Shown here one piece after another: positions 1 to 64,000 of a stretch of 64,000 bases of DNA. The position numbers and the translations under genes were made by a program. Under the pieces are notes generated by a model that saw nothing but the letters and a program-made list of their open reading frames with translations, was not told the origin of the DNA and ran no database searches. The stretch's first letter is position 1. Each line of letters opens with the position of its first letter. The DNA comes from Oscillospiraceae bacterium (lineage in GTDB: Bacteria > Bacillota > Clostridia > Oscillospirales > Oscillospiraceae), in assembly GCA_017429835.1 (NCBI GenBank), contig JAFROD010000048.1:1-64000 (forward strand). The letters are read 5' to 3'.

Positions 1-3000
1 GACTGCGTCGTAGTAGTACGCGCCGCTCTTGACGTCGACGAACGGATTGCTCGTCATGGTGTAGGACGGCTCGCCTGCCGCACGGTACAGGAATGCCACC
101 GCATGCTCACGCTTGCAGTAGGCGTTCGGCGCGAAGTGCGTTGCGTCGGTGCCCTTGGTGACGCCCTTTTCGACCGCCCAGAGAACTGCCTTGTAATAAT
201 AGTCGCTTTCCTTTACGTCCACGAAGGGATTGACCGTGAGAGTGGGAGCCGGCTCGCCCAATGCTCTCCACAGGAACGTCACGATCTGACCTCTCGTGCA
301 GGTGGCGTAGGGGCCGAAGTGCGTCGCGTCGAGGCCGTTCGTGACCTGCGGGGTGTGATAATACGCCCACAGGACCGCGTCGTAGAAATAGTCGGTCTTT
401 TGTACGTCCACGAACGGGTTGACAAGCTCGACGGGCTTGCTGGCCTTGATCTCGAGCTGCTGCGCAGCCTCGTCACCGAGCATGATCGCACCGTCCTTGA
501 TTACTGCGCCGACGGGCTTGACAATTTCGCAGTCGATCAGCGTAATGCCGTCCTTAAAGCCGACGACGCCGACGGTGCTCAATCTGGTGAATACGATGTT
601 GGAGTTCTTGATCACAAGCTTTTCCTTCTGATCAGAGCCGCGGATGGCGTTGCTGATCTCCATGTTGGCGTTTTCAATCGTCAGCGTGACCGCATTGCCG
701 CCGCCATTGAAATTGATGTCGCAGGCGCTTTGCGGAATCATCAGTTTGCCGGGGCCGGTGATGGTCGTATTGCCGCTCAAAGAAATGGAAATGTAGGCGC
801 CCGACAGGGTGGAATCCTTCGCGACCTTGATCGTCAGGCCGTCGATGTCGCTGCTGATGCCGTAATTTTCACCATGATCGTGCTCTGTGGTATGGAAAGA
901 ATAATCGCCGCTGATCGTCAGCGTCTTGCTTGCCTCGTCGAAAGCGAACACGCCGTTGCCCAGAATGTCGGCAGCGTTCTTGGAGGTCACCCACTCATGG
1001 TCGACCCACAGATCGTATTTCGTGACCGGAGCGGGCGTGCCCGGAACGATCACGACGCTCTTTGCGGTCGCGCCGCCGGAAACGATGTTGCCGCCTTCGA
1101 CCTTGCCGTCCGCGGGCGTTTCAATGCGGCAGTTATCGAGCGTGATGCTCTTGAAGCTGCCGATCGCCTGATTGCCGCCGCTCGCGCTGACGGTGGAGTT
1201 CTTAATGACGAGATCCGCCGTGGTGTTGCCGATGATGCCGAGGTAGCCGCCGGCCGCGTTGATATTCGCGTTGTCGATCGTCAGCGTGCCCGCAGTAACG
1301 TCGATGGCGGTGTTGCACTGTGCAGTAGAGAGCTTGCCGGAGCCGGTGATGGTCGCGCTCGCCTCAAAGCGGAGCGCGGTGCCGTCGACCTCGGAGGCGA
1401 GAACGGCGTCCTTGTCCATCTTGACGGTCAGGCCGTCGATCGCGCTGCGGATCGCGGGGCCTGCGCCGGTCTTGATATCGCCCTTGACTGTCAGCGTCTT
1501 GGTGGCGGGATCGTATACCGCCGCGCCGCCTGCGAGGGCGTCCTTGTTGAAGTCGGAAACCTGCTCGTTCTTGATCCACAGATCGTAAAGGGTCGAGGAG
1601 CCGAGACCGATCACGACGTTGAGCGCCTTGCTGCCGTCCGCCTTGACGATTGCGCCGTTTTCGATCTTGCCGCCCGCGGGATTGAGAATGCCGCAGGAGG
1701 TCAGCGTGATCTCGGTAAAGCCGACAATGCCTTCCTCCGTAGCATTGACCTTGACCTCGGACTCGGTGATCTCCAGCGTCGGCTTGCCGCTGTTGCCGGC
1801 GTAGATGCCGTATTTGGCGTTGACAGTCAGATCAACGTTCTTCAGAATGACGCGGGTCTTATACTCCGCTTCCTCGTTGAAGGCGTAAATGCCGAAGCCG
1901 CTGTCCGCCTTCAGGGTCAGCTTGCCGCTGCCCTCGAGAATGGTATGGCGGCGCAGACGGAGAACGGGATCGTTGCCGGAGGTGTTTTCCAGCGTGACGT
2001 CGTTCGCGATATTAATGTGCAGGTTGGAGACCCAGAGGTTATTGACCGCCGGAACACTTCCCTTGTAGTTGCCCTTGATCGTCAGCGTTCTGCTGTCGTC
2101 GTCATAGGAGAACGCGCCGTCGCCGAGGATATCGCTCGCGTTGCCCTTGGTGACCTCCTTGCCGCCGACCTTAAAGCCGTAGGTCGGCTCGATCAGGACG
2201 TGCAGCGCAAGATCGTGGGTCGCTTCGTCTCTGATTTCGCCGCTGCTGCTGTCAATGTAGCCCTTCTCCGGCACCGAGATCGCGCAGTTCTGGAGCTGGA
2301 TACCCTTGTAGAAGGAGCAGACGCCGCCCTTGTTGTTGTCGGCGTCGACCGTGGATTCGTTGATGAGGAGCGCCGCGGTGGTTTCGCCGGCGAGGCCGTA
2401 ATCGCCCTTGAGCACGAGGTCGCTGTACTCGATCGACAGCGTCTTCTTGACCGAGGTGGCGTCCATGTAGACGCAGGCGTTATTATTGTTCTTTACGATC
2501 AGCTTGAGGTTTGCGCCGTTGATGTTCAGATCGGCGTTGATCGACTCGATGACCGCCTCCGCGTTGCTCTGCAGAGTGATCTGGTTGTCGTCATAAGGGT
2601 CGGTCGTGACCGTCAGGCCGTCGATCCGGCTCTTAATGGTAGGTTCGTTGCCGGAGAACTTGTACGGATCCGAGCCGCTGGTCGCCTTCTTGACGGTCAG
2701 CGTGTTGGAGTAATCGTCATAGCTGAATCTGCCGTCGCCGAGGACGTCGGTCTTGTTCGTGCCGTCGACCTGCGTGCCGTCGATCCAGAGCTGATACTTC
2801 TCGCCGCGGAAGATCTTGATATGCGCGGCGACCATTCTGGACGAATCGAGGATGGCGTCGCCGTCATAGATGGCGTCTTCGGGCATGTCGACGTAGCAGC
2901 GGGTCAGCTTGATGCCGCCCTTAAAACCATCGACTGCCTTATGCGCGCCCTGTACGTTCAGGCTGGAATTGTTCACGTCCAGCATCACGCGGGTATCGCC

Positions 3001-3474
3001 CCAAAGGGCAGCTTCCTCGCTGTTGGTATAGCAGAACATGTCGCAGTTGTTGAAGCTGAGCGTCTTCGTGCCGCTGGTGCTTGCGCCCATAGAGACTGCG
3101 GCGCAGCCGGAAGCGTAGCACTCGATGTTCATGTGCGCGTCCTTGAAGGTCAGGGAAGCGCCTCTGGAGAAGACGACGTCGTTGCCGCTCGCTGTGATCT
3201 TGACGTTGGTGCCGCTGGACTTGATGGTCAGTCCGTCGATGCCGTTGTCGATCACGATGCCGCCGGCGTAGCTCGTGTCACCGGAGACGGTCAGCGTTTT
3301 GGTCGACGGATCAAATTTGAAATGACCGTCGCCGCGGATGTTGTCCTTGTTGGCGTCGGTGACCTCGATGCCGCAGATGATCAGATCGTAGCTTGCCGCA
3401 AAGACCGATATCACCGGCAGCAGAGACAGAACCAGTACGACCGCCAGAAGAATGGATAGAAGTCGCTTTTTCAT
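1..3474 (-). CDS. Secreted SLH-domain protein with five tandem repeats (3' end cut by window edge)
   Basis: This minus-strand frame is open from ATG 3474 to base 1, so the C-terminus lies outside the window. The start follows an AAAGGGAG ribosome binding site. The protein begins with a signal peptide (MKKRLLSILLAVVLVLSLLP). Then come about five repeats of roughly 150-200 residues, each opening with a motif like ILGDGxFxYDxxTxTLTVxG and followed by IDGLTI-type strands, which suggests a beta-rich carbohydrate-binding or adhesin-like region. From about residue 1010 there are three S-layer homology domains with motifs NPFVDV, YYYDAVLWA and FLWRA, the last one incomplete. SLH domains bind secondary cell-wall polymers, so the protein is probably held on the cell surface. 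The ligand of the repeats is unknown. A long plus-strand ORF over the same bases is an antisense shadow. Confidence 0.9.
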   Translation of the reverse strand, partial: MKKRLLSILLAVVLVLSLLPVISVFAASYDLIICGIEVTDANKDNIRGDGHFKFDPSTKTLTVSGDTSYAGGIVIDNGIDGLTIKSSGTNVKITASGNDVVFSRGASLTFKDAHMNIECYASGCAAVSMGASTSGTKTLSFNNCDMFCYTNSEEAALWGDTRVMLDVNNSSLNVQGAHKAVDGFKGGIKLTRCYVDMPEDAIYDGDAILDSSRMVAAHIKIFRGEKYQLWIDGTQVDGTNKTDVLGDGRFSYDDYSNTLTVKKATSGSDPYKFSGNEPTIKSRIDGLTVTTDPYDDNQITLQSNAEAVIESINADLNINGANLKLIVKNNNNACVYMDATSVKKTLSIEYSDLVLKGDYGLAGETTAALLINESTVDADNNKGGVCSFYKGIQLQNCAISVPEKGYIDSSSGEIRDEATHDLALHVLIEPTYGFKVGGKEVTKGNASDILGDGAFSYDDDSRTLTIKGNYKGSVPAVNNLWVSNLHINIANDVTLENTSGNDPVLRLRRHTILEGSGKLTLKADSGFGIYAFNEEAEYKTRVILKNVDLTVNAKYGIYAGNSGKPTLEITESEVKVNATEEGIVGFTEITLTSCGILNPAGGKIENGAIVKADGSKALNVVIGLGSSTLYDLWIKNEQVSDFNKDALAGGAAVYDPATKTLTVKGDIKTGAGPAIRSAIDGLTVKMDKDAVLASEVDGTALRFEASATITGSGKLSTAQCNTAIDVTAGTLTIDNANINAAGGYLGIIGNTTADLVIKNSTVSASGGNQAIGSFKSITLDNCRIETPADGKVEGGNIVSGGATAKSVVIVPGTPAPVTKYDLWVDHEWVTSKNAADILGNGVFAFDEASKTLTISGDYSFHTTEHDHGENYGISSDIDGLTIKVAKDSTLSGAYISISLSGNTTITGPGKLMIPQSACDINFNGGGNAVTLTIENANMEISNAIRGSDQKEKLVIKNSNIVFTRLSTVGVVGFKDGITLIDCEIVKPVGAVIKDGAIMLGDEAAQQLEIKASKPVELVNPFVDVQKTDYFYDAVLWAYYHTPQVTNGLDATHFGPYATCTRGQIVTFLWRALGEPAPTLTVNPFVDVKESDYYYKAVLWAVEKGVTKGTDATHFAPNAYCKREHAVAFLYRAAGEPSYTMTSNPFVDVKSGAYYYDAV

Positions 3475-3574
3475 TCGTTGGTTTCTCCCTTTCATATAAA
3501 TTTTATATCGTTACGCGGGAACGCCGTCCCGCAAAAAACGACGAACGGGAAAGAAAAGAAAGCTTTTTCAACTG

Positions 3575-3753
3575 CGTCATTGCGAGGCTCTGCAGGAGCC
3601 GTGGCAATTTGTCCGTATCGTTGTTGACGTTTTCATATCAGATGAACTGCCTGCCGATTTATTTCCGGCTGTCATGAGAATTGTTTATCGTACGGCAGAG
3701 ATGCCATTTCTGCGACGCACGGATTGCCACGTCGCTTCGCTCCTCGCAATGAC
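3575..3753. repeat. Inverted pair of REP-like dispersed repeats
   Basis: Two copies of a GTCATTGCGAGG...GTGGCAAT sequence lie in opposite orientation at about 3575-3614 and 3713-3753, downstream of the response regulator and upstream of the SLH gene. The right copy carries the palindromic centre GTCGCTTCGCTCC. This type of short palindromic intergenic repeat is common in gut Firmicutes. No gene is visible in this 340-bp gap. Confidence 0.7.
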
Positions 3754-3814
3754 ATAGTGGGAGCTTTTACGCCGATTTCCGCGCAATGACGCAGACAGTT
3801 TGCGCATGACGCCG

Positions 3815-4471
3815 TCAATTCTCCTTCCGCACGATGCTGCGACCGGAGACGATGCCGCAGGCGTTCGCGTGCACGACCAGCATCAGCCGGTTGGAGAAGC
3901 CGGTCTTCTCCAGCAGGTTCTTGATATGGAACTTGACGCCGTTGAGCGAGATGCCGAGCGCCTGCGCGATCTCCTCGTTGCTCTTGCCCTGCGTCAGCTC
4001 GCGCAGCACGTCGAGCTCGCGCTCGGTGAACTGCTCGCGGCTGGCGTTGCCGAGATTGAGCTGCGGCGTCTGCCCCGGGAAAACCGTCTTGCCCGCCATG
4101 ACCTCGTCCATCAGCTCCAGCAGGCTCGTTTCGGAATACTCCTTGTACCAGAAGCCGTCCACGCCAATCTCCTGCGCGCGCTTTTCCCAATCCGCCTCCG
4201 CCGTGGAGGTGACGAGGATAATGCTGATCTCAGGCTTTGCCTCCTTGATTTGCTGCGCCGCCGTCAAGCCGTCGATGCCCTCGCGCATCAGCACGTCGAG
4301 AATCAGCAGATCGACGTCGTTCTTCAGGCACCAATCCACCGTCTCCTGCGCCGTATGGAAGGACTTGACCAGCCGATAGCGCGCCGCCTGCCCGATATAG
4401 AGTTCAAAAAAGCTCCGCGATATGCGAAAATCATCCGCCACAACGACGGTATAGATTCGTTCGGAAGTCAT
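3815..4471 (-). CDS. LuxR/NarL-family response regulator
   Basis: This is a 218-residue regulator with an N-terminal receiver domain of about 125 residues. The predicted phospho-acceptor Asp sits in LLILDVLMREGIDGL, and the VTST motif and a Lys in WYKEY follow. The C-terminal LuxR-type helix-turn-helix is seen in FTERELDVLRELTQGKSNEEIAQALGIS, continuing to KFHIKNLLEKTG. It lies downstream of a histidine kinase and a 7TM membrane protein on the same strand and is their likely output. The start has a GGGGAG ribosome binding site. The promoters it controls are not visible, although a palindrome just upstream is a candidate. Confidence 0.93.
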   Translation of the reverse strand: MTSERIYTVVVADDFRISRSFFELYIGQAARYRLVKSFHTAQETVDWCLKNDVDLLILDVLMREGIDGLTAAQQIKEAKPEISIILVTSTAEADWEKRAQEIGVDGFWYKEYSETSLLELMDEVMAGKTVFPGQTPQLNLGNASREQFTERELDVLRELTQGKSNEEIAQALGISLNGVKFHIKNLLEKTGFSNRLMLVVHANACGIVSGRSIVRKEN

Positions 4472-4495
4472 GTTTTCTCCCCTTTTCGCAAAAAG

Positions 4496-4534
4496 CGCTA
4501 TGGTATACTTATACAGGAATAGTATACCATAGCG
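4496..4534. promoter_or_regulatory. 14-bp perfect inverted repeat between kinase and regulator
   Basis: CGCTATGGTATACT (4496-4509) is matched by its exact reverse complement AGTATACCATAGCG (4521-4534) with an 11-nt spacer. It sits 25 bp upstream of the response regulator start. There is no T-tract on the coding strand, which favours an operator or mRNA hairpin over a terminator. Confidence 0.6.
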
Positions 4535-4568
4535 ATAAATTATTTGTCGCTACCCGAAAGGATAGTTT

Positions 4569-5852
4569 TTATGCGCTTAACGTAATCGTGAAACGAGGCT
4601 GCGTCGCGAGCGTCATGTGGACGCCGTTTTGCTCCGCAGCGCGGCGCAGAGAGAGCAGACCGCCGCTTTCCGCGACGCCCGCTGCCGGCCCCGCCGTATC
4701 GTTTTCCAGCGTCATACGCCAGTCGTCGTCTTCACCGGAAAAGCGCACGGACAGGCGTTCGCCGCCGCTGTGTTTGATCGTGTTGGCAGCGCATTCGCGC
4801 AGCGCCTGCGCCGCAAGCGCACGAAGCTGCCCTTCCTCGGGCGGCAAGCCCTCGCAGGCAACGAGAACGCCGATGCCCTCCGCCGAAGACAGCGCGCGCT
4901 GCCATGGGTCGATCTCGTCCGGCGTTTCTGCCTCGCGCAGCAGCATTTCATTCGTGTTCCGCACCAGCGTCAGAAGCTGCGCCGCTTCCTCCTCAGACGG
5001 ATTCGACAGATACCGCGCCGTGCGCAGCAGGATATGCCCGACCTCGTCGTGCACCGTCGTGCGGGCGTGCAGCAGCTCCCGCGAGAAGAGCAGGTCGGAC
5101 GATTCGACGCGATAGGTCTTGATGCGGAGCTGGATATCCTTCAGGCGGCGATTGTTGGCGAGCAGCTCCTTCGTGATACGGTAGCGCTCGGTCACGTCCG
5201 TCGCGGTTATTTCCTTGTATTCCCGTCCGTCCGCATGGATCGTTTTGCAGGAAAAGAGCAGCGCTTCCCCGTCCTGATCCGCCAGCAGCAACTCGTCGCC
5301 CTGCGGCTCGCTTGCCGCGCTGATGGCGTCCATGAGGCGGTCGTAGCGATTCAGCGGCATGCCGGTCAGCTTCTGCGCAATCTGCGTCATTTTGAGGTTG
5401 GAAAGCAGGACCGTGCCCTCCGCGTCGGAAATGCAGACGCCCATCGGCAGAAGGTCCAGCATCTGCTTGACGGACCGCTCGGAGACGTGCGTGCGGCTGT
5501 GGCGCAGGCAGAAAGCGCTGAGGAGGGCGCACAGCGCGCCGTAGACCAGCTCGCCCAGCGCAATCATCAGCCACGGCAGGCGGTAAAGCGTCTTGACCAT
5601 TTCCGGCCAGTCGCGCGGTCGCGCGCCGTAAACGTCGTGCATATACAGCGCCAGGAAAATACCGTCCAGCAGGATACAGAACAGAACCGCACCGACGATC
5701 AGGAGAACGACTGCGCCCGTTACAGCCGCCCAGCCGCATCGGCACGAGACCGTCAAAACACACAGGTACAGCGCCCAAACAAGCAGCAGCAGAATGATAA
5801 CAAACAGGACATGCCCCACCCCTTGATTGGCGACTTGTTCAAACGTACTCAT
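4569..5852 (-). CDS. Membrane sensor histidine kinase
   Basis: This is a 427-residue kinase. The ATG at 5852 overlaps the stop of the upstream gene (ATGA) and has an AAGGAGG site, so it is preferred over the longer frame. Three or four transmembrane helices occupy about residues 12-120. A PAS-like segment follows (MLDLLPMGVCISDAEGTVL). The dimerisation/phospho-acceptor region contains HDEVGHILL, as in the ComP/NatK-like kinases. The ATPase region has an N-box (ECAANTIKHSGG) and a late GGLLSLRRAAEQNG motif, with a weak G1 box. It probably phosphorylates the adjacent LuxR-type regulator. The signal is unknown. Confidence 0.88.
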   Translation of the reverse strand: MSTFEQVANQGVGHVLFVIILLLLVWALYLCVLTVSCRCGWAAVTGAVVLLIVGAVLFCILLDGIFLALYMHDVYGARPRDWPEMVKTLYRLPWLMIALGELVYGALCALLSAFCLRHSRTHVSERSVKQMLDLLPMGVCISDAEGTVLLSNLKMTQIAQKLTGMPLNRYDRLMDAISAASEPQGDELLLADQDGEALLFSCKTIHADGREYKEITATDVTERYRITKELLANNRRLKDIQLRIKTYRVESSDLLFSRELLHARTTVHDEVGHILLRTARYLSNPSEEEAAQLLTLVRNTNEMLLREAETPDEIDPWQRALSSAEGIGVLVACEGLPPEEGQLRALAAQALRECAANTIKHSGGERLSVRFSGEDDDWRMTLENDTAGPAAGVAESGGLLSLRRAAEQNGVHMTLATQPRFTITLSA

Positions 5853-7552
5853 CGCTTCGTGCCTCCTTCCTCCGCAGGCGCGGCGATCCGAATCTGCCAC
5901 CCGTCCTCCGTCTGCGCAATCTGCGCGGGCAGCGGCGTTTCGGGCAGAGAATCCGGCGGCGCGCAGTCGATATGCAGGCGCAAGCCGCCGTCCAGCGATA
6001 CAAAGAGCAGCGACAGTCTTCCGATCAGCGGTTCGATCAAAAGCTCGAAGCTCTCCAGCAGCGCAAAGGCGGTGTCACGGTCGATCAGGTCGTCTTCCGC
6101 GGCAGAGCGTGCGACGGATGCGCGCACCCCGCAATAGCCCAGATAGCGGCAGGATTCCTCCAGCGCCAGCGCCAGTTCCCGCTGTTTCACGGTTTCGTCC
6201 GCCAGCAGGAGGTTGGTCGCGCGTTTGATATGGGCGTTGATCACGCCGACCCGCGCCATCACGTTGGAAAACGACGCGTCCTGCGGATCTGCCTCCGCCA
6301 GAAGCGCCGCGACGCGACGCTGCGCGGGATACATCCGTTCGGCGATCCGCGTATAGACGCGGTTGCGCGAATCGACCTGCGCCTTCTGCGCGCGCAGCTC
6401 GTTCTCGGCGGCGAGCAGCTCGTTTTCGGAGCCAAGCAGCTCGTTCGCCTCCTCCAGCCGATCGTTCATGCGGTGTAGCTCGCGCTCGTCCTCGATATAA
6501 AAGCCGCACGCCGCGCCGAGCCGCTGCCCGAGCATGCGGGTATCCTCGTCCAGTCGCACCGGTGCTTGCAGCGCCTCGGACAATTGCTCGCGCTGCGCGT
6601 CAACGTTGTCCGCCGTCGCGTATACCGGACGCAGATCCCGGTCGGTGATGACCGCCGGAAACTGCAAAGAAGCGAAGAAATCGCCGTAGCGCTCGTTGGA
6701 TGGAATCATGCGGTAGCGAATGCAAAGCTCGAAAATGCAGATGATGCAGAACACGGAAAGCTCCGCGACCGCGAACAGCGGTCTGCGGTTGGGCGTCACC
6801 ATCTGCAGCGCCAGACCGGACGCAGACAGCAGCAGCACGCCGAACGGCGCGAACGCCCTGACGTTCCGGCGGAGCTTCCACCGTGCGCGCGTCAGCGTCA
6901 CAAGACCGATCACGAAGGAGCTCGCCACCCACGCCCAATACAGGTAGTAGACCGGCCCGTACCGGTGCTTCGCGTCGTGCAGAAGCCACTCCCCGTCGAC
7001 CAGTTCCGGACGGTAGGCGAGCTGATGCAGATCGTTCGTCAGCACCAGCAGCGCCAGCAGCAGGGCCGGAAAGAACAGCCAGCGCTCGTCGAAGCGGCCG
7101 CGCTTTCCCTGCCGCCGGATGCGGAGCGCCGTCATCATGAACAGCGTCGTGCCGAGCATCAGCGGGATGTTATAAGCGTACCAGCAGTAGCGCTGCAGCG
7201 TTTCGTCGTAGTCTGCGATGCGGAACTTGACCGTCCGCAGCAGCAAAAACAGCAGCATGGACAGCGCGGCGGCAAGCACATAGGTTCGCTCCCGCGACGG
7301 CAGCAGCCGCCGCAGGCAGGACGCCGTCCACGCCAGCGCCAGTCCGAGATAGAGCAGGCTATGCAGCACGAACAGCGCCGTGTTTGCAAACGGCGTCCAG
7401 TCCGGATCGAGGGGGCTGCCCAGCGCCTGCAGAATCAGCAGGCTGAATTCTTTTTCGTAGGCGTGGATCACCGCGCCGAGCAGGAGCAGCAGAACGAATC
7501 CCACGATTCCGTACAGCCGTTTTCTGCCGTTGCCTGTACGTTCTTCTTTCAT
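5849..7552 (-). CDS. 7TM sensor protein, first gene of the signalling operon
   Basis: This is a 567-residue membrane protein with about eight hydrophobic helices in the first 245 residues. A PAS-like region follows (FPAVITDRDLRPVYAT), then a long coiled coil rich in EANELLGSENELLAAENEL, and a C-terminal domain of about 190 residues without a recognisable phospho-acceptor His or ATP-binding motifs. It resembles the 7TM-type histidine kinase N-terminus but looks catalytically degenerate, so it may act as a receptor subunit for the following kinase. Its stop overlaps the kinase start by 4 bp, indicating translational coupling. Confidence 0.8.
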   Translation of the reverse strand: MKEERTGNGRKRLYGIVGFVLLLLLGAVIHAYEKEFSLLILQALGSPLDPDWTPFANTALFVLHSLLYLGLALAWTASCLRRLLPSRERTYVLAAALSMLLFLLLRTVKFRIADYDETLQRYCWYAYNIPLMLGTTLFMMTALRIRRQGKRGRFDERWLFFPALLLALLVLTNDLHQLAYRPELVDGEWLLHDAKHRYGPVYYLYWAWVASSFVIGLVTLTRARWKLRRNVRAFAPFGVLLLSASGLALQMVTPNRRPLFAVAELSVFCIICIFELCIRYRMIPSNERYGDFFASLQFPAVITDRDLRPVYATADNVDAQREQLSEALQAPVRLDEDTRMLGQRLGAACGFYIEDERELHRMNDRLEEANELLGSENELLAAENELRAQKAQVDSRNRVYTRIAERMYPAQRRVAALLAEADPQDASFSNVMARVGVINAHIKRATNLLLADETVKQRELALALEESCRYLGYCGVRASVARSAAEDDLIDRDTAFALLESFELLIEPLIGRLSLLFVSLDGGLRLHIDCAPPDSLPETPLPAQIAQTEDGWQIRIAAPAEEGGTKR

Positions 7553-7634
7553 CGCAGCACCTTTCTTTCGTCAAAACATCACGCAGTTGTTTCTATACAA
7601 CATAATCAATCCAGTCTGCGCTTACTATAAATCC

Positions 7635-7663
7635 AATGTACAAAACCGCGGCAGTTCTGTCAA
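7635..7663 (-). promoter_or_regulatory. Promoter of the 7TM/kinase/regulator operon
   Basis: On the minus strand TTGACA (7663-7658) and TACATT (7640-7635) are separated by 17 bp. This lies about 80 bp upstream of the 7TM gene start. Confidence 0.65.
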
Positions 7664-7748
7664 TAGTTTTCTCTGCGCCGCTAATACAAACGCACGTTCT
7701 GTATTCGCTTTTCTCCTCCAGCGGTAATCAACGTTGACTCGTCCGCGT

Positions 7749-7804
7749 CTGAAAGAAAAAGAAAATATCCGAACCCGTCTTCGATCAGAAGAAGGTTCGG
7801 ATAT
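7749..7804 (-). terminator. Rho-independent terminator of the original tRNA-Leu locus
   Basis: ATATCCGAACC and GGTTCGGATAT form an 11-bp stem, followed on the minus strand by TTTTCTTTTTCTTTC. It lies just beyond the outermost copy of the tRNA-Leu 3' half and was probably the native terminator before the elements inserted. Confidence 0.75.
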
Positions 7805-7812
7805 CTTGCGTC

Positions 7813-7868
7813 TGGTGCGCGAGGCGGGACTTGAACCCGCACGTCCGGAGTGGACACTAGAACCTGAA
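7813..7868 (-). repeat. Left attachment site of element A (tRNA-Leu 3' half)
   Basis: These 56 bp are identical to 27679-27734 and differ by one base from the intact tRNA-Leu at 35389-35444. The repeat runs from the encoded CCA end to the anticodon loop. No tRNA 5' half follows it, as expected for the distal att site of an element integrated into a tRNA gene. Confidence 0.9.
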
Positions 7869-7977
7869 CGCGAAAAACCACGTATTTTTGCGTGCCGGGA
7901 AGTGTCGCAGAATGCCCGGAAATCCGCATAAAATCAGGGTTTTTCGCTCTCCGATGTGCAAACCGTTGAGGCGCCAA

Positions 7978-8222
7978 ATGATAACAAAAATGCACGAAAA
8001 GATGCGGTTTGTTATCATCTTGTTATCATCCCCCACTAGAACGGAGTTCCAAAAACAACCATTTGCAGCGGCTTACTCGCTATTTTACGCGACTTTCCGT
8101 TATCATTTTGTTATCACCCGGACACTAGAACGAAGTTCAACAATTTACCATTCGCAGCTGTCCACACACCGTTTCTTTACCTTTTTCGTTATCATATTTT
8201 TGCCACACGGACACTAGAATGA
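7978..8222. repeat. Imperfect ~88-bp direct repeats with arm-type and core-type motifs
   Basis: GTTATCAT or a one-base variant occurs at 8011, 8022, 8099, 8110 and 8188, with an inverted copy at 7978. Each block is followed by a copy of the att core end: CACTAGAAC (8034), GGACACTAGAAC (8120) and GGACACTAGAAT (8209). The blocks are spaced 88-89 bp. The same paired GTTATCAT motifs occur at the other end of the element. This fills the gap between attL and the first gene. Confidence 0.7.
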
Positions 8223-8261
8223 CGGACATTAGAATAAGCTTCAATGCAAGGAGGTTATATT

Positions 8262-8507
8262 ATGTGCAAGATCATAAAAAGTGAGTTTAATATGGACACA
8301 TGCTGCGTTGAGATCAGGTTTGCTGATAACAAAATGTTATCAATCGACTGCGAAGCCGTCGAGGACGTTTATGACATCGGCGTGTTTGAACGCTCAGAGC
8401 TGGACTGGCTGATCTACAACAATCCGTTGGAGTATGCCTACCACGTTCTCAACGGCAGCGTCCGCACATATCTCAAAGGCAACCACGAACACCGCTTGAT
8501 GGACTAG
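8262..8507 (+). CDS. Small conserved element protein (DUF6061-like)
   Basis: An 81-residue protein. The start at ATG 8262 follows AAGGAGG; an upstream in-frame codon at 8244 lacks a good site. The sequence (MCKIIKSEFNMDTCCVEIRF, then SELDWLIYNNPLEYAYHVLNG) resembles small proteins often found near the ends of integrative elements in Firmicutes. I recall these as DUF6061, but this could not be checked. There is no catalytic motif. It lies directly inside the left attachment region, so it may have an accessory role in element maintenance. Confidence 0.7.
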   Translation: MCKIIKSEFNMDTCCVEIRFADNKMLSIDCEAVEDVYDIGVFERSELDWLIYNNPLEYAYHVLNGSVRTYLKGNHEHRLMD

Positions 8508-8521
8508 TAAATACATAACCA

Positions 8522-8548
8522 GTGCCCGCCGACAAAATCGGCGGGCAC
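8522..8548. terminator. Hairpin after the small element gene
   Basis: GTGCCCGCCG and CGGCGGGCAC form a 10-bp stem with a 7-nt loop, 14 bp after the 8262-8507 stop. The T-tract is poor, so termination is likely but not certain. Confidence 0.55.
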
Positions 8549-8571
8549 ATTCATAACGCGCTCAGCATTTG

Positions 8572-9477
8572 TCAACGGTTAGCAATCCATTTCAGTTCCG
8601 TGTGATCCCACTTCGCATTGAACTGCACCTCATTGATTATCGCATCTGCAACAGGTGAAAGGAATGCCTGTATGCGCTCAATCGCTTCCTCGAGAGTGAC
8701 TGGTAGCATCGCTCTTTTCTTCTTCACAAAAGCGTACCACCTCAATCTGCGAAGCGGTTCTTCCGCAAAGCCATCCTCGAACGCCACGATCTCACGCATT
8801 GACGTTTTTCTGTGTTCGAAGGTTTCTTTCAACGCTTCGCGCAATTCTTCCCCATCGAAATCAAACCGTTCGGAAAGGACGTAAATATCGTAATAATCCT
8901 TGAAACGAGAGTTATCATAGGCGAGCGACACGATCGCCTCGAATTTTTCCGCAACAGACGTTGAGAGCGAATACGCAAATACATGCGGGCGTTCATCGCT
9001 CAAAAGTACGGGGAAATCCATCTCGACCTTCCCCGGATAGATCGTATCGCCGAAGCCGATATCGATAGAAACAGGAATTCTCGTTCGATCCAGAAAAGCC
9101 GTGATCGTGACTCTTGCACCGTGGTACTTCTTAAACTCTGTAATTGGAACAATCTGGAGCGTGTTCAGGTCAAACCGAAGCGGATCATCGGCATTCAAAG
9201 AAAATATGTCGTGAAACGCCTCTGTGAGTTTTTCGGTCTCATTGCTGATATTCTGCGCCAACAAATCAATATCCGTAGTGGATCTGGCGTATGCGCCGCC
9301 AAACATTGCATACAGGAAGATGCCGCCCTTCAAAACGAAGTTTCCGGCATATCTTGAAATTGAAATTCTATAAATCGTTCTTTCAAGGCCGTAAACGAAC
9401 AGCAGTTCCTGCAGCGTCTTCCCGGTTTCTTTGCTTCGGTTTTTTAGTCTGTCTTTTACCGATGCGACACTATTCAT
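8572..9477 (-). CDS. AbiEii-type nucleotidyltransferase toxin
   Basis: A 301-residue protein with the nucleotidyltransferase motif GGAYARSTTDIDLL near residue 60, which provides the paired metal-binding aspartates of the AbiEii/AbiGii toxins. These type IV toxins block growth by nucleotide transfer, to tRNA in characterised relatives. The start codon overlaps the stop of the upstream antitoxin gene (ATGA), so the two are translationally coupled. The pair probably stabilises element A or defends against phage. The call is firm at family level; the actual target is not known. Confidence 0.9.
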   Translation of the reverse strand: MNSVASVKDRLKNRSKETGKTLQELLFVYGLERTIYRISISRYAGNFVLKGGIFLYAMFGGAYARSTTDIDLLAQNISNETEKLTEAFHDIFSLNADDPLRFDLNTLQIVPITEFKKYHGARVTITAFLDRTRIPVSIDIGFGDTIYPGKVEMDFPVLLSDERPHVFAYSLSTSVAEKFEAIVSLAYDNSRFKDYYDIYVLSERFDFDGEELREALKETFEHRKTSMREIVAFEDGFAEEPLRRLRWYAFVKKKRAMLPVTLEEAIERIQAFLSPVADAIINEVQFNAKWDHTELKWIANR

Positions 9478-10061
9478 AGAAGAACCTCCATATACGTTCC
9501 CAGTATCTTCTTGCAGCCAAGCGAATCTGCGTAGCGGTGGAGTTTGATCAGATCGCGGTCATCCCTCGCCAGATAATTTTTCAGGATTTCTTTTACTTCT
9601 TCAATCCCAGCTCTGTTCCGATAGTAGAGAATATCAATCACCGTTTTCTCAATATCGTAGATCCGGAAATGCATGCCGTTCTCCGTCCGATCTACCTGAC
9701 CGAGGTCATATCGCTTCTTCGCAAAATACCAGACATTCATCGGCGGCCACTCCGGCAGGGACGAAATTTTCATATCTCTTGCGATGGCAACGTCCACGCC
9801 GTCCGGAAGATAGTTCGTAAGTCCGTAGTATCGTGCGGCACTCATCATACAAACGACGCTTTTCGGCGCAAATACGCTCGTCAGAGCGAAGTCCGAATCC
9901 TCTCCTACAAAGGAAACGTTCTCATACACCTTATTATTCAGTTTAATCAGTTCGCCCGCTGCAACAAGCTTACCGATTTTGTAATAGGTCAGTCCCGATG
10001 ACAGCAGCTCAGGCATTGTATAAAAATGCCGATCCGGTCGCAGAATTGGTTGCTCGTTCAC
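9474..10061 (-). CDS. AbiEi-type antitoxin with winged-helix N-terminus
   Basis: A 195-residue protein. The start is GTG 10061 with GAGGTGG upstream. An N-terminal winged-helix segment (YTMPELLSSGLTYYKIGKLV) fits the AbiEi antitoxin DNA-binding domain, which usually represses its own operon. The C-terminal part (IYDIEKTVIDILYYRNRAG) is typical of the antitoxin domain that counteracts the nucleotidyltransferase. It precedes the toxin with a 4-bp overlap, the standard order for type IV toxin-antitoxin operons. Confidence 0.87.
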   Translation of the reverse strand: MNEQPILRPDRHFYTMPELLSSGLTYYKIGKLVAAGELIKLNNKVYENVSFVGEDSDFALTSVFAPKSVVCMMSAARYYGLTNYLPDGVDVAIARDMKISSLPEWPPMNVWYFAKKRYDLGQVDRTENGMHFRIYDIEKTVIDILYYRNRAGIEEVKEILKNYLARDDRDLIKLHRYADSLGCKKILGTYMEVLL

Positions 10062-10470
10062 AAAACCACCTCGCTATTATTGTCGAGGCAAGTATATCAC
10101 AGCGGCGTGTCGATTTCAACCGTTTTCTGCAATTTTTCAAATTTGCAGAAAAATTTTTAATTCTGTGAATACATATGCCGCTCTTTTTGACGTCCCTCCG
10201 CATCTATTTGCGCTTCATCAATGGGATTCTCAAAATAGTTGAAACTTTTTTCTGAAAAAAGTTCCGAAAACGGATTCCAATTTTCCTATAAGTAGTGGCA
10301 TACGAAGAAAGCCAAAAGATACTGCCAATCCCGCTTGCATTTTTGCAAGATTACGATCAGATATATCTGTTTTTCTTGCAAATGTGCCTGATTTTTACCT
10401 TCTGCGTCATTTTTGGCGTATAATCACGACAAAACAGAAAACACACAGGAAGCAGTGCAGCTCAATAAAT

Positions 10471-10517
10471 GATATTTCGGCAGATTTTTATAAATCACAA
10501 AAATCTGCCGAAATATC
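10471..10517. repeat. 19-bp perfect inverted repeat in a gene-free stretch
   Basis: GATATTTCGGCAGATTTTT (10471-10489) and its exact reverse complement (10499-10517) flank a 9-nt loop. The stretch 10062-10538 has no credible gene. The hairpin sits immediately before a truncated ATPase fragment and may be a transposon end or a terminator. Confidence 0.6.
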
Positions 10518-10538
10518 GTTGACCATCTCCGAAAGGTT

Positions 10539-10636
10539 GTCTATCTGTACTATTATCGCGCCAAAGACGCCAAGGAGTTCGACGTCATCATCGAAGGCGA
10601 CGGTAAGCTCTATCCGCTCGAGATTAAAAGGACGCC
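10539..10636 (+). pseudogene. C-terminal scrap of an AAA ATPase (DUF4143 type)
   Basis: In one plus-strand frame this reads VYLYYYRAKDAKEFDVIIEG then DGKLYPLEIKRTP. That is the typical end of the DUF4143 domain found in ATP-binding proteins with a nuclease-like fold. There is no start and nothing upstream belongs to the family. The match stops exactly where the next remnant ends on the other strand. Confidence 0.65.
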
Positions 10637-10939
10637 CTATAGAATGGTTGCTTTTATGCGTTTGATGAGCCTCTCTTTTAATTCCTCTGGTGTAGACCAC
10701 TGGATGATATTTATATGATTTATATCAAAATGGATTTTTTCTTTCCCAGAATTCCCCGCACCGGCCTTTTCTCCTTCAAACCAGTCTCGGCGGCAAGTAA
10801 TAATCACTTCTTTGCCTAATCCTTTTGCGTATCCAGCTTCATAGTAAACACCGCCACGATAGCCAGTCATATCCGCAATAACGAATCGTGATTCTTTTAT
10901 GCCTAAAATTATTTCATCGGTGATATCATTATCTCTTTT
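10637..10939 (-). pseudogene. Truncated nucleoside-deoxyribosyltransferase-like protein
   Basis: The frame reads RDNDITDEIILGIKESRFVI then ADMTGYRGGVYYEAGYAKGLGK and ends with KERLIKRIKATIL. The ADxTGxxxxVxYExGYAxGLGK pattern is that of the nucleoside 2-deoxyribosyltransferase/TIR-like fold. A stop lies immediately upstream at 10942-10940 and the N-terminal half is missing. The internal ATG at 10870 would give 77 residues without a good ribosome binding site. It is probably a remnant, possibly of a defence gene. Confidence 0.55.
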
Positions 10940-10956
10940 TCATCGCACTCTGATCC

Positions 10957-11256
10957 TTAGACAATGGTAAGGATATCGGAAAAGCCCGTGACCTCGAAAA
11001 TCTCCATCACGGTCTCACTGACGTTCGTCAGCGTCATTTCGCCCTGCTTGTTCATGACCTTCTGGGCGGACAGCAGCACCCTCAGACCGGCGGACGAAAT
11101 GTAATCCAGCTTCGCAAAGTCCAGCTTCAACTCCGTCAAGCCGGGCCGAAGCGCATGCAGCTCCTTCTCCAGTTCCGGCGCGGTAACGGTGTCCAGCCGT
11201 CCCTCCAATGATACGATTGCGCTTTGATTTTCCTTGGTTTTGTTGATGTTCAGCAT
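10957..11256 (-). CDS. STAS-domain anti-sigma-factor antagonist (SpoIIAA/RsbV-like)
   Basis: A 99-residue single STAS domain. The start at ATG 11256 has GAGGA upstream and matches the family start. The segment LDYISSAGLRVLLSAQKVM contains the conserved serine that RsbW/SpoIIAB kinases phosphorylate and PP2C phosphatases dephosphorylate. It is the last gene in a same-strand block that also holds a MATE exporter with a fused RsbW-like domain and a SpoIIE phosphatase remnant, the other two classes of a partner-switching pathway. No sigma factor gene is nearby, so the target may be the exporter domains themselves (inference). Confidence 0.88.
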   Translation of the reverse strand: MLNINKTKENQSAIVSLEGRLDTVTAPELEKELHALRPGLTELKLDFAKLDYISSAGLRVLLSAQKVMNKQGEMTLTNVSETVMEIFEVTGFSDILTIV

Positions 11257-11350
11257 TGCATGATTCCTCGTTAATAAATTTCGAATTCTTCCTTTCCTCT
11301 GGAATAACAGAATATTCCGCACAATCTGTATAATCGCGTGAGATTCATTT

Positions 11351-11728
11351 TCAGTCTTTGATATGCTGGCAGAGGTCGAAGGCAAAGCCGGAGGGAGAGA
11401 CGACCATCGCGGACTTGTTGGTCGCGGTGTCGAGCGTTTCCCCGGTAGCCTTGACGTTCCGGAAGCCCTTTGCTTTCAGGAATTCCAAAGCCTCGTCAAA
11501 ATCGTCTACATTCATGCGGATGAGGGACAGATCCCTGGGGACCGGCGCCTGGGCCACGTCTACGCAAAACCCGTTTGCGTCCTTCATGCTGACGCTGGTG
11601 ATGTTGGTCCCGTTGTTTTCAACAGCGTTGATGGTGTGCCGCCGCTCGAAGCCTAACGCCTCAAAAACCCGAGTGACAGAGGCGGCGTCCTTTGTTACGA
11701 TCAGGGGGTGAAAGCTTGTAATTTTCAT
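11351..11728 (-). CDS. VOC-superfamily (glyoxalase-fold) protein, copy 1
   Basis: A 125-residue protein with one complete vicinal-oxygen-chelate fold (MKITSFHPLIVTKDAASVTR; SLIRMNVDDFDEALEFLKAKG; MVVSPSGFAFDLCQHIKD). The start at 11728 has AAAAAGGAGAAATGTATC upstream. It is a clear paralogue of the next gene, 16 bp away. The substrate is unknown; small VOC proteins act in antibiotic resistance, methylglyoxal removal or ring cleavage. The metal ligands typical of glyoxalase I are not obvious. Confidence 0.85.
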   Translation of the reverse strand: MKITSFHPLIVTKDAASVTRVFEALGFERRHTINAVENNGTNITSVSMKDANGFCVDVAQAPVPRDLSLIRMNVDDFDEALEFLKAKGFRNVKATGETLDTATNKSAMVVSPSGFAFDLCQHIKD

Positions 11729-11744
11729 GATACATTTCTCCTTT

Positions 11745-12116
11745 TTACTTGATGTGCTTGACCACATTGATTGCGAAACCGGACGGTGCGATCATCACGG
11801 TGGATTTGGAAGTCTTCGTCAAGGCCGGGTGCGCACCGTAAATATCACGAAAGCCGAACGAGATTAGCAGCTTGACCGTCTCGTCAAAATCATCCACGTT
11901 CATGCGGATCAGCGTCATGGCCTCCTGTGGGATAACGTCATTTTGCGAGATGTCCAGCTTGAATCCGTTTCCGTCTTGCAGGCAGATGCCCGTGACGTCC
12001 AGCTCGCCGATTCCTTCCTTCAAATGCCGCTTCTCAAAGCCAAGCTCCTCGAACAGCCGAACGATCGGCGCTGCGTCCTTTGTCATGATTTGCGGATTAA
12101 ATGTGGTGATTTTCAT
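11745..12116 (-). CDS. VOC-superfamily (glyoxalase-fold) protein, copy 2
   Basis: A 123-residue paralogue of the preceding VOC protein. It shares MKIT(S/T)F, a TKDAA segment, LIRMNVDDFDE and an SPSGFA-like C-terminal motif (APSGFAINVVKHIK). The tandem arrangement points to a local duplication; two such units could form a heterodimer. It lies in the same-strand block as the Gfo/Idh-type protein and the MATE fusion. The substrate is unknown. Confidence 0.85.
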   Translation of the reverse strand: MKITTFNPQIMTKDAAPIVRLFEELGFEKRHLKEGIGELDVTGICLQDGNGFKLDISQNDVIPQEAMTLIRMNVDDFDETVKLLISFGFRDIYGAHPALTKTSKSTVMIAPSGFAINVVKHIK

Positions 12117-12247
12117 GTTTCGTTTCTCCTTTCATACCGGGATTGAACTCCCATAGAAACATTCGTCAGTGTTTCTACATCAAGACTTCCGAGGATGACC
12201 CGGCGCACAAGCACTAATGGTGATCCAGGCGTCTTTTACGTTTTATA

Positions 12248-13615
12248 TTATATGTCCGCAACAACGGATTCGCCTTGCTTTTCCAGAGAGAACGCGATCA
12301 CCTGCATCAGCTTCATCACGGGCAGGTGCTCTTTCAGCGCGCTGACCGTCTCCTCATCCCGCAACCAGCGGTTCATGATCCGCTTGTTGCTGGTGCTGTT
12401 GTAGCACTCGGGATAGAACTTTTTGAACTCGTATTCCTCGTCGGGCAGCAGCTTGGGATTGGCTCTCGTGATGACAATCGGCTTGACCGGCACGTGCTCC
12501 ACGAATTTCCCGTCGTCCCGGGGGATCTTGTAGCACTTGACGCTGGCGGCAAAGAGGGTGGAGAGCTGGATCTCCATATCCAGATTGGATACTCTGCCGT
12601 TCTTGTTGTACAGCCCCTCCGGGAACTCCGTCCAGGTTCGGACCGACGGTGTCGTCTGCTCCATGGCGATCGTACCCAGGGTGAGGACCCGTTTCGTCTC
12701 CTTGTCCCGCAGGCAGAAGGTCGAGGTGATGTCCGTCTCGCCCCAGTTTACGCCCTTGCCCTCGGTTTGCCACCAATCCGGGCAGTTGTCGTCGAAGCGC
12801 TCGCTGATCGGCTTCGGGATCCGGTCATTCTGATCGGTCGGATAGGCCGCGTAAGAGGTAAAGGCGATCTCAAACTGCTTCTCGGGATAGATCAGCTTGT
12901 TCAGCAGCAGAAAGCGCGCCAGCAGATCCACGTAATGATAGCCGCCGTGCATCAGCATACCGTAGCCGTAGCGATAGGGGTGATCCTCCCGCGTCAGGTA
13001 TTCCCGGTGCAGATTCCAGACGCCGCCCGCGTGCTTGATATGAAACGAGGTCAGCGGCGCGTCGTACTTCAGCATTTTCTCCCGGATCATCCTGTACACG
13101 ACGTCGGCGTAGATCTCGTGGCATCTGCCCAGCGTCATGACCGAGACGCGGCAATGGTTCTTTTCCGCCTGCTCCACGTAGTATTCCATCCGCTCGACCA
13201 TCAGTTCCGGGCAGAACTTCCCGTCCCTGAGCGGTAGCAACACCGGCTTTTCAACCAAACAGGAAATGCCGTGCTCCACGCAGTATTTTAGATACCGCTC
13301 GTGATAGCTGGCCTCTGTTGCGATGTAGACCTTGATCTCGCCATGCCGGGACTTGATCTCCTGCACAATGCCGTCAAATTCCGCCAACTGCTCCGCCTCA
13401 TGCAGGTGATCCGGTGTTTGCAGATAGTAGGTTTGTTCCGGTTGGATCAGGGCTCTTTTCAGATGCTTTTCGACTTCCGCGCGCTCCTTGACCAGATCGA
13501 CGATCGAGTACCCGTCGAGGACCCATTTCCGGATCGCCTCGTCCACAAGCTCCAGATACTTGTTCAGGACGATCTCGTCAAACCCTACGACAACCAAATG
13601 ACATTTATTAGACAT
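12248..13615 (-). CDS. Gfo/Idh/MocA-type oxidoreductase-like protein
   Basis: A 455-residue protein. The start at 13615 is preceded by AAAGGAGATACATCGGT. It begins with a Rossmann-like strand (CHLVVVGFDEIVLNKYLELV) and has the family signature IATEASYHERYLKYCVEHGI followed by SCLVEKPVLLP, where Glu-Lys-Pro is the typical nicotinamide-site motif. The C-terminal part is longer than usual. It probably uses NAD(P) to oxidise a sugar-like substrate. It follows the MATE fusion gene by 23 bp and is likely cotranscribed. Confidence 0.75.
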   Translation of the reverse strand: MSNKCHLVVVGFDEIVLNKYLELVDEAIRKWVLDGYSIVDLVKERAEVEKHLKRALIQPEQTYYLQTPDHLHEAEQLAEFDGIVQEIKSRHGEIKVYIATEASYHERYLKYCVEHGISCLVEKPVLLPLRDGKFCPELMVERMEYYVEQAEKNHCRVSVMTLGRCHEIYADVVYRMIREKMLKYDAPLTSFHIKHAGGVWNLHREYLTREDHPYRYGYGMLMHGGYHYVDLLARFLLLNKLIYPEKQFEIAFTSYAAYPTDQNDRIPKPISERFDDNCPDWWQTEGKGVNWGETDITSTFCLRDKETKRVLTLGTIAMEQTTPSVRTWTEFPEGLYNKNGRVSNLDMEIQLSTLFAASVKCYKIPRDDGKFVEHVPVKPIVITRANPKLLPDEEYEFKKFYPECYNSTSNKRIMNRWLRDEETVSALKEHLPVMKLMQVIAFSLEKQGESVVADI

Positions 13616-13638
13616 ACCGATGTATCTCCTTTGCCGGT

Positions 13639-15483
13639 TTACTCCGATGCATCCTTGACCGGCACAACGTATGCTTCCTCCCGTTCCGCGTCCAGCCATA
13701 GGATCAGGTTGTTGCTGCCGAAGGCGTTGAAATAACGGGTATCCTTCGCAAGACCCATGACCATACGGATTCCCATTCCCTCGTCGACCTCTCTGCCCGC
13801 ATTGGCTTTATCCCACGCGACGGGGTCAAAGGCCTGATTATAATCGCGCAGCGTCAGGCAGATCCTGCTGCCGCTGACAAACAGACGGTATTCCGCACCG
13901 GATGCCTTCCGGGCGTCGGGGCTGCCGTGCTGCACGATATTGCCTCCCATTTCCTCCATGAGCAGCGACATTCGCGTTGCGCTTTTCGCATCGGTCCCCT
14001 GGATGATGCAGAAGCCCTCCATCCGCTGACTTTCGCGAATTACGTCATCTATGGTAGAGACGCTTCCGTAAAGGTTGTCGCTTTTACCGCCGCCGAAGTC
14101 TTCTGGCAGGAGCATAAACTGCTCCACCCTGCGAGGGAACTTCTTGCTTTTCACCCAGAGGACCAGAAGGACCGATCCCAACACCAGGTATTTCCCCAGT
14201 GCAAGGGAGGCAAGCAGACCCTTAGAGCCGAAGGCAAAGGACAGCGCCGCCGCAGAGGCCAGAGGGAAAACAAAGCGATCCAGGATGTTCAGCAGGATCA
14301 CCGTGCGGTTTTTGCGCAGGCCCTTCAAATAGTTAATATAGATACAGACCGGGAAATCCGCGAGCTGAGAAACCGCCATGCAGCGGATTGCGAAGGTGCT
14401 GAACTCCGCCGTCTCCGGGTCTGCCGTATAAAAGCCGGCGATCTGCGGGGCGAGCAGAAAAACCAACGCAGCAGAAACGACGGCGAACCGCAGCGAGAGG
14501 CTCATGCCGTATTGGAACACGCGCTTGAGACCGACCTTGTCGTTGACACCGTGATAGATGCCCGTCATGGAGACCATGGTATATGCGATCCCGTCGGACA
14601 TGCAAAAGAGCACCATACTGAAATCATACTGGACGCCTCTGGCGACGAGCGCTGCCGTGGAAACTGCAAAAAGAAGGTTCAGTCGGTTGATCGCGACGTC
14701 CCGCAGACTGATCGCCAGGCTCTGCACCAGCGTCGGCGAACCGGTTTTGGCCAGCTCGGAGATCTCCTTGCGGCGAAATGCTTTCAGAGAGAAGCGGGCG
14801 CGGCCTCCCTTGCGCAGCAAAAATGTGACAAGCATCACAAGCTGAACCGTCAGAGATACGGACGTCGCGAGTCCCATGCCGAAGGTGCCCCAGTGCAGAA
14901 GCAGCGCGTTGACCAGATCGAGCACGACGTCGGTAAGGCACAGAACGAGCGCCGAAATGCTGAAAATCTTTTTGCCGTTGTCGAGGACGACGATCGGCCC
15001 GAGAATCTGCACGGCGATCAGCGCCGGGAGCCCAAACATGTAGCCGTGCATATAGTCAAGCATGTTTTCGTACAGGACGGGTTTTCCTGCCTTTGTCACG
15101 CCGCAGTAGGCCAGCAGCGGGTCCGGGACCGCGACGCAGAGCAGGATCAGAATTGCGGCGATCAGCAGTCCCGCCAGAACGCAGAAGGTGAAGACGCTGT
15201 TTGCCTGTTCTTTCTTTCCCTTGCCGATATAGCCTGCGCAGACGATCTGATTGCCGGAAGCGATGAACGACGCCAGCATCAGGAAGATGCCGTTGAGCGG
15301 TCCGAAGAGGGAAATCGCGGAATACGCGTCATTTCCCAAAAAGCGGCTGGTGATGACGCCGTCGAGGAACTGCGCCGCCGTACCGACAAACACCGTGAAC
15401 ATCATGGCAATCGAGGCGGAGAAGAACATCTTGGAGATGACGTCTTTTTGCCGGAGGTTTTTCAGTTTTGCCGAAATCTTCAT
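13639..15483 (-). CDS. MATE-family exporter fused to RsbW/SpoIIAB-like ATPase domain (copy 1)
   Basis: A 614-residue protein. ATG 15483 is used; TTG 15489 has better spacing from AGAGG and is an alternative. Residues 1-460 carry twelve hydrophobic segments of the MATE (Na+/H+-coupled multidrug) type. From about residue 475 there is a histidine-kinase-like ATPase domain: MSLLMEEMGGNIVQHGS (N-box Glu and Asn), LRDYNQAFDPVAW in place of the G1 box, and EGMGIRMVMGLAKD (G2 box). Such domains in RsbW/SpoIIAB phosphorylate STAS proteins. The fusion suggests export controlled by a soluble STAS protein, or an exporter acting as a phosphorylation platform. The region between the domains is short and charged. 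Confidence 0.85.
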   Translation of the reverse strand: MKISAKLKNLRQKDVISKMFFSASIAMMFTVFVGTAAQFLDGVITSRFLGNDAYSAISLFGPLNGIFLMLASFIASGNQIVCAGYIGKGKKEQANSVFTFCVLAGLLIAAILILLCVAVPDPLLAYCGVTKAGKPVLYENMLDYMHGYMFGLPALIAVQILGPIVVLDNGKKIFSISALVLCLTDVVLDLVNALLLHWGTFGMGLATSVSLTVQLVMLVTFLLRKGGRARFSLKAFRRKEISELAKTGSPTLVQSLAISLRDVAINRLNLLFAVSTAALVARGVQYDFSMVLFCMSDGIAYTMVSMTGIYHGVNDKVGLKRVFQYGMSLSLRFAVVSAALVFLLAPQIAGFYTADPETAEFSTFAIRCMAVSQLADFPVCIYINYLKGLRKNRTVILLNILDRFVFPLASAAALSFAFGSKGLLASLALGKYLVLGSVLLVLWVKSKKFPRRVEQFMLLPEDFGGGKSDNLYGSVSTIDDVIRESQRMEGFCIIQGTDAKSATRMSLLMEEMGGNIVQHGSPDARKASGAEYRLFVSGSRICLTLRDYNQAFDPVAWDKANAGREVDEGMGIRMVMGLAKDTRYFNAFGSNNLILWLDAEREEAYVVPVKDASE

Positions 15484-15569
15484 GGTCAAATCAAACCTCT
15501 ATCCGAACAATTCTATCTATCATGGTCGTGCACCGCCTCAATTCTTTTGTTTTTATTCAAGATACGAAA

Positions 15570-15992
15570 TCAGTCTGCGCCGTAAAATTCCGTGGTGGTC
15601 TTGTTGGTCTGGATCAGCACGGAGCTCTGGTTGAAGACGCGGATCATATCGTCTGCCGCCACGTGGACCTCGTCCAGCGTGGTGTCGCTCAGATAGATCA
15701 CGATGGTGTATTCCTGATAGCGGACACCTTCATACTCCCAGCCGCCGTTGGCCTCCTGGATCGTGTAGCCCCCAAAGTGGTCGATCAGGATCTCCTCTGC
15801 CTTGGCTCTGGCCTCCTCCGGGGTGAACACCGGCTCGTTGGTGTCCTTGTCGTTGGTGCCGAGATACAGCACGTACTGCGTGTCCTGCGTGTCCGGCGCG
15901 ACTGGCTTCAGCGCAACGATCAGGCTCACAACCGACAGACACAGGGCCACCAGGGAGATCACAAGCAGAATGCTCCCAATTTTCTTGCTCAT
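15570..15992 (-). CDS. Membrane-anchored or secreted DUF3574-like protein
   Basis: A 140-residue protein with an N-terminal signal anchor (ILLVISLVALCLSVVSLIVA). The outer domain reads YVLYLGTNDKDTNEPVFTPE, then DHFGGYTIQEANGGWEYEG and YTIVIYLSDTTLDEVHVAAD, which matches my knowledge of the DUF3574 pattern. Function is unknown. It lies between the MATE fusion and the phosphatase fusion on the same strand with 75-85 bp gaps, so it may work with either at the membrane. Confidence 0.7.
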   Translation of the reverse strand: MSKKIGSILLVISLVALCLSVVSLIVALKPVAPDTQDTQYVLYLGTNDKDTNEPVFTPEEARAKAEEILIDHFGGYTIQEANGGWEYEGVRYQEYTIVIYLSDTTLDEVHVAADDMIRVFNQSSVLIQTNKTTTEFYGAD

Positions 15993-16065
15993 ATCATTTT
16001 CCTCACTTTCGATCATTCATAGCGGAATCAATCCATGCAATCGGCGGCAACCTTCGCGGCACTGC

Positions 16066-18465
16066 CTACGCCGCTTGATCCAGTTCTTCTCCGACGTCCG
16101 CGGGTGTGTACTGCTGTTCAGCTTTCGTAATTCCCTCGGGATAGATGACCGCAAAGTCGTCCTTCATGGAGATCGGGATGAAGCCTTTGGCGATGTAATC
16201 CGCAGATTTTGTCGCCCAGTCTTGGGTACCCCACTCGCGGACGTTGTCGTCGGCGACGATCATATATGCCTGTGCATTGTAGGGGTTTCTGCCGTCAAGG
16301 GCATAGTTCATCATGCTGGTGTCGCTTCCGCTGTTGCCGAAGGCCAGCACCGGGCGCTTGCCGATCTCGCGCTCGACGTAGATCGCCTTGTTGGCGTTGA
16401 GGTTCTTCTGGATAAAGCCGCCGGTCAGGACAAGCTCGTCGCCGTCCTCGTACTTGAAGTTCATATTGGAGGCTTCGTCCTCGTGGCCCCGCAGCTTCAC
16501 TTCAAAATCCGTGCCGATGATATGCTCGGGCAACACGTAGTCTTTGATCGGAGAATTGGCGACGATGGCGCGGGTGGTGGTGCGCTCGGTACCGCTGATG
16601 ACCCAGATTTCAAATCCGTTTTCATAGAGGTACTGTACAAGCTCCACCATGGGCAGATAGAAGTTGTCGATGTAGCGCATATTGTTAAAGCTTGCTGTCT
16701 CCTTCTGCCCGAACTCCACGGCGTATTGATAGAACTCCTCAACAGTCATGCCGGCGTATGCTTTCGCAAAATTCCGCGCCAGGGTTTCGTCCGCAACGTA
16801 GCCAGGCTGGATGGAGGCCGCGACCGCTTTCAGCTCATCGGATACCCGTTCGGGGTGTTCGTACAGACAGTATTCAATGAACATCATCGTGTCATAGTAC
16901 GTATAAAACGTCTCACAGGCGAGCGTTCCGTCCATATCGAATACCGCGATCCGATCTTCAACGGGGATATAGTCGGCTCCGCCCTCTTCGGTGACGGAGC
17001 TGACGTAGTCAATCAGCTGCTCTCTCGCGCCTGTGCCGTCGTTCCACAGCGAAAGCGCTTTTGTCCCGTCAACCGCAGGCGAGGAGATTTTGTAGGTCTC
17101 CATGATCCGGTCGTATTCTGCGATGCTGCTGTGGAGCAGGTTCATGAAATCGGCTTCTGTGTACAGGCCGTCAGCGTTGGGCGTGACGCCCGCAAAGCGC
17201 ATGGGAACGACGGCGGGGTGCTGCTCCAGATCCAGCAGCGGCGCGGAGCGGAGCTGATCGACGGTCTCATAGACCATATCCACTGTGCAGTAGGATTCAC
17301 CGTCCGGGCCGACCCAGCGGGAGAAGACCAGCTTGCAGCCGATGGGTGTCTTTTCGATCGCGCCGGGCAGCTCGTAGCTTTCCGCGCCGAGGGCTGCGAG
17401 GACGCTGCCCACGTTGGAATCATGGCCGCAGAGGAAGGAGAAGGCTCTGCCGTCCGTCGTGAGCTCTGACTCAATCTCCTGCAGCAGTGGATGGGCAACG
17501 TTCGCCGCGATCAGCGGGGCGGTAAAGAGCACGTCGCCGTAGACGTCCTTGACCTCGGAGATCTGTTTCCACTGCTCCTCCGTCAGCGTATGCCCGAAGG
17601 CAGCCTTGGCATCGTCGGACTCCTCAAAGTATTGCAGCACCAGCGCGTCGCTGACGGAGCAGGCGGTCTTGAGGGAGCCCTTGACGCCGGGCTCCTTGTT
17701 CACTTCCAGCACCAGCTGGGAATCGTCCGTGACAAAGGCGGTCGCGCTGCCGTCCTTCCATGCCTCGGACTGCTCCATGTCGATCACGTCTGCGATCAGC
17801 GCGTAGTTGTCCGCAAGACCGCTGACCGTGTCGCCGTAGAGCTCCCAGACCTGTGCCTCGGCGTCCGCGTTGTATTCCGGGGACACAAATGTGAGCTGCG
17901 GCGTGAACACCGGGTCCATCGTGTCGTACTCCACGTGGGTCTCGATGGGCGTGTTGGCCGTGGGCAGCAGGCCGGAGACGAAGTATTCCGCCGTAGCGAT
18001 CGTGCGCTGCTTGGCGTTGGCATAGATGCGGACTTCATCTTCGGTGGGATGATAATTCTCGGGGAACAGGCCCTCGCTTTCCAGCCACTTGCGGAAATAC
18101 TGCCCCATCTCGGTCTCCAGCACGCCGCCGCGCAGGGACAGCTCGCTGGGATTGGACGACCATTGGAACCATTCGTGCGGTGTGATCGTGCCGAGAGCAG
18201 AGCCGCTGCCGCTCAAGGGCGAGCGGATGTTGTGGCGGCTGAGCACCACGACCTGCTCGAGTGTATAACCCTCGCGCGACAGGCTGCCTACGCCGGCAGG
18301 AATCTGTGCAGAAGCGGTGGACGGGCTTTCTTTCCCGAACAAGCCGGCCCAGAACAGGCATTGCACCACAAGCGCACAGACCAGCAGGAGCGAAACTGCG
18401 ATCAGCAGTCCGCGCAAGACTTTTTCTGATTTTGTTGCCGTATTCTTAATTACTTTCTTTTCCAT
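16066..18465 (-). CDS. Secreted fusion of histidine acid phosphatase and HAD-type phosphatase
   Basis: A 799-residue protein. ATG 18465 follows AAAGGAGATCCAAGT. A signal anchor (GLLIAVSLLLVCALVVQCLF) is followed by a clade-2 histidine-phosphatase domain: VVVLSRHNIRSPLSG, with Asn replacing the usual Gly of RHGxRxP, and FLCGHDSNVGSVL with the catalytic HD. From about residue 510 there is a HAD domain: FDMDGTLACE (motif I), WVISGTERTT (motif II) and LAFGNSGSDTSMM (motif IV). Both halves should hydrolyse phosphomonoesters. Acting outside the membrane, the enzyme might strip successive phosphates from inositol or sugar phosphates. I know of no established example of this fusion. Confidence 0.85.
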   Translation of the reverse strand: MEKKVIKNTATKSEKVLRGLLIAVSLLLVCALVVQCLFWAGLFGKESPSTASAQIPAGVGSLSREGYTLEQVVVLSRHNIRSPLSGSGSALGTITPHEWFQWSSNPSELSLRGGVLETEMGQYFRKWLESEGLFPENYHPTEDEVRIYANAKQRTIATAEYFVSGLLPTANTPIETHVEYDTMDPVFTPQLTFVSPEYNADAEAQVWELYGDTVSGLADNYALIADVIDMEQSEAWKDGSATAFVTDDSQLVLEVNKEPGVKGSLKTACSVSDALVLQYFEESDDAKAAFGHTLTEEQWKQISEVKDVYGDVLFTAPLIAANVAHPLLQEIESELTTDGRAFSFLCGHDSNVGSVLAALGAESYELPGAIEKTPIGCKLVFSRWVGPDGESYCTVDMVYETVDQLRSAPLLDLEQHPAVVPMRFAGVTPNADGLYTEADFMNLLHSSIAEYDRIMETYKISSPAVDGTKALSLWNDGTGAREQLIDYVSSVTEEGGADYIPVEDRIAVFDMDGTLACETFYTYYDTMMFIEYCLYEHPERVSDELKAVAASIQPGYVADETLARNFAKAYAGMTVEEFYQYAVEFGQKETASFNNMRYIDNFYLPMVELVQYLYENGFEIWVISGTERTTTRAIVANSPIKDYVLPEHIIGTDFEVKLRGHEDEASNMNFKYEDGDELVLTGGFIQKNLNANKAIYVEREIGKRPVLAFGNSGSDTSMMNYALDGRNPYNAQAYMIVADDNVREWGTQDWATKSADYIAKGFIPISMKDDFAVIYPEGITKAEQQYTPADVGEELDQAA

Positions 18466-18486
18466 ACTTGGATCTCCTTTAGTTCT

Positions 18487-18881
18487 GAACCGAGGTGGGT
18501 TCAAATTAATATGCAGCTTGCTCGGATCGCAGTTGTCCTAAAAGTGCCATTTTTAGCCTACACACTCTCGTTTTTCAATCCCAGCATATCACACAAACCA
18601 TTGAGAAACAAGAAAAATTTAATAGCAGAATCGTTTAGGTGTTAGCCCCCAGTAATCACATCGGTACTCAATCGTTGATACATTCACGATTGAGTACCGA
18701 TAAATTTTTCTATCTCTGAAACGCTTGATATATAAAGCTTTGCGAGGCGGTGGGTTCAAATTCTGAACTTTCCGCCTCGCTTTTTCTGTGCTACTACTAA
18801 ATTATGGCTTCATTTTCCGAACAAAAAAGTGAACCCACCTCGTCTACCCTTAAACGATTCCCGAGAATCGTTTAGGGGTAG
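18487..18881. other. Gene-free stretch with three strong inverted repeats
   Basis: No credible gene lies between 18466 and 18977. A 16-bp perfect stem (ATCGGTACTCAATCGT, 18660-18675/18686-18701) is followed by AAATTTTT. GCGAGGCGG/CCGCCTCGC (18742-18780) followed by TTTTT is a plus-strand terminator with no plus-strand gene before it. CTACCCTTAAACGATTC pairs with 18865-18881. A GAGGTGGGTTCA motif recurs at 18490, in variant form at 18746 and inverted at 18829. It may be old element ends or a small RNA. Confidence 0.55.
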
Positions 18882-18977
18882 AACTGCTCTCTATAAAATG
18901 CCTTAATATCAGTACGGCCGGCAAAACCACGCAAATTTTTCTTAAAATGTTCACTGCTGTTCTCTCCATAAAATGTT

Positions 18978-19176
18978 TTAGCCTCGTCGCGACACATTCC
19001 CTTTGTATTCCAGGCAGAGCATGGTCACATCGTCAAATTGCTCAGCATCCAGCACAAAACCGTCCACAGCACCGCGTATATTTTTCAGCACATCCATGGG
19101 CTCGGCATCCGGACACGCATTCAGCGCATGAATCATGCGTTCCGTGCCAAACATCTCATTGGATGCATTTTTATGC
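18978..19176 (-). pseudogene. C-terminal remnant of a SpoIIE/RsbU-type PP2C phosphatase
   Basis: The frame reads NASNEMFGTERMIHALN, then GAVDGFVLDAEQFDDVTMLC ending LEYKG. The AEQFDDVTMLC segment is the conserved metal-binding Asp-Asp near the end of SpoIIE-type phosphatases, which dephosphorylate STAS proteins. The upstream two-thirds of the domain is missing; the sequence switches at about 19176 to a recombinase remnant. The third partner-switching component has therefore been broken here. Confidence 0.75.
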
Positions 19177-19289
19177 CGATACAATGATAATGGATCGTCA
19201 AATGCTGTTCCCACACGCCATCAATCTTTTCAGCCTGATGGACTTCAATTCGCTCAATCAGCTTGTTGCGCATCCGCTGCGTCAGCTTC
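19177..19289 (-). pseudogene. C-terminal remnant of a large serine recombinase (DUF4368 type)
   Basis: The frame reads KLTQRMRNKLIERIEVHQAE then KIDGVWEQHLTIHYHCIG, the typical tail of Tn4451/TnpX-like serine recombinases with a DUF4368 domain. A stop lies immediately upstream, and the frame runs out of homology where the SpoIIE remnant begins. It probably marks the deletion or insertion that destroyed the phosphatase gene. Confidence 0.7.
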
Positions 19290-19348
19290 TATACTCGGAT
19301 ATATGCAGACTTGATCTTTCGCGGCGATTTCCTTCGCTCCTGCGGAGC

Positions 19349-21103
19349 TCAGAGTATCAGAGTCAGGTTGTTCAGTCCCAACGTATTGACATAAATGGCT
19401 TCCTTCACCATTGCCATTACCATGCGCAGACCGATGTGGGCGGCCGGATCGCTGCTCTGGTGGAGCTCCAGATAGTTTGTCGGGTCAAAATTGACACAGT
19501 TGTCCCGGATGCGGATGATGCGTTTGTCTTCGCCGATCACAAGGCGCACATCCACATTATGCGACAGCTTGTCCTTGGTGAAGCCGTGCTCAATGATATT
19601 GACCGTCATTTCCTCCACGCAAAGGCCGATCAGCATTGCAGTTTTCGCGTCCACGCCTTTTTCGCGGCAGAAGTCACATAGTGTCTGGGATGCCAAGACC
19701 GCAGTTTCCACATCCAGGATGGTCAGATCCCTGCAATTCTCCGGCTGAGCGCCGAAGTCCGGGCTGAGATAGCTGAACGCCTCTGCGGAGAAGGACATCC
19801 TGCCGCATTTGACCCAGACGAGAATCGCAATCACCAGCAGCGTGAGAAATTGGCCTACCACGGAACCGATCCAGAAGCCGGTCAAGCCAAACAGGCGGCT
19901 GAAAAGCCAGACGCTCGGGAGCATCAGCCCGATTGCCTGCAGGAACGCGACAAGGTTGGTAATCCATGTGCGCCGGATGCCCTGGAAATAGTTTTTGAAC
20001 AGGCCGCAGAGCACGTTCGGAATCAACCAGATCAGCACCAGCCGAAGACCGGGCACGGCAATCGCCAGCATCTCCGGGTCAGCGCCCAAAAACAGCCGAA
20101 TCAGCCATGGCGCAGCTAGCTCGCCCACAAGCACCGCCGCAGCAATCAGCATCGTCGTATGCGGGACCATCGCCCGCACCAGCGAGCGCAGCGAGGTCCG
20201 GTCCTCCTCGTTGTAGAAAATGGAGGAGAGCATCAACGCGACCGAGCCCGTGCCGACGCCGATGCTGTACATCAGATTGCACAGCGTTGTAAACACAGCA
20301 AAGGCCGCGACGGCCAGATTGCCGCCCAAATCCAGCAGGAGCAGGTTAAAGACGAGGGTGCGAACAGTGAAGAAAACCTGATTGAGCAGCACCGGACTGC
20401 CAGCTCGCAGAATCCCCACGGCGGATTGCGGTTGAAAGCTGTGAAAGCGGAAGCGAAACAGGCAGTTCTTCTTCAGAAAATAGCCGAGCCCGACCGCAAA
20501 TGCGGCCAGATAGCTCATCCCGGAGGCCAGTCCAATGCCAAACATGCCGCTGTGAAATACAAACACGCTCAGAAGGTCAAATACCACGTCCGTCACCGTC
20601 ATGGCGATCACGGAAATCAGCAGCAGCTTCCGCTTTCCCGCTGCCTGCAGATAGGCGCTCATGATCTGGCTGAGGAAGAAGAACGGCGCGCCGAGCACAA
20701 AGCCGCGTAGATAGTCACCGGTCAACTGAAAGACCACATTGTCTGCTGATGGCGTTCCTGCTCCAAGCAGCGTGCAAAGAGGGTTTCCTGCAGCATACAC
20801 CAACAGGATCCACACAGCGCCCAATCCCAGCGACTGGAGGATGGAGGTGGAATAGCAGGCGTTTGCACCGTTCGTATCGCCGCGTCCTATGGCCTTGCCC
20901 AGCTGCACCTGTACGCCGTTGACCATCATGGTGCCCAAGGCGGCAAAAATAATGAGCAGCGGACTTGCGATGCCGTAAGCACTCATGGCGTCCACGCCCA
21001 CCAGCCGCCCGATGACGATGCTGTCGATCAGCAGGCACAGCGTTGTCGTCATGGCGGAGATGATCTGCGCCGTGGACATTTGCCGAAACAGTTTTTGGAT
21101 CAT
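19349..21103 (-). CDS. MATE-family exporter fused to RsbW/SpoIIAB-like ATPase domain (copy 2)
   Basis: A 584-residue protein. ATG 21103 is preceded by AGGAGG at a good spacing; the longer frame to 21211 lacks one. Residues 1-440 form a MATE exporter (GRLVGVDAMSAYGIASPLLI; a helical hairpin pattern repeated twice). Residues from about 455 form the ATPase domain: IGLCVEEMTVNIIEHGF (N-box), IRIRDNCVNFDPTNY and AHIGLRMVMAMVKEAIYVNT. It has the same architecture as copy 1 but has diverged strongly from it. It lies upstream of the broken phosphatase, with recombinase debris between, and was probably adjacent to it before that damage. Confidence 0.85.
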   Translation of the reverse strand: MIQKLFRQMSTAQIISAMTTTLCLLIDSIVIGRLVGVDAMSAYGIASPLLIIFAALGTMMVNGVQVQLGKAIGRGDTNGANACYSTSILQSLGLGAVWILLVYAAGNPLCTLLGAGTPSADNVVFQLTGDYLRGFVLGAPFFFLSQIMSAYLQAAGKRKLLLISVIAMTVTDVVFDLLSVFVFHSGMFGIGLASGMSYLAAFAVGLGYFLKKNCLFRFRFHSFQPQSAVGILRAGSPVLLNQVFFTVRTLVFNLLLLDLGGNLAVAAFAVFTTLCNLMYSIGVGTGSVALMLSSIFYNEEDRTSLRSLVRAMVPHTTMLIAAAVLVGELAAPWLIRLFLGADPEMLAIAVPGLRLVLIWLIPNVLCGLFKNYFQGIRRTWITNLVAFLQAIGLMLPSVWLFSRLFGLTGFWIGSVVGQFLTLLVIAILVWVKCGRMSFSAEAFSYLSPDFGAQPENCRDLTILDVETAVLASQTLCDFCREKGVDAKTAMLIGLCVEEMTVNIIEHGFTKDKLSHNVDVRLVIGEDKRIIRIRDNCVNFDPTNYLELHQSSDPAAHIGLRMVMAMVKEAIYVNTLGLNNLTLIL

Positions 21104-21248
21104 AGCTGCCTCCTGTCTGGCGGGAGATTGAAACAGATTGGCTTTACTCTTGCTCTTTCTTCCGGAAGCATTGATGTCAGATCCTTTCGATAGGTTCGTA
21201 TACAAATCCAAATATATTATATCGTTTTCAGCGAGAATTGCAACTGTG

Positions 21249-21275
21249 TTTCTGTCCAGAAAGCTATGTTATAAC
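21249..21275. repeat. 27-bp direct repeat flanking the IS element, left copy
   Basis: This 27-bp sequence (beginning TTTCTGTCC, ending TTATAAC) directly abuts the left inverted repeat of the insertion sequence and is repeated without change at 22356-22382. It is longer than the target duplication usually reported for IS481-type elements. Confidence 0.85.
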
Positions 21276-22355
21276 TGTAGGTTGTACAATGATGTGTGAC
21301 AGCGAATAGAAAAAAAGAATAGCGAATGGGAATGACCTGTGTTAAGGTTGAGTTGCTCAGACAAAACCGAAGGAGGTCATTCCATTCGCCATGAAAAGTA
21401 TAACACAGGATCTATTGTTAAGCAAGCAGCAATTTCGTGTTCTTTCAAATACGGTGTCACAAAGGCCGCCATACGCTACAAAACCAGCCGTCAGAATATC
21501 TACCGCTGGCGGAAACGCTATGACGGAACACCGCAGTCCCTCGCAGATCGCTCGCACCGTCCGCACAGTCACCCGAACCAGCACACACCCTCTGAGCTGA
21601 AGCTCATCCGGGATATGCGCCGCAGGAACCCGAACGCAGGTCTGGTGGTCTTTTGGGTAAAGCTGCGTCAACGAGGATATAAACGCTCCATCTCAGGACT
21701 CTACCGGGTTCTGCGGCGGACTGAACAAGGCGTGATAAAGCTGCCGAACCCGAAGTATATTGCAAGGCCTTATGAGCAGATGCAATATCCGGGGCAGCGC
21801 GTCCAGATCGACGTCAAGTACGTTCCGGCTGCCTGCCTTGTCGGAGCTGCCGCAGAGGATGCCAGGGAGAATGGCGGTCATTATTATCAATACACTTTCA
21901 TCGACGAATACAGCCGTTTCCGCTATTTAGAAGCGTTCAAAGACAACAATACCTATTCCTCCGCGACCTTCATCCGGCATTGTGTGGAGCGTTTTCCATT
22001 TGCCATTGAGTGCGTACAAACGGACAACGGCGGTGAGTTTACCAATCAGATGAAAGTCTCCAAAGCCGCACGACCGACGCTGTTCGAGCGCACGCTGGCA
22101 GAGTTTGGTATCCGGCACAAGCGAATCAAGGTCTTTACCCCTCGACACAACGGTAAGGTCGAACGCAGCCACCGGAAGGACAATGAATACTTCTATGCTT
22201 CACACAAGTTCTATTCCTTTGAGGACTTTCAGAAGCAGCTCGCTGTCTGGAATCGTCACTACAACAGCTTCCCCATGCGACCACTCAACTGGCACTCTCC
22301 CAAAGACGTCCTTTTTTCTTTCGCAAAAGTGTAACACATCATTGACAAACCTACA
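21276..22355 (+). mobile_element. IS481-type insertion sequence (1080 bp)
   Basis: The ends are imperfect 26-bp inverted repeats, TGTAGGTTGTACAATG... at 21276 and the complement of ...ACCTACA at 22355, matching at 22 of 26 positions. They enclose a single DDE transposase gene. Intact ends, matching direct repeats and an intact gene indicate a recent insertion between the second MATE fusion and the SLOG gene. Confidence 0.9.
21384..22334 (+). CDS. IS481-family DDE transposase
   Basis: About 316 residues. An N-terminal helix-turn-helix (YGVTKAAIRYKTSRQNIYRW) and an Arg/His-rich linker (DRSHRPHSHPNQH) are followed by an rve/DDE core: QIDVKYVP (first Asp), CVQTDNGGEFTNQ (second Asp) and TPRHNGKVERSHRKDNEYF (Glu). 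The likely start is the rare codon ATT at 21384, which is 7 nt after AGGAGG and gives the family-typical N-terminus RHEKYNTGSIVKQAA. The alternative GTG at 21339 has no ribosome binding site, and the ATG at 21391 is out of frame. Confidence 0.88.
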   Translation: MRHEKYNTGSIVKQAAISCSFKYGVTKAAIRYKTSRQNIYRWRKRYDGTPQSLADRSHRPHSHPNQHTPSELKLIRDMRRRNPNAGLVVFWVKLRQRGYKRSISGLYRVLRRTEQGVIKLPNPKYIARPYEQMQYPGQRVQIDVKYVPAACLVGAAAEDARENGGHYYQYTFIDEYSRFRYLEAFKDNNTYSSATFIRHCVERFPFAIECVQTDNGGEFTNQMKVSKAARPTLFERTLAEFGIRHKRIKVFTPRHNGKVERSHRKDNEYFYASHKFYSFEDFQKQLAVWNRHYNSFPMRPLNWHSPKDVLFSFAKV

Positions 22356-22382
22356 TTTCTGTCCAGAAAGCTATGTTATAAC
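22356..22382. repeat. 27-bp direct repeat flanking the IS element, right copy
   Basis: Identical to 21249-21275. The original single sequence ran directly into the terminator hairpin at 22380-22405. Confidence 0.85.
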
Positions 22383-22405
22383 GCTCTCGCTTTATCGAGA
22401 GTGTT
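22380..22405. terminator. Hairpin with T-rich tail
   Basis: AACGCTCTCG and CGAGAGTGTT pair with one G-T wobble around a 6-nt loop, followed by ATTGCTTTT. It lies between the IS element and the SLOG gene; the gene it serves is unclear. Confidence 0.55.
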
Positions 22406-22529
22406 ATTGCTTTTGTGTTCTTCTGTGATCATTCTTTCCTGCTGCCTATATCTGTGAGAAGTGCTTTGGATGAGAGCTTTGTGCAGCCGTTTTCTTCATC
22501 ATAGGCAGGGAAAATCTGCGTCCACCCCT

Positions 22530-22973
22530 CTACAGCCGCAGCACCTCCTTGCCGGTCGATTCTGCGTATCGAATCGCCTCTGCAGCGCCGCCGTAGTCGC
22601 GTCGCAAGGCGGCAATCACGATGCTGCTGCGATCTACCATCCAGCGATTTCGGAGAGTGATGGCCGCTTTGGGATGAACGCCAGCCAGCTCTGCGGGGAT
22701 CAGGATCTCGTCATATTGCGTTTCATACCACGCTCTTTCCGTCGCCACCGGCTGTGTAAGATACGGAAGCACAAGAACCAGCCGCAGTTGGTGGTCGTTT
22801 CGTTTGATGCTCCGCACGGTCCTGGAAAACAGTTCATCAAACTCTCCCATTCCGCCGGTATAAAACGCTGTTACGCCTTGCACAGCAAGCCGCTCCAACA
22901 TTTCACGGAGCAGCTTTTCCACGTCAATCAGCATTATTCGATGTCCAAATCCGCAGCAAATCTGTTCGTCCAA
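22530..22973 (-). CDS. SLOG/DUF1273-like (YpsA-type) protein
   Basis: 147 residues. The start is TTG 22973 because AGAGGTG precedes it closely and the upstream ATG 23006 lies inside the operator palindrome. It begins CCGFGHR and has FYTGGMGEFDELFSRTV, LRLVLVLPYLTQPVA, DEILIPAELAG and RNRWMVDRSSIVIAAL, the pattern of the DUF1273/YpsA branch of the SLOG nucleotide-binding superfamily. These proteins are thought to sense or process nucleotide-derived ligands. It is divergent from an XRE regulator with a shared palindrome between them. Confidence 0.82.
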   Translation of the reverse strand: MDEQICCGFGHRIMLIDVEKLLREMLERLAVQGVTAFYTGGMGEFDELFSRTVRSIKRNDHQLRLVLVLPYLTQPVATERAWYETQYDEILIPAELAGVHPKAAITLRNRWMVDRSSIVIAALRRDYGGAAEAIRYAESTGKEVLRL

Positions 22974-22985
22974 ACTTTTCACCTC

Positions 22986-23008
22986 TTTTGAGTTATTATA
23001 ACTCAAAA
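22986..23008. promoter_or_regulatory. 23-bp perfect palindrome, candidate operator
   Basis: TTTTGAGTTAT and ATAACTCAAAA flank a single central T. The site lies between the divergent SLOG and XRE genes and is the likely binding site of the XRE repressor. Confidence 0.65.
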
Positions 23009-23060
23009 GGGTTAAACTTTACAAGAGAAAATCGGTATTCTCAAACAAGAGGTGATACCG

Positions 23061-23303
23061 ATGATTATTGGCGAAGCAGTCAAAGAACGTATTTTGGAAT
23101 TGTGCCGTGACCGGGATATTACGATTAACAAACTCTGCACTATGAGCGGCGTGACGCAATCGACGGTCAACAATATCGTCAGCGGCAGGAACCGCAGCGT
23201 CACGATCTCGACGATTAAAAAACTCTGCGACGGTCTGGATATGCCGATCGAGGAATTCTTCCGTTCAGATCTTTTCCGCGGTCTGGAGCAGGAAATCAAA
23301 TAG
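23061..23303 (+). CDS. XRE-family transcriptional regulator (small)
   Basis: An 80-residue Cro/C1-type helix-turn-helix protein with AGAGGTG upstream. The recognition region is LCTMSGVTQSTVNNIVSGRNR followed by VTISTIKKLCDGLDMPIEEFF. It is essentially one DNA-binding domain with a short tail. It probably controls itself and the divergent SLOG gene through the palindrome at 22986-23008. Confidence 0.9.
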   Translation: MIIGEAVKERILELCRDRDITINKLCTMSGVTQSTVNNIVSGRNRSVTISTIKKLCDGLDMPIEEFFRSDLFRGLEQEIK

Positions 23304-23311
23304 CAAAAACA

Positions 23312-23347
23312 CCCACCTTGCGGTTAATGAAAACCAGTCAAGGTGGG
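23312..23347 (+). terminator. Hairpin after the XRE gene
   Basis: CCCACCTTG and CAAGGTGGG form a 9-bp stem, 9 bp after the XRE stop. The loop is 18 nt and the T-tract weak. Confidence 0.45.
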
Positions 23348-23411
23348 TAAGTTATGAGCGCAAAGTCCGAGGGCGTGATTATACGTCTTCGGGCTTTGCT
23401 ATTCTTTTCAG

Positions 23412-23918
23412 TTATTCTTTGCTGCCAAGGTCTGCTGTGAACAGTTCGGGCGGGATCTTCGCTCGGATTGCGTCCTGGTCGTAGGTCGGGTAGTATCTGC
23501 GCCAGCGGTCGTAGTCGGCTTGCGTAATCTCCCCTGCTGCGAGTTTTTCCGCTTCTTTCTGCCAGGCAGAGAGCAGTTCAAACATTGCCGGATAGCGCGG
23601 CGAATGCTTGTCCAGGCGGATGCAAAGTTCGCCGTCGATCTCGCCGATCTTGAGCGCGGATGTGTCCTCCAGCGTGAAGAGCGTATGCATCAGGCCGATC
23701 TCCGTATCAATATCCGGCACGGTGAGCGCGTGGACGGAGACGTCCAGTTCTCTCGCAAGCGCAGACATGATCTCCGCCTTCGGCGTTCGGACGCCGCTTT
23801 CGTATTGCGCGATCCGCACGTCAGCGGTGTTTTCCGTGAAACCGACCGCGTTGCCTAATTGCTTTTGCGTCATTCCCCGCAACAAGCGGAAATAGTGAAT
23901 TCGTTCGCCAATTGCCAT
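23412..23918 (-). CDS. XRE-family regulator with extended C-terminal domain
   Basis: 168 residues; ATG 23918 has GGAGG upstream. The N-terminal helix-turn-helix reads LLRGMTQKQLGNAVGFTENT then ADVRIAQYESGVRTPKAEIM. The remaining 100 residues (ALKIGEIDGELCIRLDKHSP; AEKLAAGEITQADYDRWRRY) form an uncharacterised regulatory domain often seen in element-borne repressors. It faces the mobilisation region on the opposite strand and is a candidate repressor of transfer or excision genes. Confidence 0.85.
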   Translation of the reverse strand: MAIGERIHYFRLLRGMTQKQLGNAVGFTENTADVRIAQYESGVRTPKAEIMSALARELDVSVHALTVPDIDTEIGLMHTLFTLEDTSALKIGEIDGELCIRLDKHSPRYPAMFELLSAWQKEAEKLAAGEITQADYDRWRRYYPTYDQDAIRAKIPPELFTADLGSKE

Positions 23919-24039
23919 AATAGGACCTCCAAAGAATAGTATCTGCATCGATTATAGCACATTTGTTTAATTTGTCAATACGGATTAAAGCAATTTTGTT
24001 TAATTTCCCTATTGACTTTAACGTATTTGTTTAGTATGA

Positions 24040-24522
24040 TATAGTAGGAAACCAGATACTTCAGACAATACAACTGGAGGTGATAGCCAACCCCAAACAA
24101 CTGAATAAGCCGACCGATACAAGGAGGTATAGCTGGCGACGATGGCTCGCAAGAGCCGGAGCGGTGGAGACGCTGGAGTTTCAAAGCTCGGGCAGGAGCC
24201 GGGTCGGACAACGGATGAAGAGAGGGAGAAAGATCAGCCGCACGCCATAAGCGTGCGGCAAAACTACTGCCTGACGCCCCGGCATCGGGCAAATCTTTTG
24301 ACGAACTCTCCCGTGACGCGCCAAAACATTTTCGTCCCGACGTCTCTCGCCCGGACGAAGGAAGCTGCGCTTCCGAGGGAGGCTGCCGAAAAACCACGGT
24401 GCGGTCTTTCGGCAAAGGGCGGCAAACAAATTTGCTGCCCGCGCCGGGGAAACGGAGCAGATTGTGCTTCGTTTCTTCGGCGTAGGCTGCCGCAGCAGCC
24501 GCATCCGCCTCGCAGAGCCCAC
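24040..24522. other. GC-rich stretch upstream of the relaxase; no confident gene
   Basis: A 140-residue plus-strand frame (24142-24564) and two minus-strand frames overlap here, but none has a recognisable domain or a consistent composition. The plus frame has AAGGAGG 14 nt before its ATG, so a small mobilisation protein cannot be excluded. A hairpin CCGCACGC/GCGTGCGG lies at about 24239-24259. The stretch leads into the candidate oriT. Confidence 0.4.
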
Positions 24523-24582
24523 GGTACTTTGCAGCCGAAGGATGAAAGTACCATAGTGGGTTAATACACTTTCGCAAAAGTG
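24523..24582 (+). other. Candidate oriT of the MobV relaxase
   Basis: TAGTGGG/TTA at 24554-24563 closely matches the nick-site pattern known for MobV relaxases such as pMV158 MobM (TAGTGTG/TTA). It is preceded by the inverted repeat GGTACTTT/AAAGTACC (24523-24552) and followed by CACTTT...AAAGTG. It ends about 45 bp before the relaxase start. The predicted nick is between 24560 and 24561. Confidence 0.65.
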
Positions 24583-24625
24583 CTTCTCCGGGGCCTTTTC
24601 ATTCCCAAAAAAGGAGGTGATGCCT

Positions 24626-25984
24626 ATGGCCCGCAACGACGGAGCCAATCATACGTTCGTCCGAAACCGCGATCTCAAGGCAGATAAAAAAGCCACGCCC
24701 CAGAGCGCATACGCCCACAATGAACGCAAAAAAGAGTCGTATTCCAATCCGGATATCGTTCCCGAACGGACACCGATGAACGTGCATTTCAAATCGCCGA
24801 TCGGCACGTATGAGGAAACCTTTTCCGCGCTGGAGGATCAGAACGTGATTTCGACCTGGGGCCTGAAACCCGGCTCGACAAGGATGTGTGAATTGATCTT
24901 CGACGTCAACTCCGCATACTTTTTCAATCACGGCGGATACGAGTTTGCGAAACAATTTTACGCCGACGCATATCAGGCCGCGATCGAAATTGTCGGCGGG
25001 GAACAGTATATCCTCTCGGCAGTGATACACGCCGACGAGCGCAACCGAGCGATGTCCGACGCGCTGGGGCAGGACGTGTACCACTACCACATGCACGTCG
25101 TCTATGTGCCGGTGGTGGAGAAGAAAAAGCTCTGGTCGAAGCGATGCAAGAACCCGTCTCTGGTCGGCACCGTGAAGGAGATCATCCCGCAGGTCAGTCG
25201 CTCCAAGAAATGGGAATCGAAACCTGCGCTGGACAAGAACGGCGAGCCGCTGCTCGGTAAAAACGGGAAGCCCGTCCTGCATCATTCATATTCCGTTTTG
25301 CAGGATGCGTTCTACGATCACATGGCAGCCGCCGGCTACACCGACGTCGAACGCGGCGAGCGCGGCAGCAGTGAAGAACACCTGACTGTGACGCAGTTCA
25401 AGGTCGATCGGGAGGAACACCGTCTCGAAATGATCCGCGAAAAGATCAGAGAGGAAACGTCCGAGTTTTCTCAAGTGCGGAAAGAGAAATATGCCGTCGA
25501 GAAAGAGATCGAGCAGAAGCAGAAGCGTCTGGATCATCTGACGCCGCAGGTCGAGGACGCGGAGCAGTTCGTCGCGGATCATCTCGGCAGGCCTGAAGAC
25601 CTGATTCCCAAAACGACGCCGATGGAATACGCAAGCCACTACCGCGAGAAGAAAGCCAAGCCGATCATCCAAAAGCTGTGGAACGTCGCGCTGTCGCTCT
25701 GGCACACGGTGCAGGAACTGCGCGCCAAGGTCAAAGACTGGCAGAAGAAGTTTGAGACCGCCGCCCGTGACCGCGATATTCTGAAACGGCGATGGGAAAC
25801 CGCACACGCAGAAAACGAAGAAATGAAATCCGAGCTGCGGGAATACGCGCTGGTGAAACGCGAACTCGGACCGGTCGTGATGGAGGACGTCCTTGCGACC
25901 GTCAAAGAGCGAGAAGCCGCCGAGGCAGCCGTCAGCCGTCAGGACCACCGCAACCGCCATTATCGTGCAGAACAACAAAGATAA
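24626..25984 (+). CDS. MobV-family relaxase
   Basis: 452 residues; ATG 24626 is 8 nt after AAGGAGG. The N-terminal half is a relaxase: RNDGANHTFVRNRDLKADKK, NSAYFFNHGGYEFAKQFYAD, IHADERNRAMSD and the metal-binding HUH-like strand DVYHYHMHVVYVPV. The C-terminal half is a long coiled coil (EEHRLEMIREKIREETSEF onward), as usual in MobV/Pre proteins. It nicks and covalently binds one strand at oriT to start transfer. No coupling protein or secretion channel is encoded, so a helper conjugative element is needed. Confidence 0.9.
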   Translation: MARNDGANHTFVRNRDLKADKKATPQSAYAHNERKKESYSNPDIVPERTPMNVHFKSPIGTYEETFSALEDQNVISTWGLKPGSTRMCELIFDVNSAYFFNHGGYEFAKQFYADAYQAAIEIVGGEQYILSAVIHADERNRAMSDALGQDVYHYHMHVVYVPVVEKKKLWSKRCKNPSLVGTVKEIIPQVSRSKKWESKPALDKNGEPLLGKNGKPVLHHSYSVLQDAFYDHMAAAGYTDVERGERGSSEEHLTVTQFKVDREEHRLEMIREKIREETSEFSQVRKEKYAVEKEIEQKQKRLDHLTPQVEDAEQFVADHLGRPEDLIPKTTPMEYASHYREKKAKPIIQKLWNVALSLWHTVQELRAKVKDWQKKFETAARDRDILKRRWETAHAENEEMKSELREYALVKRELGPVVMEDVLATVKEREAAEAAVSRQDHRNRHYRAEQQR

Positions 25985-26080
25985 TGCAGAAGTGCCTTCA
26001 ATAGACACGATGCCTTGAATCTGTGCAAGGGCATGATTACAAGAATGCCACCCACTTGTACAGATTCCCCCATTATCAAA
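25985..26080. other. Structured leader between relaxase and excisionase genes
   Basis: GAATCTGT and ACAGATTC bracket an inner GGCAT...AATGCC repeat upstream of the excisionase ribosome binding site. A folded leader that affects excisionase-integrase expression is possible. Confidence 0.35.
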
Positions 26081-26093
26081 GGAGGTACTCTAT

Positions 26094-26324
26094 GTGTTTA
26101 ACCAATTTCCGGACATTATGTCCATAAAAGACTTGCAAGGTGCGCTCGGCATCGGACGTACCAAAGCATACGAACTGATCCGCACCGGAGAGATCCGGTC
26201 AATCCGCATCGGAAAAGCAATCCGCATTCCGAAGAAAGCCCTACTTGATTATGTCAATGGCTTCGTTTATAATAATAACAGAAACTGTGTGGGCAGTTGC
26301 CTGAAAGAAAAGGAGGTTTCATGA
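26094..26324 (+). CDS. Excisionase-like helix-turn-helix protein
   Basis: 76 residues from GTG 26094, 8 nt after GGAGG; the nearby ATG 26092 is out of frame and closes quickly. The sequence MSIKDLQGALGIGRTKAYEL followed by IRTGEIRSIRIGKAIRIPKK is the MerR-like winged-helix fold of the AlpA/excisionase family. The stop overlaps the integrase start (ATGA), so expression is coupled. It probably directs excision of element A. Confidence 0.88.
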   Translation: MFNQFPDIMSIKDLQGALGIGRTKAYELIRTGEIRSIRIGKAIRIPKKALLDYVNGFVYNNNRNCVGSCLKEKEVS

Positions 26325-27481
26325 ATATTACAGGCAGCCTACAAATCCGAAACGGCACTTACTATATGATGCTCCGCGTCCCGAGGGGCGACGGCACCTA
26401 TACGCAGAAATCCAAAACCACAAAAATCAAAGTGCAGGGCAAGAATGAGCGCGAGACGCGCCGCAACAAGCTGGAAGCAGAGAAAATGCTGGCGCAATGG
26501 AGCGACGATCTGGAACAAAACGTCGGTCTTGCCAATCACCGACCGCTGATCGCGGCGCTGGACGAGTGGCTGGAACGGAGAAAGCGCAGTATTCGGCAGA
26601 ACACCTATGAATCCTACTTGTGCGAATACAACTACCATATCAAGCCGTACTTCGCGCCGAAAAAGCTGCGGCTGTGCGACGTGACGCCGCGAATCATCCA
26701 GCGCTACGTAGATGACAAAGAAACGTCCGGGCTGTCGCCCAACAGCGTGAAAAAGCACCTCGTTATTCTGAACGGCGTGTTCAACGACGCGATCAAGCTG
26801 GGCGATATGACGTTCAATCCCTGCGCGAGGATCACGCCTTCCCGCCGCGAGAAGTTTGTCGGCAAAGCGTACACCGCCGAGGAGGCGCGGCAGCTATTGG
26901 CAGCGGTCAAAGGCGATCCTCTCGAGCCGGCCGTCTATCTGGCGCTGTATCTCGGTCTCAGGCGCTCGGAAGTCGCGGGCCTGCGCTGGATGGATGTGGA
27001 TATGGAGAACGATCAGGTGCATATCCGCAACACGATCGTGCGCTTCTACACGGTGACGGAGCAGGAAAGAACAAAGAGCAGAGCGAGCAAGCGCGATCTC
27101 TTTCTTCCCGCAGGTCTGAAAACGTACCTGCAGGAGCTGCGAAAGAACCAGGAAGAAAACCACGCATTTCTGGATCTGGCGTTTTCAGAAGAATCCCACG
27201 TGTGTCAATGGGAGGACGGTCGGGCGTTTCAGCCGGAGTATATCAGCACCCGCTTCCGGGAAGTGCTGCAAAAGCGCGGACTGCCGAAGATCCGATTTCA
27301 CGATCTGCGGCATACCGCCGGCAGTCTTCTGATCAATCAGGGGCAGTCGGCAAAACAGGTGCAGGAATTCCTCGGGCACGAGAACGTAGCGACCACGCTC
27401 GACATCTACACGCATTTGACGATGGATCGGAAAAAGGACACCGCAGATGCGATCGATTCCCTGCTTTCTGACGCAAGTTAG
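26321..27481 (+). CDS. Tyrosine-type integrase of element A
   Basis: 386 residues, Tn916-Int-like. An N-terminal arm-binding domain (ITGSLQIRNGTYYMMLRVPR) is followed by a SAM-like core-binding domain (RRKRSIRQNTYESYLCEYN) and a catalytic domain with Arg in LGLRRSEVAGLRW, HDLRHTAGSLL, GHENVATT and the nucleophile in LDIYTHL. It ends about 200 bp from the att site at 27679, the standard position. It should recombine the 56-bp tRNA-derived repeats. GTTATCAT motifs at both element ends are its likely arm sites. Confidence 0.93.
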   Translation: MNITGSLQIRNGTYYMMLRVPRGDGTYTQKSKTTKIKVQGKNERETRRNKLEAEKMLAQWSDDLEQNVGLANHRPLIAALDEWLERRKRSIRQNTYESYLCEYNYHIKPYFAPKKLRLCDVTPRIIQRYVDDKETSGLSPNSVKKHLVILNGVFNDAIKLGDMTFNPCARITPSRREKFVGKAYTAEEARQLLAAVKGDPLEPAVYLALYLGLRRSEVAGLRWMDVDMENDQVHIRNTIVRFYTVTEQERTKSRASKRDLFLPAGLKTYLQELRKNQEENHAFLDLAFSEESHVCQWEDGRAFQPEYISTRFREVLQKRGLPKIRFHDLRHTAGSLLINQGQSAKQVQEFLGHENVATTLDIYTHLTMDRKKDTADAIDSLLSDAS

Positions 27482-27510
27482 ACCGCTTACCCGCCCCCCA
27501 AAAAATCCTT

Positions 27511-27591
27511 GTTATCATTTTTGTTATCATAGCCGCTCTGTAGGGGTAATTTTCAAGAAGCCGAAAATCTTGTTATCATTTTCGTTATCAT
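27511..27591. promoter_or_regulatory. Paired GTTATCAT sites, likely integrase arm sites (right end)
   Basis: GTTATCAT occurs at 27511, 27523, 27572 and 27584, in two pairs each spaced 12 bp. The left end of element A has the same paired motifs. Between the integrase stop and the att site there is no gene. Confidence 0.65.
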
Positions 27592-27640
27592 CGGCGATTT
27601 TTGAAGAAATCAGCGATTTTGATATCGGGCAAAAAGTTAG

Positions 27641-27675
27641 AAAAATGCCCGAAATCTGACGATTTCGGGCATTTT
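27641..27675 (-). terminator. Terminator-like hairpin carried at the right end of element A
   Basis: AAATGCCCGAAATC pairs with GATTTCGGGCATTT around a 4-nt loop, with flanking A/T runs that work in both directions. It directly follows the tRNA 3' end on the minus strand. Confidence 0.65.
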
Positions 27676-27678
27676 CGA

Positions 27679-27789
27679 TGGTGCGCGAGGCGGGACTTGA
27701 ACCCGCACGTCCGGAGTGGACACTAGAACCTGAATAACGCTCGCCTCGTGTGCTGACGCACACGCTTCAGCCAATTCCACCACTCGCGC
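27679..27789 (-). pseudogene. Disrupted tRNA-Leu copy and shared att site
   Basis: The 3' half (27679-27734, with encoded CCA) matches attL exactly. The first 19-20 bases of the 5' half match the intact tRNA-Leu, but the D-arm to anticodon 5' stem is replaced by a segment 23 nt longer. It contains a 7-bp hairpin (CGTGTGC/GCACACG) and cannot form the anticodon stem. No promoter is seen; a palindrome ACAAGCAA-T-TTGCTTGT lies just upstream at 27791-27807. It is probably non-functional as a tRNA but serves as the junction of elements A and B. Confidence 0.75.
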
Positions 27790-27938
27790 TACAAGCAATT
27801 TGCTTGTCCAAAAGCCGCCCTCTATTAACTGATTTTTGTTTCAAATCTCATCAGGTTGTAAATCAGAACCAATCAGATGATCACTTGAATTATAGCAAAC
27901 GGTTGTAAACGAAACAAGACCTTTTGAATAGAATAGAC

Positions 27939-28015
27939 ACATCTTTTATCAACTTCGCACATCTCCGAACATCTTCTAACACTGTTGAACATCTTTGAAC
28001 ATCTCCCGCACATCT
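27939..28015 (+). repeat. Helically phased ACATCT repeat array (iteron-like)
   Basis: Six direct copies of ACATCT start at 27939, 27959, 27969, 27989, 27999 and 28010, so they are spaced by one or two helical turns. Most read (G/C)(A/C)ACATCT(C/T). One inverted copy (AGATGT) lies at 34336 beside the 3' end of the element B integrase. The array may bind a replication initiator or act as integrase arm sites. Confidence 0.7.
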
Positions 28016-28055
28016 CCACGAGCAGAAAACAATACAACCGAAAGTAGAAAAGTAT

Positions 28056-28090
28056 AAAACGCTATCCATCTTATAGTGGATAGCGTTTTT
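28056..28090. terminator. Bidirectional terminator-like hairpin
   Basis: AAAACGCTATCCA pairs with TGGATAGCGTTTT around an 8-nt loop. It separates the repeat array from the gene cassette. The rest of 27808-28200 shows no gene. Confidence 0.65.
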
Positions 28091-28200
28091 GTTATACTTA
28101 ATTCAGAAAGTGAGGGAGCGATAAAACAAAAACTTCCCGCTTCAAATAATTAGGGTGGCGACCGACGCCGATGTGCCAAGAGCACAGAAAGGACTAAACA

Positions 28201-28653
28201 ATGACTAACCGCATCGAAATCAACGCTATCGAAAACTGCATTATCGTCAGCAAGGCATACTACAAGAGAGCCTCCGCGTATGGCTCCAATGAGTATGACG
28301 CGCTCCATAAGGCAATGATCGAAAACCCCACCGCAAAGATCGTATTCAAGACCATCGAGAAGAAGACCTACAAGGCACTGACCTTCAAGGTTATGGAGGA
28401 CTACATCAAGACGCAGTCCGAAAGCGACAAACTGCTGATCAAGTTCGTTGCAGTTCAGCGTATCGCCAAGGCAAAGGGAAGCCTTTACCCCCTGACAAAG
28501 AAGTGGTTTTTGAACACCTTCCCCAACTACAAGGTCAATGCGGTCAACGAAAGCGAAACCAAAAAGCTGACTGCCACACTTGAGGCAGAGGCAAAGAGCG
28601 AAGTCAACGCTCTTGTCTCTAGCCACACCAACACGCTTTGTGAAGTAGCCTAA
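28201..28653 (+). CDS. Unrecognised element protein, paralogue 1
   Basis: 150 residues, preceded by AGAAAGGAC. I do not recognise a domain. The sequence contains SNEYDALHKAMIENPTAKIV, a Lys-rich middle and LTKKWFLNTFPNYKVN. The next gene is homologous: both have an ITKAF/IVSKAY strand near residue 15, an (E)EY..L segment, KIV(F/R)KT and a KWF...FP.Y motif. The two are probably subunits or a duplication. Basic composition and position behind the repeat array hint at a nucleic-acid-related role, but this is only inference. Confidence 0.75.
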   Translation: MTNRIEINAIENCIIVSKAYYKRASAYGSNEYDALHKAMIENPTAKIVFKTIEKKTYKALTFKVMEDYIKTQSESDKLLIKFVAVQRIAKAKGSLYPLTKKWFLNTFPNYKVNAVNESETKKLTATLEAEAKSEVNALVSSHTNTLCEVA

Positions 28654-28685
28654 TCCAACAGGACAAATTATTGGAGGATAAAAAA

Positions 28686-29144
28686 ATGAACGCATACAAG
28701 ATGAACTTTGCCACCAAGACGCTGACTATCACCAAGGCTTTTTCCGATGCCTGCGCCGCCCCCGCTTCCGAGGAATATGCCATCCTGACCCATTTTCAAA
28801 AGGATTTCCCCGATCTGAAAATTGTTCGGAAGACCCACAAGACCCCCGCCAAGTATAAGAACAGCAACGGCGAAACCACGCGCTGTAATCAGTTCAAAAA
28901 CCTGACCTATAACAATATGGAGCGTTTCATTTGCGCACTCCCCAACAGCGAAGAATTGTTGAAGGTCTATCATTTCCTTCGCTATGACGCAGGCTTCGTT
29001 CAGACGAACGCCTACAAGATTGTGCGCAAGTGGTTCGCAGAGCAATTTCCCAAGTATCACAGCAATCCCCTGTTCTACATCAGCAACGAGGTCAAAGTCG
29101 TTGATATTTCCCGCATTATTGAGAGCGAGCAGAAAGGAGCTTAA
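28686..29144 (+). CDS. Unrecognised element protein, paralogue 2
   Basis: 152 residues; ATG 28686 follows TTGGAGGATAAAAAA. It aligns over most of its length with the preceding protein (MNFATKTLTITKAF; EEYAILTHFQKDFPDLKIVR; IVRKWFAEQFPKYHSNP). It has no known motif. It is tightly followed by two more small genes, so the four form an operon. Confidence 0.78.
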   Translation: MNAYKMNFATKTLTITKAFSDACAAPASEEYAILTHFQKDFPDLKIVRKTHKTPAKYKNSNGETTRCNQFKNLTYNNMERFICALPNSEELLKVYHFLRYDAGFVQTNAYKIVRKWFAEQFPKYHSNPLFYISNEVKVVDISRIIESEQKGA

Positions 29145-29146
29145 AA

Positions 29147-29404
29147 GTGACAATCGCAAAACACAAAAAAGAGCTAGCCGAAATGATGAGGCTTTGGAAT
29201 TGCGGCGAGAGAGAGGCAATTCAGCAGTTCCTTCACGCGATCTACATTGCAAAAGGCAACAGACCCGATGCGACGGCAGAGTTTATCAATCACCTGCCCG
29301 ATGATGAACTCGCTAGAGTTTATATCGCCGTAATGGAATACGGTCACAAAGAGCTGTCCTTTATCAACCCCGATCTTTTGGCTATTCAGCCTGTAGAGCC
29401 GTAG
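29147..29404 (+). CDS. Small unrecognised protein of the element B operon
   Basis: 85 residues from GTG 29147 with AAAGGAGC upstream. It is helical and acidic (AEMMRLWNCGEREAIQQFLH; PDDELARVYIAVMEYGHKEL). It starts 2 bp after the previous stop and ends 2 bp before the next start. No domain is recognised. Confidence 0.75.
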   Translation: MTIAKHKKELAEMMRLWNCGEREAIQQFLHAIYIAKGNRPDATAEFINHLPDDELARVYIAVMEYGHKELSFINPDLLAIQPVEP

Positions 29405-29406
29405 AG

Positions 29407-29979
29407 ATGGGCAAACTACTTGTATTCTATCGAGAATGGTTTCCCCTGCCAAAAGGAGAGTTCCGCATTATGGCTATGCTTGCGGACAAGGGGCGTTTCA
29501 AGGGAAACCTCTCTGATCTATGCCGCTACTTTTCCGTAAGCCCGCAGACCAAGACGCGCCGTGCACTCTGCAAGGCAATCAGCGCATTAGCAGAGCAGGG
29601 CTTCATCAACTGTCAGCAAGAACGAAACACCTTCACGCTGACCGCAGTTCCAAAAGCACAGAAAATTGAGATTGCGCGAGAGCACTATAATCGCATCAAG
29701 ACGCGATGCAGAGCGTCAGATGGCGCATCCGTAGCTTGGGAATGCGTATTGAAAGTCTTTTTGTGGGTTCACGAAAACGACTTCGACCTCCTCACCACAA
29801 ATCAGATGATAGAGAAAGACCTGAACCTTTCCACAGGCGTCATCTGTTCCGCAAAGAATGTTCTCGACCGCGAGTTTGAAGCCATCCGCAGGTGTAAAGT
29901 TTCAAAAAAGACTTGGAACGGCGAAATCCACACAAAGGGTCAGCACATCGGCGCATCTAGCTTTTGGAACAGCGAATAG
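29407..29979 (+). CDS. Winged-helix DNA-binding protein, possible replication or regulatory protein
   Basis: 190 residues. A helix-turn-helix-like region spans about residues 14-65 (PLPKGEFRIMAMLADKGRFK; GNLSDLCRYFSVSPQTKTRR; ALCKAISALAEQGFINCQQ), and a second helical segment is seen near DLLTTNQMIEKDLNLSTGV. Two such domains would resemble iteron-binding initiators, and an iteron-like array lies upstream at 27939-28015. The assignment as an initiator is inference. The start overlaps nothing and has no strong site, consistent with coupling to the previous gene. Confidence 0.65.
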   Translation: MGKLLVFYREWFPLPKGEFRIMAMLADKGRFKGNLSDLCRYFSVSPQTKTRRALCKAISALAEQGFINCQQERNTFTLTAVPKAQKIEIAREHYNRIKTRCRASDGASVAWECVLKVFLWVHENDFDLLTTNQMIEKDLNLSTGVICSAKNVLDREFEAIRRCKVSKKTWNGEIHTKGQHIGASSFWNSE

Positions 29980-29980
29980 A

Positions 29981-30043
29981 AAGCGATACTTTTTCCTAAC
30001 AGTAAGTAATTATACTTATATTTAGGCAAAAGTATCGCTTTTT
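29981..30043 (+). terminator. Terminator of the four-gene cassette
   Basis: AAGCGATACTTTT pairs with AAAAGTATCGCTT, with an inner CCTAA/TTAGG stem, followed by TTTC. It begins right after the 29979 stop. Confidence 0.75.
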
Positions 30044-30090
30044 CATTTTTTGATAATTTTTCGGTTGGATTTTTCAAATAGAATAGGCGA

Positions 30091-30158
30091 GAAATGCGTT
30101 TCTTCGATATTCGCATACGCCGTCTGCGACGGCTATGCTTCATCGAGAAGCGCATTTC
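30091..30158. repeat. 68-nt long imperfect hairpin
   Basis: GAAATGCGTTTCTTCGAT pairs with ATCGAGAAGCGCATTTC, and the inner GCATACGCCGTC pairs with GACGGCTATGC around a 3-nt loop. Almost the whole segment is paired. It lies 28 bp before the next gene. A single-strand origin, an oriT-like hairpin or a structured RNA leader are possible. Confidence 0.65.
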
Positions 30159-30186
30159 CGAGGCATTAACATAAAGGAGAAAATGT

Positions 30187-30381
30187 ATGATAACCAAAAA
30201 TCCATTTAGACGCGAAGTCCCTGACTATTACGATACTATGTTTGAGGACGGTTTTGAGCCTTGGGAGATCCTTGCGTCGGCACACAAAAAGATACTTGCG
30301 TCTGCGACGGAGGCACAGGAACAGTCAGAGCCCGCAGAAGACTACAACGTCAATATCAAAACCGAAGTGAAGGTGAAATAA
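30187..30381 (+). CDS. Small acidic protein of element B
   Basis: 64 residues with AAAGGAGAAAATGT upstream. The sequence (EVPDYYDTMFEDGFEPWEIL, then an acidic tail) has no recognised domain. Confidence 0.65.
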   Translation: MITKNPFRREVPDYYDTMFEDGFEPWEILASAHKKILASATEAQEQSEPAEDYNVNIKTEVKVK

Positions 30382-30441
30382 CGAGAAACGATGGGAAGAA
30401 AAAGAAGGACAAAAAGAAACGACAAAATCAGCTTGAAGCAA

Positions 30442-30522
30442 TGATTTTTCAGCTTTTGGAAAAGAGTATGAAACAGGCTCTTGACGCCGCTCTTGACGAT
30501 CTCTTCAAAGAGTGGAAATGAA
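30442..30522 (+). CDS. Possible very small helical protein
   Basis: A 26-residue frame, MIFQLLEKSMKQALDAALDD then LFKEWK, ends just before a strong terminator. The frame is open further upstream through a Lys-rich stretch (DGKKKKDKKKRQNQLEA), but no ATG or clear ribosome binding site is visible. Its composition differs from background, so a short product coupled to the previous gene is possible. Confidence 0.3.
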
Positions 30523-30563
30523 AAACGGAGAAGCACAGCGAATACGTGCTTCTCCGTTTTTTT
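30522..30563 (+). terminator. Strong Rho-independent terminator
   Basis: AAAACGGAGAAGCAC pairs with GTGCTTCTCCGTTTT, followed by TTTTCG. Confidence 0.8.
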
Positions 30564-30838
30564 CGTTTTCCACCGTCTGACGGTTGGGTTTCTATTCTGT
30601 CGCGGACAGGCGCAAAAACCGTCCTCCGAAATGAAATCCTGATTTCAAAACGGAGGAAGCCACGCAAAATCAGGGCAGGGCTTCGGAAAAGAGTTTTTCC
30701 CAAAATACACGCCCCCCTGTGTGCGCGAAAGGGTCAGGCGCAATTCCTGAACAGAATTCCCCCGTTTTTCGGCGGTTTTTGCCCTTTGGGGAGTAAAGGA
30801 AAACTGTTCAGCAAATCAACTGATTTATTGGACGCCCC
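30564..30838. other. Gene-free stretch of element B
   Basis: No credible frame. It contains CTGAACAG (about 30747) and CTGTTCAG (about 30803) as an inverted pair around GC-rich runs, and several G/C-clusters. It might hold an origin, but nothing decisive is visible. Confidence 0.4.
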
Positions 30839-31030
30839 CTATTTGGTCTCTGCGTCTCTCTCCATTCGTTCATCAACCGCCAAATTGATGTATGCGTTGA
30901 GGGATAGCCCAAGTCTGTCCGCAGTTTCTTTTACCTGTTCCTTTTTGCCTTTTGGCATCGTGAGATTGATCCTGTCCAATTTTTCAGCAATCCAACTATT
31001 GCGATATGCGGACTTCTCTGTTTTATCCAT
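30839..31030 (-). CDS. Ribbon-helix-helix DNA-binding protein
   Basis: 63 residues; ATG 31030 follows GAAGGAGG. The Arc-like pattern is DRINLTMPKGKKEQVKETAD then RLGLSLNAYINLAVDERM. It lies divergent from the next plus-strand gene with three perfect palindromes between them, which it most likely binds as an autorepressor. Small proteins of this fold also act as relaxase accessory factors. Confidence 0.85.
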   Translation of the reverse strand: MDKTEKSAYRNSWIAEKLDRINLTMPKGKKEQVKETADRLGLSLNAYINLAVDERMERDAETK

Positions 31031-31108
31031 AATTGCCTCCTTCACAGTGGGGCGGCAGAGAATGCTCCATCTCCCCTCATTGTAATTGTATTATATCACA
31101 AATTCAAG

Positions 31109-31184
31109 TATTGCGCAATATACAAAACGAACAAATATATTGCGCAATACTTGTGTATTTTGCGAATTGATATATTGCGCAATA
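31109..31184. promoter_or_regulatory. Three TATTGCGCAATA operators in a divergent promoter
   Basis: Perfect 12-bp palindromes lie at 31109-31120, 31138-31149 and 31173-31184. The third sits between a candidate -35 TTGATA (31167-31172) and -10 TAAACT (31190-31195) for the plus-strand gene. They are the probable targets of the ribbon-helix-helix protein. Confidence 0.75.
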
Positions 31185-31241
31185 TATGATAAACTATAAT
31201 CAGTCAAGGGGAAAACCCTAAAAGAAAAGGAGATAACAAAA

Positions 31242-31520
31242 ATGAGCCAAAAAGAAATCATCACCAAGATCGAAGCCCTTAATGAATGGGAGGCGTTGAT
31301 GGAAGAAGCAAGAGCCGAAGCCGAAGCAATCCGCGACAGCATCAAGGCAGAGATGCTTAACCTCGACACCGAGGAGCTGACCGCAGGACAGTATATCATC
31401 CGTTGGACTTCGGTTCTCACCAACCGCTTTGACACGACGGGGTTCAAGAAAGCCCACGGCGATCTCTACAAAGAGTTCATCCGTCAGAGCGCAAGTCGCC
31501 GTTTTACGATTAGCGCATAA
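31242..31520 (+). CDS. Small phage/element-type protein of unknown function
   Basis: 92 residues with AAAAGGAGATAACAAAA upstream. An N-terminal coiled coil (ALMEEARAEAEAIRDSIKAE) is followed by a compact C-terminal part (TAGQYIIRWTSVLTNRFDTT; SRRFTISA). Similar small proteins with this RWxxVxxNRFDTxxFKKxH pattern are frequent in Firmicutes prophages and elements, but no function is known to me. Confidence 0.75.
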   Translation: MSQKEIITKIEALNEWEALMEEARAEAEAIRDSIKAEMLNLDTEELTAGQYIIRWTSVLTNRFDTTGFKKAHGDLYKEFIRQSASRRFTISA

Positions 31521-31527
31521 TCGAAAA

Positions 31528-31560
31528 TCGCTCTGCGGGCACGAAAAGCCCGCAGAGCGA
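31528..31560 (+). terminator. Strong hairpin before the resolvase gene
   Basis: TCGCTCTGCGGGC pairs with GCCCGCAGAGCGA around a 7-nt loop. There is no T-tract, so it may attenuate or stabilise mRNA rather than terminate. Confidence 0.5.
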
Positions 31561-31577
31561 AGGAAGGAGACAAAGTA

Positions 31578-32165
31578 ATGGTTTACGGATATGCCCGCTG
31601 TTCTACCAACGAGAGCAAACAGGATATTCAGCGTCAGGTGCGTGAGCTGAAAGCCGCAGGTGCAGAACAGATATTCCTTGAATACGAACACGGCGACAGC
31701 AAAATCAAAGAACAGCAGGGATTGATGTTCGCCTCTGCGAAAGATGGCGACAGCGTGATCACGCTTGAAGTGCCGAGGTTAGCGAGAAGCACACAACAGC
31801 TCTGCGAAATCATTGACCTTGTGCGCAGGAAGCACTTGCGGCTTGTGATCATGGGGTCAATCACGTTGGACTGTCGCAACGGACAACCTGACCCAATGAG
31901 CGAAGCCTTTTTACAGATGGCAGGTGTTTTCAGTCAGTTGGAATTGGCTATGATACGCGCAAGAGTGCGGTCAGGGATGGAAAACGCTCGCGCAAAGGGG
32001 AAGCGCATCGGGCGTCCGCAGATAGCGAAAGAAGATATTCCCTCTGTCTTCCTCCGTCATTATCCCGCATACAAGGCAGGCAGATTGAATGTCAGCGAGC
32101 TTGCGCGGGTGTGCGATTTGAGCAGGACGACAGTATATAAGTATATCGGGCTTTTGGAGGTATAA
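31578..32165 (+). CDS. Serine resolvase/invertase-type recombinase
   Basis: 195 residues. The catalytic Ser is in YGYARCSTNESKQDIQRQVR, followed by LEVPRLARSTQQL and LELAMIRARVRSGMENARAKG, and a C-terminal helix-turn-helix (LNVSELARVCDLSRTTVYKY). It has the size and layout of Tn3-type resolvases. It could resolve multimers or cointegrates of element B; no res site was identified. Confidence 0.92.
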   Translation: MVYGYARCSTNESKQDIQRQVRELKAAGAEQIFLEYEHGDSKIKEQQGLMFASAKDGDSVITLEVPRLARSTQQLCEIIDLVRRKHLRLVIMGSITLDCRNGQPDPMSEAFLQMAGVFSQLELAMIRARVRSGMENARAKGKRIGRPQIAKEDIPSVFLRHYPAYKAGRLNVSELARVCDLSRTTVYKYIGLLEV

Positions 32166-32201
32166 GGACAGGGAGCAGATTTCGGGCTGCTCCCTGTCCT
32201 T
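32164..32201. terminator. Rho-independent terminator after the resolvase
   Basis: AAGGACAGGGAGCAG pairs exactly with CTGCTCCCTGTCCTT around an 8-nt loop, followed by TATA. It overlaps the resolvase stop. Confidence 0.75.
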
Positions 32202-32236
32202 TATACATTCGATAGAATACGTGGACACAATTAGTA

Positions 32237-32968
32237 TCAAGATAACACTCCTTTTATTACAGTATTGATTCGCTTACCTTTTATATCAATACCTTGCGCA
32301 GCCCAAACTTTGTAAGCCGAATGATATGCCTGTTTTTCGAGTGCAAATTGTGTGTGTTTATCAGAATAGAAATGGTAGCATACACCATCATCTTTTATAC
32401 CACCAGTTGGAGTAAAGTGAGAAACAGTTTGTCCTGCTTTATTCCTGTTGTGGTCAGCTGCTATGGCCGCCCCAACCACTGCTCCAGCTCCACCAGCGAT
32501 TATTCCACCTACAGCAGCGCTTTTTGCGACGCTTTTCTCCTTAACAGTTGTGGTGGAAACTGTTCCCGCCACAGAATGGCTTAGTCTAGCATAGTTCTTC
32601 GCTTGTTTTCTTTTACTTCCAGTGTATAAGTCTGCTTTCGTCTCACTACCCGCGAGAACCATCTCATCTGTAATAATGAAATAATCGCCACCAGATGAAC
32701 TATTCATTAAAATTGCAAGCTTCGCTCCCTTTTCTATCAGCTCTTTCCCTGTTTTATCAATTGTGCCTTCTCTCGAAAACTTGCCACCTTCAACCAGATT
32801 ATAGATTTCTTTAGACTTTGGATGGTTGTTTAGCCAGTTACGAAAACCTCCACCAGGAGCAATTGCACCGTTACCCATACTAACATAGTTGTTATAAATG
32901 CCTTTTGAAGGTAAAAAAACGAGTATGCCTAGAAGAATAACAAATCCAATCGCAACAAGATAGCCCAT
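32237..32968 (-). CDS. Single-pass membrane protein with a glycine-rich segment
   Basis: 243 residues; ATG 32968 follows AAAGGAGG. An N-terminal anchor (MGYLVAIGFVILLGILVFLP) is followed by a soluble region (AKLAILMNSSSGGDYFIITD) and a small-residue helix (GGIIAGGAGAVVGAAIAADH) that could insert in a membrane like glycine-zipper segments. The family is not recognised. It stands alone on its strand, with lower GC than its chromosomal surroundings. An exclusion, defence or bacteriocin-immunity role is possible but unsupported. Confidence 0.75.
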   Translation of the reverse strand: MGYLVAIGFVILLGILVFLPSKGIYNNYVSMGNGAIAPGGGFRNWLNNHPKSKEIYNLVEGGKFSREGTIDKTGKELIEKGAKLAILMNSSSGGDYFIITDEMVLAGSETKADLYTGSKRKQAKNYARLSHSVAGTVSTTTVKEKSVAKSAAVGGIIAGGAGAVVGAAIAADHNRNKAGQTVSHFTPTGGIKDDGVCYHFYSDKHTQFALEKQAYHSAYKVWAAQGIDIKGKRINTVIKGVLS

Positions 32969-33001
32969 AATGAACCTCCTTTTTCCGTTAACTAAAAAAG
33001 T

Positions 33002-33165
33002 GTGTAGTCCCAAATGGAACTACACACCGAAAAACGCATAGCTCCATTTGCTACCACACAAAACCTTTCACGCCTTATCATAGTGCACGAAAAGTAAGCC
33101 TGCGTTTTTACCGATAGATAAGAACGCACACTATGACAAGGACAATATTAGGTTTTGTGTGGTAG
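33002..33165. repeat. Nested inverted repeats upstream of the membrane protein gene
   Basis: CTACCACACAAAACCT (33051-33066) is exactly complementary to 33150-33165. Inside it TCATAGTG and CACTATGA also pair. A further hairpin, GTGTAGT...ACTACAC, lies at 33002-33025, and CAAATGGA/TCCATTTG links the two. No gene lies in the 311 bp between the divergent genes. It may be a folded RNA or a mini-transposon remnant. Confidence 0.65.
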
Positions 33166-33279
33166 AATAATTTTATCATAACCAACCGCAAAAAACAATC
33201 CTCAAATCTTTGAATTGTTCGCTTTATTTCAGCCTTTTCTTGTGCTAAAATAGCATTACTAACAGCGGAGGGGCGAACA

Positions 33280-34302
33280 ATGAACAGAAACAATGGGCGC
33301 GAAATCGGCGCAAGGCTTATCATTCTGCGCGACTATCTTTATTCCAACGCTGACAAGACGCACGCGGTCAGTATGAAGGATATACAGCGCGAATACGCCA
33401 ACAGAGGCTTTTCAGGCAAAAATGGTGCTCCCCTGAATATTAAAACGATATACAGCGATCTTGCCGCGCTCGAAGGAGATTTCGGCTTGGAATTGGAATA
33501 CGTAGAGAAGCACAAGGGCTATATTCTCCTTAACCCGCCCTTTGAAGCCTACGAACTGCGCTTGATCGTGGACAGCGTTCAAGCCTCAAAATTCATCACG
33601 CAGGCAGAAGCAAAGAAGCTGTCTGAAAAAATCGTAAAGCATTTTGGCAATGGACGCCGTCAAAATCTTAACCGTCAAGCCTACGTCTATGACCGCATCC
33701 GCAGTCAAAATGACAGCGTGGTAAAAGAGACTGACCACATCTACGAGGCGATCACTACAGATCGAAAAATTGGTTTTCGCTATTTCCATCTACGCCCTGA
33801 CCGCAAGAAGGAATACTCGTTCGACGGACGGCAAATCAACGTCAGCCCCTTTGCTCTCTATTGGAACGGCGGCAATCTCTATCTTTACGCCTACGACGGC
33901 AAAAAGTTCCGTTTCTATCGCGTTGACAGAATGGAACGCATATCAAACCCACTTCCCGCAAACCGCGAAGGAAAAGAATTATTCAGCACCAAGAGCCTGA
34001 CACGCCAAAAGGTAAAGGTTTTTCAGATGTATGCAGGCGAAGAATGCCTCGTCAAAATGCGTTTCCGAAACGAACAGACCGACGCGGTGCTTGATCAATT
34101 CGGGCGCGACTTGGTGATGATACCTGACAGCAGCGGGCACTTCACCTTCACAGCTCCCATTGAGATCAGCCCGCCCTTCTTCGCGTGGATTGCTACTTTT
34201 GGACGCCGCGCAAAGATCATCAGCCCACCCGCTGCTGTTGACGGAATGAAAGATTTTCTCCAAAAGTCAGCGGATATGTATAAAGATGATGGGAACACCT
34301 GA
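33280..34302 (+). CDS. WYL-domain transcriptional regulator
   Basis: 340 residues. An N-terminal winged helix (DIQREYANRGFSGKNGAPLN IKTIYSDLAAL) is followed by a WYL domain around residues 160-225 (IGFRYFHLRPDRKKEYSFDG; VSPFALYWNGGNLYLYAYDG; FRFYRVDRMERIS) and a WCX-type C-terminus. WYL proteins bind nucleotide or nucleic-acid ligands and regulate defence and mobile-element genes. It is divergent from the membrane protein and may regulate it. Confidence 0.92.
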   Translation: MNRNNGREIGARLIILRDYLYSNADKTHAVSMKDIQREYANRGFSGKNGAPLNIKTIYSDLAALEGDFGLELEYVEKHKGYILLNPPFEAYELRLIVDSVQASKFITQAEAKKLSEKIVKHFGNGRRQNLNRQAYVYDRIRSQNDSVVKETDHIYEAITTDRKIGFRYFHLRPDRKKEYSFDGRQINVSPFALYWNGGNLYLYAYDGKKFRFYRVDRMERISNPLPANREGKELFSTKSLTRQKVKVFQMYAGEECLVKMRFRNEQTDAVLDQFGRDLVMIPDSSGHFTFTAPIEISPPFFAWIATFGRRAKIISPPAAVDGMKDFLQKSADMYKDDGNT

Positions 34303-34341
34303 AAAAGTGTTCCCATTTCTTTTGTTTATGTGCGAAGATGT

Positions 34342-35259
34342 TCAAAGACTTTTTATGATGTTATCTAACGGATTGAGACGTTCATAATCGCGGTGCAAAT
34401 CCAAGCCATAAAGATTGACATAGTGGCGCGTCATATCCATTGTCGAATGCCCCAACAGTGCTTGCAGTTGCACCATCCCTCCCCCCGCAAGAATGAAGTT
34501 CTTTGCGAAGGTATGACGGAACAGGTGGACAGACGTTTTTGTGACGCCCCTTGAGATGTTATAGCGTGCGATACTTCCTTGAAAGGCGCGAAGATTGAGC
34601 TGTCCTCCTTCACAGGAAGGAAAGAGAAAATCGTCCTCTTTCCATTCCCAAGTTTTCAGATAATCGCACAGGACATCTTTCAACGCAGGAGACAAGGGAA
34701 CGATCTGCTGTCTGCGGTTTTTGACGTGGCGCAAAAGTATTGTCATATCGTCAAAATTGAAATCCGAAATCTTGAGACTGACAATCGTGCTTGCCCTGTT
34801 GCCTGTGGAAATCAAATAGTTGACCGACGCCCACGAACGCCATTCCGTCCATCTGACAGATCGCGGTTTCTTCAAAAGCCGTTTTAGTTCCGCGTCCGTA
34901 TATGGCTCCTTGATCTCTTTGTCTTCCTTCATCAGCTTTGCTTCTATTGGCTTCATATACTCTCTTTCAGCGCAGAATTTGAAGAAGACGCGCAGACCGC
35001 GAATTCTAGTGTTGAGAGACGTGACCTTCTTCCCTGCCTCCAATTCGTGAAACAGGAAATCATCGAAAAGCTCCTGCGTCACTTCATCAATCCGCTTGAC
35101 AGGAAATTTCGTGTGGAAATACTTCAAATCCTCCATATAATAGCGGATTGTCGGCGGGCGCAGGTTCTTCAAAGTGCAATGTTTGAGGAAAGATGTTTCC
35201 GCTTCTTTGAAGGTTGTTCGCTGAATTTCGTGGACGTTCAGAATAGTTGTTCTTTTCAT
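34342..35259 (-). CDS. Tyrosine-type integrase of element B
   Basis: 305 residues; ATG 35259 follows AAGGAGG. The core-binding domain reads TFKEAETSFLKHCTLKNLRP and the catalytic domain shows Arg in STGNRASTIVSL, HLFRHTFAKNF, LLGHSTMDMT and the nucleophile in RHYVNLY. It is a XerD-like compact integrase, clearly different from that of element A. It begins 130 bp from the att sequence in the intact tRNA-Leu, the expected position for site-specific integration there. Confidence 0.92.
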   Translation of the reverse strand: MKRTTILNVHEIQRTTFKEAETSFLKHCTLKNLRPPTIRYYMEDLKYFHTKFPVKRIDEVTQELFDDFLFHELEAGKKVTSLNTRIRGLRVFFKFCAEREYMKPIEAKLMKEDKEIKEPYTDAELKRLLKKPRSVRWTEWRSWASVNYLISTGNRASTIVSLKISDFNFDDMTILLRHVKNRRQQIVPLSPALKDVLCDYLKTWEWKEDDFLFPSCEGGQLNLRAFQGSIARYNISRGVTKTSVHLFRHTFAKNFILAGGGMVQLQALLGHSTMDMTRHYVNLYGLDLHRDYERLNPLDNIIKSL

Positions 35260-35354
35260 CAAAAAATGCCTCCTTGACACGTTTCAAAAATCTAGCGTCA
35301 AGAAGGCGAAAAAAATCTAATGAACACTTTGCGTTTTCCGAACTTTTGGACAAG

Positions 35355-35388
35355 AAAAAGCCCCGAAATACCGTGATTTCGGGACTTT
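35355..35388 (-). terminator. Terminator supplied by element B behind the intact tRNA
   Basis: AAAAGCCCCGAAAT and ATTTCGGGACTTTT form a near-perfect stem next to the tRNA 3' end. It replaces the native terminator, which is now at 7749-7804. Confidence 0.65.
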
Positions 35389-35476
35389 TGGTGCGCGAGG
35401 CGGGACTTGAACCCGCACGTCCGTAGTGGACACTAGAACCTGAATCTAGCGAGTCTGCCAATTCCACCACTCGCGC
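35389..35476 (-). tRNA. tRNA-Leu (CAG), with encoded CCA
   Basis: The 85-nt type II tRNA (35392-35476) starts GCGCGAG and ends CTCGCGC plus A, followed by CCA. The anticodon stem CTAGA/TCTAG encloses loop TTCAGGT, giving anticodon CAG. The long variable arm GTCC...GGAC and the TTCAAGT loop are present. The D-stem has one T-T mismatch. Its 3' half (35389-35444) is the integration target of elements A and B. Confidence 0.93.
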
Positions 35477-35498
35477 GTGTGCGTTTCAACGCTCAAAT

Positions 35499-35527
35499 AA
35501 TATAGCATACGCTTTCCGGCTTGTCAA
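35499..35527 (-). promoter_or_regulatory. Promoter of tRNA-Leu
   Basis: On the minus strand TTGACA (35527-35522) and TATATT (35504-35499) are separated by 17 bp, ending 23 bp before the tRNA. The disrupted middle copy has no such promoter. Confidence 0.8.
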
Positions 35528-35696
35528 TCTTTTTTTCGCAGTTTTTTCCGTAATACGGTTTTTTTCAAAATGCGGCGAACAGTTTGCCGCATTTTTGCGT
35601 TGATTGAACAAAGGCAAGCACCGGCTGTGCCGGTGGAAAAGGAAAGCATCCGGCGAGGAGAGAAGCCGATAAAGAAAATGCTCTCCAGGATAGCCG

Positions 35697-35860
35697 GGAA
35701 ATACGATCACCGTCAATCCGCTCAAGGACGTGGCGGAGCGCGTGCTACAGCACCGTTCTCTGGGCGTTCGAGAAGGGGATCGCCGGAGGCACGAGCGAGA
35801 CGACCTTATGACACCTGCACCAGGCATGGCGACGCTGCAAATGGTGCTTGACTTTTTGAG
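35697..35860 (+). pseudogene. Decayed S-layer homology domain fragment
   Basis: One frame reads GNTITVNPLKDVA and, after a frameshift, another reads YSTVLWAFEKGIAGGTSETT, followed by AP and MATL segments. These are the NPFxDV, YxxAVLWAxEKGI and TRGQMxTFLW landmarks of an SLH domain with deletions and frameshifts. It may be the tail of a former surface protein gene. The remainder of 35530-35697 shows no gene. Confidence 0.65.
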
Positions 35861-35876
35861 ATACAGCTAATATAAT
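35848..35876 (+). promoter_or_regulatory. Promoter of lipoprotein gene 1
   Basis: TTGACT (35848-35853) and TATAAT (35871-35876) are separated by 17 bp, about 50 bp before the start codon. It overlaps the end of the SLH remnant. Confidence 0.75.
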
Positions 35877-35929
35877 GCGCTGTGGAAGCAATTCCAAATG
35901 ACCAAGTGAATAGAAAGGAAATGAAAACA

Positions 35930-36679
35930 ATGAAAATGATCAGCAAGCTCCTTGCAATCCTTATGACTCTCGCGCTGGTCTTCTCTCTGGCGGCATGCGG
36001 CGGCTCCGATGTGCCCGAGACCACGACCGAGGCAAGCGTTGCGACGGAGGCGACCGAAGCTCCGGAGACAACGGAGGCGACCGAAGCGACCGAGGCCACG
36101 GAAGCGACCGAGGAGTTCACCGCGCCCGAGGAACTGCTCGGCACATGGAAGTACACGTTTGACATCAATCAGCTCATTGAGAAGGCAAAGGAAGCCGGCA
36201 CCGAGGAGAGCCAATATGCGCTCATGGCGATGATCTTCAAAGATATGATCATCGACATGGTCATCACCTTCAATGAGGACGGCACCGTCGCGCAGAATCT
36301 CGACGCGGGCACCGAGGAGGAGACCCTCAAGAAGCTCGAGGAGAATCTGAGCGCAGCCATGCCCGATCTGATCGCGGCGATGAACGGCATGACCCGTGAG
36401 GACTACGAGGCATATCTGGCTGAAAACGGCATGTCCATGGAGGACGTCGCCGCCCAGTTCAGCGAATTCCTCAACGCGGAAAGCATGCTCGAGAGCATGG
36501 CGCCGGGAACCAACGGTACGTACACCTATGAGGACGGCGAGCTGACGATGACCGACGCGGAAGGCAACGAGACCGTCTGGCTCGTGGAGCTCGGCGAAGA
36601 AGAGCTGAAGGTCATCAGCATGGAGAGCGATGAAGGAGAGACCCCGGAGTGGTTCTTCCCCATGGTGTTCACCAGATAA
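35930..36679 (+). CDS. Lipoprotein 1 with Thr/Glu-rich linker and LGTWKY domain
   Basis: 249 residues. ATG 35930 is chosen because it aligns with the paralogues (MKMISKLLAILMTLALVFSL) and has GAAAGGAA upstream. The lipobox LAAC is followed by a repetitive linker rich in (T)EATEA. The outer domain begins ELLGTWKYTFDINQ and ends ETPEWFFPMVFTR; it resembles a lipocalin-like barrel, but no family is certain. Two homologous genes follow. The protein is probably tethered outside the membrane. Confidence 0.85.
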   Translation: MKMISKLLAILMTLALVFSLAACGGSDVPETTTEASVATEATEAPETTEATEATEATEATEEFTAPEELLGTWKYTFDINQLIEKAKEAGTEESQYALMAMIFKDMIIDMVITFNEDGTVAQNLDAGTEEETLKKLEENLSAAMPDLIAAMNGMTREDYEAYLAENGMSMEDVAAQFSEFLNAESMLESMAPGTNGTYTYEDGELTMTDAEGNETVWLVELGEEELKVISMESDEGETPEWFFPMVFTR

Positions 36680-36689
36680 GACAAAACAA

Positions 36690-36718
36690 ACGGAGCAGGC
36701 GGCGCCTGCTCCGTTTTC
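36690..36718 (+). terminator. Terminator of lipoprotein gene 1
   Basis: ACGGAGCAGGCG and CGCCTGCTCCGT form a 12-bp stem with TTTTCC following. Homologous hairpins recur at 38859 and 39147. Confidence 0.75.
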
Positions 36719-36726
36719 CGTATCAC

Positions 36727-36755
36727 TTGACATAACTCCGGCGCCCTGCTATAAT
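36727..36755 (+). promoter_or_regulatory. Promoter of lipoprotein genes 2 and 3
   Basis: TTGACA (36727-36732) and TATAAT (36750-36755) with a 17-bp spacer; a consensus sigma-A-type promoter. Confidence 0.85.
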
Positions 36756-36796
36756 AGGGGCAGGAACAATTCCGAGCGAATAAAGGAGAATGAAAT

Positions 36797-37612
36797 ATGA
36801 AAACGATTACCAGACTTCTTGCGATCCTTCTGACGCTGGCGCTGATCTTCTCTCTGGCCGCCTGCGGAGATTCCAAGTCTTCGGAGGGGAGAGAAAAGCG
36901 CGGGGACGAGGATGAAAAGACGACGGAGGAGGTCGTTGCGACCGAGCCCACCGAGATGACCGAAGAGACCGAGGCGACCACCGAGGCGACGGAGGAGATC
37001 ATCGAGAACAGCGAGATCGTCGGCGCGTGGGAGTACGAAATGGATATGATGAAGGTTCTCGCGGCGGCGAAGGACATGGACGCGATGCCCGAGCAGTATG
37101 CGGGCATGATGGATTATATGGGCACGCTGTACGACGGCATGTTCATTACCGTGGTCATGGAGCTCGGAGAGGACAAAACCTGTTCAATCACCGCCAAGGA
37201 GGAGTCTTTGAAGGAAGCAGCCAAGCTGCTTGAGGAGCGTTTGCCCGCGGTGCTTCCCGAACTGCTTGCCGCGACGTACGGCATAACCCTCGAGGAGCTC
37301 GAGGCGCAGATCACGGCAGCCGGCATGACGATGGAAGACTATGTCGCAGCCGCAAGCAGTTTTCTCGATTCCGACACGCTCCTCAAGCAAATGACGCCGG
37401 AGGAGAAAAAAGGGACCTACGTCTATGAAGACGGCAAGCTGTTGCTTACCTACAAGGACGGAAGCCAAGTCACCTATACCGTGGAGCTTGACGGCGACGA
37501 GCTGACGGTGACCAACATTGAGGGCAAATCCGGAGAATATCCGGAGGCCATCCTCCCCATGGTGTTCGTCAGAGCCGGCGAAGGCGAGCACGCAGGACAG
37601 AAAGGAAGATAA
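36797..37612 (+). CDS. Lipoprotein 2, paralogue of the preceding gene
   Basis: 271 residues with AAAGGAG upstream. The signal MKTITRLLAILLTLALIFSL and lipobox LAAC match lipoprotein 1. A charged linker (EGREKRGDEDEKTTEEV) precedes the domain IVGAWEYEMDMMKVLAAAKD ... ILPMVFVRAGEGEHAGQKGR. The conserved core with lipoprotein 1 includes an ITLEELEAQITAAGMTMEDY-like segment and EDGKLLLTYKDG. It is cotranscribed with lipoprotein 3, 3 bp away. Function unknown. Confidence 0.85.
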   Translation: MKTITRLLAILLTLALIFSLAACGDSKSSEGREKRGDEDEKTTEEVVATEPTEMTEETEATTEATEEIIENSEIVGAWEYEMDMMKVLAAAKDMDAMPEQYAGMMDYMGTLYDGMFITVVMELGEDKTCSITAKEESLKEAAKLLEERLPAVLPELLAATYGITLEELEAQITAAGMTMEDYVAAASSFLDSDTLLKQMTPEEKKGTYVYEDGKLLLTYKDGSQVTYTVELDGDELTVTNIEGKSGEYPEAILPMVFVRAGEGEHAGQKGR

Positions 37613-37615
37613 AAC

Positions 37616-38851
37616 ATGAAGCGGATCACCGGACTTCTCGCGCTCCTTCTGGCGTTGGCGCTGGTTTTCTCCATGACTGCCTGCGGAAACGATGGAGCTT
37701 CTTCCGAGAAGCGCGAAAAACGCGAGCAAGACAATACGGAAACTGCCCTTGTGACCGAAGCGACGGAAACGACCGAGGCGCCCACCGAGGCGACGGAGGA
37801 GCTCGAGGTGCCGGAAGAGCTCGTCGGCGCGTGGAAGTACACCGTCGACATGGGCGCAGCAATAGCCGTGATGGAGGATTCGTTGGAGATCACCGAGGAA
37901 TCCCGGAACTTGTACGAGTTCGAGAAAAAGCTGCTTGACGGAACGGGCTTCGATGTCGTTTTTGAATTCGGAGAGGATGGCGCCTTTGCGCTTACACAGG
38001 ACAAGTCCTCTCTGCTGGAGTTTTCCACAGCGGTCAGGGCGCGCCTGCCGGAGGTAGTTCCGGAGCTGATGACCAGCGTATTCGGCGTTGCCCCCGAGGA
38101 GCTTGAGGCGCAGTTCGCAGCGACCGGCATGACCATGGACGAAATAGTTGCGGTCATGGAAGGCCTGTTCAGCCCGCGCACCCTGCTCAGGAGCATGGAT
38201 ACCGAAGCCATGCACGGCACATTTTCCTACGAGGACGGCGTGCTGATCCTTCGCGGAGAAAACGGTTCGGAATCCAGGATCAAGGCGGAGTTCACAGACA
38301 ATATGCTGACGTTTCTGGAGATCGAGGGAAAAGACGACGAGTTCGCGGAGGCGCTTCTCCCCATGACGTTCGTGAAATTTGTCCCGGAAGCGCCAGCCCC
38401 CGCACCCGCGGAAATGCTCGGCGCGTGGAAGTACACGGCGAACCTGGACGAGATATTGAAGGCGGGAGGCCTGCCCGAAGGCGAGGAAGACATCTTCCTG
38501 CTCTACGAAGGCGTTTCCGTCGTGATGGTCATAGAGCTGAACGAGGACAATACCTGCAGGTTCTCCATTGACCCGGATTCGCTGACCGCCGCCGCCGAGA
38601 AGTTCCAGGAGAACGCGAACACGTATTTCCCGGAAAAAGCGGATCAATACGACGCGGAAGAAATGCTCGGCGACATGAGATCGGAACACATGGTCACGTA
38701 TCTCTACCAGGACGGCAAGCTGATTGTTTTCGAGGAGAATTACCCGGTAGCCTCCTTGCGCGTGGAGCTCAACGGCGATGAGCTGTGGATCCTCGACTCG
38801 GATATGGGCGATACGCCGGAAAGCATGTTCCCTGTAATCTTTGTAAGATAA
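37616..38851 (+). CDS. Lipoprotein 3, paralogue with duplicated domain
   Basis: 411 residues. The signal MKRITGLLALLLALALVFSM and lipobox MTAC are followed by the Thr/Glu linker and two successive copies of the GAWKYT domain: ELVGAWKYTVDMGAAIAVME from about residue 68 and EMLGAWKYTANLDEILKAGG from about residue 262. Each copy ends with (L/V)PM(T)FVK or FPVIFVR. A within-gene duplication is evident. The ribosome binding site lies in the end of gene 2 (AAAGGAAG). Confidence 0.85.
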   Translation: MKRITGLLALLLALALVFSMTACGNDGASSEKREKREQDNTETALVTEATETTEAPTEATEELEVPEELVGAWKYTVDMGAAIAVMEDSLEITEESRNLYEFEKKLLDGTGFDVVFEFGEDGAFALTQDKSSLLEFSTAVRARLPEVVPELMTSVFGVAPEELEAQFAATGMTMDEIVAVMEGLFSPRTLLRSMDTEAMHGTFSYEDGVLILRGENGSESRIKAEFTDNMLTFLEIEGKDDEFAEALLPMTFVKFVPEAPAPAPAEMLGAWKYTANLDEILKAGGLPEGEEDIFLLYEGVSVVMVIELNEDNTCRFSIDPDSLTAAAEKFQENANTYFPEKADQYDAEEMLGDMRSEHMVTYLYQDGKLIVFEENYPVASLRVELNGDELWILDSDMGDTPESMFPVIFVR

Positions 38852-38858
38852 GGCAAAA

Positions 38859-38892
38859 AAGACGGAGCAAGCGGCAACGCTTGCTCCGTCTT
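38859..38892 (+). terminator. Terminator of the lipoprotein operon
   Basis: AAGACGGAGCAAGCG pairs exactly with CGCTTGCTCCGTCTT around a 4-nt loop. Confidence 0.75.
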
Positions 38893-39178
38893 CAGACTGT
38901 CAAAAAAGTCCGTAACCGTCAAAACCAGTTAAGCATTTTTGCAAAGCTGCTTTGATTTTGGTGCTTGTGGATAAGAGGAATACTTCAAACCTTTTGGGCT
39001 GAAAAAAGCTTGCTTCGCAAGGATTTTGACTTACTGCGCAACTCACGACCTACCGTACCTATGTACGCCGACGGTCGTGAGTTACTTGTCTTCCGAACTT
39101 TTTGACAGCCTGTTCAGCGTGTTGAAAAGGGTTTTTCGACACGCTGAGACGGAGCAGGCGGTAACGCTTGCTCCGTCT
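38893..39178. repeat. MITE-like stretch of nested inverted repeats
   Basis: The terminator at 38859-38892 has a near-copy at 39147-39178. Inside, CTGTCAAAAAAGT (about 38897) is inverted at about 39100 (ACTTTTTGACAG), ACTCACGACC pairs with GGTCGTGAGT, and CAGCGTGTTGAAAA (39115) pairs with TTTTTCGACACGCTG. No gene is visible. The right-hand hairpin also serves as terminator of the minus-strand operon. Confidence 0.6.
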
Positions 39179-40228
39179 TTATGGTTTCAGGGTTTCCCGC
39201 ATAGCGGCGGCGAACGCTTGCGTTTCGGCGGCGATGTCCGGCAGTTTCAAAGCTGTGCCGGGATCGTTCGCGGTCTTGATCAGGCAGAAGCGCGGCGGCA
39301 GGGAGAGCGCCTTGTTGAGACAGAGCGCGCCCAGAAGCTGCTGCGCCACCAGGTCGCCGCCCGAATAGCCGGACACGACGATCGCGTACAGGCTGCGCCC
39401 GTAGAGCGCGTTGCTGACGGTCAGCCCGGTCAGACGGTTGATGAACGCCGTGATGTTCGCGCCGACCGCGTCGTTGTAATTCGGGCAGAGCAGGAGGAGC
39501 GCGTCGGCGGCAAGCACCGCGGGGAGAACCTCGTCGACCATCGCGCCGCCGTAGAAGCAACTGCTCTGCGCCGCAAAGTGCGAGCAGACCTTGTATGAGC
39601 AGCCGCGGCAATCATGGATCGTGCCGTTGCGCAGGGAGATCGTTTTGATCTCGAAGTCCGGAAGCTGCCGCGTGACCAGCTCGCCCAGCGCGAGCGTGTT
39701 GGAGGTCTCATGGTCTGAAGCGTGCAGGACGAGCAGCTTCGGGCGTTCTTTTTTTGCGGTTTTTTCCGCAAACAGCCGCTCCAGCAGCGCGGAAACGGCA
39801 AAACGGTACGTCTCGTCCAGGGAGGGAAGAGAGTTCTTCCTTTGCAGGACAGCCAGGTTCTGCAGAGAGCCCGTCGCTTCCACGAGCGGTTTGCCGGGGA
39901 AGGCGCAGCCCGCCATGTTCGCCGCGAAGATCAGCCGCCGCGCGATATCCTTGGTGTCCAGCTCCGTCGCGCCGTCCACGATCACGGCGGCAGTCGCGCC
40001 GCGCAGGCCGTCGGGCGTTGCGCGCAGTTGCCGGATCAGACCGCACAGCGCGGCGTCCTCGCCCAGGGCGTCGACCGCGACGGTGAAGAGCAGGAGCCGT
40101 CCGCGCAGGTCGTGATGCGCAATATCGTCCGCGTCAATGCGCCCCGCGCCGTTCAGCACGGGAAGCGCGGCTAACAGCCGTTCCAGCCGGTCGCTCCTGC
40201 CGCAGGAGAGGATCGTCAGAGTCTGCAT
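39179..40228 (-). CDS. NAD(P)H-dependent flavodoxin-fold oxidoreductase with extra N-terminal domain
   Basis: 349 residues; ATG 40228 has GAAGGAG upstream and overlaps the end of the previous gene. The C-terminal half is an FMN-reductase-like fold: LLVLHASDHETSNTLALGEL, the Cys-rich IHDCRGCSYKVCSHF and ALLLLCPNYNDAVGANITAF. The N-terminal 150 residues (LTILSCGRSDRLERLLAALP; RGRLLLFTVAVDALGEDAAL) look like a second nucleotide-binding fold that may also be flavodoxin-like. It is the last gene of the giant-protein operon. Confidence 0.8.
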   Translation of the reverse strand: MQTLTILSCGRSDRLERLLAALPVLNGAGRIDADDIAHHDLRGRLLLFTVAVDALGEDAALCGLIRQLRATPDGLRGATAAVIVDGATELDTKDIARRLIFAANMAGCAFPGKPLVEATGSLQNLAVLQRKNSLPSLDETYRFAVSALLERLFAEKTAKKERPKLLVLHASDHETSNTLALGELVTRQLPDFEIKTISLRNGTIHDCRGCSYKVCSHFAAQSSCFYGGAMVDEVLPAVLAADALLLLCPNYNDAVGANITAFINRLTGLTVSNALYGRSLYAIVVSGYSGGDLVAQQLLGALCLNKALSLPPRFCLIKTANDPGTALKLPDIAAETQAFAAAMRETLKP

Positions 40229-41148
40229 AGCGATTCCATCTCCTTCAATTCCATCATGGCGCGCGCGATCCTGCGTTGCAGCGGCGCGGGCAACGCCGAA
40301 GTATCGTGCAGCGGCACGGCGCCGCGCTCCGTCCACCGCGCCAGACAGCCGAAATACACCCCGTCCGTCGGGATCGCGCCGTAGAACGGCGTCCCGCGCA
40401 GCAGATGCAGCAGGCTGATACAGGCGGAGGACAGCGCGGGCGCGATATAGGGTTTGAAGCCGAGCGCGCGCACCGCACGGTTGGCTTCCACGGTCGTTTT
40501 CGTCAGCGCGAGCGATAGCGCGTCGTCGTAGTCGTCAAGATCGTTTGCGATCACAAGACCCTTTCCGTGCGGCCCGAAAGCGGCAACCTTTGCCGGGTCA
40601 AGTCCCTGCAGGCGCGCGTAATACTGCGCCCGCGCCGCCATCACGCCGAGTCCGAAGCCGACGATCTGATGTTCGGACAGACCGCGCCCGTCGAAATTGC
40701 CGCTTTCGTCCGTGTTCGACTGCCAATAGACGCACCGGCAGAGCAGATCGACCGGGTCGGAGATCTGGCAGAACAGACCGGAAAAGCCGGAAGCTCGCGC
40801 CTGTTTTGCGTATCGCTTCAGCAATGCGCGGTTGCCCTCGAACTGCAGCATCCGCACGTCGCCGCCCGTGCCGACCGGCGGCACGCCACGCGACGCGGCG
40901 AAGAGGAACACGTCGCAGTCAAACAGGGCTTCCTCTTCGCGGCGAACGATACGCGGCGTCGGACGCTCCAATACCTGCCCGAGCTCCATGCAGTAGCGGT
41001 CGATCAGCGGGCCGTATGGATCGTAGACGCCGATCTCGTCGATCTCGTCGCCGAGCAGCTTCAGGGCGGTCAGCAGCGTGCCGCCCACATCGCCGAGCCC
41101 GACCAGCGTCAGCCTCAGACCCGTTTTTTTCAGCAAAGGCGCCGTCAT
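40216..41148 (-). CDS. Lactate/malate-dehydrogenase-like NAD-dependent protein
   Basis: 310 residues; ATG 41148 overlaps the stop of the giant gene (ATGA). The Rossmann motif LTLVGLGDVGGTLLTALKLL lies at the N-terminus, followed by DVFLFAASRGVPPVGTGGDV and GLFCQISDPVDLLCRCVYWQ, which parallel the LDH/MDH loop and NP(V)D motif. Some catalytic positions differ from true dehydrogenases: the usual DxxR and catalytic HG are seen only as GPHGKG. It may bind NAD and act on an unusual 2-hydroxyacid. Confidence 0.78.
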   Translation of the reverse strand: MTAPLLKKTGLRLTLVGLGDVGGTLLTALKLLGDEIDEIGVYDPYGPLIDRYCMELGQVLERPTPRIVRREEEALFDCDVFLFAASRGVPPVGTGGDVRMLQFEGNRALLKRYAKQARASGFSGLFCQISDPVDLLCRCVYWQSNTDESGNFDGRGLSEHQIVGFGLGVMAARAQYYARLQGLDPAKVAAFGPHGKGLVIANDLDDYDDALSLALTKTTVEANRAVRALGFKPYIAPALSSACISLLHLLRGTPFYGAIPTDGVYFGCLARWTERGAVPLHDTSALPAPLQRRIARAMMELKEMESLCRL

Positions 41149-44100
41149 AGCTTCGTCCTCCGCAGGCGGCGGAAGTTCACGATGTCGTCCGCCACGTAAC
41201 CGGACGGCAGCGCGCTCAGATCGTATTGCAGATATTTGCCGCGATACGGCGCGCGCGGACGGATCAGCGCCTCCGCCATGCGCCCGAGGGTGAGCTGCGT
41301 GCCGAAGCTGCGCTGGTGGCACTGCTCCAGCGCGAGCAGAATCTCATGCGCGTTGTTCAGACACGCTTCGGACAGCGCGAGAATGGACTGTTCGTCCACG
41401 CCGCGCAGGAAGTCCGGCGCGCAGTAGGGGAGGATCAGATTCTCCGTCGGCAGCAGACCGCCGACGGACTTGCCGTCCGTGACGCTGTCGCCGCCGATGA
41501 ACGGATAGAGCAGGCTCTCGGTGAACCAGTAGCGCAGATTCGGAATGAAGTATTCGCAGTCGACCTCGCGCTGCTCGAGCTGCATGAGGTCGCGGCCGCG
41601 GCCCGACAGAATGCCGACCACGATCCGCTGGATCTCAAGCTGCTCCTGCCGGAAAATGCGGTCGAGCTTTTCGATCCGGTAGCCCTTGTGCAGCAGATCG
41701 TCGACCAGAATGACCGGACGGTGGAAGGCGCGGATCGTGCGCACCTGCCCGGGCAGATCGGAATAGCCGGGGAAGGCGCGGATCCGGAAGTGATAGATGT
41801 CGTTTTCGTAAGCCTTGTCCACGTGCAGACTCTTGGTGACGACGTTCGGCACGATCTCGCCGGAGAGAATGCTCCCATAGGGCACGCACACGCTCTTGCC
41901 GAGCGTCTTCGGATCGTGCGCGTCCTGCACGCCGGCGGCATTGCGCACGCGCTCCATGACCGCCGCGTCCAAAAGCTCCGCGTCAAAGCTGAGCAGGAGC
42001 TTTCCGGGGAAGAGATCGCAGATCGTCTGCCGCAGGCGCGGCCGGGAAGCGAGCACGGCGGAGCGTACCGTTTCGTCGCTGCGGTGCGGCTCCTTGAAAC
42101 GGCGCAGGACGTCCTGCACCAGAATGACGGGCGTGCGCATATCCACCGCCAGCACGTCCGGCTGCTCCGGCAGCGCCGTGAAGCCGAGCTCCAGCAGCGT
42201 TCCGGTCAGCCATTCCTTGCCGGCCGTGGGGCAGAGCGCGTAGGTGTGATCTTCGGGCAGACTCCGCGCCAACAGCTCGGTCAGAACGCGCCTTGCGCAG
42301 TCCAAATCCGCCTCCGGCTCCAGCGTCACCGCTTCGATCAGCAGCATTCTGCCGGAGCTGTGGCGGCGCAGGTATTCCGCGCCGGGCAGAGAGCCCAGTA
42401 CGCCGTAGAGCTCGGTGCTGCGGATCGTCCTGCCGTCGGCGTGTGCAAGAATGCTGCCGTTCTCCGTGCGGCGGAGCGTCGCGGTGCAGCGGAGCTTGTC
42501 CCAGGCAAAGTCGAGGGCGACCGCCTGCCGGCGCAGCGCCTGTTTGAACTGCGGCGCGCGGAGATAGAGATTTTTCTCGTAAATATAGCTTTGTACCATG
42601 GGGTCGACCAGCATCGACACGTCCATGTTTTTGTCCACGTAGTCGCGGATACGTGTGGAGCTGACCGTTTCGTAGAACTCCGGCAGCGTGAGCATGATCC
42701 GCCTGCCGCGGATGCGCGCTTCGAGCTCCTCCCTGCGGACGGCGCTGTCGCGGAGGAAGATGATATGGTCATAATCCGCCGCGCTGCCGGGAGAGGGATC
42801 GCGATAGGCGGACGCGCCCTCGATCACGTCGCTGCCGGTCACGAGCCAGAGTGCACGGTCGGGGAAGAGTGACTTCAGCAGCGCGAGATCGGACGGATAG
42901 GCGATGTTGATCGGGATCTCATCGGGGAAGAGATAGACGTCCATGCGGTCCGCGACGCTCATGGAGGCGATCTGCCGCCGCAGGAGCTTGGGGATCGCGA
43001 GCTTGCTCCACGAGAACTCGTCGATCGCAAGATAGACCTCGAAGCCGCGCGCGAGAATCTCCTCCACCACGCGCTTATGTCCGGCGGAGAAGGGGTCGAA
43101 GGTGCCGGGGAAGAACGCTACGGGCTTCGGTTCGGGCATGCTGAAATCCGCGCCGTCGATACGACATTCCACCAGAAAACGGTAGACCCGGTTGAGCATG
43201 GCGGACTTGGTAAAGAAGGTGAAGCGACCGTCACGCGGCTCGGAGAGCAGGGTCAGCAGCTTCTTGCCGGCGCGGAAATAGTAGCCCCGCCGGAGCTCTC
43301 TCGGAAGCTTCTCGTTCGCCAGCACGTCCTCGCACAGCACGGTCAGCGCGGTGTCATGAATGGTGTCGTCATAGTGGCTCACGCCCGCGAGGAGCAGTCC
43401 GAGCAGACGGTCGGTCTGCTCACAGGAAGGCTCCGCCAGCGTTTCCAAAAGACGGCTCACCGTGGAAAGGCAGGCGCCCGCCGTCCGCGCGGAGGACTGA
43501 CGGATATGCCCCTCCAGAAATTCGAGGCATTCGTTCAGCTCCTTCGCGGGAAGCCTTGCGATCATCACGCCGAGATAGCGCGGAATATAGGCGGAGATCT
43601 CGTCCTGACCGGTCTCCAGCTCGCGCAGCAGATCGACGATGATCTCGTTCTGCTCCTCGACGGTCAGCCGATCCTGCATTTGCAGCAGCGCGCGGCCGGC
43701 GCGTTCGCGCACCGGAAGGTGCTCGCTGACGCACAGGAGGTTCGACAGGTGCATTGCGGTATGGAAGGCGTGCTCGGGGTGCTCGCTCAGATCGTCCGTC
43801 AGCGCGTCGATCTGCGTGAGCTTTACCATCCAGTGCACGGCGTTCTTGAGATTGCTGAGGTAGACCTGCGCCGCGGACATCGCAAACGACCTGCACGGCA
43901 GCTTGACAAGCCTGCGGACTCGGTTTTCAACGTAGGCTGCCGCATAGCTCTGCGTGTCGGGCAGCCGTTCGACTGTCCGGCGGAGCAGCGCGGTCTGTTC
44001 TTCGCTCAGGTGCGGCGCGAGCGTTTCCAGCCGGCGCAGGATCAGAACGGCAAGCGGCTCTTCCGCAGGCAGAAGGTCAAGCAGGCGCGTCAGGAGCCGA

Positions 44101-45785
44101 CCGATCTGGTCGGAGCTGAGAATATCGAGCGGGATATAGTACAGCGCGTCAATCAGGGCAAAGAGCGCATCTCCCTCCGCATTCGGAAGGCGGTCAAGCA
44201 GCGGGTCGATAAAGTGCGGGACTTCGTGCCGGTCGCAGTTTTTCACAAGACTTGCCACGATGATTTTCAGAGAATTGGATATGCGGAGCGCGTGCTTGGC
44301 GGCGATCTTATGATCGGGGTAGAGGCACATATCCATGTACCGCTCCCAAAGCTGCACGGACTCGGCTAAGAACGCCGCGGTCGCCGGCACGATGGCGGTA
44401 ACTGGCGCGGAGGCCGGCAGCTCCTTGCGGTATTTTGGGCCGCTGTTTGCCAGAATCTGCCCCATGATCATCGCGCTGCGGCGGCGCACGTCGCCCTGAT
44501 GATGCGTCAAAAGTTCATACAGCAGCGCGAGCGTCCGGCGTTTGTTCTGGCCGGTCATGTAGGTATTGTATTCCTCGAACACGCGCAGATACGTGCGAAT
44601 GCGGTGCAGATTCTTCTCGCCGCGCGCCTGCTCGAGCATCTGCCCGAAGGTCACGTCCTTCGTGATTATGTACATCAGGCGGATGTTGTTTTCAAACATC
44701 TGATTCGACAGCGCGCCGAGCAGCTCGTTTTCGCCGAGTAGGGCGGGATGACGCGGCGTGACCGGCAGCATTTCACTGCTGTCGGGAGCGGTGCAGACGC
44801 CGTGACTGACGAGCATTTGCTCAAAGTCCGCAAGCTTGGTATAGACGGTCTGATACCGCCGCGCCTTTTCCGGCGTCACGTCGGCGAGCTTGGAGAGGAT
44901 CATGTCGTAGGATTCCGCCAGCGTGTAGATGCGGATGACCTCGACACCGTTCTCCCGCGTGCCGCGGACGCGGAAGTCCGCGTAGATCAGCAGCAGCGAT
45001 TCCAGCGTCAGATTCTCAAATTCCAAGTCCCAGGTGGAGTGGTTCGCCGCAATGTGGGCGATCTTCGGCAGTCCCTGCCGCTCCAGCCATTGATAGGTGT
45101 AGTAATAGTGCAGATAGGGGATACGCTTCGCGTCGTCGCCGCGGCAGCCGAATTTGCCGATGTCGTGGCTGAGAGAGGACGCGCTGACGAGCGGGATATC
45201 CACGGGCAGACCCGCCTTCGCGGCCTGCCGCGCGATATGCAGCGCAAGATGGTGCACGCCGATCGTGTGCGAAGCGGGGTCAAAGGGCATGATCTCCCGC
45301 CCGAGCCGCATCAGCGCGATAAAGTGCGCTCTCTTGATCTCCTCCAGCCAGCGGCGGTATTCGCCCTCGATCAGGCTGCGCGAAAGCTCCTCCTCCGTTA
45401 CGGCAGGAACGTCGGTCAGCGGGTCGTAGGGGAAACGATCCGCTTCACGCTCCAAAAACCAGGAGAGCACCGTGGCGTAAAAATCCAGCGCCTGCCGCTG
45501 ACCGTTCGAAAGCACGCCGCGCGCCGCGTCGGGATAGAGGCGGTGCGAAAGCTCGTCATAGCATTCTTTCAGCCAACCGTTTTCCGGCTCCGGGCAGAGC
45601 TGATCCATGACCGGACGGCACATCGCAAGCACCTCGGCGCAGCTTGTCCTTGTCTGCGGAAGCTGTTTCGGCAGACGGGCAAAGAACTCCGTTTCTTTCA
45701 ATATCCGCTTCTCGGAACGCTGGGAAAGCCCGTCTTCCTGCAGCACGCCGGAAAGCAGCCGTTCCTGTAAGGATTGATAGAGCAT
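41145..45785 (-). CDS. Giant multidomain protein: HD, helical repeats, NadD-like, GNAT-like and phosphoribosyltransferase-like
   Basis: 1546 residues; start after GGAGGGGATCCTA. An HD domain lies at about 165-300 (SHTIGVHHLALHIARQAAKA; SSLSHDIGKFGC). Helical HEAT-like repeats span about 380-860. A nucleotidylyltransferase domain lies at about 885-1085 (VAFFPGTFDPFSAGHKRVVE and SSTRIRDYV, the motifs of NadD/CoaD enzymes). A GNAT-like region follows at about 1110-1200 (ALCPTAGKEWLTGTLLELGF). The C-terminal domain carries a PRPP-binding-like loop, RPVILVDDLLHKGY, near 1360. The mix suggests nucleotide or NAD-precursor chemistry plus hydrolysis. The operon continues with an NAD-type dehydrogenase and a flavin reductase. 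The physiological role is not known. Confidence 0.85.
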   Translation of the reverse strand: MLYQSLQERLLSGVLQEDGLSQRSEKRILKETEFFARLPKQLPQTRTSCAEVLAMCRPVMDQLCPEPENGWLKECYDELSHRLYPDAARGVLSNGQRQALDFYATVLSWFLEREADRFPYDPLTDVPAVTEEELSRSLIEGEYRRWLEEIKRAHFIALMRLGREIMPFDPASHTIGVHHLALHIARQAAKAGLPVDIPLVSASSLSHDIGKFGCRGDDAKRIPYLHYYYTYQWLERQGLPKIAHIAANHSTWDLEFENLTLESLLLIYADFRVRGTRENGVEVIRIYTLAESYDMILSKLADVTPEKARRYQTVYTKLADFEQMLVSHGVCTAPDSSEMLPVTPRHPALLGENELLGALSNQMFENNIRLMYIITKDVTFGQMLEQARGEKNLHRIRTYLRVFEEYNTYMTGQNKRRTLALLYELLTHHQGDVRRRSAMIMGQILANSGPKYRKELPASAPVTAIVPATAAFLAESVQLWERYMDMCLYPDHKIAAKHALRISNSLKIIVASLVKNCDRHEVPHFIDPLLDRLPNAEGDALFALIDALYYIPLDILSSDQIGRLLTRLLDLLPAEEPLAVLILRRLETLAPHLSEEQTALLRRTVERLPDTQSYAAAYVENRVRRLVKLPCRSFAMSAAQVYLSNLKNAVHWMVKLTQIDALTDDLSEHPEHAFHTAMHLSNLLCVSEHLPVRERAGRALLQMQDRLTVEEQNEIIVDLLRELETGQDEISAYIPRYLGVMIARLPAKELNECLEFLEGHIRQSSARTAGACLSTVSRLLETLAEPSCEQTDRLLGLLLAGVSHYDDTIHDTALTVLCEDVLANEKLPRELRRGYYFRAGKKLLTLLSEPRDGRFTFFTKSAMLNRVYRFLVECRIDGADFSMPEPKPVAFFPGTFDPFSAGHKRVVEEILARGFEVYLAIDEFSWSKLAIPKLLRRQIASMSVADRMDVYLFPDEIPINIAYPSDLALLKSLFPDRALWLVTGSDVIEGASAYRDPSPGSAADYDHIIFLRDSAVRREELEARIRGRRIMLTLPEFYETVSSTRIRDYVDKNMDVSMLVDPMVQSYIYEKNLYLRAPQFKQALRRQAVALDFAWDKLRCTATLRRTENGSILAHADGRTIRSTELYGVLGSLPGAEYLRRHSSGRMLLIEAVTLEPEADLDCARRVLTELLARSLPEDHTYALCPTAGKEWLTGTLLELGFTALPEQPDVLAVDMRTPVILVQDVLRRFKEPHRSDETVRSAVLASRPRLRQTICDLFPGKLLLSFDAELLDAAVMERVRNAAGVQDAHDPKTLGKSVCVPYGSILSGEIVPNVVTKSLHVDKAYENDIYHFRIRAFPGYSDLPGQVRTIRAFHRPVILVDDLLHKGYRIEKLDRIFRQEQLEIQRIVVGILSGRGRDLMQLEQREVDCEYFIPNLRYWFTESLLYPFIGGDSVTDGKSVGGLLPTENLILPYCAPDFLRGVDEQSILALSEACLNNAHEILLALEQCHQRSFGTQLTLGRMAEALIRPRAPYRGKYLQYDLSALPSGYVADDIVNFRRLRRTKL

Positions 45786-45823
45786 TAGGATCCCCTCCGC
45801 ATAGTTTCATCTCTTAATTCTTC

Positions 45824-45852
45824 ATTATAACAAATTCTCCGGCATTACACAA
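45824..45852 (-). promoter_or_regulatory. Promoter of the giant-protein operon
   Basis: On the minus strand TTGTGT (45852-45847) and TATAAT (45829-45824) are separated by 17 bp. It overlaps the gdhA terminator hairpin, so read-through could influence initiation. Confidence 0.6.
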
Positions 45853-45865
45853 TGCCGGAGAATAA
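45837..45865 (-). terminator. Terminator of gdhA
   Basis: TCTCCGGCATT and AATGCCGGAGA pair around a short loop, 17 bp after the gdhA stop, with TTTGTT beyond. Confidence 0.65.
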
Positions 45866-45881
45866 TATTCTGTGTATTTTA

Positions 45882-47327
<1,446 letters not shown>

Positions 47328-47356
47328 TTATTTTCGCGTCTGCCCTGCCGACGTTA

Positions 47357-47385
47357 TTGACAGATTGCAAAACAGACCGTACAAT
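47357..47385 (+). promoter_or_regulatory. Promoter of the flavodiiron protein gene
   Basis: TTGACA (47357-47362) and TACAAT (47380-47385) with a 17-bp spacer, 36 bp before the start codon. Confidence 0.75.
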
Positions 47386-47421
47386 AGATATTGTCAAAAT
47401 CTGTGCAAGGAGCGGAAAACT

Positions 47422-49212
47422 ATGAACATTACGAACGATATCCGATACGTCGGCGTTAACGACCACAAGATCGACTTGTTTGAGGGGCAATACGACGTGC
47501 CGAACGGCATGGCGTACAATTCCTACGTTATCCTCGACGAAAAGATTGCCGTCATGGACACGGTCGACCGGAATTTCACCCACGAATGGCTGGATAACCT
47601 CTCCGCCGCGCTCGGCGAGCGGAAACCGGATTACCTGATCGTCCAGCACATGGAGCCGGATCACAGCGCGAACATCGTCCAGTTTATGAACACCTATCCC
47701 GACGCCGTCGTCGTCGCCTCGGACAAGGCGTTCAAGATGATGCGCAACTTCTTCGGCACCGAATTCGAAGACAGAAGACTGATCGTCGGCGATGGCAGCA
47801 CGCTCTCGCTCGGCAAGCATACGCTGACCTTCCTGACCGCGCCGATGGTGCACTGGCCGGAGGTCATCGTGACCTACGACGCGTATGACAAGACGCTGTT
47901 CTCCGCGGACGCATTCGGCAAATTCGGCGCGCTGGACGCGGACGAGGACTGGGCGTGCGAGGCGCGCAGATACTACTTCGGCATCGTCGGCAAGTACGGC
48001 GCGCAGGTGCAGGCGCTTCTGAAAAAGGCGTCCGCGCTGGAGATCGAGAAAATCTGCCCGCTGCACGGCCCGATGCTGACGGAGAATCTCGGCTATTATC
48101 TCAACCTCTACAACATCTGGTCTACCTACGGCGTGGAGAGCGAAGGCGTCGTGATCGCCTACACCTCCGTTTACGGCAACACGAAGAAGGCGGTCGAGCT
48201 GCTCGCGGAGAAGCTCAAGGCCTACGGCTGCCCGAAGGTCGCCGTGACCGACCTTGCTCGCGACGATATGGCGGAGGCGGTCGAGGACGCTTTCCGCTAC
48301 GGAAAGATCGTCCTTGCGACCACGACCTACAACGCGGATATTTTCCCGTTCATGCGCGAGTTCATCCAGCACCTCGTCGAGCGCGGCTTCAAGAACAAGA
48401 CCGTCGGTCTGATCGAGAACGGCTCCTGGGCGCCGCTCGCGGCAAAGACGATGATGAAGCTGCTCGAGTCCTGCAAGAACCTTACCTTTACCGATACCAC
48501 GGTCAAGCTGATGTCCGCGATGAACGACGAGAGCAAGGCGGAGATCGACGCGCTTGCCAAGGAGCTGACGCGGGAGTACGTCGCGCAGAACGGCGACACC
48601 GCCGACAAGAACGACATGACCGCCCTGTTCAAGATCGGCTACGGTCTTTACGTCCTGACCTCCAACGACGGCAAAAAGGACAACGGCATGATCATCAACA
48701 CCGTTTCGCAGGTGACCAACGCCCCGAACCGGATCGCTGTCTGCATCAACAAGCAGAACTATTCGTACCACGTCGTGAAGCAGACCGGCATCATGAACAT
48801 CAACTGCCTGTCCACGGACGCGCCCTTCTCCGTCTTTGAGTCCTTCGGCTTCCGCAGCGGCAGAACGGCGGACAAGTTCGAGGGCATGAAGATCCTCCGT
48901 TCCGACAACGGGCTTGCCTTCCTTCCGCAGTTTATCAACGCGGTGCTGTCGCTCAAGGTCGAACAGTACGTCGATCTCGACACCCACGGCATGTTCATCT
49001 GCTCGGTCACGGAGGCGCGCGTGATGTCCGACCGCGAGACGATGACCTACACCTACTATCAGCAGAACGTCAAGCCGAAGCCTCAGACCGAGGGCAAGAA
49101 AGGCTACGTCTGCAAGGTCTGCGGCTACGTGTACGAGGGCGATACGCTGCCCGACGATTACGTCTGCCCACTGTGCAAGCACGGCGCCGCCGACTTTGAG
49201 CCGATCAAGTGA
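47422..49212 (+). CDS. Flavodiiron protein fused to flavin reductase and rubredoxin
   Basis: 596 residues; ATG 47422 follows AAGGAGCGG. The metallo-beta-lactamase-like diiron domain (1-250) has the ligand motif HMEPDHSANIVQF and later His ligands. A flavodoxin domain (255-395) binds FMN (YTSVYGNTKKAVELLAEKLK). A flavin-reductase domain (about 405-550) follows, and the end is a rubredoxin (YVCKVCGYVYEG...VCPLCKHG) with four iron-binding Cys. The enzyme reduces O2 to water or NO to N2O and protects anaerobes. Having the reductase and rubredoxin in the same chain makes it self-contained for electron delivery. Confidence 0.95.
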   Translation: MNITNDIRYVGVNDHKIDLFEGQYDVPNGMAYNSYVILDEKIAVMDTVDRNFTHEWLDNLSAALGERKPDYLIVQHMEPDHSANIVQFMNTYPDAVVVASDKAFKMMRNFFGTEFEDRRLIVGDGSTLSLGKHTLTFLTAPMVHWPEVIVTYDAYDKTLFSADAFGKFGALDADEDWACEARRYYFGIVGKYGAQVQALLKKASALEIEKICPLHGPMLTENLGYYLNLYNIWSTYGVESEGVVIAYTSVYGNTKKAVELLAEKLKAYGCPKVAVTDLARDDMAEAVEDAFRYGKIVLATTTYNADIFPFMREFIQHLVERGFKNKTVGLIENGSWAPLAAKTMMKLLESCKNLTFTDTTVKLMSAMNDESKAEIDALAKELTREYVAQNGDTADKNDMTALFKIGYGLYVLTSNDGKKDNGMIINTVSQVTNAPNRIAVCINKQNYSYHVVKQTGIMNINCLSTDAPFSVFESFGFRSGRTADKFEGMKILRSDNGLAFLPQFINAVLSLKVEQYVDLDTHGMFICSVTEARVMSDRETMTYTYYQQNVKPKPQTEGKKGYVCKVCGYVYEGDTLPDDYVCPLCKHGAADFEPIK

Positions 49213-49226
49213 AACAATAAAAGAAT

Positions 49227-49256
49227 CGCCGCGCCTGAGATGGCGCGGCGTTTTTG
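49227..49256 (+). terminator. Terminator of the flavodiiron gene
   Basis: CGCCGCGCC and GGCGCGGCG pair around a 6-nt loop, followed by TTTTT. Confidence 0.85.
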
Positions 49257-49262
49257 CGTTTT

Positions 49263-50402
49263 CTACAGCAGCAGGAGCTGGAGCAGAACGACGATGGCGA
49301 AAAAGCAGAGGGAGATCTTCTCGAAAACGAGGAGGAACTTCTTGCCCTGCCCGGGATACTCGCGGGTGTAGAGCCGCAGATTGATGACGGAGGCGAGCGA
49401 GCCGATGATCGAGACCAGTCCGGCGGTGTCCAGACCGTAGATCAGCGGCTTGAGCGCGGTGGTAAACGGCCAGAGGACGATGGCGGCGGGCACGTTAGAG
49501 ATGATCTGGCTGATGCCGATGCTCCACCAGTATTCATGCCCCGCGACGGCGTTTTTCAGGAAACCCGCGATCGTCTCGTTCGCGGCGACGGAGGACGAAA
49601 AGATAAAGAAACACAGGAAGGTCAGAAGCAGAACGTAATCGACCCGCAGGAAGACGCGGCGGTCGAAGATCAGCAGGACGACCGTGACGAAGGCGGTCAC
49701 GTAGTACCAATAGGGCGTGCGCGTGACGATACAGGCGATGATCACGGCGAACAGGACGAGATAGACGATACGCCGGACTCTGCCCTCCGGCTTCCACGGC
49801 TCCGGCTCGAAGCCGGTCTCCGCCGCGGGCTGCTTGAGCTCCCTGCGGAAGAGGAAGAGCAGAAACAGCGCGATCAGTACAATGCTCCCCAGCCAGAGCG
49901 GCAGCATCATACGGAGAAAGGAGCCGGTATCCGTGCCGCTGTTGGAAAACAGAAAAAGATTCTGCGGACTGCCGAAGGGAGTCAGAAGACTGCCGCGGAT
50001 CGCCGCGACGTTTTCCATCGTCAGAACGGGGAGAATGTACTGTTCCTTGCCGTATGCGCGGAAAAGGAGCATGGTCAGCGGCACGAAGATGATCAGGGAA
50101 ACGTCGTTCGTGACGAACATCGACGAAAAAAAGACGCCGAAGACGAGAAAGAAGCTCACGCCGAGCAGGGAACGGATCGAACCGACGACACGAATGACGG
50201 GACGGAACAGGTTTTCATGCTTGAAGCCGTCCAGCACGCTCAGGAGCATGAAAAGCGTCGCGAGCGTCTTCCAGTCGATGCTTTCCAGAAGCTCTTTCCG
50301 CGGCGGCGTGATGAAGAGCGCGGCGACCGCCGCTGCGACGGCGGCGACGAGCATCGGCTCTTTTTTCAGAAAAGACAGGACGGATCTCAATACTTTTTTC
50401 AT
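49263..50402 (-). CDS. SLC13/ArsB-like ion transporter
   Basis: 379 residues; ATG 50402 follows GGGGAG. About ten transmembrane helices are visible. The segments SSMFVTNDVSLIIFVPLTML and SQIISNVPAAIVLWPFTTAL are the two conserved re-entrant regions (TND and SNVPA motifs) of the ion-transporter superfamily that includes ArsB, NhaD and citrate/dicarboxylate carriers. The substrate (an anion, dicarboxylate or Na+/H+) cannot be read from the sequence. Confidence 0.85.
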   Translation of the reverse strand: MKKVLRSVLSFLKKEPMLVAAVAAAVAALFITPPRKELLESIDWKTLATLFMLLSVLDGFKHENLFRPVIRVVGSIRSLLGVSFFLVFGVFFSSMFVTNDVSLIIFVPLTMLLFRAYGKEQYILPVLTMENVAAIRGSLLTPFGSPQNLFLFSNSGTDTGSFLRMMLPLWLGSIVLIALFLLFLFRRELKQPAAETGFEPEPWKPEGRVRRIVYLVLFAVIIACIVTRTPYWYYVTAFVTVVLLIFDRRVFLRVDYVLLLTFLCFFIFSSSVAANETIAGFLKNAVAGHEYWWSIGISQIISNVPAAIVLWPFTTALKPLIYGLDTAGLVSIIGSLASVINLRLYTREYPGQGKKFLLVFEKISLCFFAIVVLLQLLLL

Positions 50403-50550
50403 GGCGCGCTCCCCAAAAACACTTTTTTCCATTATACAATACAGCAGCCCGTTTTGTCACTGCTGTTTCTGCAGAAACTATGAGATTTTCTCTTTCTTTT
50501 CCGCCGGAAATGAGGTATAATATCCATAATCTATCTTCTGAGGAAAAACT

Positions 50551-51390
50551 ATGAAACGAATTGTCAGTATTCAGGATTTTTCCTGTATCGGAAAATGCTC
50601 GCAGAGCATCGCGCTGCCGGTGCTGTCGGCGATGGGCCTGGAATGCGCTGCGCTGCCGACGGTGCTGCTTTCGGCGCATACGGCGTTTGACGGCTTTGTC
50701 AGCCGCGCGCTGACGGACAGCATCGCGCCGATCACCGAGCATTGGAAGCGCCTGGGCGTCCGCTTTGACGCGATCTACACGGGTTATCTCGGCTCGGCGG
50801 CGCAGATCGCGCAGGTAGAGCGGATCATCGCGGATTTCGGCACGGACGAGAATCTGATCTTCGTCGATCCGGTCATGGCGGATCACGGCAGGCTGTACGC
50901 CGGTTTTGCGCCGGATTTTCCGGAATCCATGAAGACCCTCTGCCGTCATGCGGACGTGATCACGCCGAACGTGACGGAGGCGTGCCTGCTGACGGGGGAG
51001 ACCTACCGCGAGCGGCACGAAGAAACCTTCGTGCGCGCACTGCTGGAAAAGCTGCTTGCGCTCGGCGCGAAGACTGCCATCGTGACGGGCATCCGCACGG
51101 ACGATGCGCAGATGGGCGTGGCGGTGATGGACGAAGCGGGGAAGCTCTCTCTGCATAACACGGAGTACGTTCCGTCCGTTTTCTACGGAACGGGCGATCT
51201 CTTCGCCGCGACCTGCGCAGGCGCCTTGACGCTCGGTCTGCCTGCGGAACGAGCGATCGCGCTCGCGGCGGACTACGTCGTTCAGACGATCCGCGTGACC
51301 GCACAGGATCCCGACGCCCGCTGGTACGGGGTCAATTTTGAACAGACCCTGCCGTATCTCATGAAACGCCTCGGGGAGGAACAAAAATGA
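50551..51390 (+). CDS. pdxY: Pyridoxal/pyridoxamine kinase
   Basis: 279 residues, PfkB/ribokinase fold. It begins RIVSIQDFSCIGKCSQSIAL, has DPVMADHGRLYAGF and VITPNVTEACLLTGE, and the anion-hole/catalytic motif VFYGTGDLFAATCAGAL with the Asp base. It phosphorylates B6 vitamers in the salvage route to pyridoxal phosphate. The symbol could equally be pdxK. A TATAAT box lies at 50516-50521. Its stop overlaps the start of the YfhO-like gene, so the two are translationally coupled although functionally unrelated. Confidence 0.9.
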   Translation: MKRIVSIQDFSCIGKCSQSIALPVLSAMGLECAALPTVLLSAHTAFDGFVSRALTDSIAPITEHWKRLGVRFDAIYTGYLGSAAQIAQVERIIADFGTDENLIFVDPVMADHGRLYAGFAPDFPESMKTLCRHADVITPNVTEACLLTGETYRERHEETFVRALLEKLLALGAKTAIVTGIRTDDAQMGVAVMDEAGKLSLHNTEYVPSVFYGTGDLFAATCAGALTLGLPAERAIALAADYVVQTIRVTAQDPDARWYGVNFEQTLPYLMKRLGEEQK

Positions 51391-54158
51391 AGCCTTCCAC
51401 GTCAAAAAAGAAGAATACTCCGCAGAAACAAAGCAAGAGAGCCGCGGCAAAAAAGAAGAACGGCGCTTCGCTCCGGACAGAGGTTGATTCTCCGTTGCTT
51501 GAGCAGAGCAAGAGCCGCCTTCCGCTGCTGCTGGCGTTCCTGCTGCCGTTTGCGGCGGCGTGCATCGTCCTCTCGATCGCTGGGCTTTCGCCGTTCGGCG
51601 ATAAAACGATCCTTATTTGGGACAGTCAAAAGCAGTATTATCCGTTCTTCAAGGCGTTCCGCGAAAAGCTGCTCTCCGGCGGCTCTTTACAGTACACTTG
51701 GGACGTCGGCATGGGCACGGGCTACGCCTCGCTCTACGCCTACTATCTTGCGAGCCCGCTGAACTGGCTGTGCGTCCTCGTGCCGGCGTCGGCGTTGCCG
51801 GAGTTCTTCGCCCTGCTGACGGTCGTGAAGATCGCCTGCGCGGGACTGTTCTTTGCGATCTTCCTGCGCATCGTCTATCGCAGAAATGACGTATCTATCG
51901 CGTTCTTCGCGCTGCTGTACGCGTTCTGCTCGTGGACGGCGGGCTACTACTGGAACAACATGTGGCTGGACACCTTCGCGCTCCTGCCGCTGTTGGTCGC
52001 CGGCACGGTCTGCTTGCTTCGCGACGGCAGATTCCGCCTCTATATTATTGCGCTGGCGCTCTCGCTCTGGTGCAACTACTATCTGGCCTATTTCTGCTGC
52101 ATTTTCGTCCTGCTGACGTTCGTGATTTACTGTGTCGTCTGCTGGCAGGGCTTCAAGAGCTTCCTGCGGCGCTTCCTGCGCATCGGCGTGTCTACGCTGA
52201 TCGGCGTGGGACTGACCGCCGTGCTGCTGCTCCCGACGCTGAAAGCGATGATGAATTCCTACGCGTCCGCCGGCGGGCTGACCGGAGAATGGGGGCTGAA
52301 TCTCGCAAACGGCGGCAGCGGCATATCCGGCGTGTGGCGCGCGTCGCGGACGATCCTATCCAATCTCATGCCCGATCCGTCTGTGACCGATATTCTGCCG
52401 GCGGGTCTGCCGAATATCTACTGCGGCTTCTGCGCCGTCGTTCTGGCAATTACTTTCTTTTGCTGCGGCAAAGTCAGCCTGCGGGAAAAGCTGTGCAGCG
52501 GCGGTCTGCTGATCTTCCTGCTGATGAGCTTTATCTTCCGCAAGCTGGATTATCTCTGGCACGGCTTCCACTTCCCGAACGGTCTGCCGTACCGCTTCAG
52601 CTTCCTGTTCAGCTTCGTCACGATCGCTCTGGCGTACCGCGCCTATACGCTGATGGACAGCTTCAAAAAGTGGTATCTTGCCATCATCGTCCCGGTCGCG
52701 GGACTGCTGATTCTTAACGCCGCGGGCAGGGACTACGGCTCCGTGAAAGCCGCGATCCTCGTGCTTGCAGCGGTCGTCGCCGCGCTGTTGGTTTACAATC
52801 ATAGCAAGGCGCGGCGCGTGGCCGCCTCCGCGATCCTGTTCGCGGTGATCGCCGCCGAAACGATCTCCTGCTTTGCCTATGGGATCAAGCAGGCGGATTT
52901 CGCCTTGAAAACCGATTATCTGCGGAATGATGAGGAAATCCAAACGCTGCTTGCTGCGGCGCAAGCGCCGGACGGCTTCGGCCGCACGGAGCTGACCGTT
53001 CCGCAGACGCGCAACGACGGCGCGCTTCACAGCTATCGCGGCGCCTCAATCTTCACCTCGTCCGCCAACGCGAATTTCAACCGTTTTTCTCCCGCGCTCG
53101 GGCTGTCGTCTCTGCCGGTCTTCAACTGGTATCTCTATTGGGAGACCTCGCCGCTTTCCAATACGCTGTGCGGCATCCGATATCTGCTTGACTGCGAAGG
53201 AAGGCATCGTGACCCGGTGCACAATACCCTGATCGCAACGGAGGGAAACGTCAATCTGCTGCACAATAACTACTATATTTCCGCCGGCTTTATGACGGAG
53301 AGCGAAGCGTCCGGATTTACTCAATATATGTATTCGGACGATCCGATCCGCGATCAAAACGGCTTGTTTCAGCTTGCGACCGGCGTGCATGAGGACGTTT
53401 ACGTTCCGATACCCTGCGAGAAGATGACCGCGTGGACGGAGGGCAGTACGATCGAGCCCTACTTCAGTACGACGGACCGCTACTTCCGCTACAGCTGCGG
53501 CACGGAACGGTCCACTTTCAGCGTTTTCTTCCGCGCGGACACGGACGGCCTGTACTGCGCGACGACGCGCTTTCCGAATCTGACGACGGTTTACGTCTAT
53601 CTCAACGGACAGTTCGTCTTCGACCGCTATATCACGTCCCACGGCATGTTCAGCCTCGGCAGGCTTTCCGCAGGCGACGAGATTCAGCTCGTCTACTTTG
53701 TCGATCCCGGCTGGCAGGGCTACTTCTCGGCGGACGTCGCGCGCATGGACGATATCGCGTTCCGGCGCGGCTATGACGCGCTTGCTGACGAGCCGTGGGA
53801 GCTGACCGAGGTATCGGACACGAGGCTTTCCGGCACCGTGACCGCCTTGCGCGACGGCCTGTTCTATACTTCGATCCCGTATGAGCCGGGCTGGACAGCG
53901 ACGGTCGACGGCGAGGAAGTCGCGCTTGCGGCGACCTTTGATCCAGCCGCCGAAACGGTCAAACTGACTGATGCGGTGATCGCCTTCCCGCTCAGCGAGG
54001 GAACGCACACGGTCACGCTCCGCTATCAAACGCCCGGGCTTGTGCTCGGCGGGCTGATCTCGGCAGTATCGCTGCTCGCGTTTGCCGGTCTGCTTTATCT
54101 GCGCCGCAAGGAACACACGCTCTTTCCCGACCCGCCGGAAGTCTCCGGAACAGAATGA
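51387..54158 (+). CDS. YfhO-family membrane protein, copy 1
   Basis: 923 residues. A charged Lys-rich N-terminus precedes about thirteen transmembrane helices, with ISGLSPFGDKTILIWDSQ-like and QYYPFFKAFREKLLSGGSLQ motifs in the first loop. A large outer C-terminal part (EPGWTATVDGEEV, LRYQTPGL) and a last helix follow. YfhO proteins are GT-C-fold enzymes or carriers; B. subtilis YfhO is implicated in glycosylation of lipoteichoic acid. The stop is 64 bp before the paralogue. Confidence 0.9.
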   Translation: MKPSTSKKKNTPQKQSKRAAAKKKNGASLRTEVDSPLLEQSKSRLPLLLAFLLPFAAACIVLSIAGLSPFGDKTILIWDSQKQYYPFFKAFREKLLSGGSLQYTWDVGMGTGYASLYAYYLASPLNWLCVLVPASALPEFFALLTVVKIACAGLFFAIFLRIVYRRNDVSIAFFALLYAFCSWTAGYYWNNMWLDTFALLPLLVAGTVCLLRDGRFRLYIIALALSLWCNYYLAYFCCIFVLLTFVIYCVVCWQGFKSFLRRFLRIGVSTLIGVGLTAVLLLPTLKAMMNSYASAGGLTGEWGLNLANGGSGISGVWRASRTILSNLMPDPSVTDILPAGLPNIYCGFCAVVLAITFFCCGKVSLREKLCSGGLLIFLLMSFIFRKLDYLWHGFHFPNGLPYRFSFLFSFVTIALAYRAYTLMDSFKKWYLAIIVPVAGLLILNAAGRDYGSVKAAILVLAAVVAALLVYNHSKARRVAASAILFAVIAAETISCFAYGIKQADFALKTDYLRNDEEIQTLLAAAQAPDGFGRTELTVPQTRNDGALHSYRGASIFTSSANANFNRFSPALGLSSLPVFNWYLYWETSPLSNTLCGIRYLLDCEGRHRDPVHNTLIATEGNVNLLHNNYYISAGFMTESEASGFTQYMYSDDPIRDQNGLFQLATGVHEDVYVPIPCEKMTAWTEGSTIEPYFSTTDRYFRYSCGTERSTFSVFFRADTDGLYCATTRFPNLTTVYVYLNGQFVFDRYITSHGMFSLGRLSAGDEIQLVYFVDPGWQGYFSADVARMDDIAFRRGYDALADEPWELTEVSDTRLSGTVTALRDGLFYTSIPYEPGWTATVDGEEVALAATFDPAAETVKLTDAVIAFPLSEGTHTVTLRYQTPGLVLGGLISAVSLLAFAGLLYLRRKEHTLFPDPPEVSGTE

Positions 54159-54160
54159 AA

Positions 54161-54181
54161 GCCTCCCTCTTCGAGGGAGCG
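54161..54181. repeat. Short CTCCCTC palindrome repeat
   Basis: GCCTCCCTCTTCGAGGGAGC between the two YfhO genes is a short form of the dispersed repeat at 58173-58221. Confidence 0.5.
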
Positions 54182-54222
54182 ATACCATACAGGACTCCGT
54201 AAAACCATGAGGAGGTGGAAAA

Positions 54223-57129
54223 TTGAAATTTTCCATGTTTCAAAAGAAAGGCAAAACCAAGCCCGATCAGAAGAAGAAACCAAAAGAGGCGGCCTCCCCG
54301 CTGAAAAAGAAGAAGCGCGTGGAACGACTGCCGCTCTTGCTGGCATTTGCTGCGCCGTTTTTGATCGCGTGCGTCGTCTTTGCCGTCAGCGGCGTGTATC
54401 CGTTCGGCGACAACATGATCCTGGCGCATGACCAGTGGCATCAGTATTTTCCGTTCTTCAAGGCGTTCCGCGAAAAGCTGCTGTCGGGCGGCTCTCTGCA
54501 GTATACCTGGAACGTCGGCATGGGCACGGGCTACGCGTCCCTCTTTGCTTACTATCTGGCAAGCCCTCTGAACTGGCTGTGCGTGCTGGTGCCGTCCTCC
54601 GTGCTGATGGAGTTCTTCACCCTCCTGACGATCCTGAAGATTTCCTGCGCGGGTCTGTTCATGGCAATGTTCCTGCGCATCGTCTACCGCAAAAACGACC
54701 TTTCCATCGCGTTCTTCGGACTGATGTACGCGTTCTGCTCCTGGGTCTGCGGCTACTACTGGAACAATATCTGGCTGGACACCTTCGCTTTGCTTCCGCT
54801 GCTGGTCGGGGGGACGGTCTGCCTCCTGCGCGACGGGAAATTCCGGCTCTATACGATCACGCTGGCGCTCTCGCTCTGGTGCAACTACTATATCGCGTAC
54901 TTCTGCTGTATTTTCGTCCTGCTGATCTTCATCGTCTACTGCATCGTCTGCTGGCAGGGCTGCAAGAACTTTCTGCGCCGCTTCCTGCAGATCGGCGTGT
55001 GCACGCTGATCGGCGTCGGACTTGCGGCAGCCCTCCTGATCCCGACGCTCAAAGCGATGGGGATCACCAATTCCGCCAAGAGCAAGGACGTACACCTTCT
55101 GGGACTGAACATCGCAAAGGACGTCAGCGCCGTCGTTCCGGAGGGGAGGAGCACGTTCGACTACATTCTGAAGGATACGATCCCCGGCATTTGGCGAGCG
55201 GCGAAGCAGATCTTCACCAATCTGATGCCGATCCCCGACGTCACAAAGATGGAGGGCCTGCCGAACGTCTACTGCGGCTTCTCCGCCCTCATTCTGGCGA
55301 TCTATTTCTGCTGCTGCGGAAAGATCCGCCTGCGTGAAAAGATTTGCAGCGTGCTGTTGCTGCTGTTCCTGTTCCTGAGCTTTATTTCCCGCTATCTGGA
55401 CTATATCTGGCACGGCTTCCATTTCCCGAATATGCTGCCGTACCGGTTCAGCTTCCTGTTCAGCTTCGTCACGATCTGCATGGCGTTCCGCGCCTTTACG
55501 CTGATGGACAGCTTCAAAAAGTGGTATCTGGCGATCATCGTGCCGATCGCGGGGCTGCTGATCTGGAACGCCTGGAGCGCGGAGAATTTCCCGAAGCGGT
55601 CTCTGGCGGCGGGCATTGCCGTCCTGGTCGGCATGATCGTGTTCTTCCTGCTCTACGGCAGAAAAAAGTGGCGCCGCGTCGTGGCGCTGTGTCTGCTGGC
55701 GGCGATCATCTCCGCAGAGATGATCTTCTGCTTCAGCTTCGGCGTCGATAAGGTCTCGTTCACCTCGCGCAGCAGCTATCCGAAGGACGGCGCGGCGGTG
55801 CAGCGTCTGCTTGAAAAGGCGGAGGAGCTGGAGAAGGGAAAGACGGAATTCTGGCGCACGGAAGCGACCAATACCAATACGCTCAACGACGGTGCGCTCA
55901 ACAACTACAACGGCGTGACGATCTTCACCTCGTCCGCCAACGTCAATTTCAACCGCTTCTCCCGGTCGCTCGGCATGTCGTCCTGGCCGAGCAGCAACCG
56001 TTTCCTCTACTATGAGTCCTCGCCGTTCATCAACGCGATGTGCGGCATCAAGTACCTGCTCGACCGCGACGGTCAGTACCGCGACACGCAGTACAATACG
56101 CTGATCGCGACGGAGGGCGGCACGAATCTCCTGCGTAACGACTACTTCATCTCCCTCGGCTTTATGACGAATACCGAGTTGCAGGACTTCGTCGCGGAGA
56201 AGGATAAGTACAATCCGATCTGGGAACAGAACGAGATGTTCGCCCTTGCGACAGGCGTTCAGGAGCCGCTGTACGTTCCCGTGCAGTATTCGGAGCTGCG
56301 CCATTCGGACGAAAACGTCACCCTCGAGGGGGGCGGCACGTCCGGCACGCAGTATTCTTTCAACTGCACAAAAGCTGCGGGACGCTCCAGCCTGAGCGTG
56401 GTCTACAAGGCGGACACGGACGGTCTTTACTGCGCGACGACGAATTTCAACAACGTCAAGGCGGTGTCCGTGTATCACAACGGAAACTACCTCTTTGACC
56501 GCAACATCAAAACGCGCAGTATGTTCTCCCTCGGCTGGCTGGCGGCGGGTGACGAAGTCACGCTGGTCTATTTCGTGGACGAGGGTGAATCGGGCACGTT
56601 CTCGGCGGACGTCGAGAAGATGGACGATTACGCCTTCCGCCGCGGCTATGAGGAGCTTGCAGACGAGGCGTGGAAGCTGAACGAGGTGAAGGACACCAAG
56701 CTGTCCGGCTTCGTTTCGGCAAAGCGCGATGGGCTGTTCTACACCTCGATCCCCTATGAGCCGGGCTGGACGGCAGAGGTGGACGGCAAAGAGGTGGAGC
56801 TCGCGGCGACCTTCGATCCCTCCGAACACGCCGTCAAGCTGGCGGACGCGGTGATCGCCTTCCCGCTCACCAAGGGCATGCACCAGATCACCCTGCGCTA
56901 TTCCGCGCCGGGTCTGACCCTCGGCATCGTGATCTCCGCTGCGGCGCTGCTTGCGCTCGGCGCGCTGCTCTACCTGCGCCGGAAGGAATATACCCTTTTC
57001 CCCGACCCGCCGAAGGAGGAACCCGTATCTGCGGAGGACGCTCTGCTGGAGCAGCAGGAGCAGATTGACAGCGGGAAGATCGACGAAGAAACGTATCAAA
57101 ACCGGCGCGCGGAGATCATTCGGGAATAA
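54223..57129 (+). CDS. YfhO-family membrane protein, copy 2
   Basis: 968 residues from TTG 54223, which follows GAGGAGG closely. It is highly similar to copy 1 over its whole length (YFPFFKAFREKLLSGGSLQY; FLRIVYRKNDLSIAFFGLMY; YEPGWTAEVDGKEVELAATF) with a slightly longer outer domain and a charged C-terminal tail (EQQEQIDSGKIDEETYQNRR). The tandem duplication suggests two acceptor or donor specificities in cell-wall polymer glycosylation. That assignment is by family only. Confidence 0.9.
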   Translation: MKFSMFQKKGKTKPDQKKKPKEAASPLKKKKRVERLPLLLAFAAPFLIACVVFAVSGVYPFGDNMILAHDQWHQYFPFFKAFREKLLSGGSLQYTWNVGMGTGYASLFAYYLASPLNWLCVLVPSSVLMEFFTLLTILKISCAGLFMAMFLRIVYRKNDLSIAFFGLMYAFCSWVCGYYWNNIWLDTFALLPLLVGGTVCLLRDGKFRLYTITLALSLWCNYYIAYFCCIFVLLIFIVYCIVCWQGCKNFLRRFLQIGVCTLIGVGLAAALLIPTLKAMGITNSAKSKDVHLLGLNIAKDVSAVVPEGRSTFDYILKDTIPGIWRAAKQIFTNLMPIPDVTKMEGLPNVYCGFSALILAIYFCCCGKIRLREKICSVLLLLFLFLSFISRYLDYIWHGFHFPNMLPYRFSFLFSFVTICMAFRAFTLMDSFKKWYLAIIVPIAGLLIWNAWSAENFPKRSLAAGIAVLVGMIVFFLLYGRKKWRRVVALCLLAAIISAEMIFCFSFGVDKVSFTSRSSYPKDGAAVQRLLEKAEELEKGKTEFWRTEATNTNTLNDGALNNYNGVTIFTSSANVNFNRFSRSLGMSSWPSSNRFLYYESSPFINAMCGIKYLLDRDGQYRDTQYNTLIATEGGTNLLRNDYFISLGFMTNTELQDFVAEKDKYNPIWEQNEMFALATGVQEPLYVPVQYSELRHSDENVTLEGGGTSGTQYSFNCTKAAGRSSLSVVYKADTDGLYCATTNFNNVKAVSVYHNGNYLFDRNIKTRSMFSLGWLAAGDEVTLVYFVDEGESGTFSADVEKMDDYAFRRGYEELADEAWKLNEVKDTKLSGFVSAKRDGLFYTSIPYEPGWTAEVDGKEVELAATFDPSEHAVKLADAVIAFPLTKGMHQITLRYSAPGLTLGIVISAAALLALGALLYLRRKEYTLFPDPPKEEPVSAEDALLEQQEQIDSGKIDEETYQNRRAEIIRE

Positions 57130-57141
57130 TAAACGAAACGA

Positions 57142-57173
57142 CACGCCGCAGCGGGTTCTCCCGCTGCGGCGTG
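57142..57173. terminator. Hairpin between convergent genes
   Basis: CACGCCGCAGCGGG pairs exactly with CCCGCTGCGGCGTG around a 4-nt loop. It lies between the YfhO and lipid-kinase stops and can serve both. Confidence 0.7.
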
Positions 57174-57190
57174 CCGTATATGATATGCGC

Positions 57191-58057
57191 TTATACGTGG
57201 ATCGGGGCTTTGCTCGTGACGGAGTACTCCGTCACGCCGCGCACCGTTTCGCCGTCGATCTGCAGGGCGGTCGGGCGGTCGAAGCGGACTGTGACCTCGT
57301 GACCGGTGATCGTTCTGCACATCTCCGTGTGCTTGACGTGCTCGCCCTTGAAAATGGACGGGAAGACCATCAGCGTCTTGAGCTTGCCCGCGCCGAACAT
57401 GACGGAGACCGTGACCGTGCGCTCGGCGTTCAGGCGATCCTGCTGCGGGGCGACCATCATGCCGCCGCCGTAGAAGCGGCCGTTCATCGTCGGCGCGAGC
57501 CAGACCTTCTTGAACGCGTATTCCTTGCCGTCCACGGTGATGACCGCGTTCGGGCGCTTGAAATGGAACAGCAGCCCCTTGATGGCGATCGAGGCGTAGT
57601 TGACGGGCTTGTCCGATTTTGCGCGCTGCGCGTCGCCGACTTCGCAGCAGTAGCCGTCGATGCCGAAGCCGATACCGTTGAGGAAGCGGCAGGTCTTGCC
57701 GTTGACCGTGACGGTCGGCAGATCGCGGAGGTATTTCTTGATGGAGAAGGGCGGTTCGCCGACCTTTTTACCCAAATCGTTCAGGAAATCGTTGCCCGTA
57801 CCCACGGCGTAATAGAGAATTTCGTTCGGAACGTCCAAGCCGTCGAGCTCGTTGGCGAAGTGGTTGATCGTGCCGTCGCCGCCGGTCAGGATCACGCCGT
57901 CATCGGGCGCGATCTCGCGGAGAAACGCGGCGTAGCCGCCGTCCAGCTTCGTGACGTCATGGAACTTGAGTTCAGCACTGTCCATTTTCAGCTTCTTCGC
58001 TTCCTCCGCGCCGGTACCGTTGCCGGCAAGGGGATTGAACAGAACGTGATAGGTCAT
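57191..58057 (-). CDS. Diacylglycerol/lipid kinase family protein
   Basis: 288 residues; ATG 58057 follows AAGGAAGG. The catalytic-domain motifs are HVLFNPLAGNGTGAEEAKKL, DGVILTGGDGTINHFANEL (the GGDGT nucleotide loop) and YYAVGTGNDFLNDLG; the second domain has FLNGIGFGIDGYCCEVGDAQ. It phosphorylates diacylglycerol or a related lipid, recycling lipid left by lipoteichoic acid synthesis in Gram-positives. This fits its position beside the YfhO genes. Confidence 0.92.
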   Translation of the reverse strand: MTYHVLFNPLAGNGTGAEEAKKLKMDSAELKFHDVTKLDGGYAAFLREIAPDDGVILTGGDGTINHFANELDGLDVPNEILYYAVGTGNDFLNDLGKKVGEPPFSIKKYLRDLPTVTVNGKTCRFLNGIGFGIDGYCCEVGDAQRAKSDKPVNYASIAIKGLLFHFKRPNAVITVDGKEYAFKKVWLAPTMNGRFYGGGMMVAPQQDRLNAERTVTVSVMFGAGKLKTLMVFPSIFKGEHVKHTEMCRTITGHEVTVRFDRPTALQIDGETVRGVTEYSVTSKAPIHV

Positions 58058-58087
58058 TTTATTACCTTCCTTGTGTGGTTTTCCTCT

Positions 58088-58116
58088 ATTATACACCTTG
58101 TCGCATTATGTCGCAA
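58088..58116 (-). promoter_or_regulatory. Promoter of the lipid kinase gene
   Basis: On the minus strand TTGCGA (58116-58111) and TATAAT (58093-58088) are separated by 17 bp. Confidence 0.7.
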
Positions 58117-58130
58117 CAGGTATTTTTACG

Positions 58131-58159
58131 TTGACAGAGGGAGACGGAGCCACTATACT
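58131..58159 (+). promoter_or_regulatory. Promoter upstream of the cyclo-ligase gene
   Basis: TTGACA (58131-58136) and TATACT (58154-58159) with a 17-bp spacer. The dispersed repeat at 58173 lies in the leader. Confidence 0.7.
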
Positions 58160-58172
58160 GTCGTTGTTAGAT

Positions 58173-58221
58173 GCCTCCCTCTTGAGGGAGGTGGCACAGC
58201 GCCGCCGTGACGGAGGGAGCC
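58173..58221. repeat. Dispersed palindromic repeat in the cyclo-ligase leader
   Basis: CCTCCCTC TTGA GAGGGAGG, then GGCACAGCGCCGCCGTGACGG and a further GAGGGAG. This type of intergenic repeat is frequent in Oscillospirales genomes; a short relative is at 54161. Confidence 0.55.
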
Positions 58222-58258
58222 AAGTGCGGAACGAGTACAGAACAGAAGAGGAATGAGC

Positions 58259-58792
58259 ATGGACAAGGAAACCCTGCGGCAGGAAATGAGAATCAAACGG
58301 CAGGAAATGCGCGAGGAGGAGATCGCTGCGGCGTCGGACGAGCTGGCAGCGCGGCTCTTTGCCCATCCGCTCTACCGCGCGGCGAAAACGCTCTACGTCT
58401 ACCTGAGCGCGAATCAGGAGGTGCGGACGGAGGAAATCATCCGGCAGGCGAGGTGTGACGGCAAGCGCGTCGCCGCGCCGCGGGTCTGCGGCAGCGAACT
58501 GCGCTTTTTCTTCCTTGCGGAAGACACGAGGCTCGAAGCGGGCAGCTTCGGCATATTGGAGCCGGTCGACGCAGAGGAAGCGAACGACCCGACCGCGCTG
58601 GTGCTGCTGCCGGGGCTGGCGTTCGACCGCTCCGGTTACCGTCTGGGCTACGGCGGCGGCTTCTACGACCGCTTCCTCGCGCGGGAAAACGCGCATCCGA
58701 CCGTCGCGCTCTGCTACGGTTTCCAGTTGCTTGACAATCTCCCGCACGAGCCGCACGACGTCACCGCCGCCGCGGTGCTGACCGCAGAATAA
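58259..58792 (+). CDS. 5-formyltetrahydrofolate cyclo-ligase
   Basis: 177 residues. ATG 58259 is preferred for spacing from AGAGGA; ATG 58253 is an alternative. It has DKETLRQEMRIKRQEM at the N-terminus and the family signature LLPGLAFDRSGYRLGYGGGF followed by YDRFL, which binds MgATP and folate. It converts 5-formyl-THF to 5,10-methenyl-THF with ATP. Length and motifs are normal. Confidence 0.94.
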   Translation: MDKETLRQEMRIKRQEMREEEIAAASDELAARLFAHPLYRAAKTLYVYLSANQEVRTEEIIRQARCDGKRVAAPRVCGSELRFFFLAEDTRLEAGSFGILEPVDAEEANDPTALVLLPGLAFDRSGYRLGYGGGFYDRFLARENAHPTVALCYGFQLLDNLPHEPHDVTAAAVLTAE

Positions 58793-58798
58793 AAAGAC

Positions 58799-58859
58799 TT
58801 GACAAAAATGGTTTATCGAAGTAAACTACGAGTAGAGTTTATCGCGATAAACCATTTTT
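58799..58859 (+). promoter_or_regulatory. Promoter and BlaI-type operator of the blaI-blaR1 pair
   Basis: TTGACA (58799-58804) and TAAACT (58822-58827) are 17 bp apart. AAAAATGGTTTATCG (58804-58818) is exactly inverted at 58845-58859, and TTTATCGCGATAAA forms a second palindrome. The inverted repeats overlap the promoter, as expected for autorepression by BlaI. Confidence 0.8.
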
Positions 58860-58877
58860 GCTTTGGAGGTCTGCCCT

Positions 58878-59249
58878 ATGGTCGATTTTGAGCTTGGCGC
58901 GGTGCAGGAGCGGTTTGCCGCGCTCGTGTGGGCGCATGAGCCCGTCGGCTCGGGGGAGCTGGTCAAGATCTGTGAGCGGGAGCTGCACTGGAAAAAGCCG
59001 ACCACCTACACGGTGCTGCGGAAGCTCTGCGAGAAAGGACTGCTGCAAAACGAGAACGGGGTCGTGACCTCGCGGGTCTCGCGGGAGGAATTCTACTCCG
59101 CAAAGAGCGAGCAGGTGATCTCGGAATCGTTCGAGGGCTCGCTGCCCGCCTTCGTCGCGGCGTTCATCTCACGGCAGCAGCTTTCGGCGCAGGAGGCGGA
59201 CGAGATCCAGCGCATGATCGACGCCTTCCGGAAGGAGGGAACGCCGTGA
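58878..59249 (+). CDS. blaI: BlaI/MecI/CopY-family repressor
   Basis: 123 residues; ATG 58878 follows GGAGGTCTGCCCT. The winged helix is ALVWAHEPVGSGELVKICER and WKKPTTYTVLRKLCEKGLLQ, with a helical dimerisation tail. Relatives are cleaved when the partner BlaR1 is activated. The cleavage-prone Asn-Phe of classical BlaI is not obvious; candidate sites lie in SESFEGSLPAF. The stop overlaps the blaR1 GTG start (GTGA). Confidence 0.9.
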   Translation: MVDFELGAVQERFAALVWAHEPVGSGELVKICERELHWKKPTTYTVLRKLCEKGLLQNENGVVTSRVSREEFYSAKSEQVISESFEGSLPAFVAAFISRQQLSAQEADEIQRMIDAFRKEGTP

Positions 59250-61984
59250 GCACGGTCTTTCTCAAGCTCCTGAACATGAGCATCACGGCAAGCTGGCTGA
59301 TTCTCGCGGTGCTTGCCGCGCGGCTGCTTTTGAAGAAAGCGCCGAAGTGGATCGTCTGTCTGCTCTGGGGACTTGCCGCGCTGCGCCTGCTGCTCCCATT
59401 TTCCCTGCAGAGTGTGCTCAGCGTGGTGCCCAGCGCGGAAACGGTACCCGCGGACATCGTCGTTTCGCCCCAACCGACGATCCATACCGGAATTGCCGTT
59501 GTGAACAACACGGTCAATCCGATCATCACAGAGACCCTTGCGCCGACACCTGCGGCGAGCGTCAATCCGATGCAGACCGTCGTTTTCGTCGCATCCGTCG
59601 TCTGGGCGGTCGGCGTTGCAGCCATGCTCCTTTACGCGCTGATCAGCTTCCTGCGGCTGCGGAAAACCGTCGCCGCGTGCGTGCCGGTCGAGAAGCGCGT
59701 TTTCGCCTGCGATGAGATCAAAACGCCCTTCATCCTCGGCGTATTTCGTCCGAACATCTACGTTCCGTCCGCCATGCGTGGGGAAACGCTGGACTGTGTC
59801 CTCCTCCATGAAAGGGCGCATCTGTGCCGCCGCGATCACTGGTGGAAGCCCGTTGGATATCTCCTGCTGAGCGTCTACTGGTTCAACCCGCTGTGCTGGG
59901 TCGCCTATCTTCTGCTCTGCCGCGATATTGAAATGGCGTGCGACGAAAAGGTCGTCCGCGACATGGACCGCGACAGCGTGGCGGCGTATTCGCAGGCGCT
60001 TCTGGACTGCGGCGTTCAAAGAAAGTCCGTTGCCGCTTGCCCGCTTGCCTTCGGCGAGGTCGGCGTGAAGCAGCGCGTCAAGGGGATTCTGAATTATAAA
60101 AAACCCGCGTTCTGGATCATTCTGATCGCCCTTCTCGTGTGCGTCGTGATCGCCGTCTGCCTGCTGACCGACCCGCGCTCGGACGAACCGCCGACGGAGA
60201 GCACAAACGAATCGTCAGCAGAGAGTACGAGCGAATCGCTGCCGGAAGTCCCTTGGAACACCTGCGTGATTCGTGACCTTCAATATGCTTCCGGAACGTA
60301 TTTTTGCGTTATCCGTTCTGACGCTACGCTGATATTTGCCGCAACTGATTCGTTTACCTCCATCTCGGCGTTTCTTGATAACAAAGACCCGCATCTGATC
60401 AGAGCGGAAGAGAAAAAACTCACGGCGGAAGAATTCAAGGAATTCACCGCACTGTTGGACGCAGTTTACGAAAACGGAACGCTCGAGCCTGCGCCGGAGC
60501 CGGATGAAAGCCGGCGTACCGGGATTGTCTGTGGCTCGGAATGCAGTTTCTGGTTGGACGGCGCGGAGATTGGCCCATATAATCTCGTCGCTTATAACGA
60601 CTATCCTCCCGAAGAATACAGCAAGCTGCTGGACTGGATGCGGGAGCAATACAACAGCGCAGTGTTTTCAAAGAATGATCAAGCAATGGGAAATGCTGCT
60701 CCTGCCGCAGTAAGATGGTTCGATGTCCTGCATGGAGACGACCGATGGAGCGGCACGAAACAGATCACGATCGACGCATATCCGGACGCCGTCTTTGAGT
60801 GCAATCCCAGTACGGTAACGGCCATCGTCGATCACACGCCCACAGAGCTGCTGAACGGAATGCCGATTCATAGCGTGTACGTCTGCGACCTGAACGGCGA
60901 CGGCGCGCCGGAGATCTGCGCTACGGTCAGCTACGGCTCCGGCATGATCGATACAAGGCTCAGGGTGCATGAAATGAAGTCGGGCGTTACCTATGAGCTC
61001 TCCGCAAGAGGCAAGTTTGATTATTGCCTGAATCTGCGAGACGGCAGCATGATCGTGGAAAAGCGCAGATATAGGGGGCAGGAAACGATTGCGACCGGAA
61101 GGCTGAGATTAGAGGAGGACGGCCTGCATCTCCTCCTTGACGCGCCCGATCCGCACGAGGACAGCGACGCGGAACGAGAGCAATATGCCGCGCAGCAATA
61201 CGCAACAGAGACATTTGTCTATGTTTTACCCGGCTCGAACCTGATCCCGATGCATACCGACAACGTGTATTACTGCGATCTGAACGGCGACGGAGTGCCG
61301 GAGCGGTGCGCAAACGCTTCGGTTGGCTCCGGTTTTGTGGATGAAAGGATCTGCGTGTATGACGGTCTGACCGGCGTTGAGTATGAGCTGTCTGCCCGGG
61401 GCGAGTTCGATTATCGGATCAGTCAGCAAATCGGAGAACAACTGATCGTGCAGAAACGCAGATACAATGAGCAGGAAGTCATTGAGCTCGGCACGCTGGA
61501 GCTGGTGGGAGACGTTTTGCGCTTCGTGCCCATGAATCCGGCTCAAAACATAACGGAACTGCTCACCCGCATCTATACAGACGACGAGCTGACGGCGATC
61601 ACTCAGTTTAAGGGAACGCTTTCGGAGCTGGGTCAGAAATACCCGATTGAATGTCTGCGGGAAGTCGGTTCCGGGAGCATGCTTTATGCCGTTTATCGGA
61701 GCGAAAGCAACGTGACGCTGCTCTATTTCGATCGGAACGGGGAGCAGCAGGGAATACCGAACAAGTATCACATGGCGCACACGACAGAGGAATTCCAAAC
61801 GCTGCAAGTCGGCGATACGCTGGACGACGTCAGAACGTTCGACCCCGACGGCATCTATCTGTGGCTGTATACCGGCGTGCAGCTGCCTCCTGTTTCAATG
61901 CACTGCACGACGGACGGCTATTTGGTTTATATCGTATATAATGAAGACAACGTTGTGACAAAAATCGGAGTCCGCATGATTTAA
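59246..61984 (+). CDS. BlaR1-like M56 metallopeptidase with non-penicillin-binding sensor tail
   Basis: 912 residues from GTG 59246, after GGAGGGAAC. The N-terminal membrane part contains the M56 zinc motif LLHERAHLCRRDHWW near residue 188 and the downstream ligand in EMACDEKVVRD. After the last helix (AFWIILIALLVCVVIAVCLL) classical BlaR1 has a penicillin-binding domain; here there is no SxxK serine site. Instead there is a Ser/Thr/Glu linker, an unknown domain (about 340-470) and two related segments with VCDLNGDGAPEICATVSYGS and YCDLNGDGVPERCANASVGS, which resemble FG-GAP/VCBS calcium-binding repeats. The sensed signal is therefore probably not a beta-lactam. Confidence 0.88.
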   Translation: MSTVFLKLLNMSITASWLILAVLAARLLLKKAPKWIVCLLWGLAALRLLLPFSLQSVLSVVPSAETVPADIVVSPQPTIHTGIAVVNNTVNPIITETLAPTPAASVNPMQTVVFVASVVWAVGVAAMLLYALISFLRLRKTVAACVPVEKRVFACDEIKTPFILGVFRPNIYVPSAMRGETLDCVLLHERAHLCRRDHWWKPVGYLLLSVYWFNPLCWVAYLLLCRDIEMACDEKVVRDMDRDSVAAYSQALLDCGVQRKSVAACPLAFGEVGVKQRVKGILNYKKPAFWIILIALLVCVVIAVCLLTDPRSDEPPTESTNESSAESTSESLPEVPWNTCVIRDLQYASGTYFCVIRSDATLIFAATDSFTSISAFLDNKDPHLIRAEEKKLTAEEFKEFTALLDAVYENGTLEPAPEPDESRRTGIVCGSECSFWLDGAEIGPYNLVAYNDYPPEEYSKLLDWMREQYNSAVFSKNDQAMGNAAPAAVRWFDVLHGDDRWSGTKQITIDAYPDAVFECNPSTVTAIVDHTPTELLNGMPIHSVYVCDLNGDGAPEICATVSYGSGMIDTRLRVHEMKSGVTYELSARGKFDYCLNLRDGSMIVEKRRYRGQETIATGRLRLEEDGLHLLLDAPDPHEDSDAEREQYAAQQYATETFVYVLPGSNLIPMHTDNVYYCDLNGDGVPERCANASVGSGFVDERICVYDGLTGVEYELSARGEFDYRISQQIGEQLIVQKRRYNEQEVIELGTLELVGDVLRFVPMNPAQNITELLTRIYTDDELTAITQFKGTLSELGQKYPIECLREVGSGSMLYAVYRSESNVTLLYFDRNGEQQGIPNKYHMAHTTEEFQTLQVGDTLDDVRTFDPDGIYLWLYTGVQLPPVSMHCTTDGYLVYIVYNEDNVVTKIGVRMI

Positions 61985-62005
61985 CGCCGCACCGATGCGG
62001 CATAA

Positions 62006-62031
62006 AAAAGGGACGCGCCTGCGTCCCTTTT
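62006..62031. terminator. Bidirectional terminator between blaR1-like gene and nagA
   Basis: AAAAGGGACGC pairs with GCGTCCCTTTT, with A/T runs on both sides. Confidence 0.8.
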
Positions 62032-62040
62032 CTATATCTT

Positions 62041-63165
62041 TTACAGCTTCTTGCCCGCGAGGTAGACTGCCTTGCGGTTGAGCTCCGCGTCGCAGACCAC
62101 GAAGTCCGCGATCTTGCCGTCTGCGATCGAGCCGACCTCTTTGAGGCAGCCGAGCTGCCGCGCGGGGTTGTAAGTCGCGGCGCGGATCGCGTCCTCCCGC
62201 GGGATGCCGAAGGAGACCGCGCGCTGCATGCATTCAAAGAGATTGGTCGCGGAGCCCGCGATCGTGCCGTCCTCCAGACGGGCGATGCCGTCCTTCAGGA
62301 AGACCTGCTGGCCGCCGAGCTCGTACTCGCCGTCAGGCATGCCGCAGCAGCGCAGAGAGTCGGAGATCAGCACCATGCGCGCCGCGCCGAAGATGCGGAA
62401 CGCCAGCCGCACCGAGGCGGGATGGACGTGCTGGCCGTCGGAGATCAGCTCCGCGCTGACCGTTTCGGCCTCCGCGGCGGCGGCGATCACGCCGGGCTTG
62501 CGGTGGTGGATCGAGGGCATGGCATTGTACAGGTGCGTCAGGTGGGTCACGCCGGCGGCGACGCCTTTGCGCGCGGCGTCGTAGTCCGCGTCGGTGTGGG
62601 CGATCGAAACGGTGCAGAGCGCCTTCGCCTTGCGAATGAAGTCCTCCGCGCCCTCCAGCTCCGGCGCGACGTCGACGATCCTGACCAGACCGCCGCAGCC
62701 GTCGTAGAGCGCCTTGAACGCTTCAAAATCGGGGTTGCGGAGGTACGCGCCGTTCTGCGCGCCCTTTTTCTTTTCGGAGAAGAAGGGACCTTCCATTTGG
62801 ATTCCGCGCAGGGCCGCGCCGTCGTCGGGACGGGCGTCCGCGTAGGCGCGCGCCGTGGCGAACGCGGCGGCGAGCGTTTCATAGGGGAGGGTCATCGAAG
62901 CGGGCGCGAACGAGGTCACGCCGTTCTTTGCCAGATACTTTGCCATGGCGACCACGCCCTCGAGCTTTCCGTCGGAAAAGTCCGCGCCGGAGTTGCCGTG
63001 CGTATGCACGTCGATCAGGCCGGGAATGACGTACGCGCCGCCGAGGTCGATCGCGTCGGGTGCGGCGTCGGCGAGCACGCTGCAGAATCTGCCGTTTTCG
63101 ACGGAAAAATTACCGTGCGCAAAGCGGAACTGTTCGGTATAAATCCATGCGTTTTTGAAATTCAT
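62041..63165 (-). CDS. nagA: N-acetylglucosamine-6-phosphate deacetylase
   Basis: 374 residues; ATG 63165 follows AAAAGAGG. Amidohydrolase motifs are IDVHTHGNSGADFSDGK, LRGIQMEGPFFSEKKKGAQN (metal Glu), VSIAHTDADYDAA, GVTHLTHLYNAMPSIHHRKP and MVLISDSLRCCGMPDGEYEL (catalytic Asp). It removes acetate from GlcNAc-6-P during amino-sugar or cell-wall recycling. It follows a ROK-family gene on the same strand, a common sugar-use pairing. Confidence 0.95.
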   Translation of the reverse strand: MNFKNAWIYTEQFRFAHGNFSVENGRFCSVLADAAPDAIDLGGAYVIPGLIDVHTHGNSGADFSDGKLEGVVAMAKYLAKNGVTSFAPASMTLPYETLAAAFATARAYADARPDDGAALRGIQMEGPFFSEKKKGAQNGAYLRNPDFEAFKALYDGCGGLVRIVDVAPELEGAEDFIRKAKALCTVSIAHTDADYDAARKGVAAGVTHLTHLYNAMPSIHHRKPGVIAAAAEAETVSAELISDGQHVHPASVRLAFRIFGAARMVLISDSLRCCGMPDGEYELGGQQVFLKDGIARLEDGTIAGSATNLFECMQRAVSFGIPREDAIRAATYNPARQLGCLKEVGSIADGKIADFVVCDAELNRKAVYLAGKKL

Positions 63166-63184
63166 AAAATATCCTCTTTTCTGA

Positions 63185-63218
63185 AAAATGGCATTCCGAG
63201 AAATCGAAATGCCATTTT
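63185..63218 (-). terminator. Terminator or attenuator between the ROK gene and nagA
   Basis: AAAATGGCATT pairs with AATGCCATTTT, followed on the minus strand by a T-run. nagA starts 20 bp beyond it, so it may reduce nagA expression relative to the ROK gene. Confidence 0.6.
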
Positions 63219-63223
63219 GCTGT

Positions 63224-64000
63224 TTATTTCTTTGCTTCGGGCAGGCTTGCCGCGGCGACGGACTGACCGACGCGGCGGGTCTTCTCGTCCGGCAGCATGA
63301 CGCGGACTTTTGCCGCAAGCTCCGGATATTCGTCCTGCAGGATCGCAAGGCAGTTGTCGAGCACGATGCTGCCGCCGACGCCGGACATGACGCGCCCGAG
63401 GACGATCATGTGGTGCACGTCGTAGAAGCGGCAGTAGAGCTTTATCGTATGAGCAAGGTACGCGCCGATGGAAGCAAAAATCTTCCGTGCGCGCTCGTCG
63501 CCCTTTTCCACGAGCGACTGCACCGCCTTGAGCTTTTCGGCGGGGGTCAGGCTGTCGTCAAGCGCAATGCCCGCTTTCGGCGCGAGCTTGATGACCGCGT
63601 CCTGCGAGAAGTACTTGCAGCCGACGCCGATGTCGGTCGACCATTCGTCCGCCATCGCGCCTTCGAACAGGTCGACGGGCGCAAAGGCAAGCTCGTTGAG
63701 CCAGCCGAGGACGTTGCCGTCCGCGTCGACGTAGCCGACCGCCTCGCTCGTACCCATCGCCATGCCCATGACGGAGCCGACCTCCATGCCCATCGCGCCG
63801 GCAAGGGCGGTCACGTCGCCGTCGTTCGCCACGACGATGGGAACGTCGCCCAGCTCCTTCGCGGCGCGGTCATAGATCGACTTGACCAGCTCGCGCTTTT
63901 CTCTGGGAACGCTGATGAACAGGGAGGAGACCATCGGGCTGTTGCCGATGAACACGCCTGCGGAGGAAACGCCGATGCCGTCCACGCGCGGCATTTTGGA
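63224..64000 (-). CDS. ROK-family protein (5' end cut by window edge)
   Basis: The frame stays open through base 64000, so the N-terminus is outside the window; the ATG at 63994 is internal (SKMPRVDGIGVSSAGVFIGN). Seen here are IVVANDGDVTALAGAMGMEV, VMGMAMGTSEAVGYVDADG and HHMIVLGRVMSGVGGSIVLD, in line with the ROK sugar kinase/regulator fold. The Cys-rich ROK zinc motif is not present in the visible part. Paired with nagA, it may phosphorylate an amino sugar. ROK is more likely than a transcriptional repressor, but the N-terminus is needed. Confidence 0.8.
   Translation of the reverse strand, partial: SKMPRVDGIGVSSAGVFIGNSPMVSSLFISVPREKRELVKSIYDRAAKELGDVPIVVANDGDVTALAGAMGMEVGSVMGMAMGTSEAVGYVDADGNVLGWLNELAFAPVDLFEGAMADEWSTDIGVGCKYFSQDAVIKLAPKAGIALDDSLTPAEKLKAVQSLVEKGDERARKIFASIGAYLAHTIKLYCRFYDVHHMIVLGRVMSGVGGSIVLDNCLAILQDEYPELAAKVRVMLPDEKTRRVGQSVAAASLPEAKK

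Follow-up and report, generated by a model that had tools for sequence, protein, structure and literature searches.

Three adjacent genes in the Oscillospiraceae DNA analysed here (64,000 nucleotides, referred to throughout as the window) very probably form a functional unit that is inherited together, because their order is conserved, the first two genes co-occur across genomes, and the pairwise distances of the three encoded proteins correlate. The first gene encodes a giant protein of 1546 amino acids whose family is, as far as available libraries show, undescribed.

The three-gene module and its distribution

The features of the module and its immediate surroundings are as follows.

41145 to 45785, minus strand: giant protein of 1546 aa, comprising an N-terminal helical region, an HD domain, a HEAT-like solenoid, a NadD-like domain, a variable alpha/beta insert, a PRTase-like domain and C-terminal helices
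44751 to 45398, minus strand: HD domain region of the giant, residues 130-345, with a Pfam HD match in 29/35 relatives
43146 to 44750, minus strand: HEAT-like helical solenoid of the giant, residues 346-880 (AlphaFold model, pLDDT 89)
42546 to 43130, minus strand: NadD/NMNAT-fold domain of the giant, residues 886-1080, with motifs PGTFDPF(S/T)xGH and SST(R/Q)IR
42021 to 42533, minus strand: alpha/beta insert of the giant, residues 1085-1255, the GNAT-like part of the preliminary description
41346 to 42020, minus strand: PRTase-like domain of the giant, residues 1256-1480, with the motif VILVDDLLHKGYR at 41676-41714
40216 to 41148, minus strand: gene 2, an LDH/MDH-superfamily protein of 310 aa
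39179 to 40228, minus strand: gene 3, an FMN_red flavodoxin-fold protein of 349 aa
45834 to 45863, minus strand: hairpin resembling a terminator, lying between the module and the glutamate dehydrogenase gene upstream of it
45882 to 47261, minus strand: glutamate dehydrogenase, upstream; context rather than a core part

The preliminary description of this DNA had proposed a coupled three-gene operon at 39179-45785 with overlaps of 4 bp and 13 bp, and we reproduced both the coordinates and the overlaps: the ATG of gene 2 at 41148 shares 4 bp (ATGA) with the stop codon of the giant, and gene 3, which starts at 40228, overlaps the end of gene 2 by 13 bp. Further, a Shine-Dalgarno-like GGAGGGG lies directly 5' of the ATG of the giant. 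The upstream hairpin has a 13-pair stem of a kind for which comparable matches are also expected in shuffled sequences, and an Rfam search of the region gave 0 matches.

The survey of conserved neighbours that had been proposed as a check bore out the operon. The LDH-like gene was present at 69 and the flavoprotein gene at 67 of the 81 loci examined, nearly always directly downstream of the giant and in the same order, and several of the loci without a partner gene were contig ends; a fourth neighbour conserved across lineages was looked for at the same 81 loci and none was found. The LDH-like gene was found in 13/14 giant-positive genomes and in 0/4 giant-negative genomes. Among six genomes in which it was missing from the giant locus, five still held exactly one copy, and in the other giant-positive genomes tested it was single-copy in 8/8. 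The pairwise distances of the three proteins correlated with r = 0.82-0.89 over 66 loci.

The giant occurred in 64 of 400 genomes sampled from its own GTDB family, mostly as a full-length copy and almost always free of internal stops. Sampling across the phylum gave 8 positive genomes out of 398, and a scan limited to one genome per species recovered at least 552 stretches encoding relatives. The best 80 of these include loci from Anaerovorax odorimutans, Sedimentibacter acidaminivorans, Anaerotignum, Oscillibacter and Clostridium sp. MD294, together with one Spirochaetes-labelled MAG; the copy in Acetoanaerobium noterae is 31-33% identical. The 1546-aa frame is conserved over its whole length across dozens of genomes, at 31-92% identity, and the giant is hence far beyond what chance would produce. 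Conservation is highest in the NadD-like domain (60%), followed by the HD and PRTase-like domains (54% each), and lower in the N-terminus, the solenoid and the insert (27-41%). The preliminary description knew of no pathway with this set of parts, and in the open-access literature we likewise found the family described nowhere.

Within the genus of the window, the giant is patchy, being present in 8 to 9 of 16 other genomes, some of whose assemblies are incomplete. Such patchiness would suit an anti-phage or conflict system, and multidomain nucleotide enzymes do occur in defence. However, a PADLOC search gave no match, and most of the identifiable neighbours are metabolic genes rather than defence islands, and we consider this explanation very improbable.

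Domains of the giant protein

The HD hydrolase domain proposed at the outset was supported by its Pfam match, which scored 21.8 bits on the whole giant against a cut-off of 22 and 25.1 bits on the excised domain, and by six predicted metal ligands (H173, H207, D208, H226, H249 and D270) that are invariant in 80/80 sequences. The pattern H...HD...H...H...D is diagnostic for dinuclear HD sites (PMC8177086), and by this motif the domain is predicted to be of the dinuclear type. HD phosphatases carry an Arg three residues ahead of the first His (PMC8177086); this Arg is absent from the giant, most of the 80 sequences having P or T at position 170. The best of four templates in hhalign comparisons was YqeK, albeit with a weak score of 7.5%, and the HD profile, run against PDB sequences, returned chance matches and one weak HD-type match to an oxetanocin-like protein (E 0.3).

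The long helical array of the preliminary description proved to be HEAT-like in the predicted model, its fold matches being HEAT, karyopherin and PP2A-A proteins at Z 11-14, values that are only moderate for helical repeats. The AlphaFold models of the giant had a mean pLDDT of 89.0 for residues 40-890 and of 90.5 for residues 880-1546, and in fold searches with two multidomain models the match lists were filled by NadD and HEAT proteins. Overall, domain searches and structure prediction supported the HD, NadD and HEAT-like assignments, and the matches to PRTases were weak.

The proposed nucleotidylyltransferase domain is supported by sequence and fold. Residues 886-1080 matched Pfam CTP_transf_like above its cut-off, and their best fold match was NadD (4rpi; Z 19.5, 2.4 A over 182 residues, 19% identity), with CoaD a poorer match than NadD/NMNAT. 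In hhalign, the domain scored 96.7% (E 3.7e-10) against canonical NadD sequences of its own genus and order. Across 80 sequences, the nucleotidyltransferase motifs show no change other than conservative replacements, with S or T at the first signature position; thus, neither the loss of catalytic residues nor the membership in a known structural family that the preliminary description had named as grounds against its reading was found for this domain. However, the giant missed the cut-off of NCBIfam TIGR00482 (NadD), with 35 bits against 112, and the nicotinate-site PPHK and Trp of canonical NadD are absent, the aligned positions reading DEFSWSK (FSWSK) and ASAY throughout the family. Because these positions differ despite intact catalytic motifs, the domain is probably a NadD-fold enzyme with an acceptor other than that of NadD.

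The same genome holds a separate route from nicotinate to NaAD, consisting of PncB and a single-ORF NadD-YqeK fusion, the latter being the sole match when its own genome was searched with TIGR00488. Because of this separate route, housekeeping NAD synthesis is ruled out as the role of the giant. PncB and NadD-YqeK are also encoded in relatives of the genus, whether the module is present or absent. NadC is uninformative, being missing from almost every genome tested, both those that have the module and those that do not.

The closest precedent for the giant is the NadD-YqeK fusion, which likewise joins a NadD-fold nucleotidyltransferase and an HD domain with H...HD...H...H...D ligands in one polypeptide. 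In Mycoplasma JCVI-Syn3A, the YqeK part of the fusion proofreads NaAD analogues by hydrolysing incorrect products of the NadD part (PMC9426524), and this analogy suggests that a similar make-and-edit logic may operate in the giant. The giant differs in that its HD domain is N-terminal and separated from the NadD-like domain by the long solenoid, in its additional PRTase-like and alpha/beta domains and two redox partner genes, in its substrate-pocket residues, and in scores far below the NadD cut-offs with no match to the YqeK model reported. This precedent, together with NadD as the closest fold and the membership of both partners in nucleotide-dependent redox superfamilies, would also be compatible with an accessory complex for the salvage, proofreading or repair of ordinary or damaged pyridine nucleotides (NAD(P)). 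We regard such a role as unlikely, since genus mates with and without the module already encode PncB and NadD-YqeK and since the pocket reads DEFSWSK and ASAY where NadD has PPHK and Trp.

The alpha/beta insert is, at 33%, the least conserved part of the C-terminal half of the giant. Its earlier GNAT-like label found no support in the sequence tests: an Acetyltransf profile matched the insert in just 1/35 members (E 0.09), and hhalign against GNAT gave 1.1%. The predicted strand order of the insert also differs from what we take to be the GNAT order.

The following domain, previously described as a PRPP-loop domain, is PRTase-like according to weak but consistent matches, whereas its loop is altered. 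Pfam Pribosyltran gave weak matches in 9/52 sequences, and the purine PRTase models APRT and HPT gave weak matches in 20/35 and 15/35 members, respectively, with a best E of 5.7e-4. With hhalign, PRTases were the best templates for residues 1256-1480 (20%), the strand VILVDD and the part following it being aligned; the PRTase-like profile gave no match among PDB sequences. The acidic pair is kept in 79/80 and 78/80 sequences. A PRPP loop of the T-x-G-x-T type is absent and the loop instead reads LLHKGYR (HKGYR as against the usual TTGGT type), in which H1366 and R1370 are each present in 79/80 sequences. Because the loop is devoid of the usual Thr/Gly residues, PRTase catalysis by the giant is uncertain, and the binding of a phosphoribosyl group by this domain is plausible.

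The two partner proteins

Gene 2 had been called an NAD-type dehydrogenase, and it is an LDH/MDH-superfamily protein that keeps the Rossmann motif; its match to Ldh_1_N in Pfam was below threshold, and all curated cut-offs were missed. Residue numbers for genes 2 and 3 run two ahead of the ATG-based count, and the positions in gene 2 were assigned to LDH residues by reading of the alignment. Like members of the superfamily, gene 2 keeps the mobile-loop Arg (R101), the second, substrate Arg (R175) and the catalytic His (H196, in 69/70 sequences). Unlike them, it has an incomplete Asp-His pair, with Met172 at the position of the catalytic Asp in 70/70 sequences, and most relatives carry an extra N-terminal part of ~90 aa that is absent from the genus of the window.

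Gene 3 matched Pfam FMN_red with 63 bits, in agreement with the earlier proposal of a flavodoxin-fold reductase. It contains four Cys, spaced C-x2-C-x4-C-x8-C and invariant in 68/68 sequences, which suggests a putative Fe-S flavoprotein. Both the family and the cluster of four conserved Cys are shared with Isf and NADPH-dependent FMN reductases; the differences are an additional N-terminal domain of ~160 aa and a Cys spacing that departs from what we take to be that of Isf.

The Met in place of the catalytic Asp, the altered PRPP loop and the large HEAT-like solenoid could all be explained if the giant were a catalytically inert scaffold or a sensor of PRPP, NAD(H) or ATP that regulates the two redox proteins. 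That explanation seems quite unlikely to us, as across 80 sequences the six HD ligands and both nucleotidyltransferase motifs show either no change or conservative replacements.

Candidate functions and the nitrogen-gene neighbours

Because the full-length architecture is conserved, the HD, NadD-like and PRTase-like domains are its most conserved parts, and the residues of active-site type are invariant or nearly so, our tentative best explanation is that the trio, as a complex or a pathway, builds and breaks a nucleotide conjugate outside housekeeping metabolism, most likely an NAD-like dinucleotide or a nucleotidylated metabolite. The PRTase-like domain would bind PRPP or another phosphoribosyl compound and supply or recognise a mononucleotide, onto which the NadD-like domain would move a nucleotidyl group. 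The dinuclear-type HD domain would then hydrolyse either the product itself or faulty products, in the manner of a NadD-fused YqeK, and the HEAT-like solenoid would hold active sites and partner proteins in one assembly. The LDH-like partner and the flavoprotein with its four Cys may use the product, or may oxidise or reduce its organic moiety. The preliminary description had hinted at the building, transfer and breaking of one nucleotide cofactor; the single unit and the retained catalytic-type residues stand, while the chemistry is something that we infer. A more specific version, in which the trio would have an NAD-like dinucleotide of its own, assembled by the PRTase-like and NadD-like domains, edited or recycled by the HD domain, and used by both partner proteins as a redox carrier apart from NAD(P), is distinctly unlikely.

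The non-canonical PRPP loop, the missing HD Arg and the weak match to YqeK (7.5%) count against the conjugate reading, and it does not predict the recurrent neighbours from nitrogen assimilation. Glutamate dehydrogenase lies directly upstream in the window and within ~1 kb at 6 loci; asparagine synthetase (AsnB) lies within 10 kb at 14/81 loci and type III glutamine synthetase (GSIII) at 9/81. At least one of the three was near the giant at 20/81 loci, in several orientations, arrangements and lineages. Because these genes also cluster with each other, the nitrogen-gene linkage is treated as a lead.

This linkage, and the presence of a nucleotidyltransferase and an HD domain in a single polypeptide, would fit a GlnD-like switch that responds to nitrogen status but is built on a different nucleotidyltransferase fold. 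In such a switch, the NadD-like domain would attach a nucleotide to a protein, conceivably either partner protein or an enzyme of nitrogen assimilation, and the HD domain would take the nucleotide off again. GlnD shares this logic, but its nucleotidyltransferase is of the Pol-beta type, whereas that of the giant has the NadD fold, and a Pfam scan found neither the Pol-beta nucleotidyltransferase nor the ACT domains of GlnD in the giant. The NadD fold is known for nucleotidyl transfer to small molecules and not for protein modification. Further, the majority of the 81 loci have no nitrogen-gene neighbour, AsnB and GSIII cluster with one another, and the terminator-like hairpin stands between glutamate dehydrogenase and the module. 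We therefore assign the switch a low probability. Because some defining features of each of NadD, YqeK, LDH and GlnD were looked for and not found, the system of the giant is, judged by its sequence features, of a nucleotidyltransferase-plus-HD kind that lies outside all four.

Overall, the trio is conserved and co-inherited in hundreds of anaerobic Clostridia of gut and sediment, among them common gut bacteria, and its parts point to nucleotide-cofactor chemistry beyond the known NAD route. If it were to make a new cofactor or to act as a nitrogen-linked nucleotide switch, it would represent an extra pathway or regulatory layer for a major group of gut bacteria.

Surroundings of the module

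Two hairpins of near-identical sequence (stems GACGGAGCA...TGCTCCGTC) flank a stretch downstream of the three-gene module, and repeated segments with a GAWKYT/GAWEYE-like start are common to two adjoining predicted lipoproteins, for which Pfam returned no match. The window also holds a tandem pair of YfhO membrane proteins, each of more than 900 residues. Glutamate dehydrogenase, asparagine synthetase, and type III glutamine synthetase lie repeatedly close to the module (20 of the 81 examined loci), in an arrangement that varies between loci.

Features of the window
36797-37612, predicted lipoprotein with the repeats
37616-38851, predicted lipoprotein with the repeats
38858-38893, hairpin, one of the pair
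39146-39179, hairpin, other of the pair
45882-47261, glutamate dehydrogenase near the module
51387-54158, YfhO membrane protein, tandem copy
54223-57129, YfhO membrane protein, tandem copy

Gene 2 and unusual carriers

Gene 2 (40216-41148) lacks an N-terminal part of ∼90 residues that is found in most relatives from other genera. The module is also carried by a metagenome-assembled genome labelled Spirochaetes (L105), where gene 3 is encoded on the other strand; its presence in this genome reflects either horizontal transfer or a binning error. A further copy lies on an Acetoanaerobium noterae record (L044, NZ_CP154629.1) filed as a plasmid, whose size of 2.6 Mb suggests that it is a chromosome.

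A NadD-YqeK fusion

In the genus of the window, a single ORF of ∼400 residues joins NadD and YqeK (same assembly, contig C18, 84586-85704); a NadD-YqeK fusion has been described in most mycoplasmas (PMC9426524).
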